Below, piece by piece: positions 1 to 64,000 of a DNA stretch of 64,000 bases. The DNA comes from Datisca glomerata. Lineage: Eukaryota > Streptophyta > Magnoliopsida > Cucurbitales > Datiscaceae. The notes beneath the pieces are model-generated. The model worked only from the letters and a program-made list of their open reading frames with translations. It was not told the DNA's origin and ran no database searches. The stretch is from contig QANY01008720.1 in the NCBI GenBank assembly GCA_003255025.1, positions 1,700,605 through 1,764,604 on the forward strand. The letters run 5' to 3'. Position 1 is the first letter of the stretch. Each line of letters starts with the position of its first letter. The translations under genes were made by a program, and so were the position numbers.

Positions 1-472
1 CGTCATCATTACATGATTAAGAATATATTTTAAAATCACATTTCTTTTCTACATATTGTGATTGTTTTTTACATTATTTTTTAACTAAGTTAAATCTGTT
101 TACTATAGTTCTTTAATTTGTGTGTATACTCTTTATGTTATGATATTAACTGAGTGGGAGTGTTATGATAAGTAAGATTAATTTTTTTTCACGTGCTGTG
201 TCTTGGGTATACAAACTAAGTACTGGTGATATGATACTTTTGTATGAGAGATGACTTAGTAGAGTTTGAAATTGTGTTTCTTTTTGAAGTGCTAGTAATT
301 ATATGCACTATTGTGTTTATATGTAGTAGTTAATATGGCTTTCGCATCTAAAAGCGTAATAGCCAAACTTCACAACGGTGATAAACTGAACAATAATAAT
401 TTCGATATTGAGCATTGAAACATTCATTATATTATTGAGGAACAAGATTTTTTAGAATTAGTTGAAAATAAT
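1..472. other. AT-rich flank of decayed copia element A; no gene seen
   Basis: AT-rich sequence upstream of the first recognisable gag motif. It probably holds the leader and part of the 5' LTR of element A, because a gag-like reading frame begins near 330-470. I could not place an LTR end or a primer-binding site. No open frame or RNA gene is visible. Confidence 0.3.
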
Positions 473-688
473 ATGACTAAACATAATCTTAAGGACGTTA
501 GGGAGATGAAATGCTATAACTGTGACACTTTGGGTCACTTTTCACGTGAATGCACTCCACTCCGCCTCCCTATGAACCCCCGAAAGACAATGAACTTTCT
601 AATATTACCCCTCATTGTTGTTATGTCTCTAGCAGTGTGTTACTTTTGTATCTTATACTATGTGGACTATAGATTTAGGTTCCATTGA
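473..688 (+). pseudogene. Copia A gag remnant with CCHC zinc knuckle
   Basis: A 71-residue open stretch contains CYNCDTLGHFSREC, a complete CX2CX4HX4C zinc knuckle as in retrotransposon nucleocapsid, which packages element RNA. The rest of gag is absent or unreadable, and the frame ends shortly after the knuckle. The start is arbitrary, since the gene is a fragment. The knuckle identity is clear; the remaining residues of this frame are not gag-like. Confidence 0.6.
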
Positions 689-837
689 CCATATAGCTAG
701 AAAGAGAGAGATGAGCATTTATAGAGTATTGCTGACTACTTGCAGGAGCAAGATGGATTAATGTAGGAAAAAATTTCAAAGTAGAAGTTAAGGAGAATGG
801 AACGTGCAAGCTTGAGTTGCGTGGCGGTCAAACTATA

Positions 838-1283
838 CTCCTAAAGAACCTGAAAATAAGGTAAAACTTAGTCTATGTTACTGTCCTTTTAGATTTAGGT
901 ATTAACTTTCATTCGAGTGGTGGAAACTTCTATTTAGATAAGACTATGCATCTGGTCACTTTTCAAATGATTTTATTGTTCTAGACATAGAATGTAATAA
1001 TGCGAGTAATGACTATTGTTTTTCTTAAATAGCATCATTTAGTAATAATGTTTGATGTTCTTAGTGCACCTGAAATAAGGCGAAACTTAGTCTGTGTGGC
1101 TGTCCTTTTAAGTTTAGGTTTCAATATTAATTTTCATTTGAGTGGTGCAAACTTCTATTTAGATAATAAGTACCATAGATTTGGTCACTTTTCAAATTGT
1201 TTTATTGTTCTAGACTTAGAACACAATAATGCGAGTGGTGACTATAGTTTTTCTTTAATATCGACTAGCACCATCTAGTAATA
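838..1283 (+). repeat. Imperfect tandem duplication inside copia A
   Basis: Two copies of a segment of about 210-220 bp lie side by side (about 838-1046 and 1060-1283). Both encode a block like KIRRNLV...VLL.LGI.FHSSG.NFYLD followed by FGHFSN.FIVLD.E.NNAS, and both end with a similar ATAATG context. Copies differ by substitutions and small indels, so the duplication is old. The segment corresponds to the protease/pre-integrase part of pol. Confidence 0.7.
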
Positions 1284-1354
1284 ATGTGATTGATGCTAAT
1301 ATATGACATGCTAAGAATATTACGCTCACTTGAAAAAATATAGGGGAAGACATA

Positions 1355-1965
1355 ATGAATAGACTTACTAAGGAATATCTATTAGGCTCACTTGTAAAAA
1401 TTGAGTTGCCTACATATGAGTATTATCTAGCTGAAAAAACAACTAGAATACCATTTGAAAATGCGAGAAGAGCTAATTATCCATTGCAGTTAATTCATTA
1501 TGACAATTGTGGTCGTGAGAATGTGAGGACGAGGAGTGACATTTCATATTTCACCACTTCCATTTATGATTTCACGCATCTCAGTCATGTCTATAAAATC
1601 TCCTATAAATCTAAAGCATTGAATTGATTTAAATGATTTATGATTTGGCTGAAGCATTAAGAACAGACCGAGGCCATGACTATATTTCTGACCATTATGT
1701 GATGAAAATGACATATCTTGACAAGTAACTATTATTGGAACTCTGCAACAAAATAGTGTTGCAGAAAGACAAAATAAAACTCTGTTAGATATGTAAGGTC
1801 TATGATGACACAAGCAAGCTTACCCGTTTCATATTAATGAGATGTGTTGCTTATTGCTGCATATCTACTTAACCATGTACCTTCAAAATCAATAATTTTC
1901 ACCTGGTATGAACTTTGGGAAGGTAGGAAACCAGACTTAAGTAATCTACGACCTTGGGGTCAGTA
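1355..1965 (+). pseudogene. Copia A integrase remnant
   Basis: The frame at 1355-1627 has a GAG-pre-integrase-like start (NRLTKEYLLGSLVKIELP, then FENARRANYPLQLIHYDNCG, matching the usual PLELIHSDVCGP). Further integrase core matches follow in other frames: LAEALRTDRG..Y, an NGVAERxN-like block near 1745-1790, and a WYELWEGRKPDL-like block near 1900-1935. Integrase would insert the element cDNA. Stops and frameshifts show it is dead. The antisense open frame at 1544-1813 is a shadow. Confidence 0.65.
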
Positions 1966-2329
1966 GCTTATGTTCATGATTCCTCTCATAATGACTGTAA
2001 ACTTGGATTGAGAGGTAAGAACTCCATTTTTATATGATATTATGAACATTCCAAAAGATACATGTCCATTGGTTAACAAATCAATGGAAGATTTATTGAA
2101 TTTGAATTAAGAGATGGCATATTTATTAGAGAATGGATTTCCGAGCAAAAGAGTGGAAATTTAAGATCTTAGTCCCTATGAGATAAAAAATCCTGCACTA
2201 TTGTTACTATAGATAAGTCATCTGAAAGGAATGAGATTATATCTCACCTCCTTGACTCCAGTAGTAGTTATATTTTGACCAATGATACAAATGTTCAAGA
2301 AGATTATTTATAGAGAAGTACTCGTAAAA

Positions 2330-3578
2330 GTATTCGTTGGCGATGTTTTGAAATTGAGGGAGGCGTTTTTATGATTGCTACACATGATAAAAATTAGCTA
2401 AAAACTGTACAAGAGACTCTTTCATTAACTACAAAAGAGCATTGATTAAAGACAATGGAAGAAGAAATGGAGTCAATGAGAATAAACCATGTCTAGGACT
2501 TGGGAGATCTTCCACTAGGGTGTAAGACTATTGGGAACAAATGAATTATTAAAATTAAATGCAAGGAGGATGAATCTATAGAAAGATATAAGGCACATTT
2601 AGTAGCTAATGATTACACTTAATAAGAAGGAGTAGACTATGGGAAACCTTTTCACCTATAGTTAGGTTTGCCTCTATATGACTAATTTTGGCTATTGTTG
2701 CCAAGTTGAAATTGGAATTACACTAGATGGACATAAAAACTACTTTCTTGAATTGAAAACTAGATGAATAAATTTATATGCAACAACCTGAGAATTTTGT
2801 TGCAAAAAGCTAAGAGCGCAAAGTATGCAAGCTCCTAAGATCGATATATGGACACAAAAAATCATCTAGACAATGGTATCTTAGGTTTCATAGAGCCATA
2901 ACCTCTTATAGGTTTATGATGATCGATGAAGATCATTGTGTTTATGTCAAACATGCTAACAATAATTTTGTAATTTTATCATTATAAGTAGATGATATTC
3001 TTTTAGCTAGGAATGGTAAAATGTTTGTCGTTACCATTAAAGAATGATTATCTTTATATTTTGAGCTGAAGCACATGAGTGAAGCAACATTCGTACTGAG
3101 TGTGAAGATATATCGAGATTGTTCGAAAAAGCTTCTTGCTCTAAAGCAAGAATATATATTAAGAAAATACTCGAACAAAATAATATGCGAGATTGCAAAT
3201 CCATTGACACTCCAATAACAAAGATCGAAATCCTTAGTTAGGAAATGTGTCCTAAAACTCTAGAAGAAAAGAGAGCATGATCAGAGTCCCAGATTCGAGT
3301 GCCATTAGAAGTTTGATTTACGTTATGTTGTGTACATGCCATGATATTTGTTATGGAGTTGGTTTAGTCACCCGTTATCAATTGAATCCTAGACACAAGC
3401 TTATTGGATAGTTGTAAAGAAGATTTAAGGTATCTTAAAGGTACCACAATTTCTGTTTATGCTATCGCGGAGATGATTTGCACCTACTGGGCAATTTAGA
3501 TGCTGATTGGGGTGGATACCAAGACGAACGCAAATCAACGTCTGGATATACTTTCTTGCTAAGTAATGGCTTCATATC
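2330..3578 (+). pseudogene. Copia A reverse transcriptase-RNase H remnant, truncated
   Basis: Reading across frames gives canonical copia RT blocks: E.EMESMR.NHVWDLGDLP near 2460-2515, YKAHLVA.DYTQ.EGVDY near 2590-2640, an MDIKTTFLN-like block near 2730-2755, an IYGHKKSSRQWYLRFH-like block near 2840-2890 and VDDILLARN near 2990-3015. An RNase H part (PDICYGVGLVTRYQLNPR, then DADWGGYQDERKSTSGYTFLLSNG) ends at about 3578. Many stops interrupt it. The sequence then passes straight into the LTR of element B. Confidence 0.75.
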
Positions 3579-5811
3579 TATTGGAAATGCATCGCTCGCG
3601 TGGCGGAAGTGTGGGGATTTTAAAAATTTATTAGAACTGAATCTTTTTTGATAAAATGAAAACAAACATGACGTTACATTTTCCAAAATAAAATCTTTTA
3701 TTGAAAACTCATTTTCAATCGGATCCATTATATATTTATATATTAAATACAAAACATACATGGATATATAATATATACCTCTTGTAGTCCAATCAAATGT
3801 CCTTGCAATACTACGATCTTGTTATCCTACGAATGACAGACTTTGAGATCCACACCACAATCTTCCAAACCAATCCTCAAACATACTAAGATATGTGTGA
3901 GCACGTAGAATATACCAAGAATAATTTTCTGTCACAAAATGTACTCAACACATGATATTTAGAGATTTTGAAGAGTGACTAATTTTGTGAGATAAAAATT
4001 ATGTGAGAAAAACAATTAATTTTTTCATAGAGCTTTATATTAACTATCCAATCTCAGAGAGTTTCATATTGATAACAACTGCCCAGTTCTAAACTGATTC
4101 CAGTACTAAGGCCAGTAAAATAATATCAATATATATGTTCTAGCTCAAGCCACATCAAGTTTTTAGGGATATGCACAAAATAATAAATTAATTATAAATG
4201 TGCCATTGTAGCGAGACCCACTACAATTGTGCCCCACTTAGCGCCACAAGACATTGCAGTGTGTCGTGAGGTGTCACAGTATCTCACGGTACTATAGTCT
4301 AACGGCACCACTGTAGTGCTATGAGGCACTACAGTGGGACATGTGTCACTATAGTGCCACATGACACTATAACAGTCCATGCTAATTTTTTGATTCTCAA
4401 TCAGTGATTGACATATAGAAGTCCAACAAACCACGTGGTAATTTTTGCAAATTTATTATTTATTGTAATTAAATAAATATCTAGATATCAGTTAATTCAG
4501 AATTAACTTATCTGATCATCCCTATCAACTAACTTGTCTGTCATCTCACAAATAACAGATTTAGTTTATTCAAATTTTAAATTAGTATCCAATAATGTTT
4601 AACATGATCTAGTTTTACAAATTAGATATAATGTCTCACTTATCGATAATTATAAAATTAATCGATATAATTATTTATTTATAATTTTCAAAAATTACTG
4701 TAAATTATTTAATTAATTAATCACACATAATTATCTCATAATTATGTACTTACACCAGAAATATAATTCCTTTTGCAAGTTAGTCCATTTCTCATGTCTT
4801 AAAATATTCACACTCTAAACTGTATAGTACAGATGTGACTTAAAGATCATGGACTCATAATCCTAAGCTCTAATAAACTAAATTATTATTTGAACTCTTT
4901 AATGAAATAATCTTGTTTATTAATTCCATTATTACTCCACTATAAATATGTAGTTGTACTCTTAGAGATTACAAAATGCATTTACAGAGTATTATCGTGT
5001 AGTCTATTGATATAGTCATTTCATGTAATTCTGCCTTTCAATTATTAGTTCGTAATTAGAGCTGGTCAAAATTATCATTTTACCCTTGTAATTACCTCTT
5101 GATCCTTAAGTATCATTAATTCACTAGTGAATGGCTAATTTCTAATCATATTTTAAATTTGAGCTCAATAACCATTTAGTTTCATAAATAACACTTAAGA
5201 GAACCAAAATACGACCCGTTAGGAAATCTTGGATTCTAAATATTATAAGATCATGTTCCCAGCCATCCATATCATGAATTTCCAAAACAAAGTCACTAGC
5301 CGGTTTTACAAACAAATCTTAACGAGTGAATCAACAGATTCAGTAGGCATGCATAGGAGTTTATGACTACTCAAGATTTAGACTGATCTACATATGATCA
5401 TCAGATTGATGTGTATTAAATCATTATGATAAACGACAAGTTAATAAAGATATTAATCCACATCGATCCTGTCATTCTTATTATATAAAGTACATTCACT
5501 AAGATGTCTATCCACATCAATGACTCGGATCTAGATCACATGCATTGATAATGCTCAGTGAACCGTACTAGCAACTATTCATTAAAGATTCCATACTTGA
5601 ATGTGTTACTGACAAATTTTATTCATTATTATGATCTTAATCCTCTCGTACTTATACAAGATTATAGTCTCATTAATGAATATGAAATTTTCATATATTT
5701 ATATTAATTATTCAACAATAATTTAAAAGAAAAATTATTAGAAAAATGTAATTCCATTAAATTTAATATTAAAATGTCAAAACATATGCTTTGAGGGCTT
5801 TATGCCCAACA
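3579..5811 (-). repeat. Left LTR of copia element B
   Basis: A sequence of about 2.23 kb bounded by TATTGG (decayed TGTTGA) and ...GCCCAACA. It aligns with 11582-12305 plus 18997-19776, and with the LTRs of element E at 42777-44306 and 45774-46515. It contains the shared landmark GGATCCATTATATATTTAT at about 3720. It also contains inverted CACTGTAGTGCC-like motifs at 4195-4390. Antisense open frames inside it (3462-3761, 4192-4434) are not genes. Confidence 0.8.
4195..4390. repeat. Inverted CACTGTAGTGCC-type motif cluster within LTR
   Basis: Several copies of ACTGTAGTGCC-like sequence and its reverse complement GGCACTACAGT alternate over about 200 bp. The pattern recurs in the other LTR copies of this family (12195-12305, 18997-19060, and partly 43325-43385 and 46485-46515). 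It would give small hairpins. Whether it has a regulatory role in the LTR is unknown. Confidence 0.6.
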
Positions 5812-5825
5812 ATCTCTCACTTGCC
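5812..5825 (-). other. Polypurine tract of copia element B
   Basis: Read on the minus strand, a purine-rich stretch (AAGTGAGAGAT) lies immediately before the LTR start TGTTGGGC. This is the expected position of the plus-strand priming site. Element E has the same arrangement at 44307-44320. Confidence 0.65.
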
Positions 5826-5849
5826 CTAACGAAAATGTCGCATCTTTCT

Positions 5850-7510
5850 CAATCCCATGTTTCACACATGACCTTCAAATGACTTCACAGGAAGCGTCTT
5901 GGTAAAAGGATCTACCAGGTCTTGATCTAACGCTATCTTCATAATAATCACGTGCTCTCGATGCACGATATCTCTTACAAGATGATATTTCCTCTTTATG
6001 TGCTTGTACCTCTTGTGACTTCTCGGTTATTTGGAATTAGCTACCTCTCTACTGTTGTCATAGTACATGATCAATGGCTTGTCCATATCTGGAACTACTT
6101 CAAGATCAGTATAGAACTTTCTGAGCCATACCGACTCTTTCGCAGCTTCACAAGTCGCTATATATTCATTTTTCATAGTGGAATCTGTAATACTGAATTA
6201 TTTAATACTTCTCCAGACCACAACTCCTCCAACTAGGGTGAATATTGATCCAGACATCGACTTTCGACTGTTCTTGTCTGATTAAAAATTAAAATCAGTA
6301 TATCGAGTGAAGTTCAGGTCTCCACCTAAATAAACAAGCATATAGTTTCCCGTTCTCCTAAGATACTTGATGATGTGCTTTACTACAATCCAATGTTCTA
6401 AACTAGAATTTGATTGATAATGATTGACAATTTCCAACGCATAGCAGATGTCTGGTCTCGTACATAACACGATATACATGAGACTGCCAACTGTTGAAGC
6501 ATAAGGAACTTTTCTCATATCCTCTTCCTCCTTAGGTGTCTTAGGACATTGCTCCTTAGAGAGGACAATTTCATGTCTGGTCAGTAGTTGACCTTTCTTG
6601 AAATTCTTCATAGAGAATCTCTCTAGCGCCTTATCAATATAAGATGCCTGAGAAAGTGCTAAGAGCTTGTTATTTCTATCCCTTAAGATTTGGATGCCTA
6701 GTACATAGCTCGCATATCCCAAATCTTTCAGTTAGAATTTCTCAACTAATCACTTCTTTACTTTTGACAAAGTTTATACATCATTTCCAATGAGTAGAAT
6801 ATTGTCAACATAAAGAACTAAGAAAATCACTATCTTATCTTTGATGTATTTATAAAGATGTATTTATAAACACAAGCTTTGTCAACATTTTTTTTGAAGC
6901 CATATGATTTAATAAGCTCATCAAAAGTAAGATTCCAAGATCTAGATATTTGATTCAATCCATAAATGAATTTAAGTAACTTGCATACTTTCTAATCTTG
7001 CTCATTTTTCACGAACTCTTCTGGTTGCATCATATATATACTTTTGTCAAGAGAACCATTAAAAAAAGCTATCTTGACATCCATTTGTCATATTCCATAG
7101 TCTATACTAGCGGCTACGGATAAAAGAATGTGAATGAATTTTAGCACGGTTAGGGGAGAGAATGTCTCTTCATAATTGACTCATTCCCTTTGTCTATAGC
7201 CTTTGGCTAACAGCCGTGCCTTGAAAGTCTCTACTTTTTCATCTTCACCTCTTTTCTTCTTGAATATCCATTTATATCTAATGGGCTTGACATCTTCAGG
7301 TGGATCTACAAGTTCCCATACGAAATTAGAATACATCAATTCTATTTCCTCGTTCATGGCATCTTGCCATTTCTCATTTTTAGGATTGTTCATCGCCTCT
7401 TTAAAGGTTAATGGATTGTCCTTATCAGTCTCATACACTAGGACAAGTGCCTCTAGTTCATGGCGAATAGGTTGTTTTACAATCCTCACGATAAGTTGGA
7501 TCGGATTTTA
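5850..7510 (-). pseudogene. Copia B reverse transcriptase-RNase H
   Basis: Minus-strand fragments cover RT from its N-terminal block at 7489-7181 (EAMNNPKNEKWQDAMNEEIE, NFVWELVDPPEDVKPI, then YKWIFKKKRG, FKARLLAKGY) through a YVDDIL-like site near 6815-6800 to YVLGIQILRDRNNKLLALSQ at 6722-6660. The chain continues into RNase H (VPYASTVGSLMYIV, CTRPDICYALEIV). Remaining RNase H sequence decays toward 5850. Frameshifts and stops split the chain, so it is inactive. It is closely related to the RT-RNase H fragment in element E. Confidence 0.8.
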
Positions 7511-7599
7511 CAATTTTACTACGATGTTGCACCAGAGTTTCTTGAATAGGAACAATGGTTTCTGTGATTTGTCATTTATCGGTTAATGATGAAGGTGGT

Positions 7600-8470
7600 C
7601 TGATCTCATCAGACGTTTATTCTTTGAGAACTATTTTGCTTCGAGGTTTGTAGTTTTTCATATAGTCATATTCAAGGAACGTGGCATTTATCGATACAAA
7701 TACCTTTTGATCCTTGTGACTATAAAAGTACTCACTTTTAGTCTTTAGAGCATAGCCAACAAATATTCACACTTCAGACCTTGAGTCTAACTTTTCAGTC
7801 TTGGGTTTAAGAACATGAGTTAGACACCCCTATATACAGAAATGACACAAACTAGGTTTAGAGCCATTGCATAACTCTAAATGTGTCTTGCTTACAGACT
7901 TAAAAGGCACTATATTCAAAATGTAAGTTGCCGTTTGAAGTGCATATTCCTAAAATGTGAGTAGTAGTGATGAATATCCAATAGGGTTTGATTTTTTCTT
8001 TTTGAAACACCATTTTACTGTGATGTTTCAAGTGCTGTGAGTTGGGATAGAATGTCATGCTCTAGCAGGTAACCCTTGAATTCTAAATCCAAGTATTTAC
8101 CACATCGATCTGATCGAAGTGTTTTCAATGATTTACCTAATTGCTTTTTAGCTTCAGCTTTGAAGTCCTTAAGCTTTCCAAAAATTTCATACTTTCTATG
8201 CATTAGATAAGTATAACCATCTCTAGAGTAATCATCAATAAAAGTGATGAAATACTCATACCCACCTCTAGCTTGTACATTGATCGGTCCACAGACATCA
8301 CTATATACTAGCTCAAGTGGTTCCTTGGCTCTTTGACCATTTTCTGTGAAAGGTTTCTTGATCATTTTTTCCTCCAGACAAGATTCACAAACAAGAAGAG
8401 TCCCAACATTTAGTTCTCTCAAAGCACCATGCTTTGTTAACCTATCTAGATTAATATGTCCCAACCTAAG
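7600..8470 (-). pseudogene. Copia B integrase
   Basis: The minus-strand frame at 8464-8015 begins with the pre-integrase zinc-finger region (MGHINLDRLTKHGALRELN, then CESCLEEKMIKKPF). It continues into the integrase core with EPLELVYSDVCGPINV, YFITFIDDYSRDGYTYLM and LRSDRCGKYLD. The core DD residues of the DDE triad are visible (SDVCG and RSDRCG). The distal integrase part after 8015 is degenerate, with GYSSLLLTF/AYFKRQLTF-like pieces towards 7600. Confidence 0.75.
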
Positions 8471-8879
8471 ATGCCATAGATACGTGTTATCATTACCATG
8501 AAAAACCTTTTGTCGTTTGTTACTTTTAGGATTTGCTACTTTATATAATTGAGAATTATTTAATGCGCTCAGTCAGTTTAAGCATATACAGTCCTTTCGA
8601 TACCTTAGCATGACAAATATTGAATCCGTTCTTCAAAATAATAAACTGTTTATTAATTAATGAAACTTCAAAAATTAATCATGCAATAATGAAAGAGAAA
8701 TCAAATTTCTCGAAAATCCAGGAATATAATAAATATCGTTCAAAACTAAATAATTATTTCAAAGCTTAAACGGATTGTCCCTAATACTTCTGCTGACACG
8801 AGCGTACCATTGCTAACTCTCATAATCACCTCGCCATCATTCAGCTCCCTAGGTGAAATTAGCATCTGTAAAGAAGAAC

Positions 8880-9812
8880 ATACATGGTTAGTGGTTCCTG
8901 AATCCAATATCTAGGATGATGAATCATATTCCACTAAACAAATAGTATAAGTAAATCATATTTACCTTTCTTTTTCAACTCAGAGAGATACTTGTTACAG
9001 TTTCTCTTCCAATGACCTTCAACCCAGAATGGAACATTTTCCCTTGGGCTTACTGTTGTTCTTGTTCTTCTTAGCTTTCGGTGATGCCTTGGCTTTCTTC
9101 CCTTTCTTATTCTTACCCTTGCCCTTACCATTGATCTTCTTCCTCTTGTTACTATTAACAATAGTGGAAGAAGTCTTTTGTTCGATAACATTTGCCTCGC
9201 CTTCTTTGATCATACTCTTATTGAGTGACTCAAAAGTCTATTGTTCATTCAACAATTGGATCATGTTGAATCGTAACTTGTTATGACATAGTTGGTGGTG
9301 AACGTAGAAAAAATAGGTGTGAGGACTCAACTATAATGCTGACTTGAGTTCGCTCATCAATGGCCGCCCCATGTACTTCTTCCTTATGCATTATATTGAT
9401 TATGTTCAAAACATGTTCACGCACAGTTGTACATTTCTTCATCTTAGTCGTCATGTAGCTCTTAGTAGTCTCATGATGTCTTTGATCAGACTGATGCCCA
9501 AACATCGCCTGTAGAGATTCCATAATATCATTAACAGTTTTCATGCTCTCATTTTTAATTCTCAGAACATCATTCATGTTCACAAGCACGTCGCACTTTG
9601 CATTGTTGTTGGATTGAATCCAAGCATCAAACTTGTCCCTAACATCCTTAGGGGCATTGGCAGCTGGCTCTTCAGGACGTTCTTCTATAAGAACGAATTT
9701 GTGGTTCACAAATTAGCATCAAGTTTAAATTTGATTTTGATCTTATGAAATTATCACCATTCAATTTCTCAAGTGCAAGTAAAGCAGTAATATGATTTCC
9801 CACAGTAGACAT
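8880..9812 (-). pseudogene. Copia B gag and protease
   Basis: The minus-strand start ATG is near 9812 (MSTVGNHITALLALEKLNGDNF, as in gag of this copia group). The gag core follows at 9709-9281 (EERPEEPAANAPKDVRDKFDAW, VNDIMESLQAMFGHQSDQ, REHVLNIINIM), then a lysine-rich linker at 9213-9019 and a damaged zinc knuckle (KGKCSILG / EGHWKRNCNKYL, split over two frames). The aspartic protease site ILDSGTTNHVCSS is near 8915-8880. At least two frameshifts separate these parts. Confidence 0.75.
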
Positions 9813-11567
9813 AATAACAGCCGAAAAATAAAACATACGTAATGTAATATAATTTAAATAAATATCAAGAAATCGAGAAAGTAAACGTGATGCATAAATG
9901 CAACATATTAAACACATAAACTTAATATTTATTAATCCTTGATAAGGCAACCTAACAATTAACGTGTTACCTTAGGGTCAGACAGATTAATCTTAGATTG
10001 TCTATGAGACTTTCTCATCCTTATTAATTAAAACTTAAAATATCTCATATTTTCTCTTTTAGCAATAATGTATCGCTAATTTGGTCAACTCACAATTATC
10101 CACTCAAAGCTTAGTTGTGACTTTGTGAGCGTAACCCATTATTTCAGATTCGATGACTGGATTTAGAATATACTATCTTAGGGTCAGTCAAAACTAAACT
10201 ACATCACTTAGTCTTATCTTCTTAAGAAAAAAACTTTCTTAGGAGGATGAAAACAAAGTCATCTCGAGGCTCTCACTGTACCTCACGATGTTGTACTAAT
10301 AATGAAGACCATATGGTACATTGACATGCCAACCTTCTCCCACTCACTTTTTTAGGATAATATGTTTCTATTTTAACTAATCAATTAATTCTAAATTAAT
10401 TATTAGTTAAAATAACCCTATGGATGTAAAATTAATAGTTAATCTAGTCTAATTGGTCTAAATTCATTTAACCTTCTAAAGAGCCTAACTCAAAATTAGG
10501 TAAACATAGAATAATTAATTAATCATATTCAACAAACTTTAATAAAACTCTTTTAATAAAGTTGGTAATCCTAAAGGTTGCTATAGCATTTAGAGTGGTG
10601 TGATTACTAAGTTTTAACTAATTAAAACCTAGTAGTTTACATGCAATTGATTTCTAATTTATATAAACATATTAGGAAAGTCCAAATCAATCATGTTTCT
10701 ACTAATGAGATGTATGATTAAATAAAAATGTGGCGGGATTCATGTATGACATGTGATCGACTAACACATGGTCATGTTGTCAATCAAATTAATAAACATT
10801 TTTTTAACAATTAAATAAACAACTGAAGAACCGATGACTATTGAGTATTTCTAAATTACAACTTTTGAAAATAGAAATAATTACAAAGTGAATTTCAGGA
10901 ATACATATTTCTAAAATAGCTCATTCTCTACCAGAGGTCCGTATTCATAATCTTCAAGTTTTGAACAAAACTCCTTTAATTAGAATAAACTAATTTTCTT
11001 AATTAAATAATCTTTATAATTATCTTTTACAAATATTGAATTTGATTGGTCAAAAAACAATTTAATTACTTCTCAAATTTGGGTCAAACCCAATTAGTCA
11101 ATTAAACTTAAAGTTTTAAAGATAAAAGATAGAGATAGGGTTTTTGTAAAACATTACAGGGATAGGGTAACACGGTATCTGAGTTTTTGTGAAACTTCCC
11201 TGACGTAACAACAATTTCCACCGATGATTGGACTCTCTGATCGTCGCTCCCATCCATCACCGTCGACCACCGCTGGCGATGGTCGCTCCTATTTTTTTCT
11301 TCCTCGTTCGTCTCGTGCGTTCTTTGTCTTCTCACGATCAAAATTATTACAACTTGAGATTTAAAAATAAAATTACAAAAATTCCTATGCCTCAAAACAG
11401 TTTATACAAGATCTAAGGAAAAATAAAAGAGCAAAGCCTAAACTCATAGTCACCGTACAACCACACATTCAAAAAATAAACTATCTATCTATTCATACAT
11501 ATCAAAATATATTATGAACAATGCAACGACACCCACGGAGTATTTATTATACAAATATATAATGACC
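9813..11567 (-). other. Long untranslated leader of copia element B
   Basis: About 1.75 kb between the gag start and the PBS of element B. It is AT-rich, with no retroelement domain and no convincing open frame. The short ORFs at 11108-11416 show nothing recognisable. Such long leaders are seen in some copia groups; part of this one may be an unrecognised insertion. Confidence 0.45.
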
Positions 11568-11579
11568 GCTCTGATACCA
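11568..11579 (-). other. Primer-binding site, tRNA-iMet type, element B
   Basis: Read on the minus strand the sequence is TGGTATCAGAGC, the standard plant copia PBS complementary to the 3' end of initiator methionine tRNA. It starts two bases inside the right LTR, whose element-sense end is ...TTTTCAACA. This fixes both the orientation (-) and the LTR boundary at 11582. Confidence 0.9.
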
Positions 11580-11581
11580 AT

Positions 11582-12305
11582 TGTTGAAAATGTGGCGCTC
11601 GCGCGGCAGAAGCGTGGAGCTTTTAAAATTATTAAAACTGAATCTTTTTCGATAAAATGAAAACAAACGCGGCGTTGCAATTTCTAAAATAAAATCTTTT
11701 ATTGAAAACTCTTTTTTAATCGGATCCATTATATATTTATATATTAAATCAAAGACATACATAAATATAGAATATACACCTCTTGTAGTCCAATCAAGCG
11801 CCCTTGCAATACTACGATCTTGTTATCTCCTGAACGACAAACTTTTAGATCCATACCACGATCTTCCAAGCGTATCCACAAACACAGTAGGACGTGTGTG
11901 GGTAAGTAGAATATATCAAGAACAATTTTTTGTCTTAGAATGTACTCAACATATTAGATCTAGAGATTTTGGAGAATGACTAATTTTGTGAGATAAAAAT
12001 TCTGTGAGAAAAAACAATTGACTTTTTTCACAGAGTTTTAGATTATCTATTTAATCTCAGAGAGTTTCACCCTGATAACAACTGCACGGTTCTAAACTGA
12101 TTCCAGTATTGAGGCCAATATAATAATATCAATATATAATTTCTATGCCAAGACACATAAGATTTTTAGGGATATACACAAAGTAACAAATTAATTACAA
12201 ATGTGTCATTGCAGTAGGACCCACTACAATTGTGAACCACTGCAGTGCCACACAGTACTGTAGTGTGCCATGAGGTATCACAGTGCCTCATGGTACTGTA
12301 GTCTG
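11582..12305 (-). repeat. Right LTR of element B, first part
   Basis: Aligns with 3579-4303 of the left LTR, including the GGATCCATTATATATTTAT landmark and the CACTGTAGTGCC motifs. The LTR is broken at 12305 by the nested gypsy element and resumes at 18997. Confidence 0.8.
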
Positions 12306-13455
12306 TGTTGTGAATTTTCTATAGTGTAAGTGTACACTATCGTTGTTAAGTAATAATTTTTTAGAAAAATAGAGTATCGTCCACATGATTAATTGATATT
12401 GATAATTGAAATTAACTAAACCTCAATTCTACTTGAGAATGATGAAAATTTGGGATTTTTGATCAAACTAAAACAATAAAGATTTGACAAAGATAAAATT
12501 TGAATAGCTAAAAGCTCTTGAGTTTTCGATTTCACCAAACCAACATGCTCTAAATTCCAATTCTGAATCAATTAACGTTTATTCAGATCATTAATAGCGA
12601 ATTTCTCTAATACAATTATCAATCTTTCTCAAGCATCGATAATAATGAATCAAAAATACGAATCATACATCTTTGTCAAGATTCAATATAATGAAAATAA
12701 TTAAGCACAATAAATTATAGTTGCTATACTAGATTCATAATTATCTCTAACTTATGAAATTATAATGGTGTTATAAACAAAGAGCAAATTCAATCATCAC
12801 TTTTGAGTCTCAGAATTAAATCTAAAATCATACAATAGTTGGCCAGACAATTACAAACACTAAAAACTACTTATAACACTCAATAATACTGAATAAATAT
12901 CGATTGAATTAAAACTCAAAATTTATGAACAATCATGGTTTGGCTACGTTTAGCCCTAGATAAAAAAATTAGAACATACTAGAATAAGAAGATATCCTAA
13001 TAATATTCATGAACATAGAGGAAAAGAGAAGAAAAAACTAGATTTGAGGATGAATTGTAGTTGAGATCCGTCTCTTGGTTGGATTCGTCTTCATTTCCTC
13101 TCCAAAAAGCTTTCCCCTATGCCTCTCCGGTTCAGAAAACATCCAAAAGACCCAGCGAAAACCCAAGATATTCTATTTATATATTAGGGTTCGAAAAGGG
13201 TAAATTTGGAAGCCAACGTCATTGCGCTGGCGTTGTGTACTGCCAGCGTGGCGAGGCTGGCCCTCCTTCTTAGTTCCGTTCTTTTTGTAATTTTTTTAGA
13301 ATTTTTGACTTCTAAATTTTTCCAAATCAATCCAAATGCAATTGAATATCAAACATACAAGATAGAAACAAAAATAAATATAAATCAATCAATAAATCTA
13401 AAAGAACAAAAAAGGTTAAGATTATCTAAAATATGAGTGTAAAATACACTCATCA
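12306..13455 (-). repeat. Left LTR of nested gypsy element
   Basis: About 1.15 kb, from TGTTGTGAATT to TACACTCATCA. It aligns along nearly its whole length with 17705-18996 but is about 140 bp shorter, mostly because it has fewer copies of a GC-rich minisatellite near 13215-13265. The short open frames at 13061-13436 lie in this LTR and are not genes. Confidence 0.85.
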
Positions 13456-15155
13456 AATACCCTCAAACTTAACTTTTTGCTAGTGCTCTAGCAAAACCAA
13501 ACAAAACAAAACAATAAAAATCAAACAAAAATAAAAAACACTAATTCTGAAAAGCTAAAGAATGAGTGACGTAGTATTTTTTATAACTAAACTTGTCTCA
13601 GAGATTCCCAAATAGCGATAACCCAAGAAAAACTTCTGAATTATGATCATGTAAATGTTTAACACAATTATCAACTTGCATTACAACTTGAAAAGTCCCG
13701 AGTGTATGTGTGTCTCACCTTAAGTCATCCAATCTCTTAAACCCAGATGAGTTATGCAATCAAGTCTTGTAAAAGCAAATCTAATAATCTATAAATAAAG
13801 TAGAACTCCATAACCAATTTTTCATGCCACTCTCCACTAATGTAGGTAAACCACATCACTTAGGATCATTAGGACTTTCATAGGCTTGTAATGTATGGCT
13901 AGGATTTAGGGTAGGATAAAATACATTATTTTAGCTTAATCTTTACCCATAGTCAAATATGCATTCTAGGAATTAACAAGCTTAATTCAACTCTTCTTGC
14001 AACACCCCCAAATTTGTCATTCCACCACGTGAAATATTCAACAATGCTTAACCATTCTTTTTTTTTTTTAATTTGATTTCCTTAAGCTTCTTTTTCCTTA
14101 ACGAGTTTTCAGCCAATAGCTCCCAAACAGTTGGTCTTAGGGTATTAGGTGTTAAAATACCCCTTTGAGCTTAATCACTCAAGTCCAAGAGGCTACGAAA
14201 TCAAATTTATTCACCATTTTTTAAATTGAAACTCGTTCCATTTACCCAGATTATCATAGCTTCAAGTATTTTCCCAGAACATTCAAATACTATGAGTAAA
14301 AAAGGGTACTAGGGAAAACTTTTTATAGGATTGCGAAATTGCCATGGGTGATAAAAATGGCTATTTAAGCTCAACATAGGGGACTAGAAAAATAATTATG
14401 CACAGGTTGGCTTAAAAAGCTCAAATGGTTCAAAGATGGCCTAAATCATGTCGTAAGTGAAGTGTAGCCTAGAATTTCACCTCGAACAACAATCAAATTG
14501 CTTCTAGAGTTCTTATGAGATCATAATGATTTCTTAAATCACATAAACATTCTCTAAGCAAAAAAAAGATGATCAAACGCTCGAGGTGAGGTGCTCAATA
14601 TGTCAGAATTCTCTAGTGTAATGCAAATCAATACTTGGTTCAAACACACACCGATACACAAATTCGACATTGTTTTCAAAGCTATCAATAATTCAAAACC
14701 AATCTCATCATAGATGTTAGTGTTGTCAACATCAGAACGCAAAAAAAATGAAATTTTAATTAAAGCCACCACTCCCAAACTAAAAACTTTCGTTGTACTC
14801 AATGAAAATAAAATATGTAAAAGTAGTAAGTAGAGAGGACTTTCCCGAATAATGATAAGCTATTATCCTCGTTAGTCTCTGCATTGTTCTTGTTGTCTCC
14901 AACCGAGAGGAAAATGGTGCATGAGCCAAGTTCGTCCATAATTTTTTTATATAAAAACTTGAAGAAAAACAAAAATAAAATACGCAAAAGAAAATTAAAA
15001 ATAACAAAAAAGAAATAACAGAAATATAATCGGGTTGCCTCCTTGTAGAGCTTGCTTTAATGTCTTCACTTAGACATAATGATCATATAGGCTTCACCCG
15101 TTGTCCACTAACTTTAGAATTCCCTTTGTGTCATAATTGACCAGCCTAAGACCAT
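13456..15155 (-). other. 3' noncoding part of nested gypsy element with possible pol end
   Basis: Next to the LTR, the minus-strand purine tract AAGTTTGAGGGTATT is the expected gypsy polypurine tract. The following 1.5 kb is noncoding 3' tail, typical of Athila/Tat elements. At about 15130-15020 the minus strand reads LKLVDNG..., then TLKQALQGGNPIIF, which resembles the C-terminal end of gypsy pol. No intact gene is present. Confidence 0.5.
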
Positions 15156-15419
15156 TTGTTTTCTCTCAAAACCCTCAGCAGGTTATCTTCTTATTCATCA
15201 TTTAACGAAACAGAGATAATGACAGACAAAGTGGATGCTTCTCTTATAAAGGTGTACCAAATGTGGAGGTCTAACACCTGTGGTTTTTTAATAAATGGTA
15301 GGTGTCTAGGTTTACCTTCTTCAAATTCTGCACTATCCACCCGCAAACAACTATTCATATCATTTGGGTGTTTGATTATTTTGAAAACATTGTTACCTGA
15401 TCATCTTAAACTCTCAGAA

Positions 15420-15960
15420 TAAGTTCCCTTTTTTACACATCAATCAAAGTTCTTCACGTAGTTAAAAATGTTCTACCAAAAATAATTGGAATTATTTGAT
15501 TTTTGTCCATGTCAAGAACAATAAAATCAGCTGGGAAGATAAATTTATCCACCTTTACCAAAACTTCCTCAATAATCCTTAATGGATATCTGATAGACTG
15601 ATAATTTAACTGTAAATTACCATAGTGGGCTTAGTTTCTCCAAGACCTAGCTTCTTGTAAACTAATACAACATCAAATTGATACCAACCCCAAGATCACA
15701 TAAAGCCTTTTTCAAAATATGAATTTCTAATGGTGCATGAAATAGTAAAACTCCTAGAGTCCTTTAACTTCAGAGGTAATTTATTCTGCAAGATAACACT
15801 ACACTCCTTAGTAAGTGCAACTATCTCATACTCTTCTAGCTTTCTCTTGTTTGAGAGAATATACTTCATGAGTTTGACATAGCTTGACATTTGTTCCAAA
15901 GCATCAGCAAAATGGATATTTATATGTAGTTTCCTAAACATATCAAGGAACTTAGAAAAC
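15420..15960 (-). pseudogene. Gypsy aspartic protease region remnant
   Basis: The minus-strand frame at 15941-15696 reads MFRKLHINIHFADALEQMSS, YVKLMKYILSNKRKLEEYEI, ALTKECSVILQNKLPLKLKD, SRSFTISCTI. This is the well-conserved region before the protease of Athila/Tat-type gypsy elements. Downstream, in another frame, comes KALCDLGVGINLM, corresponding to the protease active-site region (usual DLGASINLMP), then a decayed domain to about 15420. Several stops are present. RT should follow but is missing, which indicates a large internal deletion. Confidence 0.7.
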
Positions 15961-16513
15961 TATTTGTTCAATTTCTTCTTTTGGAACCACTGAGGGTATG
16001 GAATAGGTGGAACATATGGTAGAGGATTATCAGGAAATAACTTTGACTTAGACTTGCCTTCCTTCTTTTCTTAGCTCTTGGCAAGGTCATCACCCATTGT
16101 TTGAACTTCTGCTTCAATTGGTTGAGAATTTTCAACAGTGGCTTTGTGATGTTCTGCTAATTCTTTTCTACTGGGAAGAGAAATAACATTTACTTGTTCT
16201 TTTGGATTCCTCTCGGTATTGCTCGGTAGAGAATCTTGTGGTCTCAAAGTTAGTATTTCTGACAGTTAACCCATTTGAAGCTCCAAATTCTGAATAGATG
16301 CAACCTGACTATGAATACTGGTTTCTTGCCTCTGAATACTTATTTCTTGCCTCTGAAGTGTAGCATCTGTTCTTGCCATAAATTGAGTAGTATTAACTAT
16401 GAGCTGGCATCTTCCAAAGAAATTTTAGGTCGCTAAGGCTGAAACTGAGGCTGAGTAGCAACTGGTGGATTCATCACATTCTGATTATTCTCCTAAGAGA
16501 AATTAAGGTGATT

Positions 16514-17410
16514 TCACCACATTTGGTTGTAAGTGTTGGAGAATGATTTATTCTTCCTATTGTAATTCTCAACAAAATTAACATGTTCTAAATGAGAAGG
16601 AGCAAAGGGATTATCGGCTTGACATCCAGTACTAAGATGAGGTTCATTGCACAAATTACAAACTTCCCGTGAAGCATGAACTGCACTAGCATTGACAGTG
16701 AAAGAGCTAAATTGCTTTGAAAGTGTAGCTACTTGAGCTGTTAAGGCAGTAAGTGCATCTACTTCATGAACTCCATGAGTGTTTCTTGATACATTACACC
16801 CAGTTTTCAATTGTTAAGCATTAGCATCCATTTCTTCTAACAAGGCATAAGCATCCTCATATATTTTACCCATTAAAGCACCTCCTGCTGCTGCATCCAC
16901 TAGCGTCCTCGTTGAATTCCCGAAACCATTGTAAAAAGTTTGAACTTGCAGCCATCTAGGTAGTCCATGATGTGGGCATCCTCACAATATCTCTTTAAAC
17001 CTCTCTCATGCTTCATAAAGAGACTCCATATCATGTTGGGCAAATGTGGTGATCTCATTCCTCATATTGGTTGTTTTAGCTGGTGGAAAGAAATTTGCTA
17101 AAAATTTCTCTGACAGATCATTCCAAGTTGCGATTGATCCAGCTGGCAGAGAGTTCAACTAACGCTTATCCTGGTCCTAAAGTAAGAATGAGAATAATCT
17201 CAACTTTATTGCATGAGATGACACATTATGCTTTGATGTCTCATAAATTTCGAGAAAAATGGCTATCTGAACATTTGGGTCGTCATTAGGCAGACCACTG
17301 AACTGTTTTGCTTGCATGCACATGATAACTGGTTTAATCTTAAATTTCTTGGCATTAATAACAGAGCGTTGAATGGCTAATTCAGCCTCATTGACAACTG
17401 GCATCGCATA
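16514..17410 (-). pseudogene. Gypsy gag remnant
   Basis: The minus-strand frame 17404-17177 reads AKKFKIKPVIMCMQAKQFSG, LPNDDPNVQIAIFLEIYETS, then a block matching the conserved AIRLRLFPFSL motif of retrotransposon gag. The frame at 16810-16514 has VDALTALTAQVATLSKQFSS and a zinc-finger-like CNLCNEPHLSTGC, followed by a VNFVENYNRKNKSFSNTYN-like motif. These order correctly as gag on the minus strand, with damaged sequence between them. Antisense frames such as 17083-17289 are shadows. Confidence 0.75.
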
Positions 17411-17680
17411 ATCTCAAGTTACCCGATTATTTTGGTTGTTCGCGATTTCAAGATTTTCTCGAAAGTCTTCCATGGTTTCTTGAGGTCATTTAGAAGCTTC
17501 TCTCCTTACTTCTCTATTACGTTGACAAGTTCGCTAAATTTCCAAATTAAGGGGACTCAAATTTTCTCATACACCTTAGAGAATGCCTGAAAATTAAAAA
17601 AAAACAACCGTAAATAAAATAAATAAGACTCAAAAGTAAAATTCAAGATATCTATCTCCAATATTAATAAACACAATCAA

Positions 17681-17699
17681 TCCCCGACAACAACACCAA
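17681..17699 (-). other. tRNA-Asp-type primer-binding site, C-to-T decayed
   Basis: On the minus strand this reads TTGGTGTTGTTGTCGGGGA, compared with the usual gypsy PBS TGGCGCCGTTGCCGGGGA. The differences are all C-to-T, as expected from deamination of methylated cytosines. It lies five bases from the LTR edge at 17705. Confidence 0.75.
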
Positions 17700-17704
17700 A
17701 AACT

Positions 17705-18996
17705 TGTTGCGATTTGTTTTATAGTGCAAGTGTACACTATCGTCGTCAAGTAATACGTTTTTATAAAAATAAAGTATTGTCCACATGATTGATTGATATT
17801 AATAATTAAAATTAACAAAACCTTAATTCTACTTGAGAATGACGAAAAGCTAGAATTTTTAATTAAACTAAAACAATAAACATTTGACAAAGATAAAATT
17901 TAAATAGTTAAAAGCTCTAGGGTTTTCGATTTCACCAAACCAAACATGCTCTAAATTCCAATTCTCAATCAATTAACGTTTATTCAGAATATTGATAGTG
18001 AATTTCTCTCATATAATTATCAATATTTTTTAAGCATCGATAATAATGAATTGAAAATACGAATCATACATCTCTGTCAATATTTAATATAATGAAACTC
18101 ATTAAGCACAATAAATTATAGTTGCAACACTAGATTCATAATTATCTCTAACTTATGAAATTATAATGATCTTATAAACGAAGAGCAGATTCAATCATTA
18201 CTTCTCAGTCTCAAAATTAAATCTAAAATCATGTACAGTTAGCCAGACAATCGCAAGCATTAAGAACTAATTATAACACTCAATAATATTGAATAAACAT
18301 CGATTGAATTAAAATTTAAAATTTATGAACAATCATGGTTTGGCTACGTCGTAGCCCTAGATAAAAAATTTAAGACATACTAGAATACGAAGATATCCTA
18401 ATAATATTCATGAACATAGAGGAAAAGAGAAGAAATACTAGATTTGAGGATGAATTGAAGTTGAGATCCGTCTCCCGGTTGGATTCTCCACTGCCTCTCC
18501 TGTTCATAAAACATACAAAAGACCCTCCTAAAACTCAAGATATTCTATTTATATACTAAAAAGAGTAAATTTGGAATAAAAATCAGAAAAAATTAATCTC
18601 GCACCAGTGGTGACGCTGGAAAGCGAGCGCCGCGGTGCTGGCGTTATGTAATGCCAACATTGCGACGCTGGGAAGCTAGCGTCGTGGCGCTGACATTCTG
18701 TACTACTAGCGTTTTGATGCTGGGAAGCCAACATCATAGTGCTGTCGTTCTGTACTGCCAGCGTGGTGACGTTGGGAGGTCAGGGTGGCGACGTTGGCCC
18801 TCTTGTCCAATTTCATTCTTTTGCAATTTTTTCAAAATTTTGACTTCTAAATCTTTCCAAATCAATCCAAATACAATTGAATATCAAATCTACAAGATAT
18901 AAACAAAAATAAATATAAATCAATCAATAAATCTAAAGGAACTAACAAAAATAAGGTAAAGATTATCTAAAATATGAGTGTAAAATATACTCATCA
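17705..18996 (-). repeat. Right LTR of nested gypsy element
   Basis: Starts TGTTGCGATTTG, ends TATACTCATCA, and aligns with 12306-13455. It is longer than its partner because of an expanded minisatellite at about 18600-18785. The open frames at 18549-18902 fall in that minisatellite and are not genes. Confidence 0.85.
18600..18785. repeat. GC-rich minisatellite inside gypsy LTR
   Basis: Repeats of about 50 bp of the form GACGCTGGGAAGC..GCGTC..GGCGCTGACATTCTGTACT occur about three to four times, in otherwise AT-rich DNA. The left LTR has only one degenerate copy (13215-13265). The copy-number difference arose after insertion or was inherited from a different LTR variant. Confidence 0.65.
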
Positions 18997-19776
18997 GTTT
19001 CATGGCACCACTATAGTGCCGTGAGGCACTACAATATGCCATGTGGCACTATAATAGTCCATGTCAATCTTTGATTCCCAATCAGTGATTAGCATGTGGT
19101 AGTCTAACATTTCACGTGGTAATTTTTACAAATTTATTATTTATTTTAAATAGATCAATGTCTATATATCAGTTAATTCAGAGTTAACTTATTTGATATC
19201 CTTATCAACTAGTTTATTTGTTAGTTCACAAATAATAGATTTAGTAGATTCAAATTTTGAATTATTATCCTATAATAATTTATTATTATCTAATTTTACA
19301 AATTAGATATACTGTCTCACTTATTGATAATTATAAAAGTAATCGATATAATTATTTATTTGTAACTTCTGAAAATTACTATAAATAATTTAATTAATTA
19401 ATTCGTAATTAATTATTCACACATAATTATCTCATAATTGTGTACTTGCCCCAGAAATATAATTTTTTTTGCAAGTTAGTCCTTTTCTCATGTCTTGAAA
19501 TATTCACACTTTAGACTATGTAGTACAAAGGTGATTTGTAGATCATGGACCCATAATCCTAAGTTCTGATAAACCAGATTATTAAGTAAACTGTATAATT
19601 AAATAATCTTGTTTATTAATTTCATTATTACTCCACTATAAATATGAAATTGCACTTTTAGAGATTACATAATATATTTACAGAGTATTCTCGTGTAGTC
19701 AATTGATATAATCATTTCATGTATTTCTGTCATTTAATTATTGATTCAAAAATTAAAGCTGGTTAAAATTACTGTT
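18997..19776 (-). repeat. Right LTR of element B, second part, truncated
   Basis: Resumes the alignment with the left LTR at its position 4304 (GGCACCACTATAGTGCC) and runs to the equivalent of about 5075, where identity ends at GTTAAAATTACTG. The next bases are TTTAGGATTTTAGGG. The terminal 700 bp or so of the LTR, and any target duplication, are lost. Confidence 0.75.
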
Positions 19777-20149
19777 TAGGATTTTAGGGTTTAAGGTTTA
19801 TAGGTTTTAGGGTTTAGGATTTACGGTTTTAGGATTTTAGTGTTTAGGGTTTTCGGGTTTAAAATTTTAGGGTTTAGGGTTTAAGTTTTAGGGTTGTTTA
19901 ATGTTTAAAGTATAGGTTTTAGGGTTTAGGGTTTCAGGGTTTCAGGGTTTAGGGTTTTAAGGTTTAGGGTTTAGGATTTTAAGGTTTAGGTTTTAGGGTC
20001 TTGTATTTAGGGTTTTATAATTAGGGTTTAGGGTTTATTATTTAGGTTTTTTAAGGTTTTTTCGGGTTTAAAGTTCATAGTTTAGGCTTTTTATGGTTTA
20101 AGGTTTAGGGTTTAGAGTTTTAGGGTTTTTAGGCTTTAGGTTTTAGGGT

Positions 20150-20660
20150 ATATATAGCATAGACATTTCATCTCTCCTTGTAAACGCTTTGGCTGGAACT
20201 TAAGAAATCAACCCAAAATCTCAAATTATGCTTAGACATAAGTTAATTAAGGTTTAGATTGGTAATCATAAGTACGTTGTGGTTTACAGCTAAGGTTAAT
20301 GCTATTGAGATGCTATAGTTGTAGAATAAAGTTGATTAAGATAAAGTAATTGATATGGAACTTATCAATCCATATCTCATTGATATTAAATTAGTCTGCT
20401 ACTTTACAAATATTTTCTTATACTACTATATTAGTCATCTTAACCCAAGTTAGTTTTAACCATATTGATTCATCATTATTATTACTGCTCTATTTACAAG
20501 TTAAATCTTATTTGGTTTAATATATTTATCACATATTCATACTAGTCCCCATGGAGATCGACATTCACTTACTATTTTATTACTTATTAACGATTTAGCC
20601 CTAGCATATACACAAATCATACAACACCTCCTAAGAATAGATCTTTCTTCTTTGAACTTA
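20150..20660. repeat. Spacer S1 of telomere-like array (short type)
   Basis: Starts with TATATATAGCATAGACATTTC and ends near CTTTGAACTTAGGG. It contains GGCTGGAACTTAAGAAATCA and a TGGAGATCGACATTCACTTA block that resembles the 3' end of a gypsy-type LTR. No coding potential is recognised. Confidence 0.7.
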
Positions 20661-21209
20661 GGGTTTACGGTTTTAGGATGTAGGATTTTTAGAGTTCATG
20701 GTTTATGGATTTAGGTTTAGGGTTTAGGGTTTAATGTTTTGAGTTTTAGGGTTTAAGGTTTGGGGTTTAATCTTTAGGGTTTAGGGTTTTATGGTTTTGA
20801 GGATTAGAGTTTAGGGTTTAGGGTTTTAGGATTTAGGGTTTAGGATTTGAGAGTTTTGGGTTTTAGGGTTTAGGGTTTTAAAATTTAGGGTTTAGGGTTT
20901 ATGGGTTTTGGTATTTTTGGGTTTAGTGTTTTAGGGTAAAGGGTCTAGGGTTGTTTAGTGTTTAGGGTTTAAAGTTTAGGGTTTTAGAGTTCAGGGTTTT
21001 AGGGTTTAAGGTTTTAAAATTTAGGGCTTAGGGTTTTAGATTTAGAGTTTAAGGTTTTAGGTTTGGGGGTTTAGGATTTTAGGGTTTAGGACTTAGGGTT
21101 TAGTATTTAGGGTTTGTAGGGTTTTAAGGTTTAGGGTTCATGGTTTAGGTATTTTAGGGTTTATGGTTTAGGGTTTTAGAGTTTAGGCTTTAGGGTTGAG
21201 GGTTGAGGA

Positions 21210-21848
21210 TATATATAGCATAAACATTTCAGCTCGCCTTGTAAACCTTTTGGCTGGAACTTAAGAAATCAATCTATAATTTATAATTATGCTTAGATTG
21301 GTTATCGTAAGTACATTGTGATTTAGAGATGATGTTAATGCTACTGAGATGCTATGACTGTATAACAAAGCTAATTAGGATAAAGTAGTTGGTAGGGGAT
21401 TTATCGATACTAGCTACCAAAACCATTGACTATCTCATTGATATTAAGTTAGTTTGCTAACCATATTGATTCATCATTATTATTACAACCCTATCTGCAA
21501 GTTAAATCTATTTTGGTTCAATATATTTCATATTCACACTAGTCCATGTGGAGATCGACTCTCACTTACTACTTTATTACTTGCTAACAATATGTGCACT
21601 AGTGTATACACAAATCATACAACACCTCCTAAGAATAAAGGTTTACACGCAAACCCTATTATTTCCATTCCCGTTTTGGAAGGTGTTGAAAATTATGCAA
21701 AAGGCAAGAAAGATCTTTCTTCTTTGAACTTAGAGGAAAACTCACATGATGTCTCGGTTTTGGATGGTGATATTAAAGGGGAAGAGGAATTTTCCTTCTT
21801 TACACTCGTCTTCTAAAAACCCAAAATGGCTGGTTGAGAATATTTTGG
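21210..21848. repeat. Spacer S2 of telomere-like array (long type)
   Basis: The same spacer as S1, with about 150 bp extra at its right end. The extra part includes an open reading stretch (21454-21816), which recurs in S4. Conservation of the frame between copies could just reflect recent duplication, so no gene is called. Confidence 0.7.
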
Positions 21849-21966
21849 GGTTTAGGGTTTAGGAGTTAAGGTTTTAGGGTTTAGGAGTTAGGGTTTTAGG
21901 GTATTAGGGTTTTTAGAGTATATGGTTTTAGGGTTTAGGGTTTGAGGCTTAGACTTTAAGGTTTAT

Positions 21967-22491
21967 GGCATATGTATTATAGTAGGAACTTAAACCCTAT
22001 GGCAGGAACTTAAGAAATCAATCTATAATCTAAAATTATGCTTAAACATAAGTTAATTAAGGTTGAGATTGGTAATCGTAAGGACGACAGTTCATTGTGT
22101 TTTAGAGTTAAGGTTAATGCTACTAAGATGCTATAGCTATAAAATAAAGCTGATTAAGATAAAGTGTTTGATATGTGATTTATTTATCCTTACTAGCCGC
22201 CAAATCCATTGAATATCTCATTGAAATTAAGTTAGTTTGCTGCTTTGTATATATTATCTCATACTACTGTATTAGTCATCTTAATCTCAAGTTAGATTTA
22301 ACCATATTGATTCATTATTTCCCTATTTGCAAGTTAAATCTTCTTTGGTTCAATATATTTATTACATATTCATATTAGTCTCCATGGAGATAGACACTTA
22401 CTTATACTTTATTACTTGTTAACGATATGTGCACTAGTGTACACAAATCATACAACACTTCCTAAGAATAGATATTTCTTCTTTGTACTTA
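21967..22491. repeat. Spacer S3 of telomere-like array (short type)
   Basis: Aligns with S1 over its length and lies about 1.82 kb downstream of it, with the same short right end (CTTTGTACTTAGGG). The open frame 22175-22378 within it is not supported as a gene. Confidence 0.7.
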
Positions 22492-23034
22492 GGGTTTGAG
22501 GTTTTAGGATTTAGGGTTTTTAGAGTTTAGGGTTTATGGTTTTATGGTTTTAGAGTTTAGGGTTTAGGGTTTATAATTTAGGGTTTAATGTTTTGGGTTT
22601 TAGGGTTTTGAGTCTTAGGGTTTGGGGTTTAATCTTTAGAGTTTAAGGACAAGGATTTTAGGGTTTTGGGGATTAGGGTTTAGGGTTTTAGGATTAAGGC
22701 TTAGGTTTTGAGGGTTTAAGGTTTAGGTTTTGAGGGTTTAGAGTTTAGGGATTTAAGGTTTAGGGTTTAGGATTTAAGGGTTTTGGGTTTTAGGGTTTAG
22801 GTTTTAGGGTATATGTTGTTTAGTGTTTTGGGTATATGGTTTAGTGTTTAGGGTAGAGTTTAGGGTTTAGGGTTTAGGATTTTGAGGGTTTAAGGTTTAG
22901 GGTTTTAGGGTTTAGGACTTAAGGTTTAGTGTTTAGGGTTTAAGGTTCATGGTTTAAGTTTGTTAGGGTTTAGGGTTTCAGGTTTTAGGGTTTTAGGATT
23001 TTTAGGCTTCATGGTTTAAGGGTTGATGGTTTAG

Positions 23035-23621
23035 AGTATATGTAGCATAGACATTTCAGCTTACCTTGTAAACCCTCTGGCTGGAACTTAAGAAATCAAT
23101 CCACAATCTTAAATTATGCATAGACATAAGTTAATTAAGTTTTTTAATCGTAAGTACGTTCATTGGGCTTTAGAGCTAAGGTTAATGCTACTGAGATGCT
23201 CTAACTGTATAACAAGGCTAATTAAGATTAAGTAATTGATAGGAGATTTATCCATACTAGCTGCCGAAACCATTGAATATCTCATTGATATTAAGTTAGT
23301 TTCTAACCACATTGATATATCATTATTATTGTAGCCCTATTTGCAAGTTAAATCTGTTTTGGTTCAATATATTGCATATTCACACCACTGTCTGTGGAGA
23401 TCGATTCTCATTTACTACTTTATTACTTGTTAATAATACGTCCACTAGCGTATACACAAATCATTCAACACCCTCTAAGAATAGAGGTTTACACGTAAAC
23501 CCTATTATTTACATTCCCGTTTTGGAAAGTGTTGAAGATTGTGCAAAAGGCAATGCATATCTTTCTTCTTTGAGATTAGAGGAAAACTCACATGATGTCG
23601 CGGGTTTGGATGGTGATATTT
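23035..23621. repeat. Spacer S4 of telomere-like array (long type)
   Basis: Aligns with S2 about 1.82 kb downstream and has the same long right end, with the open stretch 23312-23623 (LEENSHDV and DGDI shared with S2). Confidence 0.7.
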
Positions 23622-23807
23622 AGGGTTTAGAGTTTAAAATTTATGGTTTATGGTTTAGAGTTTAGGGGTTAGGGTCTTAGGGTTTAGGGTTCTTAGGGTA
23701 GGGTAGAGTTTATGGTTTTAGGATTTTAGGGTATTAGGGTTGCTTAGGTATAGAGTTTTAGGGTTTAGGGTTTATGATTCGTTATTTATGATTTAAGGTT
23801 TAAGATT

Positions 23808-23955
23808 TATGTAGCATAGACATTGAGCTCAACTTAAGAAATCAATCTATAATATGAAATTATGCTTAGACATAAGTTAATTAAGCTTGAGATTGATAAC
23901 AACAAGGACAATAGTTCATTGTGATTTAGAGTTAAGGTTAATGCTACTGAGATAT
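23808..23955. repeat. Partial spacer S5, end of telomere-like array
   Basis: Matches the first 150 bp or so of the other spacers (TGTAGCATAGACATTGAGCT to GGTTAATGCTACTGAGAT) and then diverges. This marks the right limit of the array. Confidence 0.65.
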
Positions 23956-25376
23956 TCCGACGATCATGTAGCCTGGTTGCTAGACAAGATGCGAGAACTT
24001 ATTGTATGCGCTATTATAGGTGAGCTAATAAGATCTTGAGCTACGCGCGAAGAATATTTTGATATTTGCAACTGAGCTAAGATCCTTATAATGATCCAAT
24101 ATAACTTATAATAGGCATGCACTCTTTTTATGAAGAGAAAACTATTATAGCATGTGTTCATACCACATGTGTTTTTTCTGACTAAATAAAGAAAGTGTGA
24201 GATAAAATCCATGCTCTTACATTGTATGAATCCTTTGAGGTATTTACAACCTCATATTTGTGCCCTATGTGACTTTCGACTATATAATGAAGTGACAAAT
24301 TTTTTCCTACTTTAGCATGTTACCTATGGTTATGGTAATTTGACCAAATAGAGCATGTCTATGAAAGCAATTTATTTAGAGCTAAACTATATTGTAGGAA
24401 AGGAAGATGGTTTTTTTGTCTACATCTATAGTGTTTTCACCGGTCGACCAATTATGTCACCTTGTAATAGCTAGTACATGATTGTGAATACATGCTTTGA
24501 TGAAATCAAGCATTGCTCTTTGAGGGATTAGAGATGTTTGGACAGATGTAATAAATACATATGGGGTATAGCGAGATAAGTAAATATATATTCTTTAGTT
24601 TTGGAGCTGTTATATTATCCCTAACAGGTTCATAGCAACCAACTCTTATACGTGCTCACGGGTCACATGAGCCATTTGCCTGTATGAATTTATTGTATGC
24701 GAATGTGTTAATCATCTGTGATTAAATTCGTTCAATCCCATCATGTGCGAGTGAGAGATGTTGGAAAGTTTGGGTCTAGGCACCGCACCCACGATGGATC
24801 GAGCTGAATCAATTGTGAAAAAAAATGATTGGTAGTTCTTCATGTGAAAAGGTACCGATGGAAGTTGAGAAGAATAACTTCCATTAGAGAAAATCACTTA
24901 CTTGACATTTTAGAGAAAAGATCTACAAAAATTTGGACTTTTAGAGATCTAATAGAGAAAATCATTCATCCAACATCAAAATCATTTTCACGTACAAAAT
25001 CAATGGCTCTTGGATTGTGGAACAAGTGGTTAGTTTGTTTACGTGATTTTCTACACGATCTGACACGCAATTCATTATTTCGATCCATTCTGTTACGTAA
25101 TTAACTAAGTCTACTTGACTCTATATTTCAAAACATTACTGCAGGAGAGATATTCTAAAAAACAGTTCGATACAAAATGATAAAAACCTTAACCCCTTTA
25201 ATTTTTATATGACTTTTCAATATTCAATACGAAAATGAGCAACTCTGAGTTGAAATTAAAAAGTATAATTATGTTTTTAAATTATGTAATAACAAAGAAT
25301 TATGAGGAAATGTCTTTTGTATTTTTAATATTTTAAGGTAAAGGAGAAGTCTACTGTCACACGTTCACGTCAAAGA
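23956..25376. other. Unassigned AT-rich DNA
   Basis: No transposon domain, RNA gene or convincing open frame was seen. The open stretches 23964-24212 (-), 24712-24897 (-) and 24829-25104 (+) show no family motif and no codon bias obvious by eye. Some of this could be a very old retrotransposon LTR or leader. Confidence 0.35.
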
Positions 25377-25384
25377 ATAAATAG

Positions 25385-26016
25385 TAGGGGTGTAAGAAAA
25401 ATCGATGAAACCGACGGAACCGGACCAAACCAATGTGGTTCGGTTGGTCTCAACGTTTTAGACGGTTTGGTTCGGTCCCTGATATGTGATAAGTCGACGG
25501 TTCGGTTCGGTCTGCGGTTTTTATGAAGAAACCGCACCGAACCGCATATTCAATATATAAAGAGATTTTCACAATACCCTAACCCTAATCCATAAACATT
25601 CTCACCACTTCCTTACTCTCTCTCTCTCAGACTCGTTTGTATTTTTTTTAGTTTGTATTTTATTTTTTTGCCTTATGAATTTTTTGATGGTTATAAAGAT
25701 TTTATTGTTTTCTGATTGTATTTATAATCTATTAATAAAACTTTAGATTAGAATGATCTCGATTCTTTCTTCTCTGATTTCACATGAAAATTTACGTTTT
25801 CAAGAAATTGTTCAAACTAAGACTTGTTTGTTTTCAATAGAACTTATTTTGTTTATTTTATCGGTTTGGTGCGGTTTAACAAAAAATTTGACAGTTCGGT
25901 TCGGCGCGGTTTCTTCAAACCGGTTCTGTTCGATTCCTATTTTTGATATACCACATTTACGGTTCGACTCGTTAAAATATCTTAAACCATACCGAACCAA
26001 ACTGCTTACCCTCCTA
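25385..26016. mobile_element. Non-autonomous hAT element 1
   Basis: A 632-bp element with terminal inverted repeats TAGGGGTGTAAG and CTTACCCTCCTA, flanked by a perfect 8-bp target duplication ATAAATAG (25377-25384 and 26017-26024). An 8-bp duplication with TAGGGGTG ends is the hAT signature. Subterminal regions are full of GGTTCGGTT and its complement CCGAACC. No transposase is encoded; the open frames on both strands at 25753-26031 come from these repeats. Confidence 0.85.
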
Positions 26017-26024
26017 ATAAATAG

Positions 26025-26610
26025 ACAATGAAAACTTGTCTCTTAAATTAAAAATTCCTATAAAGAAAATTCATTTTTATATGAATTAAGATAAAACTGG
26101 TGCATGAAATGTATGGTCCGAGGCAGCCAGCTACGCAGCCAGCTTCTAGTGCCAAGGTCGTAATTCACACGTGGGAAAGAGCTATCTAATCAAGTCTCCT
26201 TCCAACCAACAGATGCCACGTGTGAATAAGAGCCTTCCCTTCACGTGCTTGCCGTAATAAGAGAATGGGAGATCCAATGGACCCCACACAAGAGCTTGAG
26301 ATTTTCGAGGAGCAAATTTACCAAAAGCCCAAAACAACGCTGGGAAAAGAAGCGGTATTGCAATCCTTCTGGGTAAAAGCTGAGAACTTGATTTAGATTT
26401 CCAAAATGCAAAATTTTAAGTAGTCTATTTAAAAAAATGTCTTTAAGCGTTTGTAAATTGCAAAAGAATGAGTAACTATTTTTTCTGCATGTAAAGAATG
26501 TCATGAACGATCTTTAACTGACATTTGAAATTTTTTTTTTTTGCTTTAGATCATGTACATTATATAACTTACGCACATGAATTACTAATAATCAATTAAG
26601 GAATGTTAAC
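26025..26610. other. Unassigned DNA with three ACGTG boxes
   Basis: At 26167-26174, 26216-26222 and 26242-26248 the sequence has CACGTGG, CCACGTGT and CACGTGC within 85 bp, beside CCAATGGACCCCAC. This looks like a fragment of a plant promoter with G-box/ABRE motifs. No gene start follows on either strand before the next hAT element. The 26241-26504 (-) frame is not supported. Confidence 0.35.
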
Positions 26611-26618
26611 ACTACAAG

Positions 26619-27177
26619 TAGGAGTATGCATATCTTTTCTGAACCGATCAAACCGAATCGAACCAAATCAAATAGGTTCATTCAGTTCTTTTAATATATC
26701 AATATTAATTGGTTTGGTTATTTTTAATAACTGCATTTTCAGTTCGGTAATTTTCCCCAATAATTCTGTAATCGGTTCGAACCAATTACAACTGTTTTCT
26801 AATATATATTTTATATTATTAATTACTGTTATTGAATTGAAGTAAGTAAAAATAAAACTAAAACTAAAACTAATTAACCAAATGCCCAAACAAAAACTCC
26901 AACACTCACTTCACACCTCCATTTTCTTTTCTCTCCCTCTCGACAACCATCGTCTCCCTCAGTCCCTCGTCAAAAAATTCTTGCTGTTTTAAGAAGTTTT
27001 ACAGGTGCAGCCAAACCGATTACAAGTAACCAAACCGAATGATTACTTTGATTATATTCGATTCGGTTCGGAGTTTACACCGGTTCGGCTCGATTCGATT
27101 ATATAGATAACCGGTGAATTTGGTTCGATTACAAAAATGCCTTACTAACCGATCAAAAAGAACCGTGCACACCCCTA
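26619..27177. mobile_element. Non-autonomous hAT element 2
   Basis: A 559-bp element with inverted ends TAGGAGTATGCA and TGCACACCCCTA, flanked by ACTACAAG (26611-26618) and CCTACAAG (27178-27185), an 8-bp duplication with one mismatch. Subterminal GAACCGA/TCGGTTC repeats resemble those of element 1 at 25385, but the interior differs. The family is the same broad type, with no transposase. Confidence 0.8.
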
Positions 27178-27185
27178 CCTACAAG

Positions 27186-28780
27186 AAGGGTCACACTTTA
27201 ATGCAGGGGGTATTTTTTCCGGCATTATACCAAAGATTTTGTTGAATTCTCAAACAAACTTGTTGAACCTCTTTTACACATTTATTGAATCCTAAAAATA
27301 ATTGTTGAACTCCAGAAGACACTAGATGAACTTCTAAACATATTTGTTGACTCTCTCCAACATATTGTTGAACTTTACGACATCAATGTTAGGAAACAAC
27401 TCTGAGATTGCTAGGCATCGTGCTTTCCACCATGCTACGAGTTGACATTATATGTGATCTAATTTCCTTAGACGTGATAAATGGATTATAAGAAAAAACT
27501 ATAAATTGTAAGGGAAAATCATAAATTACAAGGTGTACATGGATACTCTCACACGACCGCTTCGTAGAAGCAAACACCACGATGCTATGTAGTATATTGA
27601 TTATAGGTAGGTATGGGGTCCTTTGTGTTTAATTTGGAGCGTGCGTAGCTGTTTTGTCCAATGATCTTTCACAAAGAAATATGTATCAAAACATGTCTCA
27701 CCCTCTCACGCAGATAAAATGTGTTTTTTAAACGATTTGGCATAACAAATTATATGATGTTTTCAATTATAAGAAGTATATATATATATATATATAATAT
27801 CAAAATAGGGCTGATCTGCTCAGTGAATGGGAAGAAAAACATAAAGGTTGACAATAAGAAATGTTTAGTGATATGTAATAGGAAACCCTATTCAGTGAGC
27901 TGTGTATGGATGGGGTGCATGTGGGTTCTCAGAAGCCAGCTCTCTCTCTCTCCATAGTAATAAAATAAAAACAGGATAAGGGGGAAAACTAGGATCCAAA
28001 GAGACAATTGTATTGGCAACTTCTGCTGTCTTCTTCTCTCTTACTACCCTTTGCTTGCATGTAATGCCAACATCTTTTATATGCCTAGTTTCATGCCCTT
28101 TTCAACATCTTTTATATGCTCATACTACTTAGTCAGAATATCATAATGTCATTTTTTCATGCATTAATTTAAGTAGTGAGAGAAACACCAATTAGGACTC
28201 AAGATATAATTAATCAGGGTTTTAGCATTTTTTTAATGTAATTAATTTGATTATTAGAAAATTTACTGTTAGTAGTTCTCTATTCTTTTGATGGCCATGT
28301 CAGTATTCACCAAGAAAAGGAGTACTATAGTAAAAAGGGAAAATTGTATTTTATGATTCAAACTATGATTAACAGAAATCTTTTAGAAAGAGTGATTTTT
28401 TTTTTCTGTTGGTAATTAAAGATGCTTTCAGTTTCACTCTCTTCTCTCTATGCAATTTCTTACAGAAACTTTACAGTGCGCATGGAATGGCACAAGCAAC
28501 CAAAAGGCAGGTCAGAGCTTTCCCCACTAAAGGAGATTACCACAATAAAATTAAATGATTAATTACCAATTCAATTAGTATTCTAAATACATCTCTTATG
28601 TGTGGAATCTCGTTTGTGATGAACCTAATTTCTAAACCCTTTTGAGTGTTGATTTCTCTACATAGATGAACTGATATATACAAGAATTTCATTGTTTCTT
28701 AAACAACAATGATTCTATTCATTTTAACTTGTCGCCTGTAACACAAGTTTCTTAATATTACTTTTATTTATTTATTTATT
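27186..28780. other. Unassigned intergenic DNA
   Basis: No gene or element recognised. At 27240-27380 a loosely repeated TTGTTGAAC phrase recurs about every 30 bp. A (TA) microsatellite lies at about 27777-27797 and a (CT) run at about 27940-27951. The short frames at 27389-27580 (-) and 27721-27957 (+) have no family motif. Confidence 0.4.
27777..27797. repeat. TA dinucleotide microsatellite
   Basis: About ten TA units in a row inside intergenic DNA. It is simple sequence and likely polymorphic. Confidence 0.8.
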
Positions 28781-28785
28781 ATAAC

Positions 28786-29179
28786 AGTTGGATTTATTAA
28801 ACAGTTGATTTTATTTTCTATTGATTATTGACTAGAGAATTCATATTGAAAAAAATACAAAGATTGAGCCATCGCTCACATAAGGAGAAAAAACAAAAGA
28901 ACCGGTGCTACAACTGTACAACAAAGGAATAATTACAGTTAGAGGAAAGAGAAAAAGGGAATCTAGTTTGTTTAGCTAATGACTGGGAGCATGATTAAAT
29001 GCAGAGGTGTCACAACACATGGAGCAAAGAGTAAGAAGAGTTCTGTGACATTCTAGCAAGGCAGGAGAAAAAAAGGAGAAGGTCTCGTGCATGGATTACA
29101 TGGGAAGATCGGGCTGCCATTGGCTTCTGTTCGTCCCTGTTTTGGTGATGAACCAGTGGCTATTAGAGTACTGTTAATA
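28786..29179 (-). repeat. Left (3') LTR of copia element C
   Basis: 394 bp, from AGTTGGATTTATTAAAC to GAGTACTGTTAATA. It aligns with 33497-34094 except for a block of about 200 bp present only in the right LTR. Confidence 0.85.
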
Positions 29180-29189
29180 CCCCCCCGCA

Positions 29190-30603
29190 AGCAAGAAGGG
29201 GTTGAAAACACATTGAGCTTGTCACGAAGCAGAGCAAACTGACAAGGAGGGAGAACTTTGGTGATGATGTCTACTGTTTGTGATTTGGTTGGTATGTATC
29301 TTACTTCAAGAGTTTTGGAGAGGACCGTTTCCCATATGAAATGTACATCTACTTCAATATGTTTGGTCTTGGAATGGAAGATATGATTTGAAATAAGGAT
29401 CCCTGCATTTTGATTGTCACATCAAATAATTGGTGCTTGTGGTAAATGAATGTTGAGTTCTTTGAGAAGAGAGATGAGCCACATTGCTTCAGTTACTGCT
29501 AGAGCCAGGGCGCGATATTCAGACTGAGCACTTGAGCGAGCAACAACTGTTTACTTTCTGGAGCTCTAAGTTAACAGATTTCCACCAAAAAAGAAATAGT
29601 GCCCCTTTGTTGATTTGCGATCATCGATAGAGTTGGCCCAGTTAGCATCTGAATATCCCTCAATTGCAAGTCTGGAAGAAGGTTTGAAGAGAAGACCAAG
29701 CTAAGTTGTACCTTTAAGATATCAAAGCACCCGTTTGTAAGCTATCTAGTGAGATTGTTTTGGAGAAGACATAAACTGACTTAATTTGTTAACTGCAAAG
29801 GATATGTCAGGTCTTGTCATTGTTAGATATCGTAGAGCACCAATGACACTACAATAGAGAGTAGAGTCTGAAAAAGCAATGCCAATGGAGCTCAACTTGT
29901 GTGAGAGACACATTAGAGTAGAAAAGGGATTGGCAGTAGACATGTTTATCCTTTCCAAGAGGTTCATAACATATTTGGTTTGGGTGAGATAAAAACCAGA
30001 ATCATCTCGTGTAGCTTCAAAGCCCAGAGAGTAACTGAGAGATCCAAGGGCCTTCAAGGCAAACTTGTGATGTAGTGCCTGAATCAAATGTTGAATGGAA
30101 GTAGGACTACTTCTAGTGATCATGATGTCGTCAACATATATTAGTATCAAGGTGATGGCATTGTCTTGGAGCTTGAAAAATAAAATGCTATCTGAAACTG
30201 AGTTAGTGAAGCCCCACTATTTTAGTGTATGTTTCAGATTGTCAAACCATGCCCGATGTGCTTATCTCAACCCGTATAAAGATTTGTGAAGGAGGAAAAC
30301 ATGGGAAGACTTACATGGATCAATGAAGCCACGTGGTTGAGACATGTAAACAACCTTATTTAGCTTGCCATTGAGGAATGCATTATTGATATCTATTTGT
30401 TGGATGTCCCACCCTTTGGTGACAACAATGGTTAGAATAACTCTAATAGTGCAAGGCTTGATAACATGGCTATATGTATCAAAGTAGTCGATGCTAGGAT
30501 TTTGTTGAAAACTTTTGGCAACCAATTGAGCCTTGTGCTTGTGAACCGAACCATTAGGATTGTATTTGACTCGAAATACCCATTTGTTGGAGATAATGTT
30601 CAT
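29190..30603 (-). pseudogene. Copia C reverse transcriptase-RNase H
   Basis: RT starts at 30603 with NIISNKWVFRVKYNPNGSVH, then KAQLVAKSFQQNPSIDYFDT, DIQQIDINNAFLNGKL and HKSLYGLR at 30262. After a frame break, 30150-29746 has LIYVDDIMITRSSPTS (the YVDD catalytic site), LGFEATRDDSGFYLTQTKYV and RPDISFAVNKLSQFMSSPKQ. RNase H follows to about 29190: AIEGYSDANWANSIDDRKST, YRALALAVTEAMWL, CDNQNAGILISNHIFHSKTK HIEVDVHF. The chain is complete in domains but has several frameshifts and stops. Confidence 0.85.
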
Positions 30604-31800
30604 GTTAAGCTAAGGCCTCCTTGACAGACTAAGGTTTTGGGTAGTGAGTTGTGCGCTTGGCTATGGAGATTTTTGGTTTGAATATCCACTTTTAGACCTG
30701 GTAACCATATGGTGAAAAAATGTCGGTTGAGGTGGGGGAAGAGGAGGTTGAGGTGAGATATTTGTTGGTTGTGAGGAAGCAGGGGAAGTGCTTGGGAGAT
30801 ATTGAAGAAAGGGAACAGTATGTGCGACAATAGGATAATCTGGTGAGTTATAATGAAAATAGATAGGAGAAGTATGAAGATTACCTGAATTTGAAACAAT
30901 GTTTTCAGTAGGGGCAAGAATTGAGGGAGGATCTTCTCTGCAGAGCTTGTTAGAGTTGGAATAATTGGAGTAGGGGAGCTATGTGATAACATGTTGGAAG
31001 GTAAAACAACAATAGTATGAGAAACATGTGAAGATTTTACAGGTAAAAGAGATTGGAAAGGAAAATCATGCTCATTAAATACAACACTTTTAGAGATATA
31101 CACTTTATTTGTTTTAGGATCTAGGCATTTGTAACCATTGTGAGAATCACTATAACCTAGGAACACACACTTAGTGGTATGAAAATTGAACTTTTGTTTG
31201 AAGTAAGGCCTAAGGAAGGGGAAACAGGCACAACCAAAGACTCTAAGGATGACATAGTCTGGTCTATGATGAAATAGAATATCAAAAGGGGACTTGTGAT
31301 TGAGAAAAGGTGTTGAAAGTATGTTGATTAAGTAGGTGGATGTATAAAAGGCTTCCCACGAGAAGCTGATGGGAAGATTAGAATGAGACAAAAGAGTAAG
31401 GTCTTTTTCATTGATGTCTCTATGCTTACTCTCAACACTGCCATTTGTTGGTGTTGGCGAGGACAAGGGTGTCTAAAGATGATTCCTAAGTCCCTTAAAA
31501 TATGTGATAAGCTTTAAAATTCCCCCCAATCAGTTTGAAGACATTTTACTTTGTATTGAAATTGTCTCTCAGTGTAGGTAAGAAAATGAACAAAAATGGA
31601 TTTCACATCAGATTTGAGTTTAAGGGAAAAATCCAAGTAAACTTGTTGTAATTGTCCACAAAGATTACATAATACCTAAAGCCACTTGTGCCAATTATTG
31701 GGGTAGGACACCAAACATCAGATTGTATGAGTTCAAAGGGTTCTTTAGACTTAGTCTGAAAGGAGGGAAAATAGTTTTGATGCAAATTTCCTATAGGACA
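30600..31800 (-). pseudogene. Copia C integrase and C-terminal linker
   Basis: 31785-31603 holds the start of the integrase core (SKEPFELIQSDVWCPTPIIG, then FRYYVIFVDNYNKFTWIFPL). 31466-30600 continues with SPTPTNGSVESKHRDINEKD (usual TPQQNGVAERKHRHL), the WEAFYTSTYLIN motif, a KSPFDILFHHRPDY-like motif, LRVFGCACFPFLRPY and KCVFLGYSDSHNGYKCLDP, then a divergent hydrophobic linker. The start at 31466 is arbitrary, because the true frame enters from upstream through a break. Confidence 0.8.
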
Positions 31801-33451
31801 CTCATTGCAAAATTCAAACTATTTTTTATTGAACTTATGATTTACATGCTTAGAGAAACTATGCAATACTGAAAGAAAAAGGTGGCCTAGCCTATAATGC
31901 CATAAGTTAACATCATTAATATTCCTAGATTGAGCTAAGAAATAGAAAGCTGAATGAAAGCAGATTGAGCAGGGGAAAATAGTTTTTGATGTAGTTGAGT
32001 AGTGGGGAAATGATATAGTCCATCTTTAAGCACTCCCTGTAGAATGAACTCCTTCGAATTCTTGCCCTTAACAAAGTAAAACACATAGTCAAATTCAACA
32101 ATAACTTAATTATCCAGAACTAACTTAGAGACACTAAGAAATTTTTTGGTAATAATCTTATTTGAAGTAATGACCAATATGAGAGATTTTAAGTAACTCA
32201 CTATTTCGCACAGCTAGTTTACCCTTACCCTTATATTCAGACTTGAGTGATATGTTGGACATGTCATTTGTAATATGGTTGGTGGCACCACTATCCAGGT
32301 ACCAACTCGCATCATCAATGGGAGAGGAAGATGAAGCCATGATGGCAACATGTCTGTTTGATTGAGAGTTTGAGCTGTTTTGGGAGTTGCTTTGAGAATA
32401 CTGAGGGTTTGTTGTCGGGTTAGCATGCTGGAAATCATAGTCAAAGCGACTATAGTAGTTATAGGCAGTGTGTCCCATTCTTCTACAAATCTGGCAAATA
32501 GATCTTGAGCCAGTTCTACCCCCATGACCTCTGCCATAACCTTTAAAATTAGGATTTGAACTTCTGTTGAGGGTGAAATTGGGTTGTTGAGGTCCTCTAT
32601 TGTTATTTCTAGAGAAGTTGGCTACGTTTGCTGAGGGATTAGTGATGTCAACAATATTTTGGCTATTGGACTGTTCGATGCGTAACTCTTGACTTTGAAG
32701 GAGATACTAAGCTTCTTGGATGGTTACAGACTCATATATGGAGGTTAAGTTGATGACCATTAGGTCATATTCTCTCCCAATTCCTCCCAAGATGTATAGG
32801 AGAAGGTCTTCATCAGTGATGTTCTGGATAGAAGCTAAGAGACTGTCTGCAATTGATTTCATCTTGAGAATGTAGTCATTGACACTCATCGAGCCTTTCT
32901 TGATTGTTTACAGCTGAAAGCGAAGCTGGAGAGTTTGAGCCTTGGATTGAGAGGTAAAGGTTTGTTCAAGAGTGTTCCAGACATCATATAAAGTAGTGCA
33001 ATGAACAACATAACCAAACATGGCTTCAGTTATGGAGGAAAGCAACCGACTCATTAAATGTTGGTCAGTATGTCTCTAAACAACATAATCAGGGTTTAAA
33101 ATAAATGGTGAATGATGAAGATGTGTAGCTTCAGTGTGGGAAGGGTTGGAAATAAATTCATCAGGTATTAGGAGTAAATCGAAAAGATAATTTTCAAGGT
33201 CATAGGCTATCACTATGGATAATATTGGGACTTCCAGAATACATAATCGTTCCTATCTAGATGAATTGTTACTGTTATCATGTTGTTTGGTAGAGAATTT
33301 GAAAAGGTAGGAACTGAAACAGAATTGGGGTTTGTATTGGGAACCTAATTTACAGTAGCAGGAACTTGATTCGTATTTTGAATAGCAGCTACATCAACAA
33401 TTTCATTTGCAGCTACATTTGCTGTGTTAATGGTTGCTGAGAAGTTGACAT
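31800..33451 (-). pseudogene. Copia C gag and protease
   Basis: The minus-strand start ATG is at 33451 (MSTSQQPLTQQ), followed by IHLDRNDYVFWKSQ-like gag sequence with stops. 32889-32707 has SVNDYILKMKSIADSLLASI and TDEDLLLYILGGIGREYD, the UBN2-type gag core. The zinc knuckle near 32500-32455 reads CQICRRMGHTAYNYY, where the last cysteine is replaced by tyrosine. The protease active site is WYLDSGATNHITND near 32300. Pre-integrase sequence decays after 32158. Frames 33599-33902 (+) are not part of this gene. Confidence 0.8.
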
Positions 33452-33484
33452 GCTTCGAGAGATTTTGTAGGAACAAGCTGGTTA

Positions 33485-33496
33485 GCTCTGATACCA
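33485..33496 (-). other. Primer-binding site, tRNA-iMet type, element C
   Basis: Minus-strand TGGTATCAGAGC directly abuts the right LTR at 33497, fixing the LTR edge and the minus orientation of element C. Confidence 0.9.
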
Positions 33497-34094
33497 AGTA
33501 GGATTTCTTAAATAACAAGATAAAAATGAATTTTCCTTTCTATTGATTATTGACTAGAGAATTCACATTGGAAAAATACAAAGATTGAGCCGTAGCTTTT
33601 GAAAGCAATTCGGTTGTCGCTCCTAATGGGGAAATCCTACCATTATTGGAAAAAAATTGAGCCTTGTGTTATTGTTGGTTGCCCTATGTCCCAAAACCGT
33701 GATTCTCCAACTTCTAAGAGTAATCCGGTTTCTGTGCGTAATGGAGAAATCCTGCGACTATTGGATAAAGCTTATGAACCTGGTAAAGAACATGTTGTTA
33801 ATACAAGTAGAAAGAATAAAAGAACTGTTGCTACAACTGTACAACAAAGGAATAATTATAGTTAGAGGAAAGAGAAAAAGGGAATCTAGGTTGTTGAGCT
33901 AATGATTGGGAGCATGATTAAATGCAGAGGTATCACAACACGTGGAGCAAAGAGTAAGAAGAGTCTAGTGGCATTCTAGCAAGGCAGAAGAAAAAATAAG
34001 AAGAAGGTCTCGTGTATGGGAAGCTTGAGCTGCCATTGGCCTCTGTTCATCTTGTTTTGGTGATGAACGAGTAGTTATGTGAGTACTGTTAATA
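33497..34094 (-). repeat. Right (5') LTR of copia element C
   Basis: 598 bp. It matches the left LTR at both ends (TTGATTATTGACTAGAGAAT, and GTACTGTTAATA at the end) but carries about 200 extra bp at 33596-33800. The extra block contains a repeated phrase (AATGGGGAAATCCT near 33627 and AATGGAGAAATCCT near 33742). The left LTR keeps only a short hybrid of the two, so it may have lost the block by recombination between the repeats. Confidence 0.8.
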
Positions 34095-34099
34095 ATAAC

Positions 34100-34928
34100 T
34101 AAACATATTTATATATAATTTACGTTCGAGTAAAAAATATTGTATTAAGAAACTTTGTGCTAACATAAATTGGAACGAGACACCAAACATTCACCCTCTC
34201 TCTCTAAATATGTAAAGTATTATATGCACGACATGATCAAATATTTGAAAGAATACAATAAAGGATTTTCCTTTTTTTTATTGTTGTCAAGTACTAAAAA
34301 GAATAAATGGAATCGTATTTATTAGGACATTCTGGTGTACTTACCGATTTTCATCACTAACAAACTTATATAAAAAGAAATTATACTTGTTTATGAATGA
34401 TTGTTAACTTTGTAGATCCGAATAAAACCAGAGAAATACCCTAAAATGAGAAACATGTATATATACACACGCGATATTAAATATTTGGAGGAAATGGTAT
34501 ACGGTCAAATTTTCCCTCCCCATCTGCAAACATATACTCTTACGCTCCACTAATCCTGACACAATAAAATAAAAGCCTTATCTTTTCAAAACCACTATAC
34601 CTTTTCAACTGTTTGAACAATATTTTATTATTTCTTTCTCTAGTGCTCTTCTTTTAGACCTTCAAGTACAATTACCAATATTCTCGTTGCACTATAAAGC
34701 TGGGCAAGTTTTTCTCCCCCATCTATATAAGAAAGGAATGCCTTTCTATAAACAAAAATAAATTTCTTCAACGATGGTATTCCCCAGAGCAAGGACAGGT
34801 ATGTCTCATGTTCTTGAATTTGAACTTCATTAATCCATTAATACAATGAGCTTTCTTTGTTGGATCTCATGGAGGATTGAATTTGTTCAGGTCCTTAGGA
34901 ACGGCTGGTATATTATCGTTCTGGGCTG
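34100..34928 (+). promoter_or_regulatory. Promoter and 5' UTR of the bHLH gene
   Basis: Sequence between copia element C and the bHLH start codon. A TATA box (CTATATAAG) lies at 34723-34731, predicting transcription from about 34755. The upstream 600 bp is AT-rich, with a CT-rich strip at 34195-34208 and no further motif I would name. A short upstream ATG (34774) would give a peptide of about ten codons in the spliced leader, ending before the main start. The copia LTR is only 0.7 kb from the predicted start of transcription. Confidence 0.55.
34799..34890 (+). other. Probable 5'-UTR intron of the bHLH gene
   Basis: Consensus splice sites AGGACAG|GTATGT at 34798/34799 and TTTGTTCAG|GTCC at 34890/34891 bound 92 bases. 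Splicing places a TAG stop (34896-34898) in frame upstream of the ATG at 34929, supporting that ATG as the first usable start of the main frame. Confidence 0.5.
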
Positions 34929-36176
34929 ATGGATGGACTGAGCTGGGATGGTTCAAGAGCTGAAAATAACACATCATCTCTATGGAATTACAACCACCAA
35001 CGTGATCTTGAAGCAAGCTTCTTATTGTCCAACTCAAATTCTATTTCTTTCAATCCGATCCCGAGTTCCAATCCTTGTAGAGTTCGCCTGCCGCTGACCC
35101 GGCAGGTTTCGGAAAATACGGAAGCTGACATGAGCCTCTTACAGCACCAAGAAGCTACTCTGTTTAACAAACCAGAGGATGAAAGAAGATGGGAACAAGC
35201 TTTAGGAGCCGAATCATGTTCTTCCCTTTTGGTCAATATGCCGCCTTATTTGATGAACCCATTGAGCGGCTTAACTGCCATTGTTGATAGGTATTCACAA
35301 GGAGTCCAAGGCCAATGTCAAGCTCCATCAGCGACAACATGCTCTCTTGAGTCATTCGACTGCTTGCTTTCAGCCACTAATAGCAGAACAGACACATCAG
35401 GCGAAGAAGATGGAATTTCCATGATTTTATCTGATTCTAGAAACTTCAGCTGGAACTTTAATGGCGGTACAGTCTCATCAGGAGAGTCGTCAGAGATCAA
35501 TGGCTCCAAATTAGTAACAGAAACAGTCTCTCACAACTCAAAAGATCAATCATTGCAGAAATTTCAGGGTGGTTTCCCAAATTCAAAGCCCAATTGTACA
35601 AAGAGAAGCAATTATCAATCTGATTCATGCTTAAAGACTAATTCAGAAGGTGGATTTAGGCTAATTTCAGAAAATCTACCGAAACAAAAGAGACCCAGAT
35701 CAGAAAAGCATCAGAGTTCGTCAAATATTAATTTCCAACAGACAAGTTCATCGGTATCTTCTTCATTAGAGGAGCCTGATCAGGAGGCGATTGCGCAAAT
35801 GAAGGAGATGATCTACAGGGCTGCAGCTTTTAGGCCTGTGAATTTGGGATTGGAGCTAGTGGAGAAGCCGAATAGGAAGAATGTTAAAATATCGTCAGAT
35901 CCACAAACTGTGGCGGCGAGGCAGAGGAGGGAAAGGATTAGTGAGAGAATTAGGGTTTTGCAGAGGTTGGTACCTGGTGGGAACAAGATGGACACTGCTT
36001 CAATGCTAGACGAGGCTGCAAATTACCTAAAGTTCCTCAAATCACAGGTTAAAGCATTGGAAAATCTAGGCCACAAGCTTGACTCTTTGAATTGTCCACC
36101 TACTAGCATTGCTTTCTCTTTCAACCCAGCTTTTCCCATGCAAACTCAAAGTCCATTTTTCACTCCAAAACCCTAA
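34929..36176 (+). CDS. bHLH87: bHLH transcription factor, bHLH87-like (subfamily VIIIb)
   Basis: Intact 415-residue single-exon coding region. The bHLH domain spans about residues 324-378: [55 protein letters not shown]. It is preceded by the conserved motif [20 protein letters not shown] (about 286-305) and RKNVKISS. A basic KQKRPR at about 252-257 could be a nuclear signal. The N-terminal half is Ser/Asn-rich and probably disordered. The basic region has Ala where E-box binders carry the contact Glu, as in HECATE/INDEHISCENT relatives, so DNA recognition is expected to be atypical. The closest family member I recall is Arabidopsis bHLH87; orthology is inferred from the domain. Nuclear regulator, targets unknown. 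ATG chosen because an in-frame stop lies upstream. Confidence 0.9.
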
Positions 36177-36639
36177 TTAGTCGCAGATCTACTCATTCCG
36201 ACGTTGACAACTTGTCATGCTATGGGGAGGTACCGGTACCTAAAGATGATCTATATTTGGATCACCCCACCACCTAGGTCTTGTATTAAGTGATCCAATA
36301 GTAGATCACCTCTATAATTTTCCTTGAAAAAACCTAATCATCTAAGTTCATTAAGAACCCTAACCACAAATGCATGTAATTGTAATTCTACACGGATCAG
36401 TTTTTAGATCACGTTTCAATGTGACTGTGACATGTTAATTGTGATACATTCATGTTATTTCTTTTATTAAGTTAAGGACTTTTGCGAATTCATTATATAT
36501 GCTTTGATCTAAAAGTAAGCTAGTGTAATATTGCCCATATTTTTTATTAAACTCTAGCTGAGAAAGCTTTCCACCCTTACTACAAAGGAGAGTGTCACCT
36601 TACTACTAATAAGTAGCGGTGAACAAGCCGTTGCTATCA
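36177..36639 (+). other. 3' flank and probable 3' UTR of the bHLH gene
   Basis: AT-rich sequence after the TAA stop. AATAAA-like signals are not clear, but the AT content and lack of ORFs fit a 3' UTR followed by intergenic DNA up to a LINE fragment. The exact poly(A) site cannot be read. Confidence 0.4.
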
Positions 36640-37590
36640 CAGATAAACAAGTAGCAGATTTTTAGAGATCTATTTTTATCGAGGTTAACCAGATGGATCT
36701 TGCTATCCCTAGGCCTCAGGCAGGTCAAACGAGTTCTTCTGTTGGATAGACGCGGCTTGGACTAAAGGAAGAGGAGGTTTGTGTTTTGTTGTTTCAAACC
36801 CCGACGAACAGATTATGAAGATTGGTTACCTTCCTATTGAACATAGCAGATACGACGATGGCGATCTTCTGGGGTACTTGTAATGGTGATATCCCTCATG
36901 TGCAGTAATAAGGGTCAATAGTGATGCTGGGGAGGTGATTGACACTTTGTCTTCTGACGATAGTATATGCATTGATTTTGTCATTGCTGACATTTTGTGG
37001 TTTAAGTCGGTGTTTAAGATCTCTTTTAATCATGTTCCTAGGTGTTCTAATGGTGTTGCTCATGACCTTGCTAAGCATGGTCTCTTTGGTGATTGTTGTA
37101 TCTGGAGTGATTGTCTTCCTCTTTGGTTATCAGTAGGTAAGGCTAAGCAATTTGGTGATTCGAGTCTCCCTTCCTTTTATGGGTGTATGTTTTTTGTAAT
37201 TATTCCTATTTTTTATTCCTTGTTTTTTGCTAGTACTATTTTCCTTTTCTGAGCTTTCCCCATTGGGATTTTTTTTTCAGGAAAGGCTTTAACGAAGCTA
37301 GCCGGGGGAGCTTCTTTTTTATTTATGTTGGTTGTGACTCCGCCTGTGGTGTTCCTTCCAGTTCTCTTTTTTACTTTTTTTGGTCTAGGTTAGATGATGA
37401 AAGTGTTAAGGAAGTACCAGTCTAACTGAGATGTCCTGATGCATCTTCTGATTTCTTTCTCCATCTTGAAGTGTTTGCTTTTGTCGTAGGGCATGCCCCT
37501 TACGATTATGCATTCTCTTTTTATCAATGAAAGATTTATTTTTTGGGATATTTTTACACCCCTTCTTTTTGACAAAAAAAAACAAGTGTT
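36640..37590 (+). mobile_element. LINE 3' end with RNase H domain
   Basis: At 36750-36835 the + strand reads DAAWTKGRGGLCFVVSNPDE, the start of the RNase H domain carried by plant LINEs. It continues at 36900-37135 with VNSDAGEVIDTLSSDD, then KISFNHVPRCSNGVAHDLAK (usual FSHVPRSGNRVAHALA). A 3' region of about 0.45 kb follows, ending near a T-rich/A-run stretch at 37525-37582. The RT domain is absent, so this is a 5'-truncated copy. There are stops between the two parts (36870-36900). Confidence 0.7.
36750..37252 (+). pseudogene. LINE RNase H (RVT_3-type) remnant
   Basis: Two open blocks in different frames encode the N-terminal (DAAW...) and C-terminal (SDAGEVID... to VAHDLAKHGLFGDCCIWSDC) halves of RNase H. 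The domain would degrade RNA in RNA:DNA hybrids during target-primed reverse transcription. Catalytic Asp of DAAW and the SDAGEV acidic position remain, but the frame break and premature stops make it inactive. Confidence 0.65.
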
Positions 37591-39647
37591 AATTTCTCTA
37601 CTTTCATATAATTAATGTGAATGAGTTCTATTATTTTTTTTAACTTATTACTGATATTATGGAAAATCACCCTCCTAATTAATTAATATTTTTTTTTCAC
37701 ATTCTATATCATCCTCATTTCCTAACCAACTACTAACACGAAACCATTATAATGATAAACCCATGGTCAATTAATCGCTACACCAAGAGAATTTGGTCAA
37801 TTCCCCCATCAATTAGAGAAAGTATTTTAGCTGCTTCGAGTGATAGGAACGTGTGCAGAAAGAGATGTGGATAGTGGAGTTATAAGCAAAAGCTGTGGGA
37901 AAAAGCTGCTTACCTGTTGATGAATCATGACCATCTTTTAAGCACGAAAAGGGGTAGCAATTATAACATCTATGATTAAGATCAAGGGCTATAAAGTGAT
38001 TATTATTATAATTACTTTTAAGCTTTGTTTTTGTAATTTTATGTACTTAAGAACTTAATAGATGGATATTTTTTAAATAAATGTAATGTTTAAGCTAATT
38101 AATGTCAGAAACATTCTCTTAAAAATTTGTGACATATTCTAGTCAGTGGTCCTGTCTCCTTGATTCAATCCAAAGCGTGCTCTTGAAAATCACCCCCAAA
38201 CCTCATTGCTAAGCACATGTTTTATTCTTCTTTTTTGGCAGCTGTGTTTGTTTTCTTGGTTTAAATTAAATTAAATTCCTTTTCTATAATTACAAATTCC
38301 AATTTTATTAAACCTATGCAACTGATTATTATATCACTCATCATTAATTAATGATGACGTTAATGAGTAATGGATATAGTGATTAGAGTGCTCGGCTTTT
38401 TGCTTTTGTTTGGCCTCTCGCACACTTTATCTTTTAATGCCCAATTTTTTTCTTTTTTTGACCCGATTCATTTTTGGGTAAGAAATTCATCCTTAATTAA
38501 TATCTCACTTGTTAATATCTGATCCTTTTTAATTTTTGAAAAAATTTACATTGTCTAAACATTGTAATAATCTTTTTTATATTTATTGATATCCGTTTCA
38601 ACTTACGTAATTCAATTAATCCTATAAGACTATATATCATTTTCATTACAATTTTTTATATGAGTCCGGATATATATAAATCACACGTACAAGGGAAGCA
38701 TATATAGTCCATAGGAATAAATGGTCTTTCTTACAGTCATATAGAATTTTAATGAAAAAGAGTGTAGTCTTGTTTCAATTATTTTGTCTAAGTTAAGAGT
38801 AGAGAAAAGTCTGTTTTGATTGGATGAAAGGAGGTTGGAATGTGACGGGTATATATTGCTAAATATAGACATTCAGTTGAGGAAAAGACCAAGATTTATG
38901 GCTTGTACTCTTTTTCCTTTTGGTTTCATATTCAAGTTGGCATTATTGCTTAATGCTTAAAAAGGTTCCATAATAACAAACTTTGCTTGCTGCTATATGA
39001 ACTTGATGTTTTGTATGTTTTCGCAACTGAGGGCTGTTTGACTTTGTTATTACGGTTGTGAAATAGTTGTTGCTTTGCTAAGGACAGCTACTGTTCTTTT
39101 CTTTGTTATAACGGTCATCATCCAATTGCTCTAATACCACGTCATATTCTTCAAGACAACAAGTATGTTATTGTTATTGGCTGATTAATACTTTAGTCAT
39201 TTTAGTGTGTGCATTATGCTTCACGTCCCATAGAATCTCCAAGATAATAAAAAGAAGGGAGAAAATGAATGACCCTCTTAGTAGTCTAAAAATAAATTGC
39301 CTAACCAAGATTCTTACTACAATATGACCTTAACATAAATAAGAGTTACTGTATATTATGACGAGCTCAAATGTTGATAATGGAAAATTCTGGAATACTC
39401 GATCGATATAATATCGTAGGTACCTCAAATGTGTGTGAGATACCTCAAATATAAAATGATATTTTCTCTAATTAGGATAAAATATATTTGAATTATTCTG
39501 AGAATATGATATTTTAAGAGAGTATGTGACATTTGATTAATTATTTCTAAACTCTTACAATCAGTATATTTTAAAGTGAAAAATTATTTGAAAAAAATAA
39601 TATTGAAGAACTCACACGAACTTTCTTCCATATTCATATAAAGTTAT
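37591..39647. other. Unassigned intergenic DNA
   Basis: AT-rich, with no element ends, RNA genes or coding domains recognised on either strand. The only open stretch over 60 codons (38681-38872, -) lacks any motif. A degenerate MITE could be hidden here. Confidence 0.4.
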
Positions 39648-39734
39648 CGCTACAAGAAAATGATCTTTTAGGGATCAACCTTTTAGCCACGAAGCAAAAT
39701 TTATGGCTAAAAGCCTGTTTCAACGACCAATATT

Positions 39735-40074
39735 TTTGTGGACTTTTGCCAACAAATATTTAAATGCGTCGGCAAATGTCTTGCTTTTGCCGACCAAATA
39801 ATAAGTTGGTCGGCTAAAGTTCCACTTTTGTTGATGGATTTAATTATTCATCGCGAAAGGTGGCTACCAAAATGAGGTCGTTTGTGTGTAGCCGTTTGTC
39901 ACAAATTTCTCCGCTCTCTGTAAGTGCATAATCTCATTTTGGTAGCCACCTTTCGCGATGAATAATTAGATTCATCGACAAAAGTGGAACTTTAGCCGAC
40001 CAACTTATTATTTGATCGGCAAAAGCAAGACATTTGCTGATGAATTTAAATATTTGTCGGCGAAAGCCCACAAA
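39735..40074. repeat. Long inverted repeat (hairpin), arms of about 142 bp
   Basis: Arms 39735-39876 and 39933-40074 are reverse complements with about ten mismatches, separated by a 56-bp loop. The arms begin and end with TTTGTGG and ACCAAAATGAG in inverted order. A transcript across it would fold into a near-perfect double-stranded RNA. Shorter palindromes (TTTTAGCCAC...GTGGCTAAA-like and GCGACCAAC...GTTGGTCGC) lie outside each arm. The frame 40012-40209 is an artefact of the repeat. Confidence 0.9.
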
Positions 40075-40371
40075 TTAAGTGGCGTGCACCCTCTTTTTTT
40101 CTGGGAGAAATATCAAGTCTTTTGCGACCAACTAAAATGTTGGTCGCTAAAACAAGCTTTTAGTGATGATGGGGATGGTTATGGTGGTCTAGGGTTTGAT
40201 GTGAGTTGAAATTTATATTTTGTTTCAGCAATTATTTAGTGTTGATTTATCTCTTCTGGTGTTGAGTTCGATCTCTTCTTCTTTCAGCAATCATTTGAGG
40301 TACGTGTGGAGGAGAAAGCTTCGAAGAAGACCCTTTATTTAGTGGATTATAACCCAGAGTGGAAGGTGTTA

Positions 40372-41090
40372 TGTGTAGTGATGGAACAAGATGCTTTCAT
40401 TAACCAACGATTACGAAGAAATATGGAATGATTACAACGTAATTACAACAGAAACGATTACAGCAAAATTTATTAGATCTAATAAACAAAATTAAACGAA
40501 AATGATTACAACAAATTAGAACTGAAAAACACGATGTAGATCGATGATTGCTCGAAAGAAATGTCCTAAAGACAATAATCGTCCTCCACAGGATGCTTGG
40601 AGACTATAATGAATCGTCTCTGCATGATACAACGATCTAAGTCAGAGTACAGCAACCGATCACTCTGACCCTCACAGAACTCCTTCTGTATTTCTCTCAA
40701 TATGCATGATGCTTTTATGATTGAGTGTTACTGTGTTCATCTACTAAAATGAAGCTAAAGATGCCCTATTCTAATATATAACGTTCAAGGCTTGGAGAGC
40801 AAGCCAAACGTGTAGATAAATTAGAATAAGATTTTTGATGATATTGTGGGATAATGGAGAGATTTTGTGGAACAATGGAGATATTTTAATTATCTTCTGC
40901 AGATAATTACAGATTCTGTTTGCTCTCCAAATAAATCAAAGAAAATTTATCCAAAATAAATCTTTTGACCGTACCACCTAGGTCCCACAAAATCATGTGC
41001 CATCTAGGTCCTCTCTTCCCCACAAAATTTAGGTTGCCCCTTGGAGCTTACGCGCCAAGGGGAAAATTTCCACTCTATTTCACATCACAC
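40372..41090. repeat. Probable solo LTR
   Basis: A block of about 0.72 kb that begins TGTAGTGATGG and ends near TTCACATCA, unlike the flanking CACTA sequence. It has LTR-like features: TG...CA ends with short inverted similarity (TGTAGTGA / TCACATCA), and no coding. No partner copy is present here and no target duplication is obvious, so the call is tentative. Confidence 0.35.
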
Positions 41091-42776
41091 ACTTTCATTC
41101 ACTTTTCATTATTTCTTTAATTTTTCTTCTCTTCTTCTTTTCTCTCCAGCAGAAGGTACCTCTGTCCTCATTGTCTTGCCCTCTTAGTTCCATTTATTTT
41201 TTGATTTCTTGTTCTAAACAGAAGACTGAATGGTAAGAGCCCTCTTTCACTATATTTGGATTTAGTTTCCGTATTCTGTATTTCAAACCTCATCGAAAAT
41301 TTGTTCTGCAATGATGATTTTATGTGGTGATATATTTTTCTGTATTTTAATGTTAACCGAAGACTGGATGCTACAGTATTGATTGCAACTTCTAAATCTT
41401 ATTTTCTTGTATCGAGACTACGGAAATTATGTTGGCTGGTTCTGCATCAATTGGAAAATATTTCAATAACTGTGTAATTTATGAATTAAGTAATTAAATA
41501 GAAATTTTCTCTATTTTCTAGTTTTGTGCTTACTGACGAGTCAATGTTGGGCATTTCTCGCATCCAATTTTCTGTTGGAGAATTGAATTGCCCATTTTAT
41601 ATGTGCAATGGCTATTAATGTATTTCGTAGGCATATTTCGTAGGCATGACGTGGAATCTTCTGAAATAGATGTAAATGTTATTAGAGTAGGAGAGAGTAA
41701 TATTGAAGATATTAATTTTATTGATGACGATGACAATGGAGATGACACTTTGGTTAATTACGATGACGTTTCAGAGGATATTATATCAAGTGATGATAAT
41801 ATAGATTGAATTTTAAAGTAACGGTGTGCCTCTTAGCGTAAAATATTCGTTCATGTCTTCATACATTTGTTTTAATTTATTTTGTTAGCAATGACATGTT
41901 TAGATCTTCATCATTCATGCCACTTATCCCGGAAGAAATACTCATCTTCCAAATCTAGATTATGTTGTAGTATCTTCTATTGATGAAGATGGTTCCTAAA
42001 CAATTATATACACTTTGTAATGGTTTATTTTAACTTTGAATCGACTAGTAGTTGTATGATTGAATGGATTAAATGTGAAGCAGCTAACATATATAAAGGA
42101 TACACGTACACGTTGCATGTCATTAAAATAAATTTAAAGATCCAGTGGTAGCACGACGACATCCTTATAAGCATGTATCACAGGTTGATTGAGATTGTTT
42201 ATGCACAGTTTGGGAGACGGAGAAGTTCGAGATAATCCCTATTATCAAAACTTATAAATTACACTTTGATTATTTGACTAATTATTTCAATAATAAAACT
42301 ATTTAATTACTGGCACGCTAAAAAATCAATGCTCAAAACTGTCAACAACTTCCATACAATCATAATGGAGGGAATGTATATTTTCTTATCACTTTGTATC
42401 TGATTCTACTATTTCAATACTTTATAATTGATGCTCATTGTCTAAGATAAAAGTGTTAGTTTCAATGTGTAAAAGTAAGATTTTGGAGGGGTTTTCACTT
42501 TGAATCAGATTCTGCTGGATGCTTTTTGGATACTTTCTTATTGATGAATATATTTATCTTGAATTTGGCTCATCAGGATGTTACAAGAATGCATGCTTGT
42601 TTATGGGATGAGCCTATCGCTGAGAATGACAAGCCTCGCATCGAAGAAGAGATAGTTGAAGAAGTCTTTGAGTGAAATAAAAGTCTTGGACATGGAGCCC
42701 CAACCACATCTTCTAAGAAAAAGAGTCGGTGTCAAAATATAGTTTTACAAAAACAAGTTAAGTCATCGGAGAGCCT
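41091..42776 (+). pseudogene. Possible CACTA transposase C-terminal remnants
   Basis: 41588-41809 encodes an acidic tail (VIRVGESNIEDINFIDDDDN, then GDDTLVNYDDVSED), similar in character to the C-terminus of CACTA TNP2-type transposases. At 42570-42770 the + strand reads DVTRMHACLWDEPIAENDKP, RIEEEIVEEVFE, then a stop and K/S-rich sequence, resembling the second CACTA protein region. Splice-like sites occur between (GGTACC, AACAG). No DDE catalytic core is present. Family assignment is weak. Confidence 0.35.
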
Positions 42777-44306
42777 GCTGGAATCAGCGGCGTCGCGCGC
42801 GGAGGTGTTGCTTTAAAAAAATAAAAATAAATCTTGTTGATTGAAAAAATGAAAACAATTGTGACGCCACAATATCAAAATATAAAAACTTCTATTAAAA
42901 ATTACTTTTTCTCATCGGATTCATTATATATCTATACATTAAATCTAAGGCATACAAAGATAAGAGTTATACCTCTTGTAGTTTTATCAAGTGTCATTGC
43001 TAACAACAAACTTGTAATCCCACAAACAACGGATTGCGAGATCCACAACAAGATATTTCAAGCTAATCCTGAAACACACCAAGACGTATGTGGGCACATA
43101 GAATAAATCAAAGACATTAATTTATTTCTAGATGTACTCAACACATGAGATCTGGAGATTTAGAAAAGGACTGTGGTGAGACAAAACTCTGAGAGAAAAT
43201 TAGGAAAACTCACAGAGTTTTTTAAAGTTGTTAGATCAATAGAATAATATCTATATATACCTTCTAGGTCAAGGCTCATAAGATTTTTGAGGATTTATAA
43301 AATAATAAATTAATTATAAAATGTGTCATTGTAATGAGACCCACTGTAATTGAGCAACACTGTAGTGCCACGCAGAATTGCACTCTTAATTAAATAATCT
43401 TAGTTATTAATTCCATTATTTCTCCACTATAAATATAGAATTGCACTCTTAGAGATTACATAATGTATTTACATAGTATTCTCGTGTAGTCAATTGATAT
43501 AATCACTTCAAGTAGTTATGTCCTCCAATTATTGGTTCATAAATTAGAGCTGATCAAAATTACCATTTTACCACTAATTACCTTTTGATTCTTAAGTACC
43601 ATTAATTCACTAGTGAACGGCCAATTTATAATCGTATTATAAGTTAGAGCTCAATAACCATTCAGTTTCAGAATTAACACTTAAGAGAACTAATACACGA
43701 TCCATTAGGAAAGCTTGGATTCTAAATCTTGTAAGATCATGTTTCCAACCATCTATATCACTAAATCTTTAAAATAAAAGTCACTAGTCTGTTTTACGAA
43801 CAAACTTTAATGAGTGAATCAAAAGATCCAGTAGACATGCATAATAGTTCGTGACTACTCATGATTCAAACTGATCTATATATGATAATCAATTTTGATG
43901 TGTATCAAAATTTTTATGATAACGGTAAGTTAATAAAGATAATAATTCATATCGGTCATGTCCTATATAACATAATTATATAAAGTAACTTCACTAAGAT
44001 GTCTATCCACATTAATGATTCAGATCTAGATGACATACATTCAAAAATGCTTAGTGAACCATACTAGCAACCATTCATTGAAATTTCATACTTTAATATG
44101 TTGTGGATTATTTTATTCATTATATATGATCTTAATCCTCTCGTACTTATACAAGATCATAGTCTCATTAATGAATATGAAATTTTCAGTTATTTATATA
44201 AGTTATTCAACAATAATTGAAAAGAACCATTATAAGAAAAATGTAATTTCATTAATTTCATATTAAAAATGTCTAAACACATGCCTTGAGGGCACTATGC
44301 CCAACA
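42777..44306 (-). repeat. Left LTR of copia element E
   Basis: About 1.53 kb, TGCTGGAATC...GCCCAACA. It aligns with the element B LTR but lacks about 0.7 kb in the middle: at 43380 the sequence jumps from the CACTGTAGTGCC region straight to the equivalent of 4900 in B. It is interrupted only by this deletion. Confidence 0.75.
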
Positions 44307-44319
44307 ATCTCTCACTTTC

Positions 44320-45770
44320 TCTAAAGCAAATGTGGCATCTCTCTCAACCCCATATTTCACACATGACTCTCAAATGACTTCATAGGAAGTGTCTTGGTAA
44401 AAGGATAAGCTAGGTTATGATATGACGCTATCTTCATAACAGTCACATACCCTTGATGCATGATCTCTCTTACAAGATGATATTTCCTCTCAATGTACTT
44501 ACCCCACTTGTGACACCTTAGTTTTTTAGATTTAGCTACCGCCCCACTATTGTCACAGTACAAGATCAGTGATTTATCCATATCTGGAACTACTTCCAGA
44601 TGAGTATAGAATTTTTTGAGCCATACCGCTGCTTTTGCAGCTTCACATGCCGCTATGTATTCGGCTTCCATAGTGAAATCTATAATACTAGATTGTTTAA
44701 TACTTCTCCAGACTACAACTCCTCCACCTAGGGTGAATATTGATCCAGACGTCAACTTTTAACTATCTCTATCTGATTGAAAATCAGAATCAGTATATCC
44801 AGTAAGATTTAGGTCTCCACTTGAATAAACAAGCATATAATTTCTCGTTCTCCGAAGATACTTGAGAATGTGCTTTACTGCAATCAAATGTTCTAAACCA
44901 GGATTTGGTTGATAATGACTAACAATTCCTACTGCATAACTAATGTCTGGTCTCGTAGACAACATTACACACATGAGACTACCAACAGATGAAGCATAAG
45001 AAACCTTTCTTATATCCTCTTCCTCCTGAGGTATCTTCGGACACTACTCTTTGGAAACGATAATTCCATGTCTAGTCGGTAGTTGACATTTCTTGGAATT
45101 CTTTCATAGAGAATCTTTTCAGCACCTCATCAATATAAGATACCTGAGAAATTTTCAAGAGCTTGTTCTTTCTATCCCTTAAGATTTGGATGCCTAGAGC
45201 ATATCTCGTCTCTCCCAAATCGTTCATTTAGAATTTCTCAGCTAACCACTTCTTTACTTTCGACAAAGTTTCTACATCATTCCCAATGGGTAGAATATCA
45301 TCTACATAAAGAATTGAGAAAACCACTATCTTATCTTTAAGGTATTTATAAACACACGCTTCGTCAACATTTTGCTCGAAGCCATACAATTTAATAATTA
45401 TATCACAGGTAAGATTCTATGATCTTGATATTTGCTTTAATCCATAAATGAATTTAAGTAACTTGCATACTTTCTGATCTTACCCATTTTTCATGAACCC
45501 TTCTGGTTGCATCATATAGATACTTTTTTCAAGAAAGTCATTCTGAAAAATTATCTTGACTTCCATTTATCATATTTCATAGTCTAAACTAGCAGCTATG
45601 GATAAAATGATGTGAATGTATTTTAGCATGGCAACAGGAGAGAATGTCTCTTCATAATCGACTCCTTCCCTTTATATATAGCCTTTGGTTACCAGCTATG
45701 TCTTGAAAGTCTATATTTTCCTATTTGCACATCTTTTCTTCTTGAAGATCAATTTACATCCAAAAGGCCT
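44320..45770 (-). pseudogene. Copia E reverse transcriptase-RNase H fragment
   Basis: Minus strand. RT begins at about 45770 (FGCKLIFKKKRC..., then LVTKGYI, REGVDYEETFSPVA). VVFSILYVDDILPIGND near 45320 holds the YVDD site, and RYALGIQILRDRKNKLLKIS follows. RNase H is at 44974-44357: LSTRPDISYAVGIVSHYQPN, NLTGYTDSDFQSDRDS, MEAEYIAACEAAKAAVWLKK, LYCDNSGAVAKSKKL. Stops and frame breaks occur throughout. Residue-level similarity to element B is high. Confidence 0.8.
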
Positions 45771-45773
45771 GAC

Positions 45774-46515
45774 TGTTGGTCGTCGTGACGTGTGTGCGAT
45801 GGAAGCGTGTGACGCGTGACCATTTTAAAAAGTAAAATAAAAATTGAATCTTTTAATAAAACAAAATCGTGCAACGCTACGATAACAAAAAAACTTTTTA
45901 TTTAAAACTCTTTTCAATCATCCAGGATCCATTATATATTTATATAATAAATTAACAACATACAAGTTTATGAATCATATACCTCTTGTAGTCTAAATCA
46001 AGCGTCCTCGCGAAACCAATCGATTCTCCGTTCCCACGAAATCATTCCAACGATCAGCAGACTCTGAGATCCACACCAAGATCTTCCAAGTCAATCCTCA
46101 ATGCACTAAAGCGTGTGTGAACACGTGGAATATAACGAAGACACTTTTCTGTCTCTAGATGTACCCAACACATGAGATTTAGAGATTTTACTGAGAAGAA
46201 CTTTTGTAAGACGATTCTTTAAAAGAACGTGACGATGATTCTTTTAGAGATTTGATTTACTCTTAATCATAGAAAAACCACTCCTTGAGAATTATTTTCT
46301 TCTCTCAACCCTTCATTGATGAACTGATTCTGTGATTCAACTGGTTGATTGAACTAACTGAACTGATTCATTATCTTAGGCCATCAGAATAATATATGTA
46401 TATTTTTCTTGATCATGGCATATCACATATTTTGGGATAATTGAAATAATCTTTAATTATGAAATTGTCAATAGCAATAGGACCAACTGCTATTGTGCAT
46501 AACTGTAGTGCCACA
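45774..46515 (-). repeat. Right LTR fragment of copia element E
   Basis: Starts TGTTGGTCGTCG and aligns with the first 650 bp or so of the family LTR, including the CCATTATATATTTATA landmark and the start of the CTGTAGTGCCAC motifs. It ends abruptly at about 46515, before the rest of the LTR. Confidence 0.7.
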
Positions 46516-47789
46516 TGAATTTTAAGAGCGGTCTAACTGATTTTAAGTTTTAGTTTTTTTTTTAATTTATATCAATTTTAATCCTACTAGCTAGTTTTCC
46601 AATTTTAATATTTTTACTTAAATTCTCTAATTTTAAGCCCCTCACACTCTTCCCCCATCCTATCTTTAAGATAACCCCTAAATTCGTAACCATCATCACT
46701 TTTACCTCTACAGCTCCTCCTAACCAGTTTTTCAGTGAAATTCATAAAAAATCAACTTCTCAATTGGGAGATCAATGGATGAATGATTACTTGATTACTT
46801 ATATTGAATAATATATTTTCAATACTATTAATCCTATGAAGCAATTATACAATGGTTTCAAATCAAACCCTCTAGTAAGGCATGTGGACATATGTGATTG
46901 GCCAAGTGAGATCGCTGGCTCCCATGAACGATTACAACAATCAAATTATTGTGTCATGCCTGTGAAGAGACAACATTAAAAAAAAAACAAAGAAAACCCA
47001 TGTGTGAAAACTAAATGGCAATCTTCAAGAGTTATGATTTAGTTATTTCAACTTCTTCTGTTTTTCTTCTTCTTTAGAAACAATGACATAATATCTCTCT
47101 ATGCAACATTCGGTTTTCTGCCAATTATACTCCGTGTAAAGATCATGTTAATCTTATGATCATAGAATGTTCAATCTGACAAAATATTCGTCCAATTTGT
47201 GTTAGCACCGTTACACATATGAATTTTGCCTAAAGAAGATTTGCTTTAGCATATATCACTCCATATTTTCCGGTGTGATCGGTTTGAAGAAAATATATAG
47301 ACAACATATCCCAAAAACTCGAATTGCAATCTTGAATAAACACAGAACTACACGGTAGTTTACAACAAATTACGAAGATAATTTTGCGATTGAAGATGAC
47401 AAAGCAATAACTTGAAGTTAGAATTTTCATCACGCTCATGTTGCTTGTAACTTTACGACAATTGTCTAGTAGAATACGACAATCGATATCAAAGGACACA
47501 ACAACAGAAATTCCTTGGTCTGGCAAACTTTTTCTTGAAGAAAACTCTACAAATTAATGCAGCTTTCGGTTTTGTAAAAGACCAAGATATGCACAAATAT
47601 GTAAACCTGCTCTTGGAAAGAAAATTGTTTTGTTTATATACAATAGTATACAGTTTTTTATATAAGGTTGTTGGTGAGATAAGAATCAGTAGGTGCACCG
47701 GAATATTTCAGTTAGGCTGACACCTCCGTAACATCTTCATCATTTAATCTAACCTAACTTATTATTAAATTAAAATAAAAGAGTCAACA
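46516..47789. other. Unassigned DNA
   Basis: No element or gene identified. The minus-strand frames 47230-47526 and 47489-47698 are open for 98 and 69 codons but show no known motif. They sit downstream of the LINE remnant in its orientation and may be LINE 3' sequence or unrelated. Confidence 0.35.
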
Positions 47790-48200
47790 AAAGAAAATAT
47801 GAATAAAAAAATCAACAGAGCCTAAAAGAAGACTTGTTACAAATATCAACGGAAATAAACGAAAAACAAAAATTCAGAGCATTCCACCACCAAGTTAGAG
47901 TAACTATACTAGGAGCCCTGAATACCAAATAATCTACAACCTGGTTACCCTCCCGATGAATATGAGTGACAACAAGGTCCATCTGATCGATTAAATTTTA
48001 AACATCTATCCCAAGCAGTACACCAATGCCATGAGACCTTTTGAGATCTGGAATGAAGAATGGACATCACATAAACATAATCATTTTTCAACTATAATTG
48101 TCTCCATCCAAAAGTCGAAGCATAAACAAATCGTATGAATAACACAAGTCAACTCGACCTCGAAAGCAAAACATACGTTAAGGTGAATAGCGTAACGACC
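47790..48200 (-). pseudogene. LINE RNase H remnant, minus strand
   Basis: The minus strand at about 48185-48060 reads CFAFEVELTCVIHTICLCFD, WMETIIVE with frame breaks, then at about 47985-47930 VVTHIHREGNQVVDYLV, the strongly conserved end motif of the plant LINE RNase H domain (usual HIYREGNQVADALA). No RT was found upstream. It is a short, old, truncated LINE fragment. Confidence 0.6.
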
Positions 48201-49740
48201 AAATCATCTAGTATAAAATTAACTTTTAATGAAACATGCATTATTTTATTGGTGATTGTTGAATAAAATTATTGTAAAAAGACACATAATTCTCACAATT
48301 TAACCAAACTAAAGATGAAAATTATACTGAACTGAAGCAAATCGAGCTACTGTCACGCATGTGTGTGTTTGGACTGGTATGAGCATTGGAGGAGGTCCTC
48401 TCTAATCCACAAAATTTGAGTGCTCCCAAACCTAAGGCTCATTCTTGAAGTATATAAACCTAAGAAAGTTCTTTTTCCCTTTCATGTGGGACAACCGTTT
48501 AGCTTCGTACGACATACTCTTTTCATTTACATGCCTTAATATTCAAACTATCCCCCACATTAATGAAAGATATCTTAATAGGTCTATATCCCACTCTAAA
48601 GAGTCATACAGATGAGATGAGTAACACATCAATAGATAGTTTTTTTAGAATTGAACATATCTTAGACCCAATTTGATTCACGTTATCCTCATCTGTAATC
48701 CTATTGTAATTGAATTATCATGTTTATTTGGAGTAATCCTTAAATAAGGTTGCAATTCTAATTTACATGCAATCTTTTGAGACAATTGAATTGCAGCAAA
48801 AAATGGAATCAATCATAATTTACATTGCAATCACAATTCTAATATCAAACAAAATTACTTTCCTATCATCATGTGAAATAAAGCCAAAGTCACTTATTTC
48901 TCACACTTTTTCTCTCATTTTATTAATTTAATTAAAATTAATGTTAAAATTCCATGTAAAAATATTTTTTCGGACTAATTACCCTCGGCCTCTTGACCTT
49001 CCACACTTATACCAAATTGCACCATCACTTTTAAAATTTGGCATGTTACCCCCTAATATTTTATTTTCTTTCATTAACACCCCCTACCGTTACTCTCGTC
49101 AAATTTTTTGATAGAAACGAGAACATGTGGTCACTTTTATAGGTATATGGGTAATTTCAACACACTGCCACGTGTCCTTCAATTTAAGCATCCCACGTTT
49201 CTATTTTATACTTTATCTCTATCCTCTCTCTCTTCTACTCATCTCTGTCTATTTTCTCATTTCTTTCTATCTTTATCTCTATCTCTCATCATTTGCTCAA
49301 AACTGAGTGATGCGTGTTGTTATCGCAGGTGTTACATGACAAAATCCTTTTGATACCATTATATGATGGCCCTTATTTAAATCCATGTTGTTTGAATCCA
49401 TGTCTAAAATAATGTCAGTAGCTTAACCTTAGAATCGGAGGTTGCAGCTGGTGGTCCAAGAATTTTTATATTTCAATTAGTTTGTTGAATATCGAGGAAC
49501 TTACATTTGATGAGCTTGTGATCTGAGTTCGATCACTGGATATTTAATCATTTTCTTCACTGTTAGTCTAATTTCCTTTCTAAGTTCCTCAATTTCTAGA
49601 TAAAATTGTCGAGAATTACTTGGTTTTTTTTAAATTTAGTAGGAAACTACTTGGACAAGTAATCTTAACTAGAATATGCATAAAATTGGTGGCAAGCATG
49701 TTTCAGGCCTTTCTATAATAGTTCCAGTGGAAATATATTT
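48201..49740. other. Unassigned DNA with MITE-like stretches
   Basis: 48660-48850 is built of short alternating TGCAATTCTAATT / AATTGCAATC-type sequence, as in foldback MITEs. 48970-49150 (GGACTAATTACCCTC..., CACCCCCTACCG) resembles the ends of a small Mutator- or hAT-type element. Neither has ends I can prove. A CT-rich strip lies at 49205-49290. No gene is seen. Confidence 0.35.
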
Positions 49741-49745
49741 ATTTA

Positions 49746-49980
49746 TGTTCGGATAAGTGGTTAAGAGGTTAGTTTAGTTGAGTTCATTAGGGGTATCTTT
49801 GTCTTTTGCGTTTTGCTTCTCTTTATCTACTACTAAGTACTCTTGTATTTAACTCTTGGTTTTTGGCTTTGGTTAATGTTTAATGAGATAAACACAGTAT
49901 AATCATTCTTGCTTCTCTTTCTTGTTTCTCCTTCTTCTCAGCTTCTTTCTCTTTCTCTTTTCTTTCCTTATCTTCCTTCA
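49746..49980 (+). repeat. 5' LTR of copia element D
   Basis: 235 bp, TGTTCGGATAAG to ATCTTCCTTCA, with CT-rich 3' part (the likely transcript leader). It is directly followed by the PBS. Confidence 0.9.
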
Positions 49981-49992
49981 TGGTATTAGAGC
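49981..49992 (+). other. Primer-binding site, tRNA-iMet type, element D
   Basis: TGGTATTAGAGC lies immediately after the 5' LTR. It matches the canonical TGGTATCAGAGC except for one C-to-T change. Confidence 0.9.
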
Positions 49993-50016
49993 GGGAACAG
50001 ACAAGCGTCTTTGTTC

Positions 50017-51420
50017 ATGGCACAAGTGGAGGATAATGCTTCTCCTAAAATTATTGACCATGTCGAGAATCAATCTTAACCTGAACTACAAAATTTCCCA
50101 AAACCTGTGAACCATAACGATTCTCCTCCTTCTCAAATTGTTTCGGAAACTCGAACTAATACCTCTGCTCAAAACCCAGTCAAAATGACCAACAATGATT
50201 CCTTTTCTTCATCTTCTTCTTCATCTTCTTCTTCATCTTCTTCTTCATCCCACTCCTCCATCTTCTTACTTTCCAATATCTATAGCCTAATTTCCATCCG
50301 TTTAGATTCCAGTAACTTTGTCCTCCATAAATTCTAGATGTCTGCAATTCTTAAAGCTCATGCTATATTCGGTTTCGTTGATGAAACAATCAATTGCCCA
50401 CCAAAATTGATCAACAATGAAGTTGGGAGACAAGTTCCGAATCCTATTTCGATCACTAGGTGTCACAAGATCAAGCCCTAATTACTTTAATCAACGTAAC
50501 TTTGTCACCGACGACATTAGCATATGTTGTTGGATGCAAATCTTCGAAGGAGGTTCATGACTCAAGCGAAAGAAGGTCCGCGTCCATTTTAAGAACAAAC
50601 AATCTACAATTGAAGTCTTATCTTCACTCTATCTCCAAGAAGCCTACTGAGAACATCGACTCATACCTCCAACGGATTAAAGAAATTTCAGATAGACTTT
50701 CAGCTGTGTTCATTCAAATCAATGAAGAAGATATTCTGATATACACAATCAACGAACTTCCTTCATACTACAACATTATTCAGACGTCAATTCAAACTAA
50801 GGGTGAGCCACTGTCCATTAAAGAGCTTCACGTCTTGCTCAAATCAGAGGAGCACTTTCTTGAATCATAAAGAAAGAATTAGGAACCAGTTTTTTAGAAC
50901 ACTGCATTTCTTGCTTCTCAACCAAATCGAGGTACGAATAGAAGCCGCAATTTTTGTAATTTCAGAGGACATCATAACAATGGTGGACGTTCGAGTTCTA
51001 ACAGACGAGGAAGGAATCCAAATTGGGGAAATTCTTCTCAAATGCCTTCGATTCTTGGCACTCTTCCACAGTAAAATTCTCAAACTTTCAAGATTAACAG
51101 TTTCAACAATGGGGACTCTAGTGCCTCTTCAAATGGTGGATGTGTACAATGCCAAATTTTCCAAAAATTTGGTCACTCAGCTCTTTATTTCTACCGCCGT
51201 ATGAACTTCACGTATCAAGGTCGTGGTCCGTCAAACAACATTCAAGCTATGACTGCTCTAAGCTCCGGTTCAACACCTTCAGACAATCAAGTATGGATTA
51301 TCGATACCAGGTGCAAAACATCTTTTCTCCAACAGAATACTCAGGTGACAAATAAATTTCTGTTGGAAATGGTCAATGCCTCCCTGTTTCCCACTCAAGT
51401 TCTTTAATTCTTAAAACTCC
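50017..51420 (+). pseudogene. Copia D gag and protease
   Basis: Gag begins near ATGGCACAAGTGG at 50017. 50107-50337 includes a poly-Ser run from a TCTTCATCT-type microsatellite (about 50203-50250). 50460-50870 is the UBN2 gag core (MSQDQALITLINVTLSPTTL, RTNNLQLKSYLHSISKKPTE, YLQRIKEISDRL, YTINELPSYYNII). The protease site at 51291-51310 reads WIIDTRCKTS, where the family has DTGA, so the catalytic Gly and Ala are changed. There are at least two frame breaks and stops. Confidence 0.8.
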
Positions 51421-51421
51421 C

Positions 51422-53160
51422 TTGAATTCTTTTTCCTTATCTCAAGTTATGCGTGTTCCTAATCTTACTGCTAACCTAGTGTCTGCATATCAATTTTGCT
51501 TAGAACATAATTGCTTATTTATATTTGATGCTCCATATTTCTTTATAACGGACAATGAAACATGTGATATATTGCATAAAGGTCCCAATGTGAATGGCCT
51601 TTACCCAATACCCACTTCCTTGCACAAAAATATTACTGCATATCTTAGTTCTAAGAAAATGAAATCTTGATGGCACAATAGGCATGGACATCCTAGCTCC
51701 GTTATAGTTAGGAAAGTTCTTGATTTTGCTGGCATTTCTTGTAACAATTATGCTCTTGATTCTTGTATATGTATAATCTGGTTGATGAATAAAATGTCTA
51801 GTATTTTTTTTTCCTATATTTGTGCCCACTGTTACTGCTCCTTTATCCCTTATCCACAGTGATGTTTGGGGACCTTCCCCCACATCATATCTTTTAGGCC
51901 TAGATATTATGTTTTATTCATTGATGATCTGACTCATTTCACTTGGTTTTATCCAATAGTTAATAAATCTGATGTACATCTTATTTTTAAGAAATTTAAA
52001 TCTATGGTTGAAAACATGTTTTCTACCAAAATTAAATTTTTTTGAAGTGATGGGGGTGGCGAGTATAATAGTAAGTCTTTTCAATCTTTTTTAAATGAAT
52101 ATGGAATAATACATCAAAAGTCATGGCCTTACGCCCCTAAGCAAAATGGGGTTGCTGAGCAGAAACATAGGCATCTTGTTGAGACGGGTTTAACTATGTT
52201 GCATCATGCATCTTTACCCCCAGAGTATTGGAGTTATGCCTTTTCTACTGCTATATTTTTATTAATAGAATGCCTAGTACTAATATTGATAATATTTCCC
52301 CATTTTCTCTTCTTTTTAGAAATAGTCCTAATTACAAACAATTGCATATTTTTGGTTGTGCATGATTTCCTAATTTACGTCTTTATATGAACAACAAATT
52401 CTCTACTAAATCTATTGGATGTGTATTTGTTGGATATGCTGTCAACCAAAAGGGATATTTATGCTATGCCTATCATAAGAAATTTTATACATCTAGAAGT
52501 GTTATTTTTGTTGAAAATTTTCCATTTTCTATAAAGAAGAGTTTGACAGATTCTTCTTCCAAGCTTCATAATGATGAGTCTCTTTCAAGGCACAACTCTC
52601 TCTTGCCCTTATTTCTTCAAAATACTAGTACTGGTACTCAAATTGACTTCTCTTCTAATCTGTCTTATTCTAGTTTTTCTGATTCTTCTCCTATCTTAAA
52701 TACTGAAATTTTTGATTTACATTCTAGAAAAGTCAGTTCTACTAATCATGTTGATTCTGGTCCTATACTTAATAGTTTCAATAATGATTTTTCATGTATT
52801 TTGACTCTAAACAAAAAGATTCTATGCATAATGATTATTTGCCTTCTATTTTTCTACAATATGTGCAACCTAAGTTGCAGAATACTATGCATAGTTCTCC
52901 TAATTCTGTTACACATACTAAATTTTCTGATGCTCATGCTATTATTTTAGCAGATAATGTCATTGACACTTATAATTTGAATGGTGCTAGATCTGTTTTG
53001 GATGAAATAATTAACTTTGATATGTATTTTACTGTCACTAACCCTTCACGGCATGCTAGTATTGATCAACCTTTACCTTCTTCTCCAACCATGACACTAG
53101 ACCTATTTCTAACACCCTTAATACTCATCCCATGCAAACTAGGTCCAAATCTGTAATATC
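51422..53160 (+). pseudogene. Copia D integrase and linker
   Basis: Pre-integrase starts at 51440 (VMRVPNLTANLVSAYQFCLE). The core is at 51860-52200: LIHSDVWGPSPTS-like, FIDDLTHFTWFYP-like, SDGGGEYNSKSFQSF-like and PKQNGVAEQKHRHLVETGLT-like, read across frames. The C-terminal part is at 52387-52500: NNKFSTKSIGCVFVGYAVNQ, KGYLCYAYHKKFYTSRSVIF. A Ser-rich linker follows to 53160. Frameshifts make it inactive. Confidence 0.8.
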
Positions 53161-53214
53161 TAAGAAAAAGGCCCTTAGTGCCATAAATTTAGGTTCTAAC
53201 AGTGAGCCAACTAG

Positions 53215-54725
53215 TTTTACCACTGCCTCCAAAAGTCCAGAACGGACCAAGGCTACGAATGATGAATATAGAGCCCTTATATCTCAACACACTTGAGTCT
53301 TAGTGCCTTTACCTCATTCAAAGAACTTAGTGGGATGCAAATGGGTCTATAAACTTAAGTATAATCCTAATGGGACTATAACTGGCATAAGGTCCGATTA
53401 GTAGCTAAGGGTTATCACTAAAAGGAGGGGTTAGACTACGGTGAAACTTTTAGCCCGGTTATAAAGAAACCCATCATTTTGATTTTACTCTCTTTGGCTG
53501 CCAATTTTGGATGGAAACTTAGATAATTTGATGTAAAGAATGCTTTTTTTGCATGGCAACTTGTCAGAAGAGGTTTACATGTCTTAACCTCCTGGTTTTG
53601 TTGATAAAATTCACCAGGATTACATATACAAGTTGAATAAGTCGTTGTATGGTTTAAAACAAGCTTTAAGAGCTTGGTTCAAGAAATTTACTTCGTATCT
53701 TTTATCTATTGGTTTTGTTGGATCTCAAGCTGATAACTCTCTACTTGTTCTTGCTTCGGGTTCTTCTTCAACCTATATCTTATAATATGTGGGTGATATC
53801 ATTATTAGTGGAACGCATGATGATCAAGTAGATTGTATTGTTAAAAATCTACAAAAATCCTTTGTTATGAATGATCTTGGTTATTTAAAATATTTTCTTG
53901 GCCTTGAGATAACAAGAAGTAGTAGTGGAATTTACGTGAACCAACAAAAATATGCTAAAGATTTACTTTTACGGGCTGGTATGATAAATGAAAAACCATG
54001 TCAAACACCTTGTGCCTCTAAGTCTTTTCTTTATTCTTACATGGGTTCTACTCTCTCGGACATAATTATATATCGTAGCATTGTTGGATTATTACAATAT
54101 TTTACTTTTACTCGTTCTGATATTAACTTTGCTGTAAATAGAGTGGATCAATTCATGCATTCCCCCACTGCTGCACACTTTTTGACTGTTAAGAGAATTC
54201 TTCGTTATATTAGTAGCAATATTGATCATGGTCTTTTATTTAAACCCAAACCTGTTAATTTGCAGGCCTTTAGTGACTCTGATTGGGCTGGTGACCCCAC
54301 TGATAGGAGATCAACATCCAGCTTCATCATTCTCTTTGGTTCCAATGTTATTTTGGAGCGCCAAGAAGCAAAGCACGATTGCTCGATCCTCCATGGAAGC
54401 CGTATACAAAGCCTTAGCTATTACTGCGGCAGAGTTGAGCTGGTTACGAAAAATCTTGCGTGATCTTCATGTTTAACAAGCTTAAGCTCCAACTTTATAT
54501 TGTGACATTACGCCGGCCATCTCTATCGCTTCAAACCCGATTCTTCATGCCCGAACCAAACACGTCGAGATCGACTATCACTTTGGGCAAGAACGAGTGA
54601 TGAAGAAAGATATTGTTTTTATACACATGCCCTCTAATTATGAACTAGATGACCTATTTACAAAGCCTTTATCGTCTCCTCAATTCTTATTTTTGAGGGA
54701 CAAACTCATCACTTCTCCCATGATA
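53215..54725 (+). pseudogene. Copia D reverse transcriptase-RNase H
   Basis: RT begins with VPLPHSKNLVGCKWVYKLKY at about 53305. A frame break near 53560 follows the FDVKNAFF motif. The active site at 53786-53797 reads YVGD instead of YVDD, preceded by a TAA. 53789-54463 continues with LQKSFVMNDLGYLKYFLGLE, TRSDINFAVNRVDQFMHSPT, RRILRYI and DSDWAGDPTDRRSTSSF. The end of RNase H is at 54480-54700: ASNPILHARTKHVEIDYHFG, DDLFTKPLSSPQF. Loss of one catalytic Asp plus stops indicates a dead polymerase. Confidence 0.85.
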
Positions 54726-54739
54726 AGTTTGAGGGGGAA

Positions 54740-54964
54740 TGTTCGGATAAGTGGTTAATATGTTAGTTTAGTTGAGCTCATTAAGGGTATATTTGTCCTT
54801 TTCTTTTTACTTCTCTTTATCTACGGCTAAGAACTCTTGTATTTAACTCTTGGTTATTTTCTTTGGTTAATGTTTAATGAGATAAACATAGTATAATCAT
54901 TCTTGTTTCTCTTTCTTGTTTCTCCTTCTTCTCGGCTTCTTTTTCTTTCTCTTTTCTTTCTTCA
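54740..54964 (+). repeat. 3' LTR of copia element D
   Basis: 225 bp, matching 49746-49980. The end TTTCTTTCTTCA is about 10 bp shorter than the left copy. Confidence 0.9.
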
Positions 54965-54969
54965 ATTTA

Positions 54970-55899
54970 AAGCTAAAAAAACATGTTCAATGTCAAAACC
55001 CTACATTGATTATAAACTTATTAAGAATCCTCGTTCCATCAAAATCAAACTCCGATAACTTCAACATGTGCTTCTACCATTGTCTCGTCTGTAGGCCTCT
55101 CAACCTTCTGCCATGGCCGCCTTAATATTCTTGCTTTCATTGGATTTTGCTTTTGAGCCATTTATACTTGTCAAAGTCCTATTGAGAACTTGATGGCCCA
55201 TATTGCTGACCCCAATTACTGTAATGTTTTTTCAGTATTTTCAAGAGAAAAAGAGGTAGAATAGAGAGAAGAAGAACATAAAAGTTTTTGTTGTTGTAGA
55301 ATGATAGAAGGAAGAAGAAGAAGAAAAAAAGGGAGATAAAAGGTTTTTTTTGCTAAAGTAGATCCCTACACTAACTATTTTGTAGAATTCGATCCCTACA
55401 CTAATTTTTACTTACCCTGACTCCTGGCTTACCTTCAATTCCTAATCATCTTATGAAGTTACCAAATAGCCCCTTCACGTATTTCAAAAGATGGATGGAA
55501 AAAAGTGATGATTACACGAAATCCCACCTTTTTGTGTACCTCACTTGAATTTACTTCATTTTTCTCTTACTATTACTATCTCTCACTTCTCGAAGTCGCA
55601 ACATCTCTCTCTACAAGTCCTTGAGTCTTCATCTCCCACAATAAGGAATCACAACAAGGTAAGTTTTTGGGTTTCTGAGTTTTTATTTTCTGGATTCTGA
55701 GGTATTTTTTCCAGTTTTCTGAGGTGTTATTTTCTGGGTTTCTAAGGGTATTTTTTTGGATTTCTGCATTTCTATTTTTTATGGATGTCTGAATCACAAC
55801 AAGGTTATTTTTTGGGTTTCTAATATTTTTTCTGGGTTTCTGAGTGTTTCTTATTCTGGGATTCTAAGGATCTGGTCTTGCATCGTGTCTATTTTCTGG
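54970..55899. other. Junction region with GAA-rich strip and degenerate GGGTTTCTGAG repeat
   Basis: No gene recognised up to about 55330. 55305-55345 is GAAGAA-rich. From about 55350 (AAGTAGATCCCTACACTAAC, repeated as GAATTCGATCCCTACACTAA) the sequence probably belongs to the Mutator-like element. 55660-55870 repeats TTTTCTGGGTTTCTGAGG-like phrases about every 20-30 bp. A donor-like AAGGTAAGTTTT is at 55656, suggesting a leader intron that ends at 56221 in front of the Ulp1 gene start. Confidence 0.45.
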
Positions 55900-56183
55900 G
55901 TACACTCTCATCGTGTAACCATTCTATAGTCTACACGATGATCATGTACACTACAATATGATTACACATGGGTCATCTAAGTCTCATGTAGGCTACATGA
56001 GGACTACACGAGGGTCGTGTACCCTTCATGTAGTCTACACGGGAACTACACGAGGGTAGTGTAAAGCTCGTGTAGGCTACATGCGAGCTACACAAGGATC
56101 ATGTACCCTTCATGTAATCTACAAGAGGCTTACACGAGGATTGTGTAGTTAGTCTACACGATGACTACACGAGCATTATGTAC
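55900..56183. repeat. CATCGTGTAG/CTACACGATG array 1 (5' leader intron of Ulp1 gene)
   Basis: About ten degenerate copies of CTACACGAGG/CTACACGATG and its complement, spaced 15-30 bp. They lie between a donor-like site at 55656 and the acceptor TTTTTTTACAG at 56221, upstream of the first ATG. Confidence 0.85.
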
Positions 56184-57391
56184 ATTTTCTGATTCTATGT
56201 TTACCTTGATTTTTTTTACAGGTTATGGCTTCATCAAAGATGCAACTAAGATACGTCCATGACGTTAACAGAATACCAAAAGAAAAGGACAATGCAAAGT
56301 GCAATACCCACTGCATAGAGGTTATCAAGATCAAGCTCACAACTTCTCAACTCAACCTATGTAGGAAGACATGCTTTGGCCATCTCCTTAATCTCCTAGC
56401 CCTGAAGTTTCAGCAACTATCTGCCACCAGGTGCTGGCTAGGGAGGTCGAATATGATAATAACACTCCATCTGAGAAGGAAATCCGGTTTCTTATCAGTG
56501 AGATACCCCTGTACTTTTCTAAGAAGGAGTTCTCATTGATGACTGAACTAAAGTTTGGTGAAGCCTGGGATGAGAAGAAGACCCATGGCCCTAACAAAAT
56601 ATATGATCTGTGCTTTCCCAAAGCCCAATCAATAGCCATCTGAGCTGTAGGAGAAGTTTAAAAACTCTAAATATAAGTCGTATTCAGATGGGGTCAAGAT
56701 GACTCTGATTTATATGCTAGAGAATTTTTTTTTGTTGGGAAGGAAATCATACCCTAATTGAGAAGAGATTGTTGGTTTTAGTTGACAACCTTGAAGCGTT
56801 CAAAAAATATCCGTGGGGAGAGCTATCTTTCTCCAAAATAATGAAATCATTATTAGCCGTTAAGAATGACTATTTTTGGTGATTTTAAAGATCAAGAGAA
56901 AAAACAAAAAAATCCCCCGCTGCTGTTCATGGATATTCATTCAATGGATGTCTATTTTCCTTCTAGGAATAATTTATTTAACTCTATGTAGTGATTTATT
57001 GAATTATTTATGTGTTAAATACCGAATTACTCTCTTTTGTTTAAATAGGCATGTGTATTTGAAACTATCTACTTGGTGGGTAGTTTGCATGGTAACCAGA
57101 TTTCGACCAAGGTGCCAAGGATTTTCAAGTGGTGTCCGACCACGATAGTACCAGTTGGGAATCTACAAAAAGAATTTTTTTCGATGGAGAATGTATGTTG
57201 GTAATTAAGTTAACAAGTTGATTTGTCTTACTTTCACATATACTAATTTATATTTCTTGCATTTTTAGTTGACGGTTCTTTCCTTGGGCCCTTGCTAGTG
57301 AGGAGGAAGAAGAGAAAAACTTCTGGAGATCAATAATTGGAGAGAAGTAATGTTAAAAATCATTTTCTACCCTTCTTCTTCTTGAACAAGG

Positions 57392-57636
57392 ACCTCATGT
57401 AATTATCATGTAGACTACACGATGGTTACACTGACCTCGAGTCATCGTGTAGTCTACACGATGTCTACACTGCTCTCGTGTAATCATTGTGTAAATCAGT
57501 CTAACCATCATGTAGATTACACGAGGTATGTGTAACTGATCTTGTAGTCTTCACGATGACTACACGAGATGCGTGTAACAATCGTGAAGTCTACACGATG
57601 ACTACACAATGTCAGTGTAATCATCATCCTGTAGTC
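57392..57636. repeat. Palindromic array 2 (intron of Ulp1 gene)
   Basis: Lies wholly between exon ends 57347 and 57683. At 57443-57463 CATCGTGTAG is followed, after one base, by its reverse complement CTACACGATG, a near-perfect palindrome. About twelve half-sites in total. Confidence 0.85.
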
Positions 57637-57904
57637 ACCATTTTTCTATTTTGTCTGCTTAATATTAAATGTTTTTTCTAGTCGCGGACCATTGAAAAAA
57701 TAGAGGAGAAGAAGATTGTGTCTAAAACGTTCAATGGACATGAATATTGAGTAAGGAAATGTCTGATTAGAGTGGACAAAAGACCACTTCAATGGACAAG
57801 AAGATTATGTCCATGCAATTAACCAAATTAAAATTTTGATGGATCATCTGGTAACATCGAGGTCAGATGATTACTCATTCTGTCCTCAATCTTCCATGAT
57901 GATG

Positions 57905-58560
57905 GCTAGCGATGGGGAGGAGACATAGATTGAGAAGGAAGAGAAAAAATAAAGAAGGAGAGAAGGATGAAAAAGAAGAAGATATGGTAGAGAAGGAAGT
58001 AGAAGAAGAGATAGTAGAGAAGGAAGAAGAAGAAGAAGAGAAGGAACAGAAGGAAGAAGAAGAAAAAGAAGAAGAGAAGGTAGAAGAAAAAGATGAAAAA
58101 GAAGAAGAGAAAATAGAAGAAAAAGAAGAAGAGAAGGTTGAAGGAAAATATGAAAAAGAAGTAGAAAAAGAAGAAGAGAAAGAAGAAAGAGAATGTGAGA
58201 AAGAAGAACAAGAAAAAGAAGGAAGAGAAGAAGAAGAAGTGAAAGAAGGTAAAAAGGAGGAGGAAGGTGAAAAGAAGGAAGATGAAGAAAAAACTAAGGG
58301 AAAAAAGAAATAGAAGAGACAAAAGAAAAAAATGAACAAACAGAAGAAAATATAAAAAAGAAGAGAACAAAAAATAAGTAGAAGAGAAAACAGAAGAAAA
58401 AAAGTACACAAAGTAGAAGAAAAAGAAGGGAAGAAGGTGAAGAAAATAAGATTTAGAAGGAATAAATAGGAAAAAAAGAAAAAAAGAAGAAGACGAAGCT
58501 GAAAAAAAGAAGCAGAAGAAGAAGAAGAAGAAGAAACAAAAAATGAAGAATAAAAGGTTG
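57905..58560 (+). repeat. Long purine tract (GAA/GAG-rich) in Ulp1 exon
   Basis: Almost every base on the + strand is A or G for about 650 bp. The + frame 57912-58313 encodes Glu/Lys-rich low-complexity sequence. Long charged linkers are common in these transposon Ulp1 proteins. The minus-strand Phe/Ser-rich frames (57875-58411) are mirror artefacts. Such strand asymmetry can form triplexes or R-loops. Confidence 0.85.
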
Positions 58561-58884
58561 CATCGATAATATCTGCATTGATGGATTTAGTTCAGTCAAC
58601 GGAGCAGTCCAACGATAAAGAAGAAGAATAGCTCGTTTGCCTTAGTCAACTCAGTAAGAGAAAGATAAAGAGATCTCAGGTCTTAGAGTCACCTAATTGG
58701 GAAACCAAAAAAGTTGAAAAGAAGAAGCAGTGAAAGAAAAAAGCTGATGAAAATATCGTTGCCAAAACGAACTTCAAACCTTTCAACCACATGGTGATGT
58801 ATCTTTAGAGGATGAAGCCCATTTTAAAGTCTAGTTCACCAACCCAAGGGAAAAATGAGTTCTGTAATTTTACTTATTATTCTC

Positions 58885-59150
58885 ATACAGAATGGTTACA
58901 CGGACCTCGTGTAACCATCGTGTTGGTTACATTGATCTCATGTAGCCATTGTGTAGTATACATGATGGTTACAGTAACATCGTGTATACTACACGATGGT
59001 TACACTGACCTCGTGTATACTACACGATGGTTACAGTAACATCGTGTATACTACACGATGGTTACACTGACCTCGTGTAGCCATCGTATAGTATCACGAT
59101 GGTTACACTGACATTGTGTAGCCACCGTGTGGTAAACCGATTGTGTACCT
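58885..59150. repeat. Palindromic array 3 (intron of Ulp1 gene, 31-bp units)
   Basis: Regular tandem repeat of 31 bp: TATACTACACGATGGTTACA followed by CTGACCTCGTG, with CTGACC alternating with GTAACA. Fills the interval between exons ending at about 58863 and starting at 59179. Confidence 0.85.
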
Positions 59151-59459
59151 AATTTTGATATATAATTACATTGTACAGGAATCAGAAAGTAGACGTTGGA
59201 TTTTGCACTATTGACCTTACCTGGTTAAAACAACTAATCTTTTCACCTTATCAATGGCTTGAGTCAGATGTAAGAAGTTATTTATAATCTTTTTTAATGT
59301 GGTATTTAAAATAATCATAAATATCTTAACTAATCTTTATGGATTTTACAGCATATCGATGCATATCTGGAGCTCATGAGGAGGGATTTGCAAGAATACA
59401 ACCTTTATATCAGAATTAGTGTTGATGATTTGATTATGCAAGTAAGTAAGATTTATTCT

Positions 59460-59625
59460 ACACAAGTCCTTCACATTACCTCCTGTAGACTACATGAAGT
59501 CTACATGAGGCCCGAGACTACATGAAGTCTACACGAGGCCATTCACAGGCATCGTGTAGACTTCATGTAGTCTACACGAGGCAATGTGGAAGGCCTTGTG
59601 TAAACTTCATGTAGTCTTCATGACC
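59460..59625. repeat. Palindromic array 4 (intron of Ulp1 gene)
   Basis: Copies of GACTACATGAAGTCTACA and GTGTAGACTTCATGTAGTC alternate, i.e. a variant of the same motif with a CATGAAG core. Between exons ending 59441 and starting 59675. Confidence 0.85.
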
Positions 59626-60387
59626 ATATTTTATTGACGTTGATTATTAAAATTTTTTCCCGTGACATTATAAGGGAACCTGTCTGGCCGAATGGAAGAG
59701 TTTGAGTAAGATCCCGCAGGCTAGAATATTGACATTGATGATCAGCTCTGGTACCTGGTCCTCGACTTGCTGATGAATTTTGGAAGGAGCTTGGAACAAT
59801 CAGATAAGGTTATCTTTTCAATGAATGTGAACCATAGTCATTGGATTGCGGTTGAGCTTGATTCGAATGGCTAGTGTATTCGTATTTATAACTCCATGAA
59901 CACGCCAAATCAACGCTCCTTGTACATTGAAATAATGAAATCTTTTATGAAGATTGTCAATCAGCTTCTTCAAATGATGAACATTTATGAGAGAAAACAG
60001 GAGGTTAAACCTAAAGATGAGTGAAAATATGAGATCATGAAGTGTTCACAACAAGAGAATGAGTAAGTGAAATATACATTTTTTATGAAAGTCCACTTAA
60101 AATTTCATACAGATTATTTATTTTTATTTTTACATTTTGTGTGTTTTGCAGGTTCGATTGTGGGGTATTCACCCTTAAATTTATCGAAACCCTCACATAT
60201 GGGAAGAACCTCTAAGAAATAACTCAACAACAAATATCAAAATATCAAAGACGAATTATAATTGAGTTATTTGCACGTGATATAGTTGTACCGAAATAAT
60301 TTGGATATATTTTATGAATTTTTATTTTATTTTTATACACCCTCAATTGTGAAATATGGATTATGAGTTTTTTTTTGTTACTATATG

Positions 60388-60650
60388 TTTAGTGTAGGCT
60401 TCATGTAGCCTACACGATGGTTTCACGGTCATCGTGTAGGCTTTGTGTAACCTACACGATGCCTTCAAGGGCATCATGTAGCCTACACGATGACTTCATT
60501 AGAATCATGTAGTCTTCATGTTGCCTACACGATAACTTCACGGGCATCGTGTAGTCTTCTTGTAGCCAACACGAGTCCTGCACAAGCATCGTGTAGTCTT
60601 CATGTAAGCTACACGATGACTTCACGGGCATCGTGTAGGATTCATGTAGG
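60388..60650. repeat. Palindromic array 5 (between convergent genes, about 42-bp units)
   Basis: Unit of about 42 bp: GCATCGTGTAGTCTTCATGT then AGCCTACACGATGACTTCAC. Sits between the Ulp1 gene end (60299) and the transposase stop (60756), where both transcripts would terminate. Confidence 0.85.
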
Positions 60651-61699
60651 GTAATTGAACTTTATAAAATTATTAAATAACAAACACAAGTATATTTCTA
60701 TATTAATATTTAATTTAAGTCTACAAATGTCATTATTTATATTTAAGTAGTTTGGTCATCCCATTGAGATAGACGAATCGGATTTCTGCACGTTTGTTCG
60801 GTTGTGGCCAATTTGCTCACAACGTTTGCACTTCCTTCTCACTACTTGCTCACCTCTAGATGGAATTCTCTCTGTCCTAGGTCTGCCACTTTGCCGCCTC
60901 ATTATGGGTAGAAATACCACTTTTTCATGAACCTCATGGCTGACGACCCAATCTACTTGATCTTCGAGAGGATGTATGTTTCCACATACGCAGTAATTAG
61001 AACATCATTTTTATAGAACCTCGATCACATACTGTATGCCAAAATATTGCGCTGCCGACATGAAGCCAACGCATGCTTTCATGGAGTTTGATCAAGATTA
61101 TTTTCTCTGCACGTACATGTCTTAAGATGGAAGTTTAGCACTGCTTCCCTATCCCCGCCTGCGACATGAAACTCGTGGATGTCAGAAGGAAACAATGATA
61201 GTGTACGTGATGCAAGATGCTTCTTATTAAGCTCAGTCTCAACCTAATCTATCATCTGCGAGGTGATTTGACAGGCAAGCGTCCGTCGTTCATAGAACAA
61301 CCGTTATAAATTAATTTGATATTTTGGCCCATATGGAAGATGTAAGCTCCATGAAGTGAGAAAGACAACCTATACAACATTTATTATACTTGTATGCCTG
61401 TCGAATATAAACACCAAGTCTTCCGGATCACCGATTACATCGTGAAGTTTATGGAAGAACCATTCCCATGAATCATTATTTTCTGAATCTGAAATTCCAA
61501 ATGCAATGAGATATACTTGGTTGTTCCCATCCTTTGTTGTTTCAACAAATAATACCCTGTTGTATTTGGCTTTTCAGGTGGTTGCATCAACATCAATGAC
61601 ATGCCGTATAGCTAAAAAATCCACGAACAAAGGGTCTAAGAGCCATGAAAAAATATTTAAAATGATCATTCTCATCGGTCTCTATATGTGTTATTGACC

Positions 61700-61996
61700 C
61701 TGAAAAATATTTAATATTATTGTATTAAAATCGGTAGAGTACATAATGTACATGATGCGTACACAAGGCTAGTGTAACCATCATGTAGACTACACGATTA
61801 CTACACGAAGTCAGTGTAGTACTCGTGTAGACATTATGATGGAAAAATAGTGTACATGATGACTACATGAGCTCAGTGTACCCTTCGTGTAGACTACACG
61901 ATGACAACACGTGGTCAGCGTACCCATCGTGTAGTATACATGATAACTGCACGAGGCTCGTGTAGACACTATGATGGAAAAATGAAAAATAAGTAC
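61700..61996 (-). other. Intron of the Mutator-like transposase gene
   Basis: Minus-strand donor CCAG|GTACTT at 61997/61996 and acceptor TTTTTCAG|GGTCAA at 61700/61699 restore the conserved KNPGSITHIETD join of MULE transposases. Array 6 occupies most of the intron. Confidence 0.8.
61738..61975. repeat. Palindromic array 6 (intron of transposase gene)
   Basis: About ten half-sites (CATCATGTAGACTACACGAT, CTCGTGTAGACAC and similar) inside the intron 61700-61996. Two copies of TATGATGGAAAAAT also bracket sub-blocks. Confidence 0.85.
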
Positions 61997-63192
61997 CTGG
62001 ATTTTTTTATTCTAACATTTGACAATATGCTAGGAGCATCCTATAGTTGTCTTCAGGAGACTCTCGAACTAATTTCAAAGCATATTCCCTAGCCCTCCAT
62101 GCCTTATGGTAATTTATGTTAACACCGAAATCAAGCCGAACATCTTCAATTATGTCTTTTGGCCTATATATACGTCCAACACCCGTGTATTTGGACCTTA
62201 TAGAATGACCAATCAATGAATATGTAGCCTGATTGTGTTCATGTCTCAATACTTCAAATGTGCATGTATGCATATTGATGAACTTTGTAACTTTAAAGTA
62301 TGGACAATTTTTCAATTTCATGGCTCGTAACCTCCATTGGCATGTTTTCTCAACACATACAAGTACCAATATTGAATGGTTTGACTTGAAGATCCGAAAC
62401 TCAAAATTTCTCCAGATGGCCATCATACGAGCAACCTTAAGCAACTCAGCTTTATCACTGTACAAATCATCCATATTTATTATGTATGATACAAGTTGAT
62501 TCAAATCAGCCTTTGCTCACCGAACCCAGGACGTTGTTCATTCAAATCAGGTTGTCATGGCAATGCACAAATGGTCTCGAATTCAAGACCAGTATTCAAG
62601 TCTGAAATTGTTGCATGGTCGTCTCCGCAGATGGCTTTATCACGGTCATCTCCATGGATTGCACCATCATACGCCCCCTAATCAAAATCATCATCATCTC
62701 CATCTCCATCAACATCCTCATCCTCGAACCCAACTTTGATAAAATCTTGTAGTTTCAGGAACTTGAGATTGTTGTGACATTGTGGTTTGAGGAACCGAGC
62801 TTTGAGATGGAAATTTTTTTGGCTTGTTACTTACAAATAGTGGGCTTCTAAGTGATTCTGATTCATTCTTCTTAACAAAGAACTTTAAATCTCTATCCTT
62901 TAAAATTTGAGCAGGAGGGTAGGGGACATGACTTCTATAAAAAAATTTGATGGACATATCATACTTTAAGGGGTCTATTTGGAGTTTTTCATGCAATATA
63001 CCCAATAGCTTGTCGTAAGTGCAGTTAGTTAATGTCTCCAGTAATTTGGTCTTCTCTCCACTAAAAAACCATGTTGTACCATTTCCACCCAATCTCCATT
63101 ATGGATTACAAAAATTTGAACTTCAGACATATCTGTATATACATCAATGAAGGAAGTCAATACAAGAAGAATACATAATGAAATGGAATATT

Positions 63193-63745
63193 ACACGATG
63201 CTCATGTAGTCATCATGCAACCATCGTGTAACTATCGTGTAGTCATCGTGTAGTGTAATAGGTCCTACACAAGGACTACATGATGATCATGTAGTGTAAT
63301 CGTGTAATGTAGATGAGGACTACACAATGATCGTGTAGTTCCATCTTGTAGACTACACAAGGACTACACGATGATTGTATAGTTCCATCGTGTAGTGTAC
63401 ACGAGGATCGTGTAGTGTAATCATGTAGTGTACAAGAGTACACGATCATCATAAGGTCATCCTGTACCTTACACGATGACACTACACGATGATCGTGTAG
63501 TGTAATAGATGCTACACGATGCTCGTGAACTACTGAAGAAGTTCCTGATGCACTACACGATGATCGTGTAGTGTAATAGATACTACAGGATGCTCGTGAA
63601 CTGCTGAAAAAGTTCTTGATGCACTACACGATGATCATGTAGTGTACAGAAGGTCAACAGTCGGATCGCGTACCCCGCGTGTAGTCTACATGAGGCTCGG
63701 GTACACGAGGCTCGTGTAGACCTCGTTTAACAAAACACTATCATC
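63193..63745. repeat. Palindromic array 7 (upstream of transposase start)
   Basis: The longest array, with well over twenty half-sites. It includes two tandem 71-bp units at about 63498-63640 containing CGTGAACTACTGAAGAAGTT between ACACGATG half-sites. It lies upstream of the transposase ATG, probably in a leader intron: minus-strand acceptor TATATACAG just before the ATG, and a donor-like GGTAAGCTTG near 63858. Confidence 0.85.
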
Positions 63746-64000
63746 ATGTAGTGATCTTGTTTAATAAATGAGCTTTAAACAATGTTCTAGAAAGAAGAAA
63801 ATAAATAAATATTCACAGAAAAATCATGAACAAGAAAAATACATGAAAGTTCAAGCTTACCATAAATAGAAGGAAGAAAACAAAACTTATACATGTTGGA
63901 GGGAGAAGAGCTAACAATCATTTACTGTTGGAGGAAGAGGGAAGAAGACGAAGAAGAAGACGAAGAAGCAAACGAAGAGGAAAACAAAGAAGAAAATGAA
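63746..64000. other. Window edge, GAAGAAG-rich DNA
   Basis: Likely transposase leader and promoter of the Mutator-like element. From about 63890 the + strand is dominated by GAAGAAGACGAAGA-type purine repeats. No gene is seen and the element end is not reached. Confidence 0.4.

What the first reader, a model, noticed from the sequence alone, without database searches (positions are those of the whole stretch)
55900..63745. One palindromic motif family fills noncoding parts of a two-gene Mutator-like element
Seven separate arrays are built from CATCGTGTAG and its complement CTACACGATG. They occupy the Ulp1 leader, three Ulp1 introns, the gap between the convergent genes, the single transposase intron and the transposase leader. 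No array enters an exon. Four very short introns (about 70-170 bp) lack them. Each array has its own period (31, about 42 and 71 bp), so the arrays expanded independently from a shared half-site. This suggests a motif that spreads within the element, perhaps as a transposase-binding site, a recombination-driven minisatellite or a source of hairpin RNA.
Basis: partly seen in the sequence, partly recalled or inferred. Interest (0 to 1): 0.78.

Follow-up and report, generated by a model that had tools for sequence, protein, structure and literature searches.

The report
Binding-site arrays of an anti-silencing transposon
A plant jumping gene carries dozens of copies of a short DNA word in its introns and spacers, most likely docking sites for its own protein that keeps the host from silencing it, and a sister group in the same genome has a similar layout with a different word.

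Summary
CATCGTGTAG occurs 27 times in the window, all in the element (chance 0.03). Seven arrays touch no exon of my model. The element is larger than stated: about 8.9 kb, with inverted repeats, one end beyond the window.

Best reading: binding-site arrays for the element's own VANC-like protein (DUF1985, probably with Ulp1), the anti-silencing factor known from Arabidopsis VANDAL elements. Support: (1) a DUF1985 profile of this genome matches VANC21, solved structure 9lnj, E 1.4e-16. (2) Of 50 DUF1985 loci, 19 of 21 in one clade carry CTACACGA, 8 of 9 in the sister clade CTACTTGA, 20 others neither; no locus has an array of the wrong word. (3) Two sister-clade elements hold the other word at corresponding places. 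(4) Spacings peak at 10.3-10.6 bp, one DNA turn, in both orientations. (5) In eight copies, 0 of 292 sites lie in 14.9 kb of recognised coding DNA.

Transposase binding is less likely, since the second word is absent from the ends of L040. Hairpin RNA is not excluded. A new member of a known kind; binding and demethylation are inferred.

The parts
55332..55340 (.). Left 9-bp target-site duplication GGAGATAAA (right copy GGAGACAAA at 64224-64232, beyond the window; 8 of 9 alike)
   Evidence: Flanks printed; compared by eye
55341..55430 (+). Left terminal inverted repeat; partner at about 64139-64223 beyond the window, 78.6% over 84 bp
   Evidence: homology among sister copies begins sharply here
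55659..56221 (+). Predicted 5' leader intron of the VANC-like gene, holding array 1
   Evidence: Splice-like sites read; donor word in 14 and acceptor word in 17 of 19 sister loci, up to 2 mismatches
55881..56174 (.). Array 1, in the VANC-like leader
56225..56905 (+). VANC-like gene, first coding exon with DUF1985 (frame broken in this copy)
   Evidence: PF09331 pieces E 0.016 and 2.4e-5, below the family cut-off; pieces 50-68% identical to L024, whose domain scores 92 bits
57049..57345 (+). VANC-like gene, short exons 2 and 3 (approximate)
   Evidence: 57049-57177 56-72% identical to L041, L072, L073; the rest from reading and open frames
57404..57634 (.). Array 2, intron
57682..58860 (+). 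VANC-like gene, acidic and lysine-rich repetitive exon (approximate, frame broken)
   Evidence: Open frames; tandem repeats
58890..59145 (.). Array 3, intron; 31-bp period
59352..59446 (+). VANC-like gene, exon before the Ulp1 part
   Evidence: 39-76% identical to L040, L041, L073
59479..59617 (.). Array 4, intron; best period 13.9 bp, not phased at 10.5
59675..60235 (+). Ulp1-like (C48) part, split by a short intron; HW, YNS and DCG words kept, frame carries stops
   Evidence: PF02902 E 0.0074, below cut-off; words read; 42-75% identical pieces in L041, L042, L073
60392..60650 (.). Array 5, between the convergent genes
60745..61699 (-). Transposase exon 2: MULE domain and zinc knuckle
   Evidence: PF10551 E 8.3e-10; PF15288 E 0.0074, below cut-off
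61700..61983 (-). Transposase intron holding array 6 (61743-61975)
   Evidence: Splice-like ends read; array
61992..63130 (-). Transposase exon 1: DBD_Tnp_Mut domain; predicted start at 63130; one frame change within
   Evidence: PF03108 E 1.8e-7; 150 scored copies in the genome
63133..63860 (-). Predicted 5' leader intron of the transposase gene, holding array 7
   Evidence: Splice-like sites read; not checked in other copies
63191..63751 (.). Array 7, the largest (33 sites with up to 2 mismatches); weakly phased

Best explanation
The arrays are binding sites for the element's own VANC-like protein (DUF1985, probably with an Ulp1 domain). The protein would bind the word YTACACGA many times over, on one face of the DNA, along the introns, the 5' leaders and the spacer, and so remove or keep off DNA methylation there, letting both genes be expressed despite host silencing. 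The sites lie outside exons because they arise by tandem duplication, which only noncoding DNA tolerates. Protein and word change together: a sister clade of DUF1985 proteins goes with CTACTTGA. Shown here: DUF1985 kinship to VANC21, co-segregation of clade and word, arrays at corresponding places in two sister elements, avoidance of recognised coding DNA, helical phasing. Inferred from the Arabidopsis work: binding, demethylation and advantage to the element.
For: A DUF1985 profile of 12 loci of this genome hits VANC21 in PDB 9lnj/9lnk, E 1.4e-16, the only hit at E up to 1. Of 50 DUF1985 loci (of 150 listed), 19 of 21 in clade A carry CTACACGA, 8 of 9 in clade B carry CTACTTGA, 20 of 20 others have fewer than 3 sites of either; 5 label changes on the tree against 21.5 for shuffled labels, as low in 0 of 200. 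B elements L039 and L040 have the same convergent layout, transposase segments 38-65% identical to this one's, and CTACTTGA arrays before the DUF1985 exon, after it, between the genes and before the transposase. Same-strand spacing peaks at 10.5 bp in A (17 loci) and 10.4 bp in B (8 loci); opposite-strand pairs, convergent and divergent taken apart, at 10.3-10.6 bp. In the window the mean phasing is 0.63 against at most 0.25 in 1000 random placements. 0 of 292 sites in recognised coding segments of eight copies. Published: VANC21 binds, and VANC6 acts on, short words that form tandem repeats in noncoding parts of their own VANDAL elements (PMC5735166, passages and section 10).
Against: No binding, methylation or expression data. 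Elements with DUF1985 and a transposase but without dense arrays exist in this genome (L047, L049), and 20 of the 50 loci lack arrays, so DUF1985 does not need them. A and B differ in transposase as well as in DUF1985, so co-segregation alone does not say which protein reads the word. Sites here face both ways, whereas VANDAL21 sites are described as same-orientation. Only two word classes, so the co-divergence rests on essentially one switch. Three loci inside clades A and B lack the word in the stretch read (L054, L064, L067). Opposite-strand pairs of B, when pooled, peaked at 13.6 bp and weakly (0.35); the helical peak shows only when convergent and divergent pairs are taken apart. The random-placement control does not imitate tandem copying, which repeats spacings.
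Confidence: 0.82

Rival explanations
1. The arrays are internal transposase-binding sites that help the transposase gather the element.
For: The left inverted repeat of this element holds CCCTACACTAA twice, sharing CTACAC with the array word. The transposase differs between groups A and B, as the word does.
Against: Both ends of B element L040, the one looked at, hold no CTACTTGA. By eye, the A majority consensus and L040's right end share CTCCTGGCCCACC, a better candidate for a transposase site; but three letters of that consensus are under 60%, this element's own ends differ from it at 2 and 3 letters and L040's left end at 4, and no chance control was run. Transposase-bearing relatives L047 and L049 have no dense arrays. 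I know of no Mutator-like transposase that uses dense intronic arrays (recall).
Confidence: 0.08
2. The arrays serve as hairpin-forming RNA, a source of small RNAs or a decoy for the silencing machinery.
For: Inverted site pairs make array RNA fold far better than shuffles in the three arrays folded, of seven: z -11.5, -12.9 and -6.0.
Against: Inverted pairs give hairpins whatever the word, so this does not explain one word per DUF1985 clade, nor spacing by helical turns in same-strand pairs. Six of seven arrays would be spliced out if the predicted introns are right. It may be a side effect: tandem repeats as small-RNA sources are discussed for VANDAL elements (PMC10398659, passage).
Confidence: 0.06
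3. The arrays are neutral minisatellites that grew by slippage where selection does not act.
For: Within-array likeness exceeds between-array likeness (not corrected for length); exon avoidance would follow from coding constraint alone.
Against: The separate arrays of this element keep the same core: single-letter variants at its T, A, C and A total 6 against 47 exact sites in the window, and 25 against 98 in 15 sister leaders. Two sister elements carry arrays of another word at corresponding places. Helical phasing of two different words, in both orientations, is not expected from slippage.
Confidence: 0.04

Closest known systems
VANC21 and VANC6 with their target arrays in VANDAL21 and VANDAL6 of Arabidopsis (PMC5735166, passages and section 10 read)
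   Same: DUF1985 protein and Mutator transposase in one element; short word in dense tandem repeats; introns and upstream regions rather than coding parts; each protein has its own word; transposase described as better conserved than VANC.
   Different: Words here are YTACACGA and CTACTTGA, not YAGTATTAY or AGTTGTCC/AGTTGTAC. Sites here face both ways. This element has inverted repeats of 84 bp and two recognised genes, where VANDAL21 has three.
Ulp1-bearing Mutator-like elements: KIU/Kaonashi of Arabidopsis and relatives in melon, grapevine and rice (review PMC13317346, passages read)
   Same: A Mutator-like element whose VANC-type gene carries an Ulp1 domain; the review says that Ulp1-bearing VANC genes also act on specific words in noncoding parts of their own kin.
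   Different: The review passages that I saw name no words to compare; the Ulp1 score of this broken copy is below Pfam's cut-off.
Diversified VANC systems across eudicots (EMBO J 2022, recalled; not held)
   Same: As I recall its abstract: VANC proteins gained and lost DUF1985, DUF287 and Ulp1 across eudicots, and target words act by sequence, density and helical periodicity.
   Different: I could not check whether this species or these words are in it.

Membership tests
VANC-type anti-silencing Mutator-like element | Mutator-like transposase gene | tested here: met
   PF10551 E 8.3e-10 and PF03108 E 1.8e-7, both above cut-off
VANC-type anti-silencing Mutator-like element | Second gene homologous to VANC | tested here: met
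   DUF1985 pieces in the window, below cut-off; sister copy L024 scores 92 bits; profile of 12 sister loci hits VANC21 9lnj, E 1.4e-16. The window's own broken copy was not searched against 9lnj.
VANC-type anti-silencing Mutator-like element | Short word dense in noncoding parts as tandem repeats | tested here: met
VANC-type anti-silencing Mutator-like element | Word and VANC protein diverge together | tested here: met
   Two word classes, each within one clade of a DUF1985 tree of 50 loci; one switch only
VANC-type anti-silencing Mutator-like element | Helical spacing of sites (criterion recalled) | tested here: met
   two of the seven window arrays are weakly phased or not phased
VANC-type anti-silencing Mutator-like element | Protein binds the word and removes methylation from its targets | not testable with these tools
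   Needs binding and methylation experiments
VANDAL in the strict sense (non-TIR element with VANA, VANB, VANC) | No terminal inverted repeats, as the review PMC13317346 has it | tested here: not met
   Inverted repeats over 84 bp, 78.6%; B element L040 84 bp, 77.4%, with a 9 of 9 target duplication. The criterion is soft: PMC10398659 speaks of TIRs of VANDAL21 copies.
VANDAL in the strict sense (non-TIR element with VANA, VANB, VANC) | Three genes | tested here: inconclusive
   Two genes recognised; a diverged or lost VANB was not searched for
Ulp1-VANC (KIU) element | Ulp1 (C48) domain in the DUF1985 gene | tested here: inconclusive
   PF02902 16.6 bits against a cut-off of 20.7; HW, YNS and DCG words present by reading

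The most novel reading that the evidence does not exclude
Two sister DUF1985 proteins in one genome read words of one frame, CTAC-xx-GA, with only the middle pair changed (AC to TT), and each has filled its element with sites turned to the same side of the helix in both orientations. The proteins would then form a one-sided, orientation-blind coat over introns and leaders, and the A/B pair with the VANC21 structure would give a readable DNA-recognition code for DUF1985.
Probability: 0.3. Interest if true: 0.72.

Novelty: new member of a known kind. Interest (0 to 1): 0.5.

Why it matters
It extends the VANC type of anti-silencing to a Mutator-like element with inverted repeats in an unnamed, plant-like genome of 678 Mb, with thousands of first-look candidate places (150 scored for each gene) and two sister word classes side by side. 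That makes the open question of how DUF1985 proteins choose their words testable: two related proteins, two words that differ at two central letters, a solved structure of a homologue, and a spacing rule that can be altered in synthetic arrays. It also suggests a simple scan for such systems in other genomes: short words phased by helical turns in the noncoding parts of elements with DUF1985.

Tried and rejected
Words in other DUF1985 clades: no dense array. The commonest 8-mer of single loci stays within the shuffle maximum in 16 of 20 leaders or close to it; it exceeds it in L018 (6 against 4), L060 (4 against 3) and L062 (7 against 4, a GA-rich simple repeat), and equals it in several others; of four 10-kb loci only L047 exceeds it (12 against 10). 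For comparison, B element L039 has 86 against 8. Clade L011/L018/L030/L056/L065 has scattered ATGTTTAC, 18 against 0.55 expected: a possible third word, not claimed. GTATCTAA in clade L012 and kin has at most five copies a locus, often at similar places in different copies, and is not an array.

L010 has three CTACTTGA sites besides 15 CTACACGA; the three are singletons at 109, 621 and 2159, not an array. By a rule of three sites it would bear both labels; I labelled it by the commoner word.

CpG decay: TACATGA (24) and TACACAA (8) are among the commonest variants in the window arrays. The 3-to-1 skew recurs in the other two A sets (41 to 12, 78 to 23), so decay of a methylated CpG does not explain it alone; TACATGA may be a tolerated site. 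Left open.

Second ends of L043 and L044 were not found, and L042's ends gave no clear target duplication (best 7 of 8).

Host name: not found. A protein search returned two unnamed hits. Structure prediction was not tried: the window's own protein is broken, and loci from the genome search are not on that tool's list of allowed inputs. Genome count of the second word, ACTACTTGAA: not completed, the machine was busy each time.
Full report
OBSERVATION. CATCGTGTAG occurs 27 times in the window, all within 55,900-63,745, against 0.03 expected. Seven arrays hold them. My hand-drawn exon model has 0 exact sites in 4854 bp of exon and 27 in 3806 bp of the rest; with one mismatch 1 and 62; with two 3 and 109. 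At two mismatches the exons have 0.62 sites per kb and the rest of the window 0.63. So exons are at background.

THE ELEMENT. Sister copies show a sharp start of homology at GGTTTTTT, and the inverse of that end lies at 64139-64220, just past the window: 78.6% over 84 bp. The flanks give a 9-bp duplication, GGAGATAAA and GGAGACAAA, 8 of 9 (letters, compared by eye). The element is therefore about 8.9 kb. On + it has a gene with DUF1985 and an Ulp1-like end, on - a transposase with PF10551 and PF03108. Both genes are broken. DUF1985 and Ulp1 scores of this copy are below Pfam's cut-offs; an unbroken first exon in a sister copy, L024, scores 92 bits for DUF1985.

HOW COMMON. The genome (678 Mb, 1358 contigs) has 23,697 exact sites against 514 for the reversed word. 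DUF1985 has 150 scored places of 2290 first-look candidates, the transposase exon 150 scored of 3438; these are lower bounds. The first 100 places listed fall into nine clusters. I fetched eight, not the one on C2. Five carry transposase segments, four of these also segments of the DUF1985 gene (L041, L042, L072, L073; L071 has the transposase alone). Three (L043, L044, L070) carry no coding match but one end like this element's, E 3e-24, 8e-13 and 2e-8, and may be non-coding derivatives; their second ends were not found. The sample is one contig, and L071 and L072 are alike.

TWO WORDS, TWO CLADES. Thirty DUF1985 loci gave 15 with CTACACGA (4-21 copies in 3.4 kb), 3 with CTACTTGA (14-31) and 12 with fewer than 3 of either; each label is one side of a branch on the DUF1985 tree. 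I then fetched 20 more leaders, chosen by me for unusual domain ends. On the tree of 50, clade A (support 99/98) has 19 of 21 with CTACACGA, clade B (99/96) has 8 of 9 with CTACTTGA, and 20 of 20 others have fewer than 3 of either. Labels need 5 changes; shuffled labels 21.5 on average, none of 200 as low. The misses are L054 and L067 (0 and 2 sites) in A and L064 in B, each seen over 1.4 kb only. L010, in clade A, has three scattered CTACTTGA sites besides 15 CTACACGA. The tree is rooted at the midpoint, forks within A and B are mostly unresolved, and the program warns of long branches between the array-bearing and the other clades. DUF1985 of L029 and L031 (B) are 39 and 37% identical to L024 (A); transposase segments of L039 and L040 are 38-65% identical to this element's.

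SAME PLACES, OTHER WORD. B elements L039 and L040 have the DUF1985 gene and the transposase convergent as here. Their CTACTTGA arrays lie before the DUF1985 exon, after it, ahead of the transposase's 3' end (between the genes, as far as recognised) and before the transposase. L040 has inverted repeats over 84 bp, 77.4%, and a 9 of 9 target duplication AATTAATAA, the best of a scan of offsets. The transposase intron array of A has no counterpart in B: the coding segments on either side of that place lie 142 bp apart in L039 and L040, against 437 bp here.

PHASING. Distances between same-strand sites peak at 10.5 bp in A (17 loci with enough pairs, 16 of them between 10.2 and 10.8) and 10.4 bp in B (8 of 8). 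Opposite pairs, taken apart as convergent and divergent, peak at 10.3-10.6 bp with strengths 0.72-0.78; between 10.2 and 10.8 lie 8 of 12 and 15 of 16 A loci and 8 of 8 and 7 of 7 B loci. Before I took them apart, the pooled opposite pairs of B peaked at 13.6 bp, weakly (0.35), and those of A at 10.5 (0.57). The phases of opposite pairs in A (+1.3 and -1.3) mean that a point near the middle of the word faces the same side whichever way it points; for B (+1.9 and -3.6) the fit is looser. In the window, six of seven arrays peak at 10.4-10.7; the 59479 array does not, and the largest array is weak. Sites of one array are not independent, since tandem copying repeats spacings, and the random-placement control does not imitate that; the agreement between arrays, copies and the two words is the stronger point.

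EXONS. In eight copies (window, L039-L042, L071-L073) 0 of 292 core sites lie in 14,876 bp of tblastn-recognised coding DNA; the remaining 35,432 bp of the spans hold 292. The remainder includes unrecognised exons.

A profile of 12 DUF1985 loci of this genome finds one PDB sequence, VANC21 (9lnj, 9lnk), residues 107-235, E 1.4e-16; L024 alone finds it at 0.00073 over 173 residues. A search for a paper on that structure (terms VANC21, structure, DNA-binding, from 2023) found none in the held library. Published work shows that VANC21 binds YAGTATTAY in noncoding parts of VANDAL21, that coding probes bind much less well, that the sites sit in changing tandem repeats in introns and upstream regions, and that VANC6 goes with AGTTGTCC and AGTTGTAC (PMC5735166, passages and section 10). 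A review says that Ulp1-bearing VANC genes act the same way on their own kin (PMC13317346, passages). An EMBO J 2022 paper that I recall as reporting helical periodicity is not held; phrases of its title occur in four held papers (listing).

RIVALS. Transposase sites: this element's left repeat holds CCCTACACTAA twice, which shares CTACAC with the word; but L040's ends hold no CTACTTGA, and by eye the A consensus and L040's right end share CTCCTGGCCCACC, with 2-4 letters different in the other ends looked at. Hairpin RNA: the three arrays folded, of seven, fold far better than shuffles; possible as a side effect. Neutral minisatellite: does not explain one word per clade or the phasing.

VERDICT. 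The sequence evidence makes this a VANC-type, self-targeting anti-silencing system in a Mutator-like element with inverted repeats. It does not fit the review's description of VANDALs as non-TIR, though another paper speaks of TIRs of VANDAL21. Binding and demethylation are inferred.

Noticed in passing
19774-20149, 20658-21208, 21844-21965, 22489-23034, 23619-23774: Degenerate interstitial arrays of the plant telomere word TTTAGGG.
   Followed up: no
57925-58535: Glutamate- and lysine-rich repetitive exon of the VANC-like gene, itself made of tandem repeats; published VANC proteins also have variable parts with repeated peptides.
   Followed up: no
L011, L018, L030, L056, L065: Scattered ATGTTTAC/TGTAAACA in the leaders of another DUF1985 clade, ATGTTTAC 18 against 0.55 expected; possibly a third, low-density word.
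   Followed up: partly
61700-61983: The transposase intron with array 6 has no counterpart in B elements, where the flanking coding matches lie 142 bp apart; in relatives without dense arrays, L047 and L049, they lie about 220 bp apart, which suggests a short old intron enlarged by the array in A.
   Followed up: partly
55881-63751: The A word holds one CpG and the B word none; TACATGA variants outnumber TACACAA 24 to 8 in the window arrays, and about 3 to 1 in two other sets.
   Followed up: partly
L043:4219-5284 and L044:4120-5812: Array-bearing copies without coding matches have large internal inverted repeats, like foldback elements.
   Followed up: no
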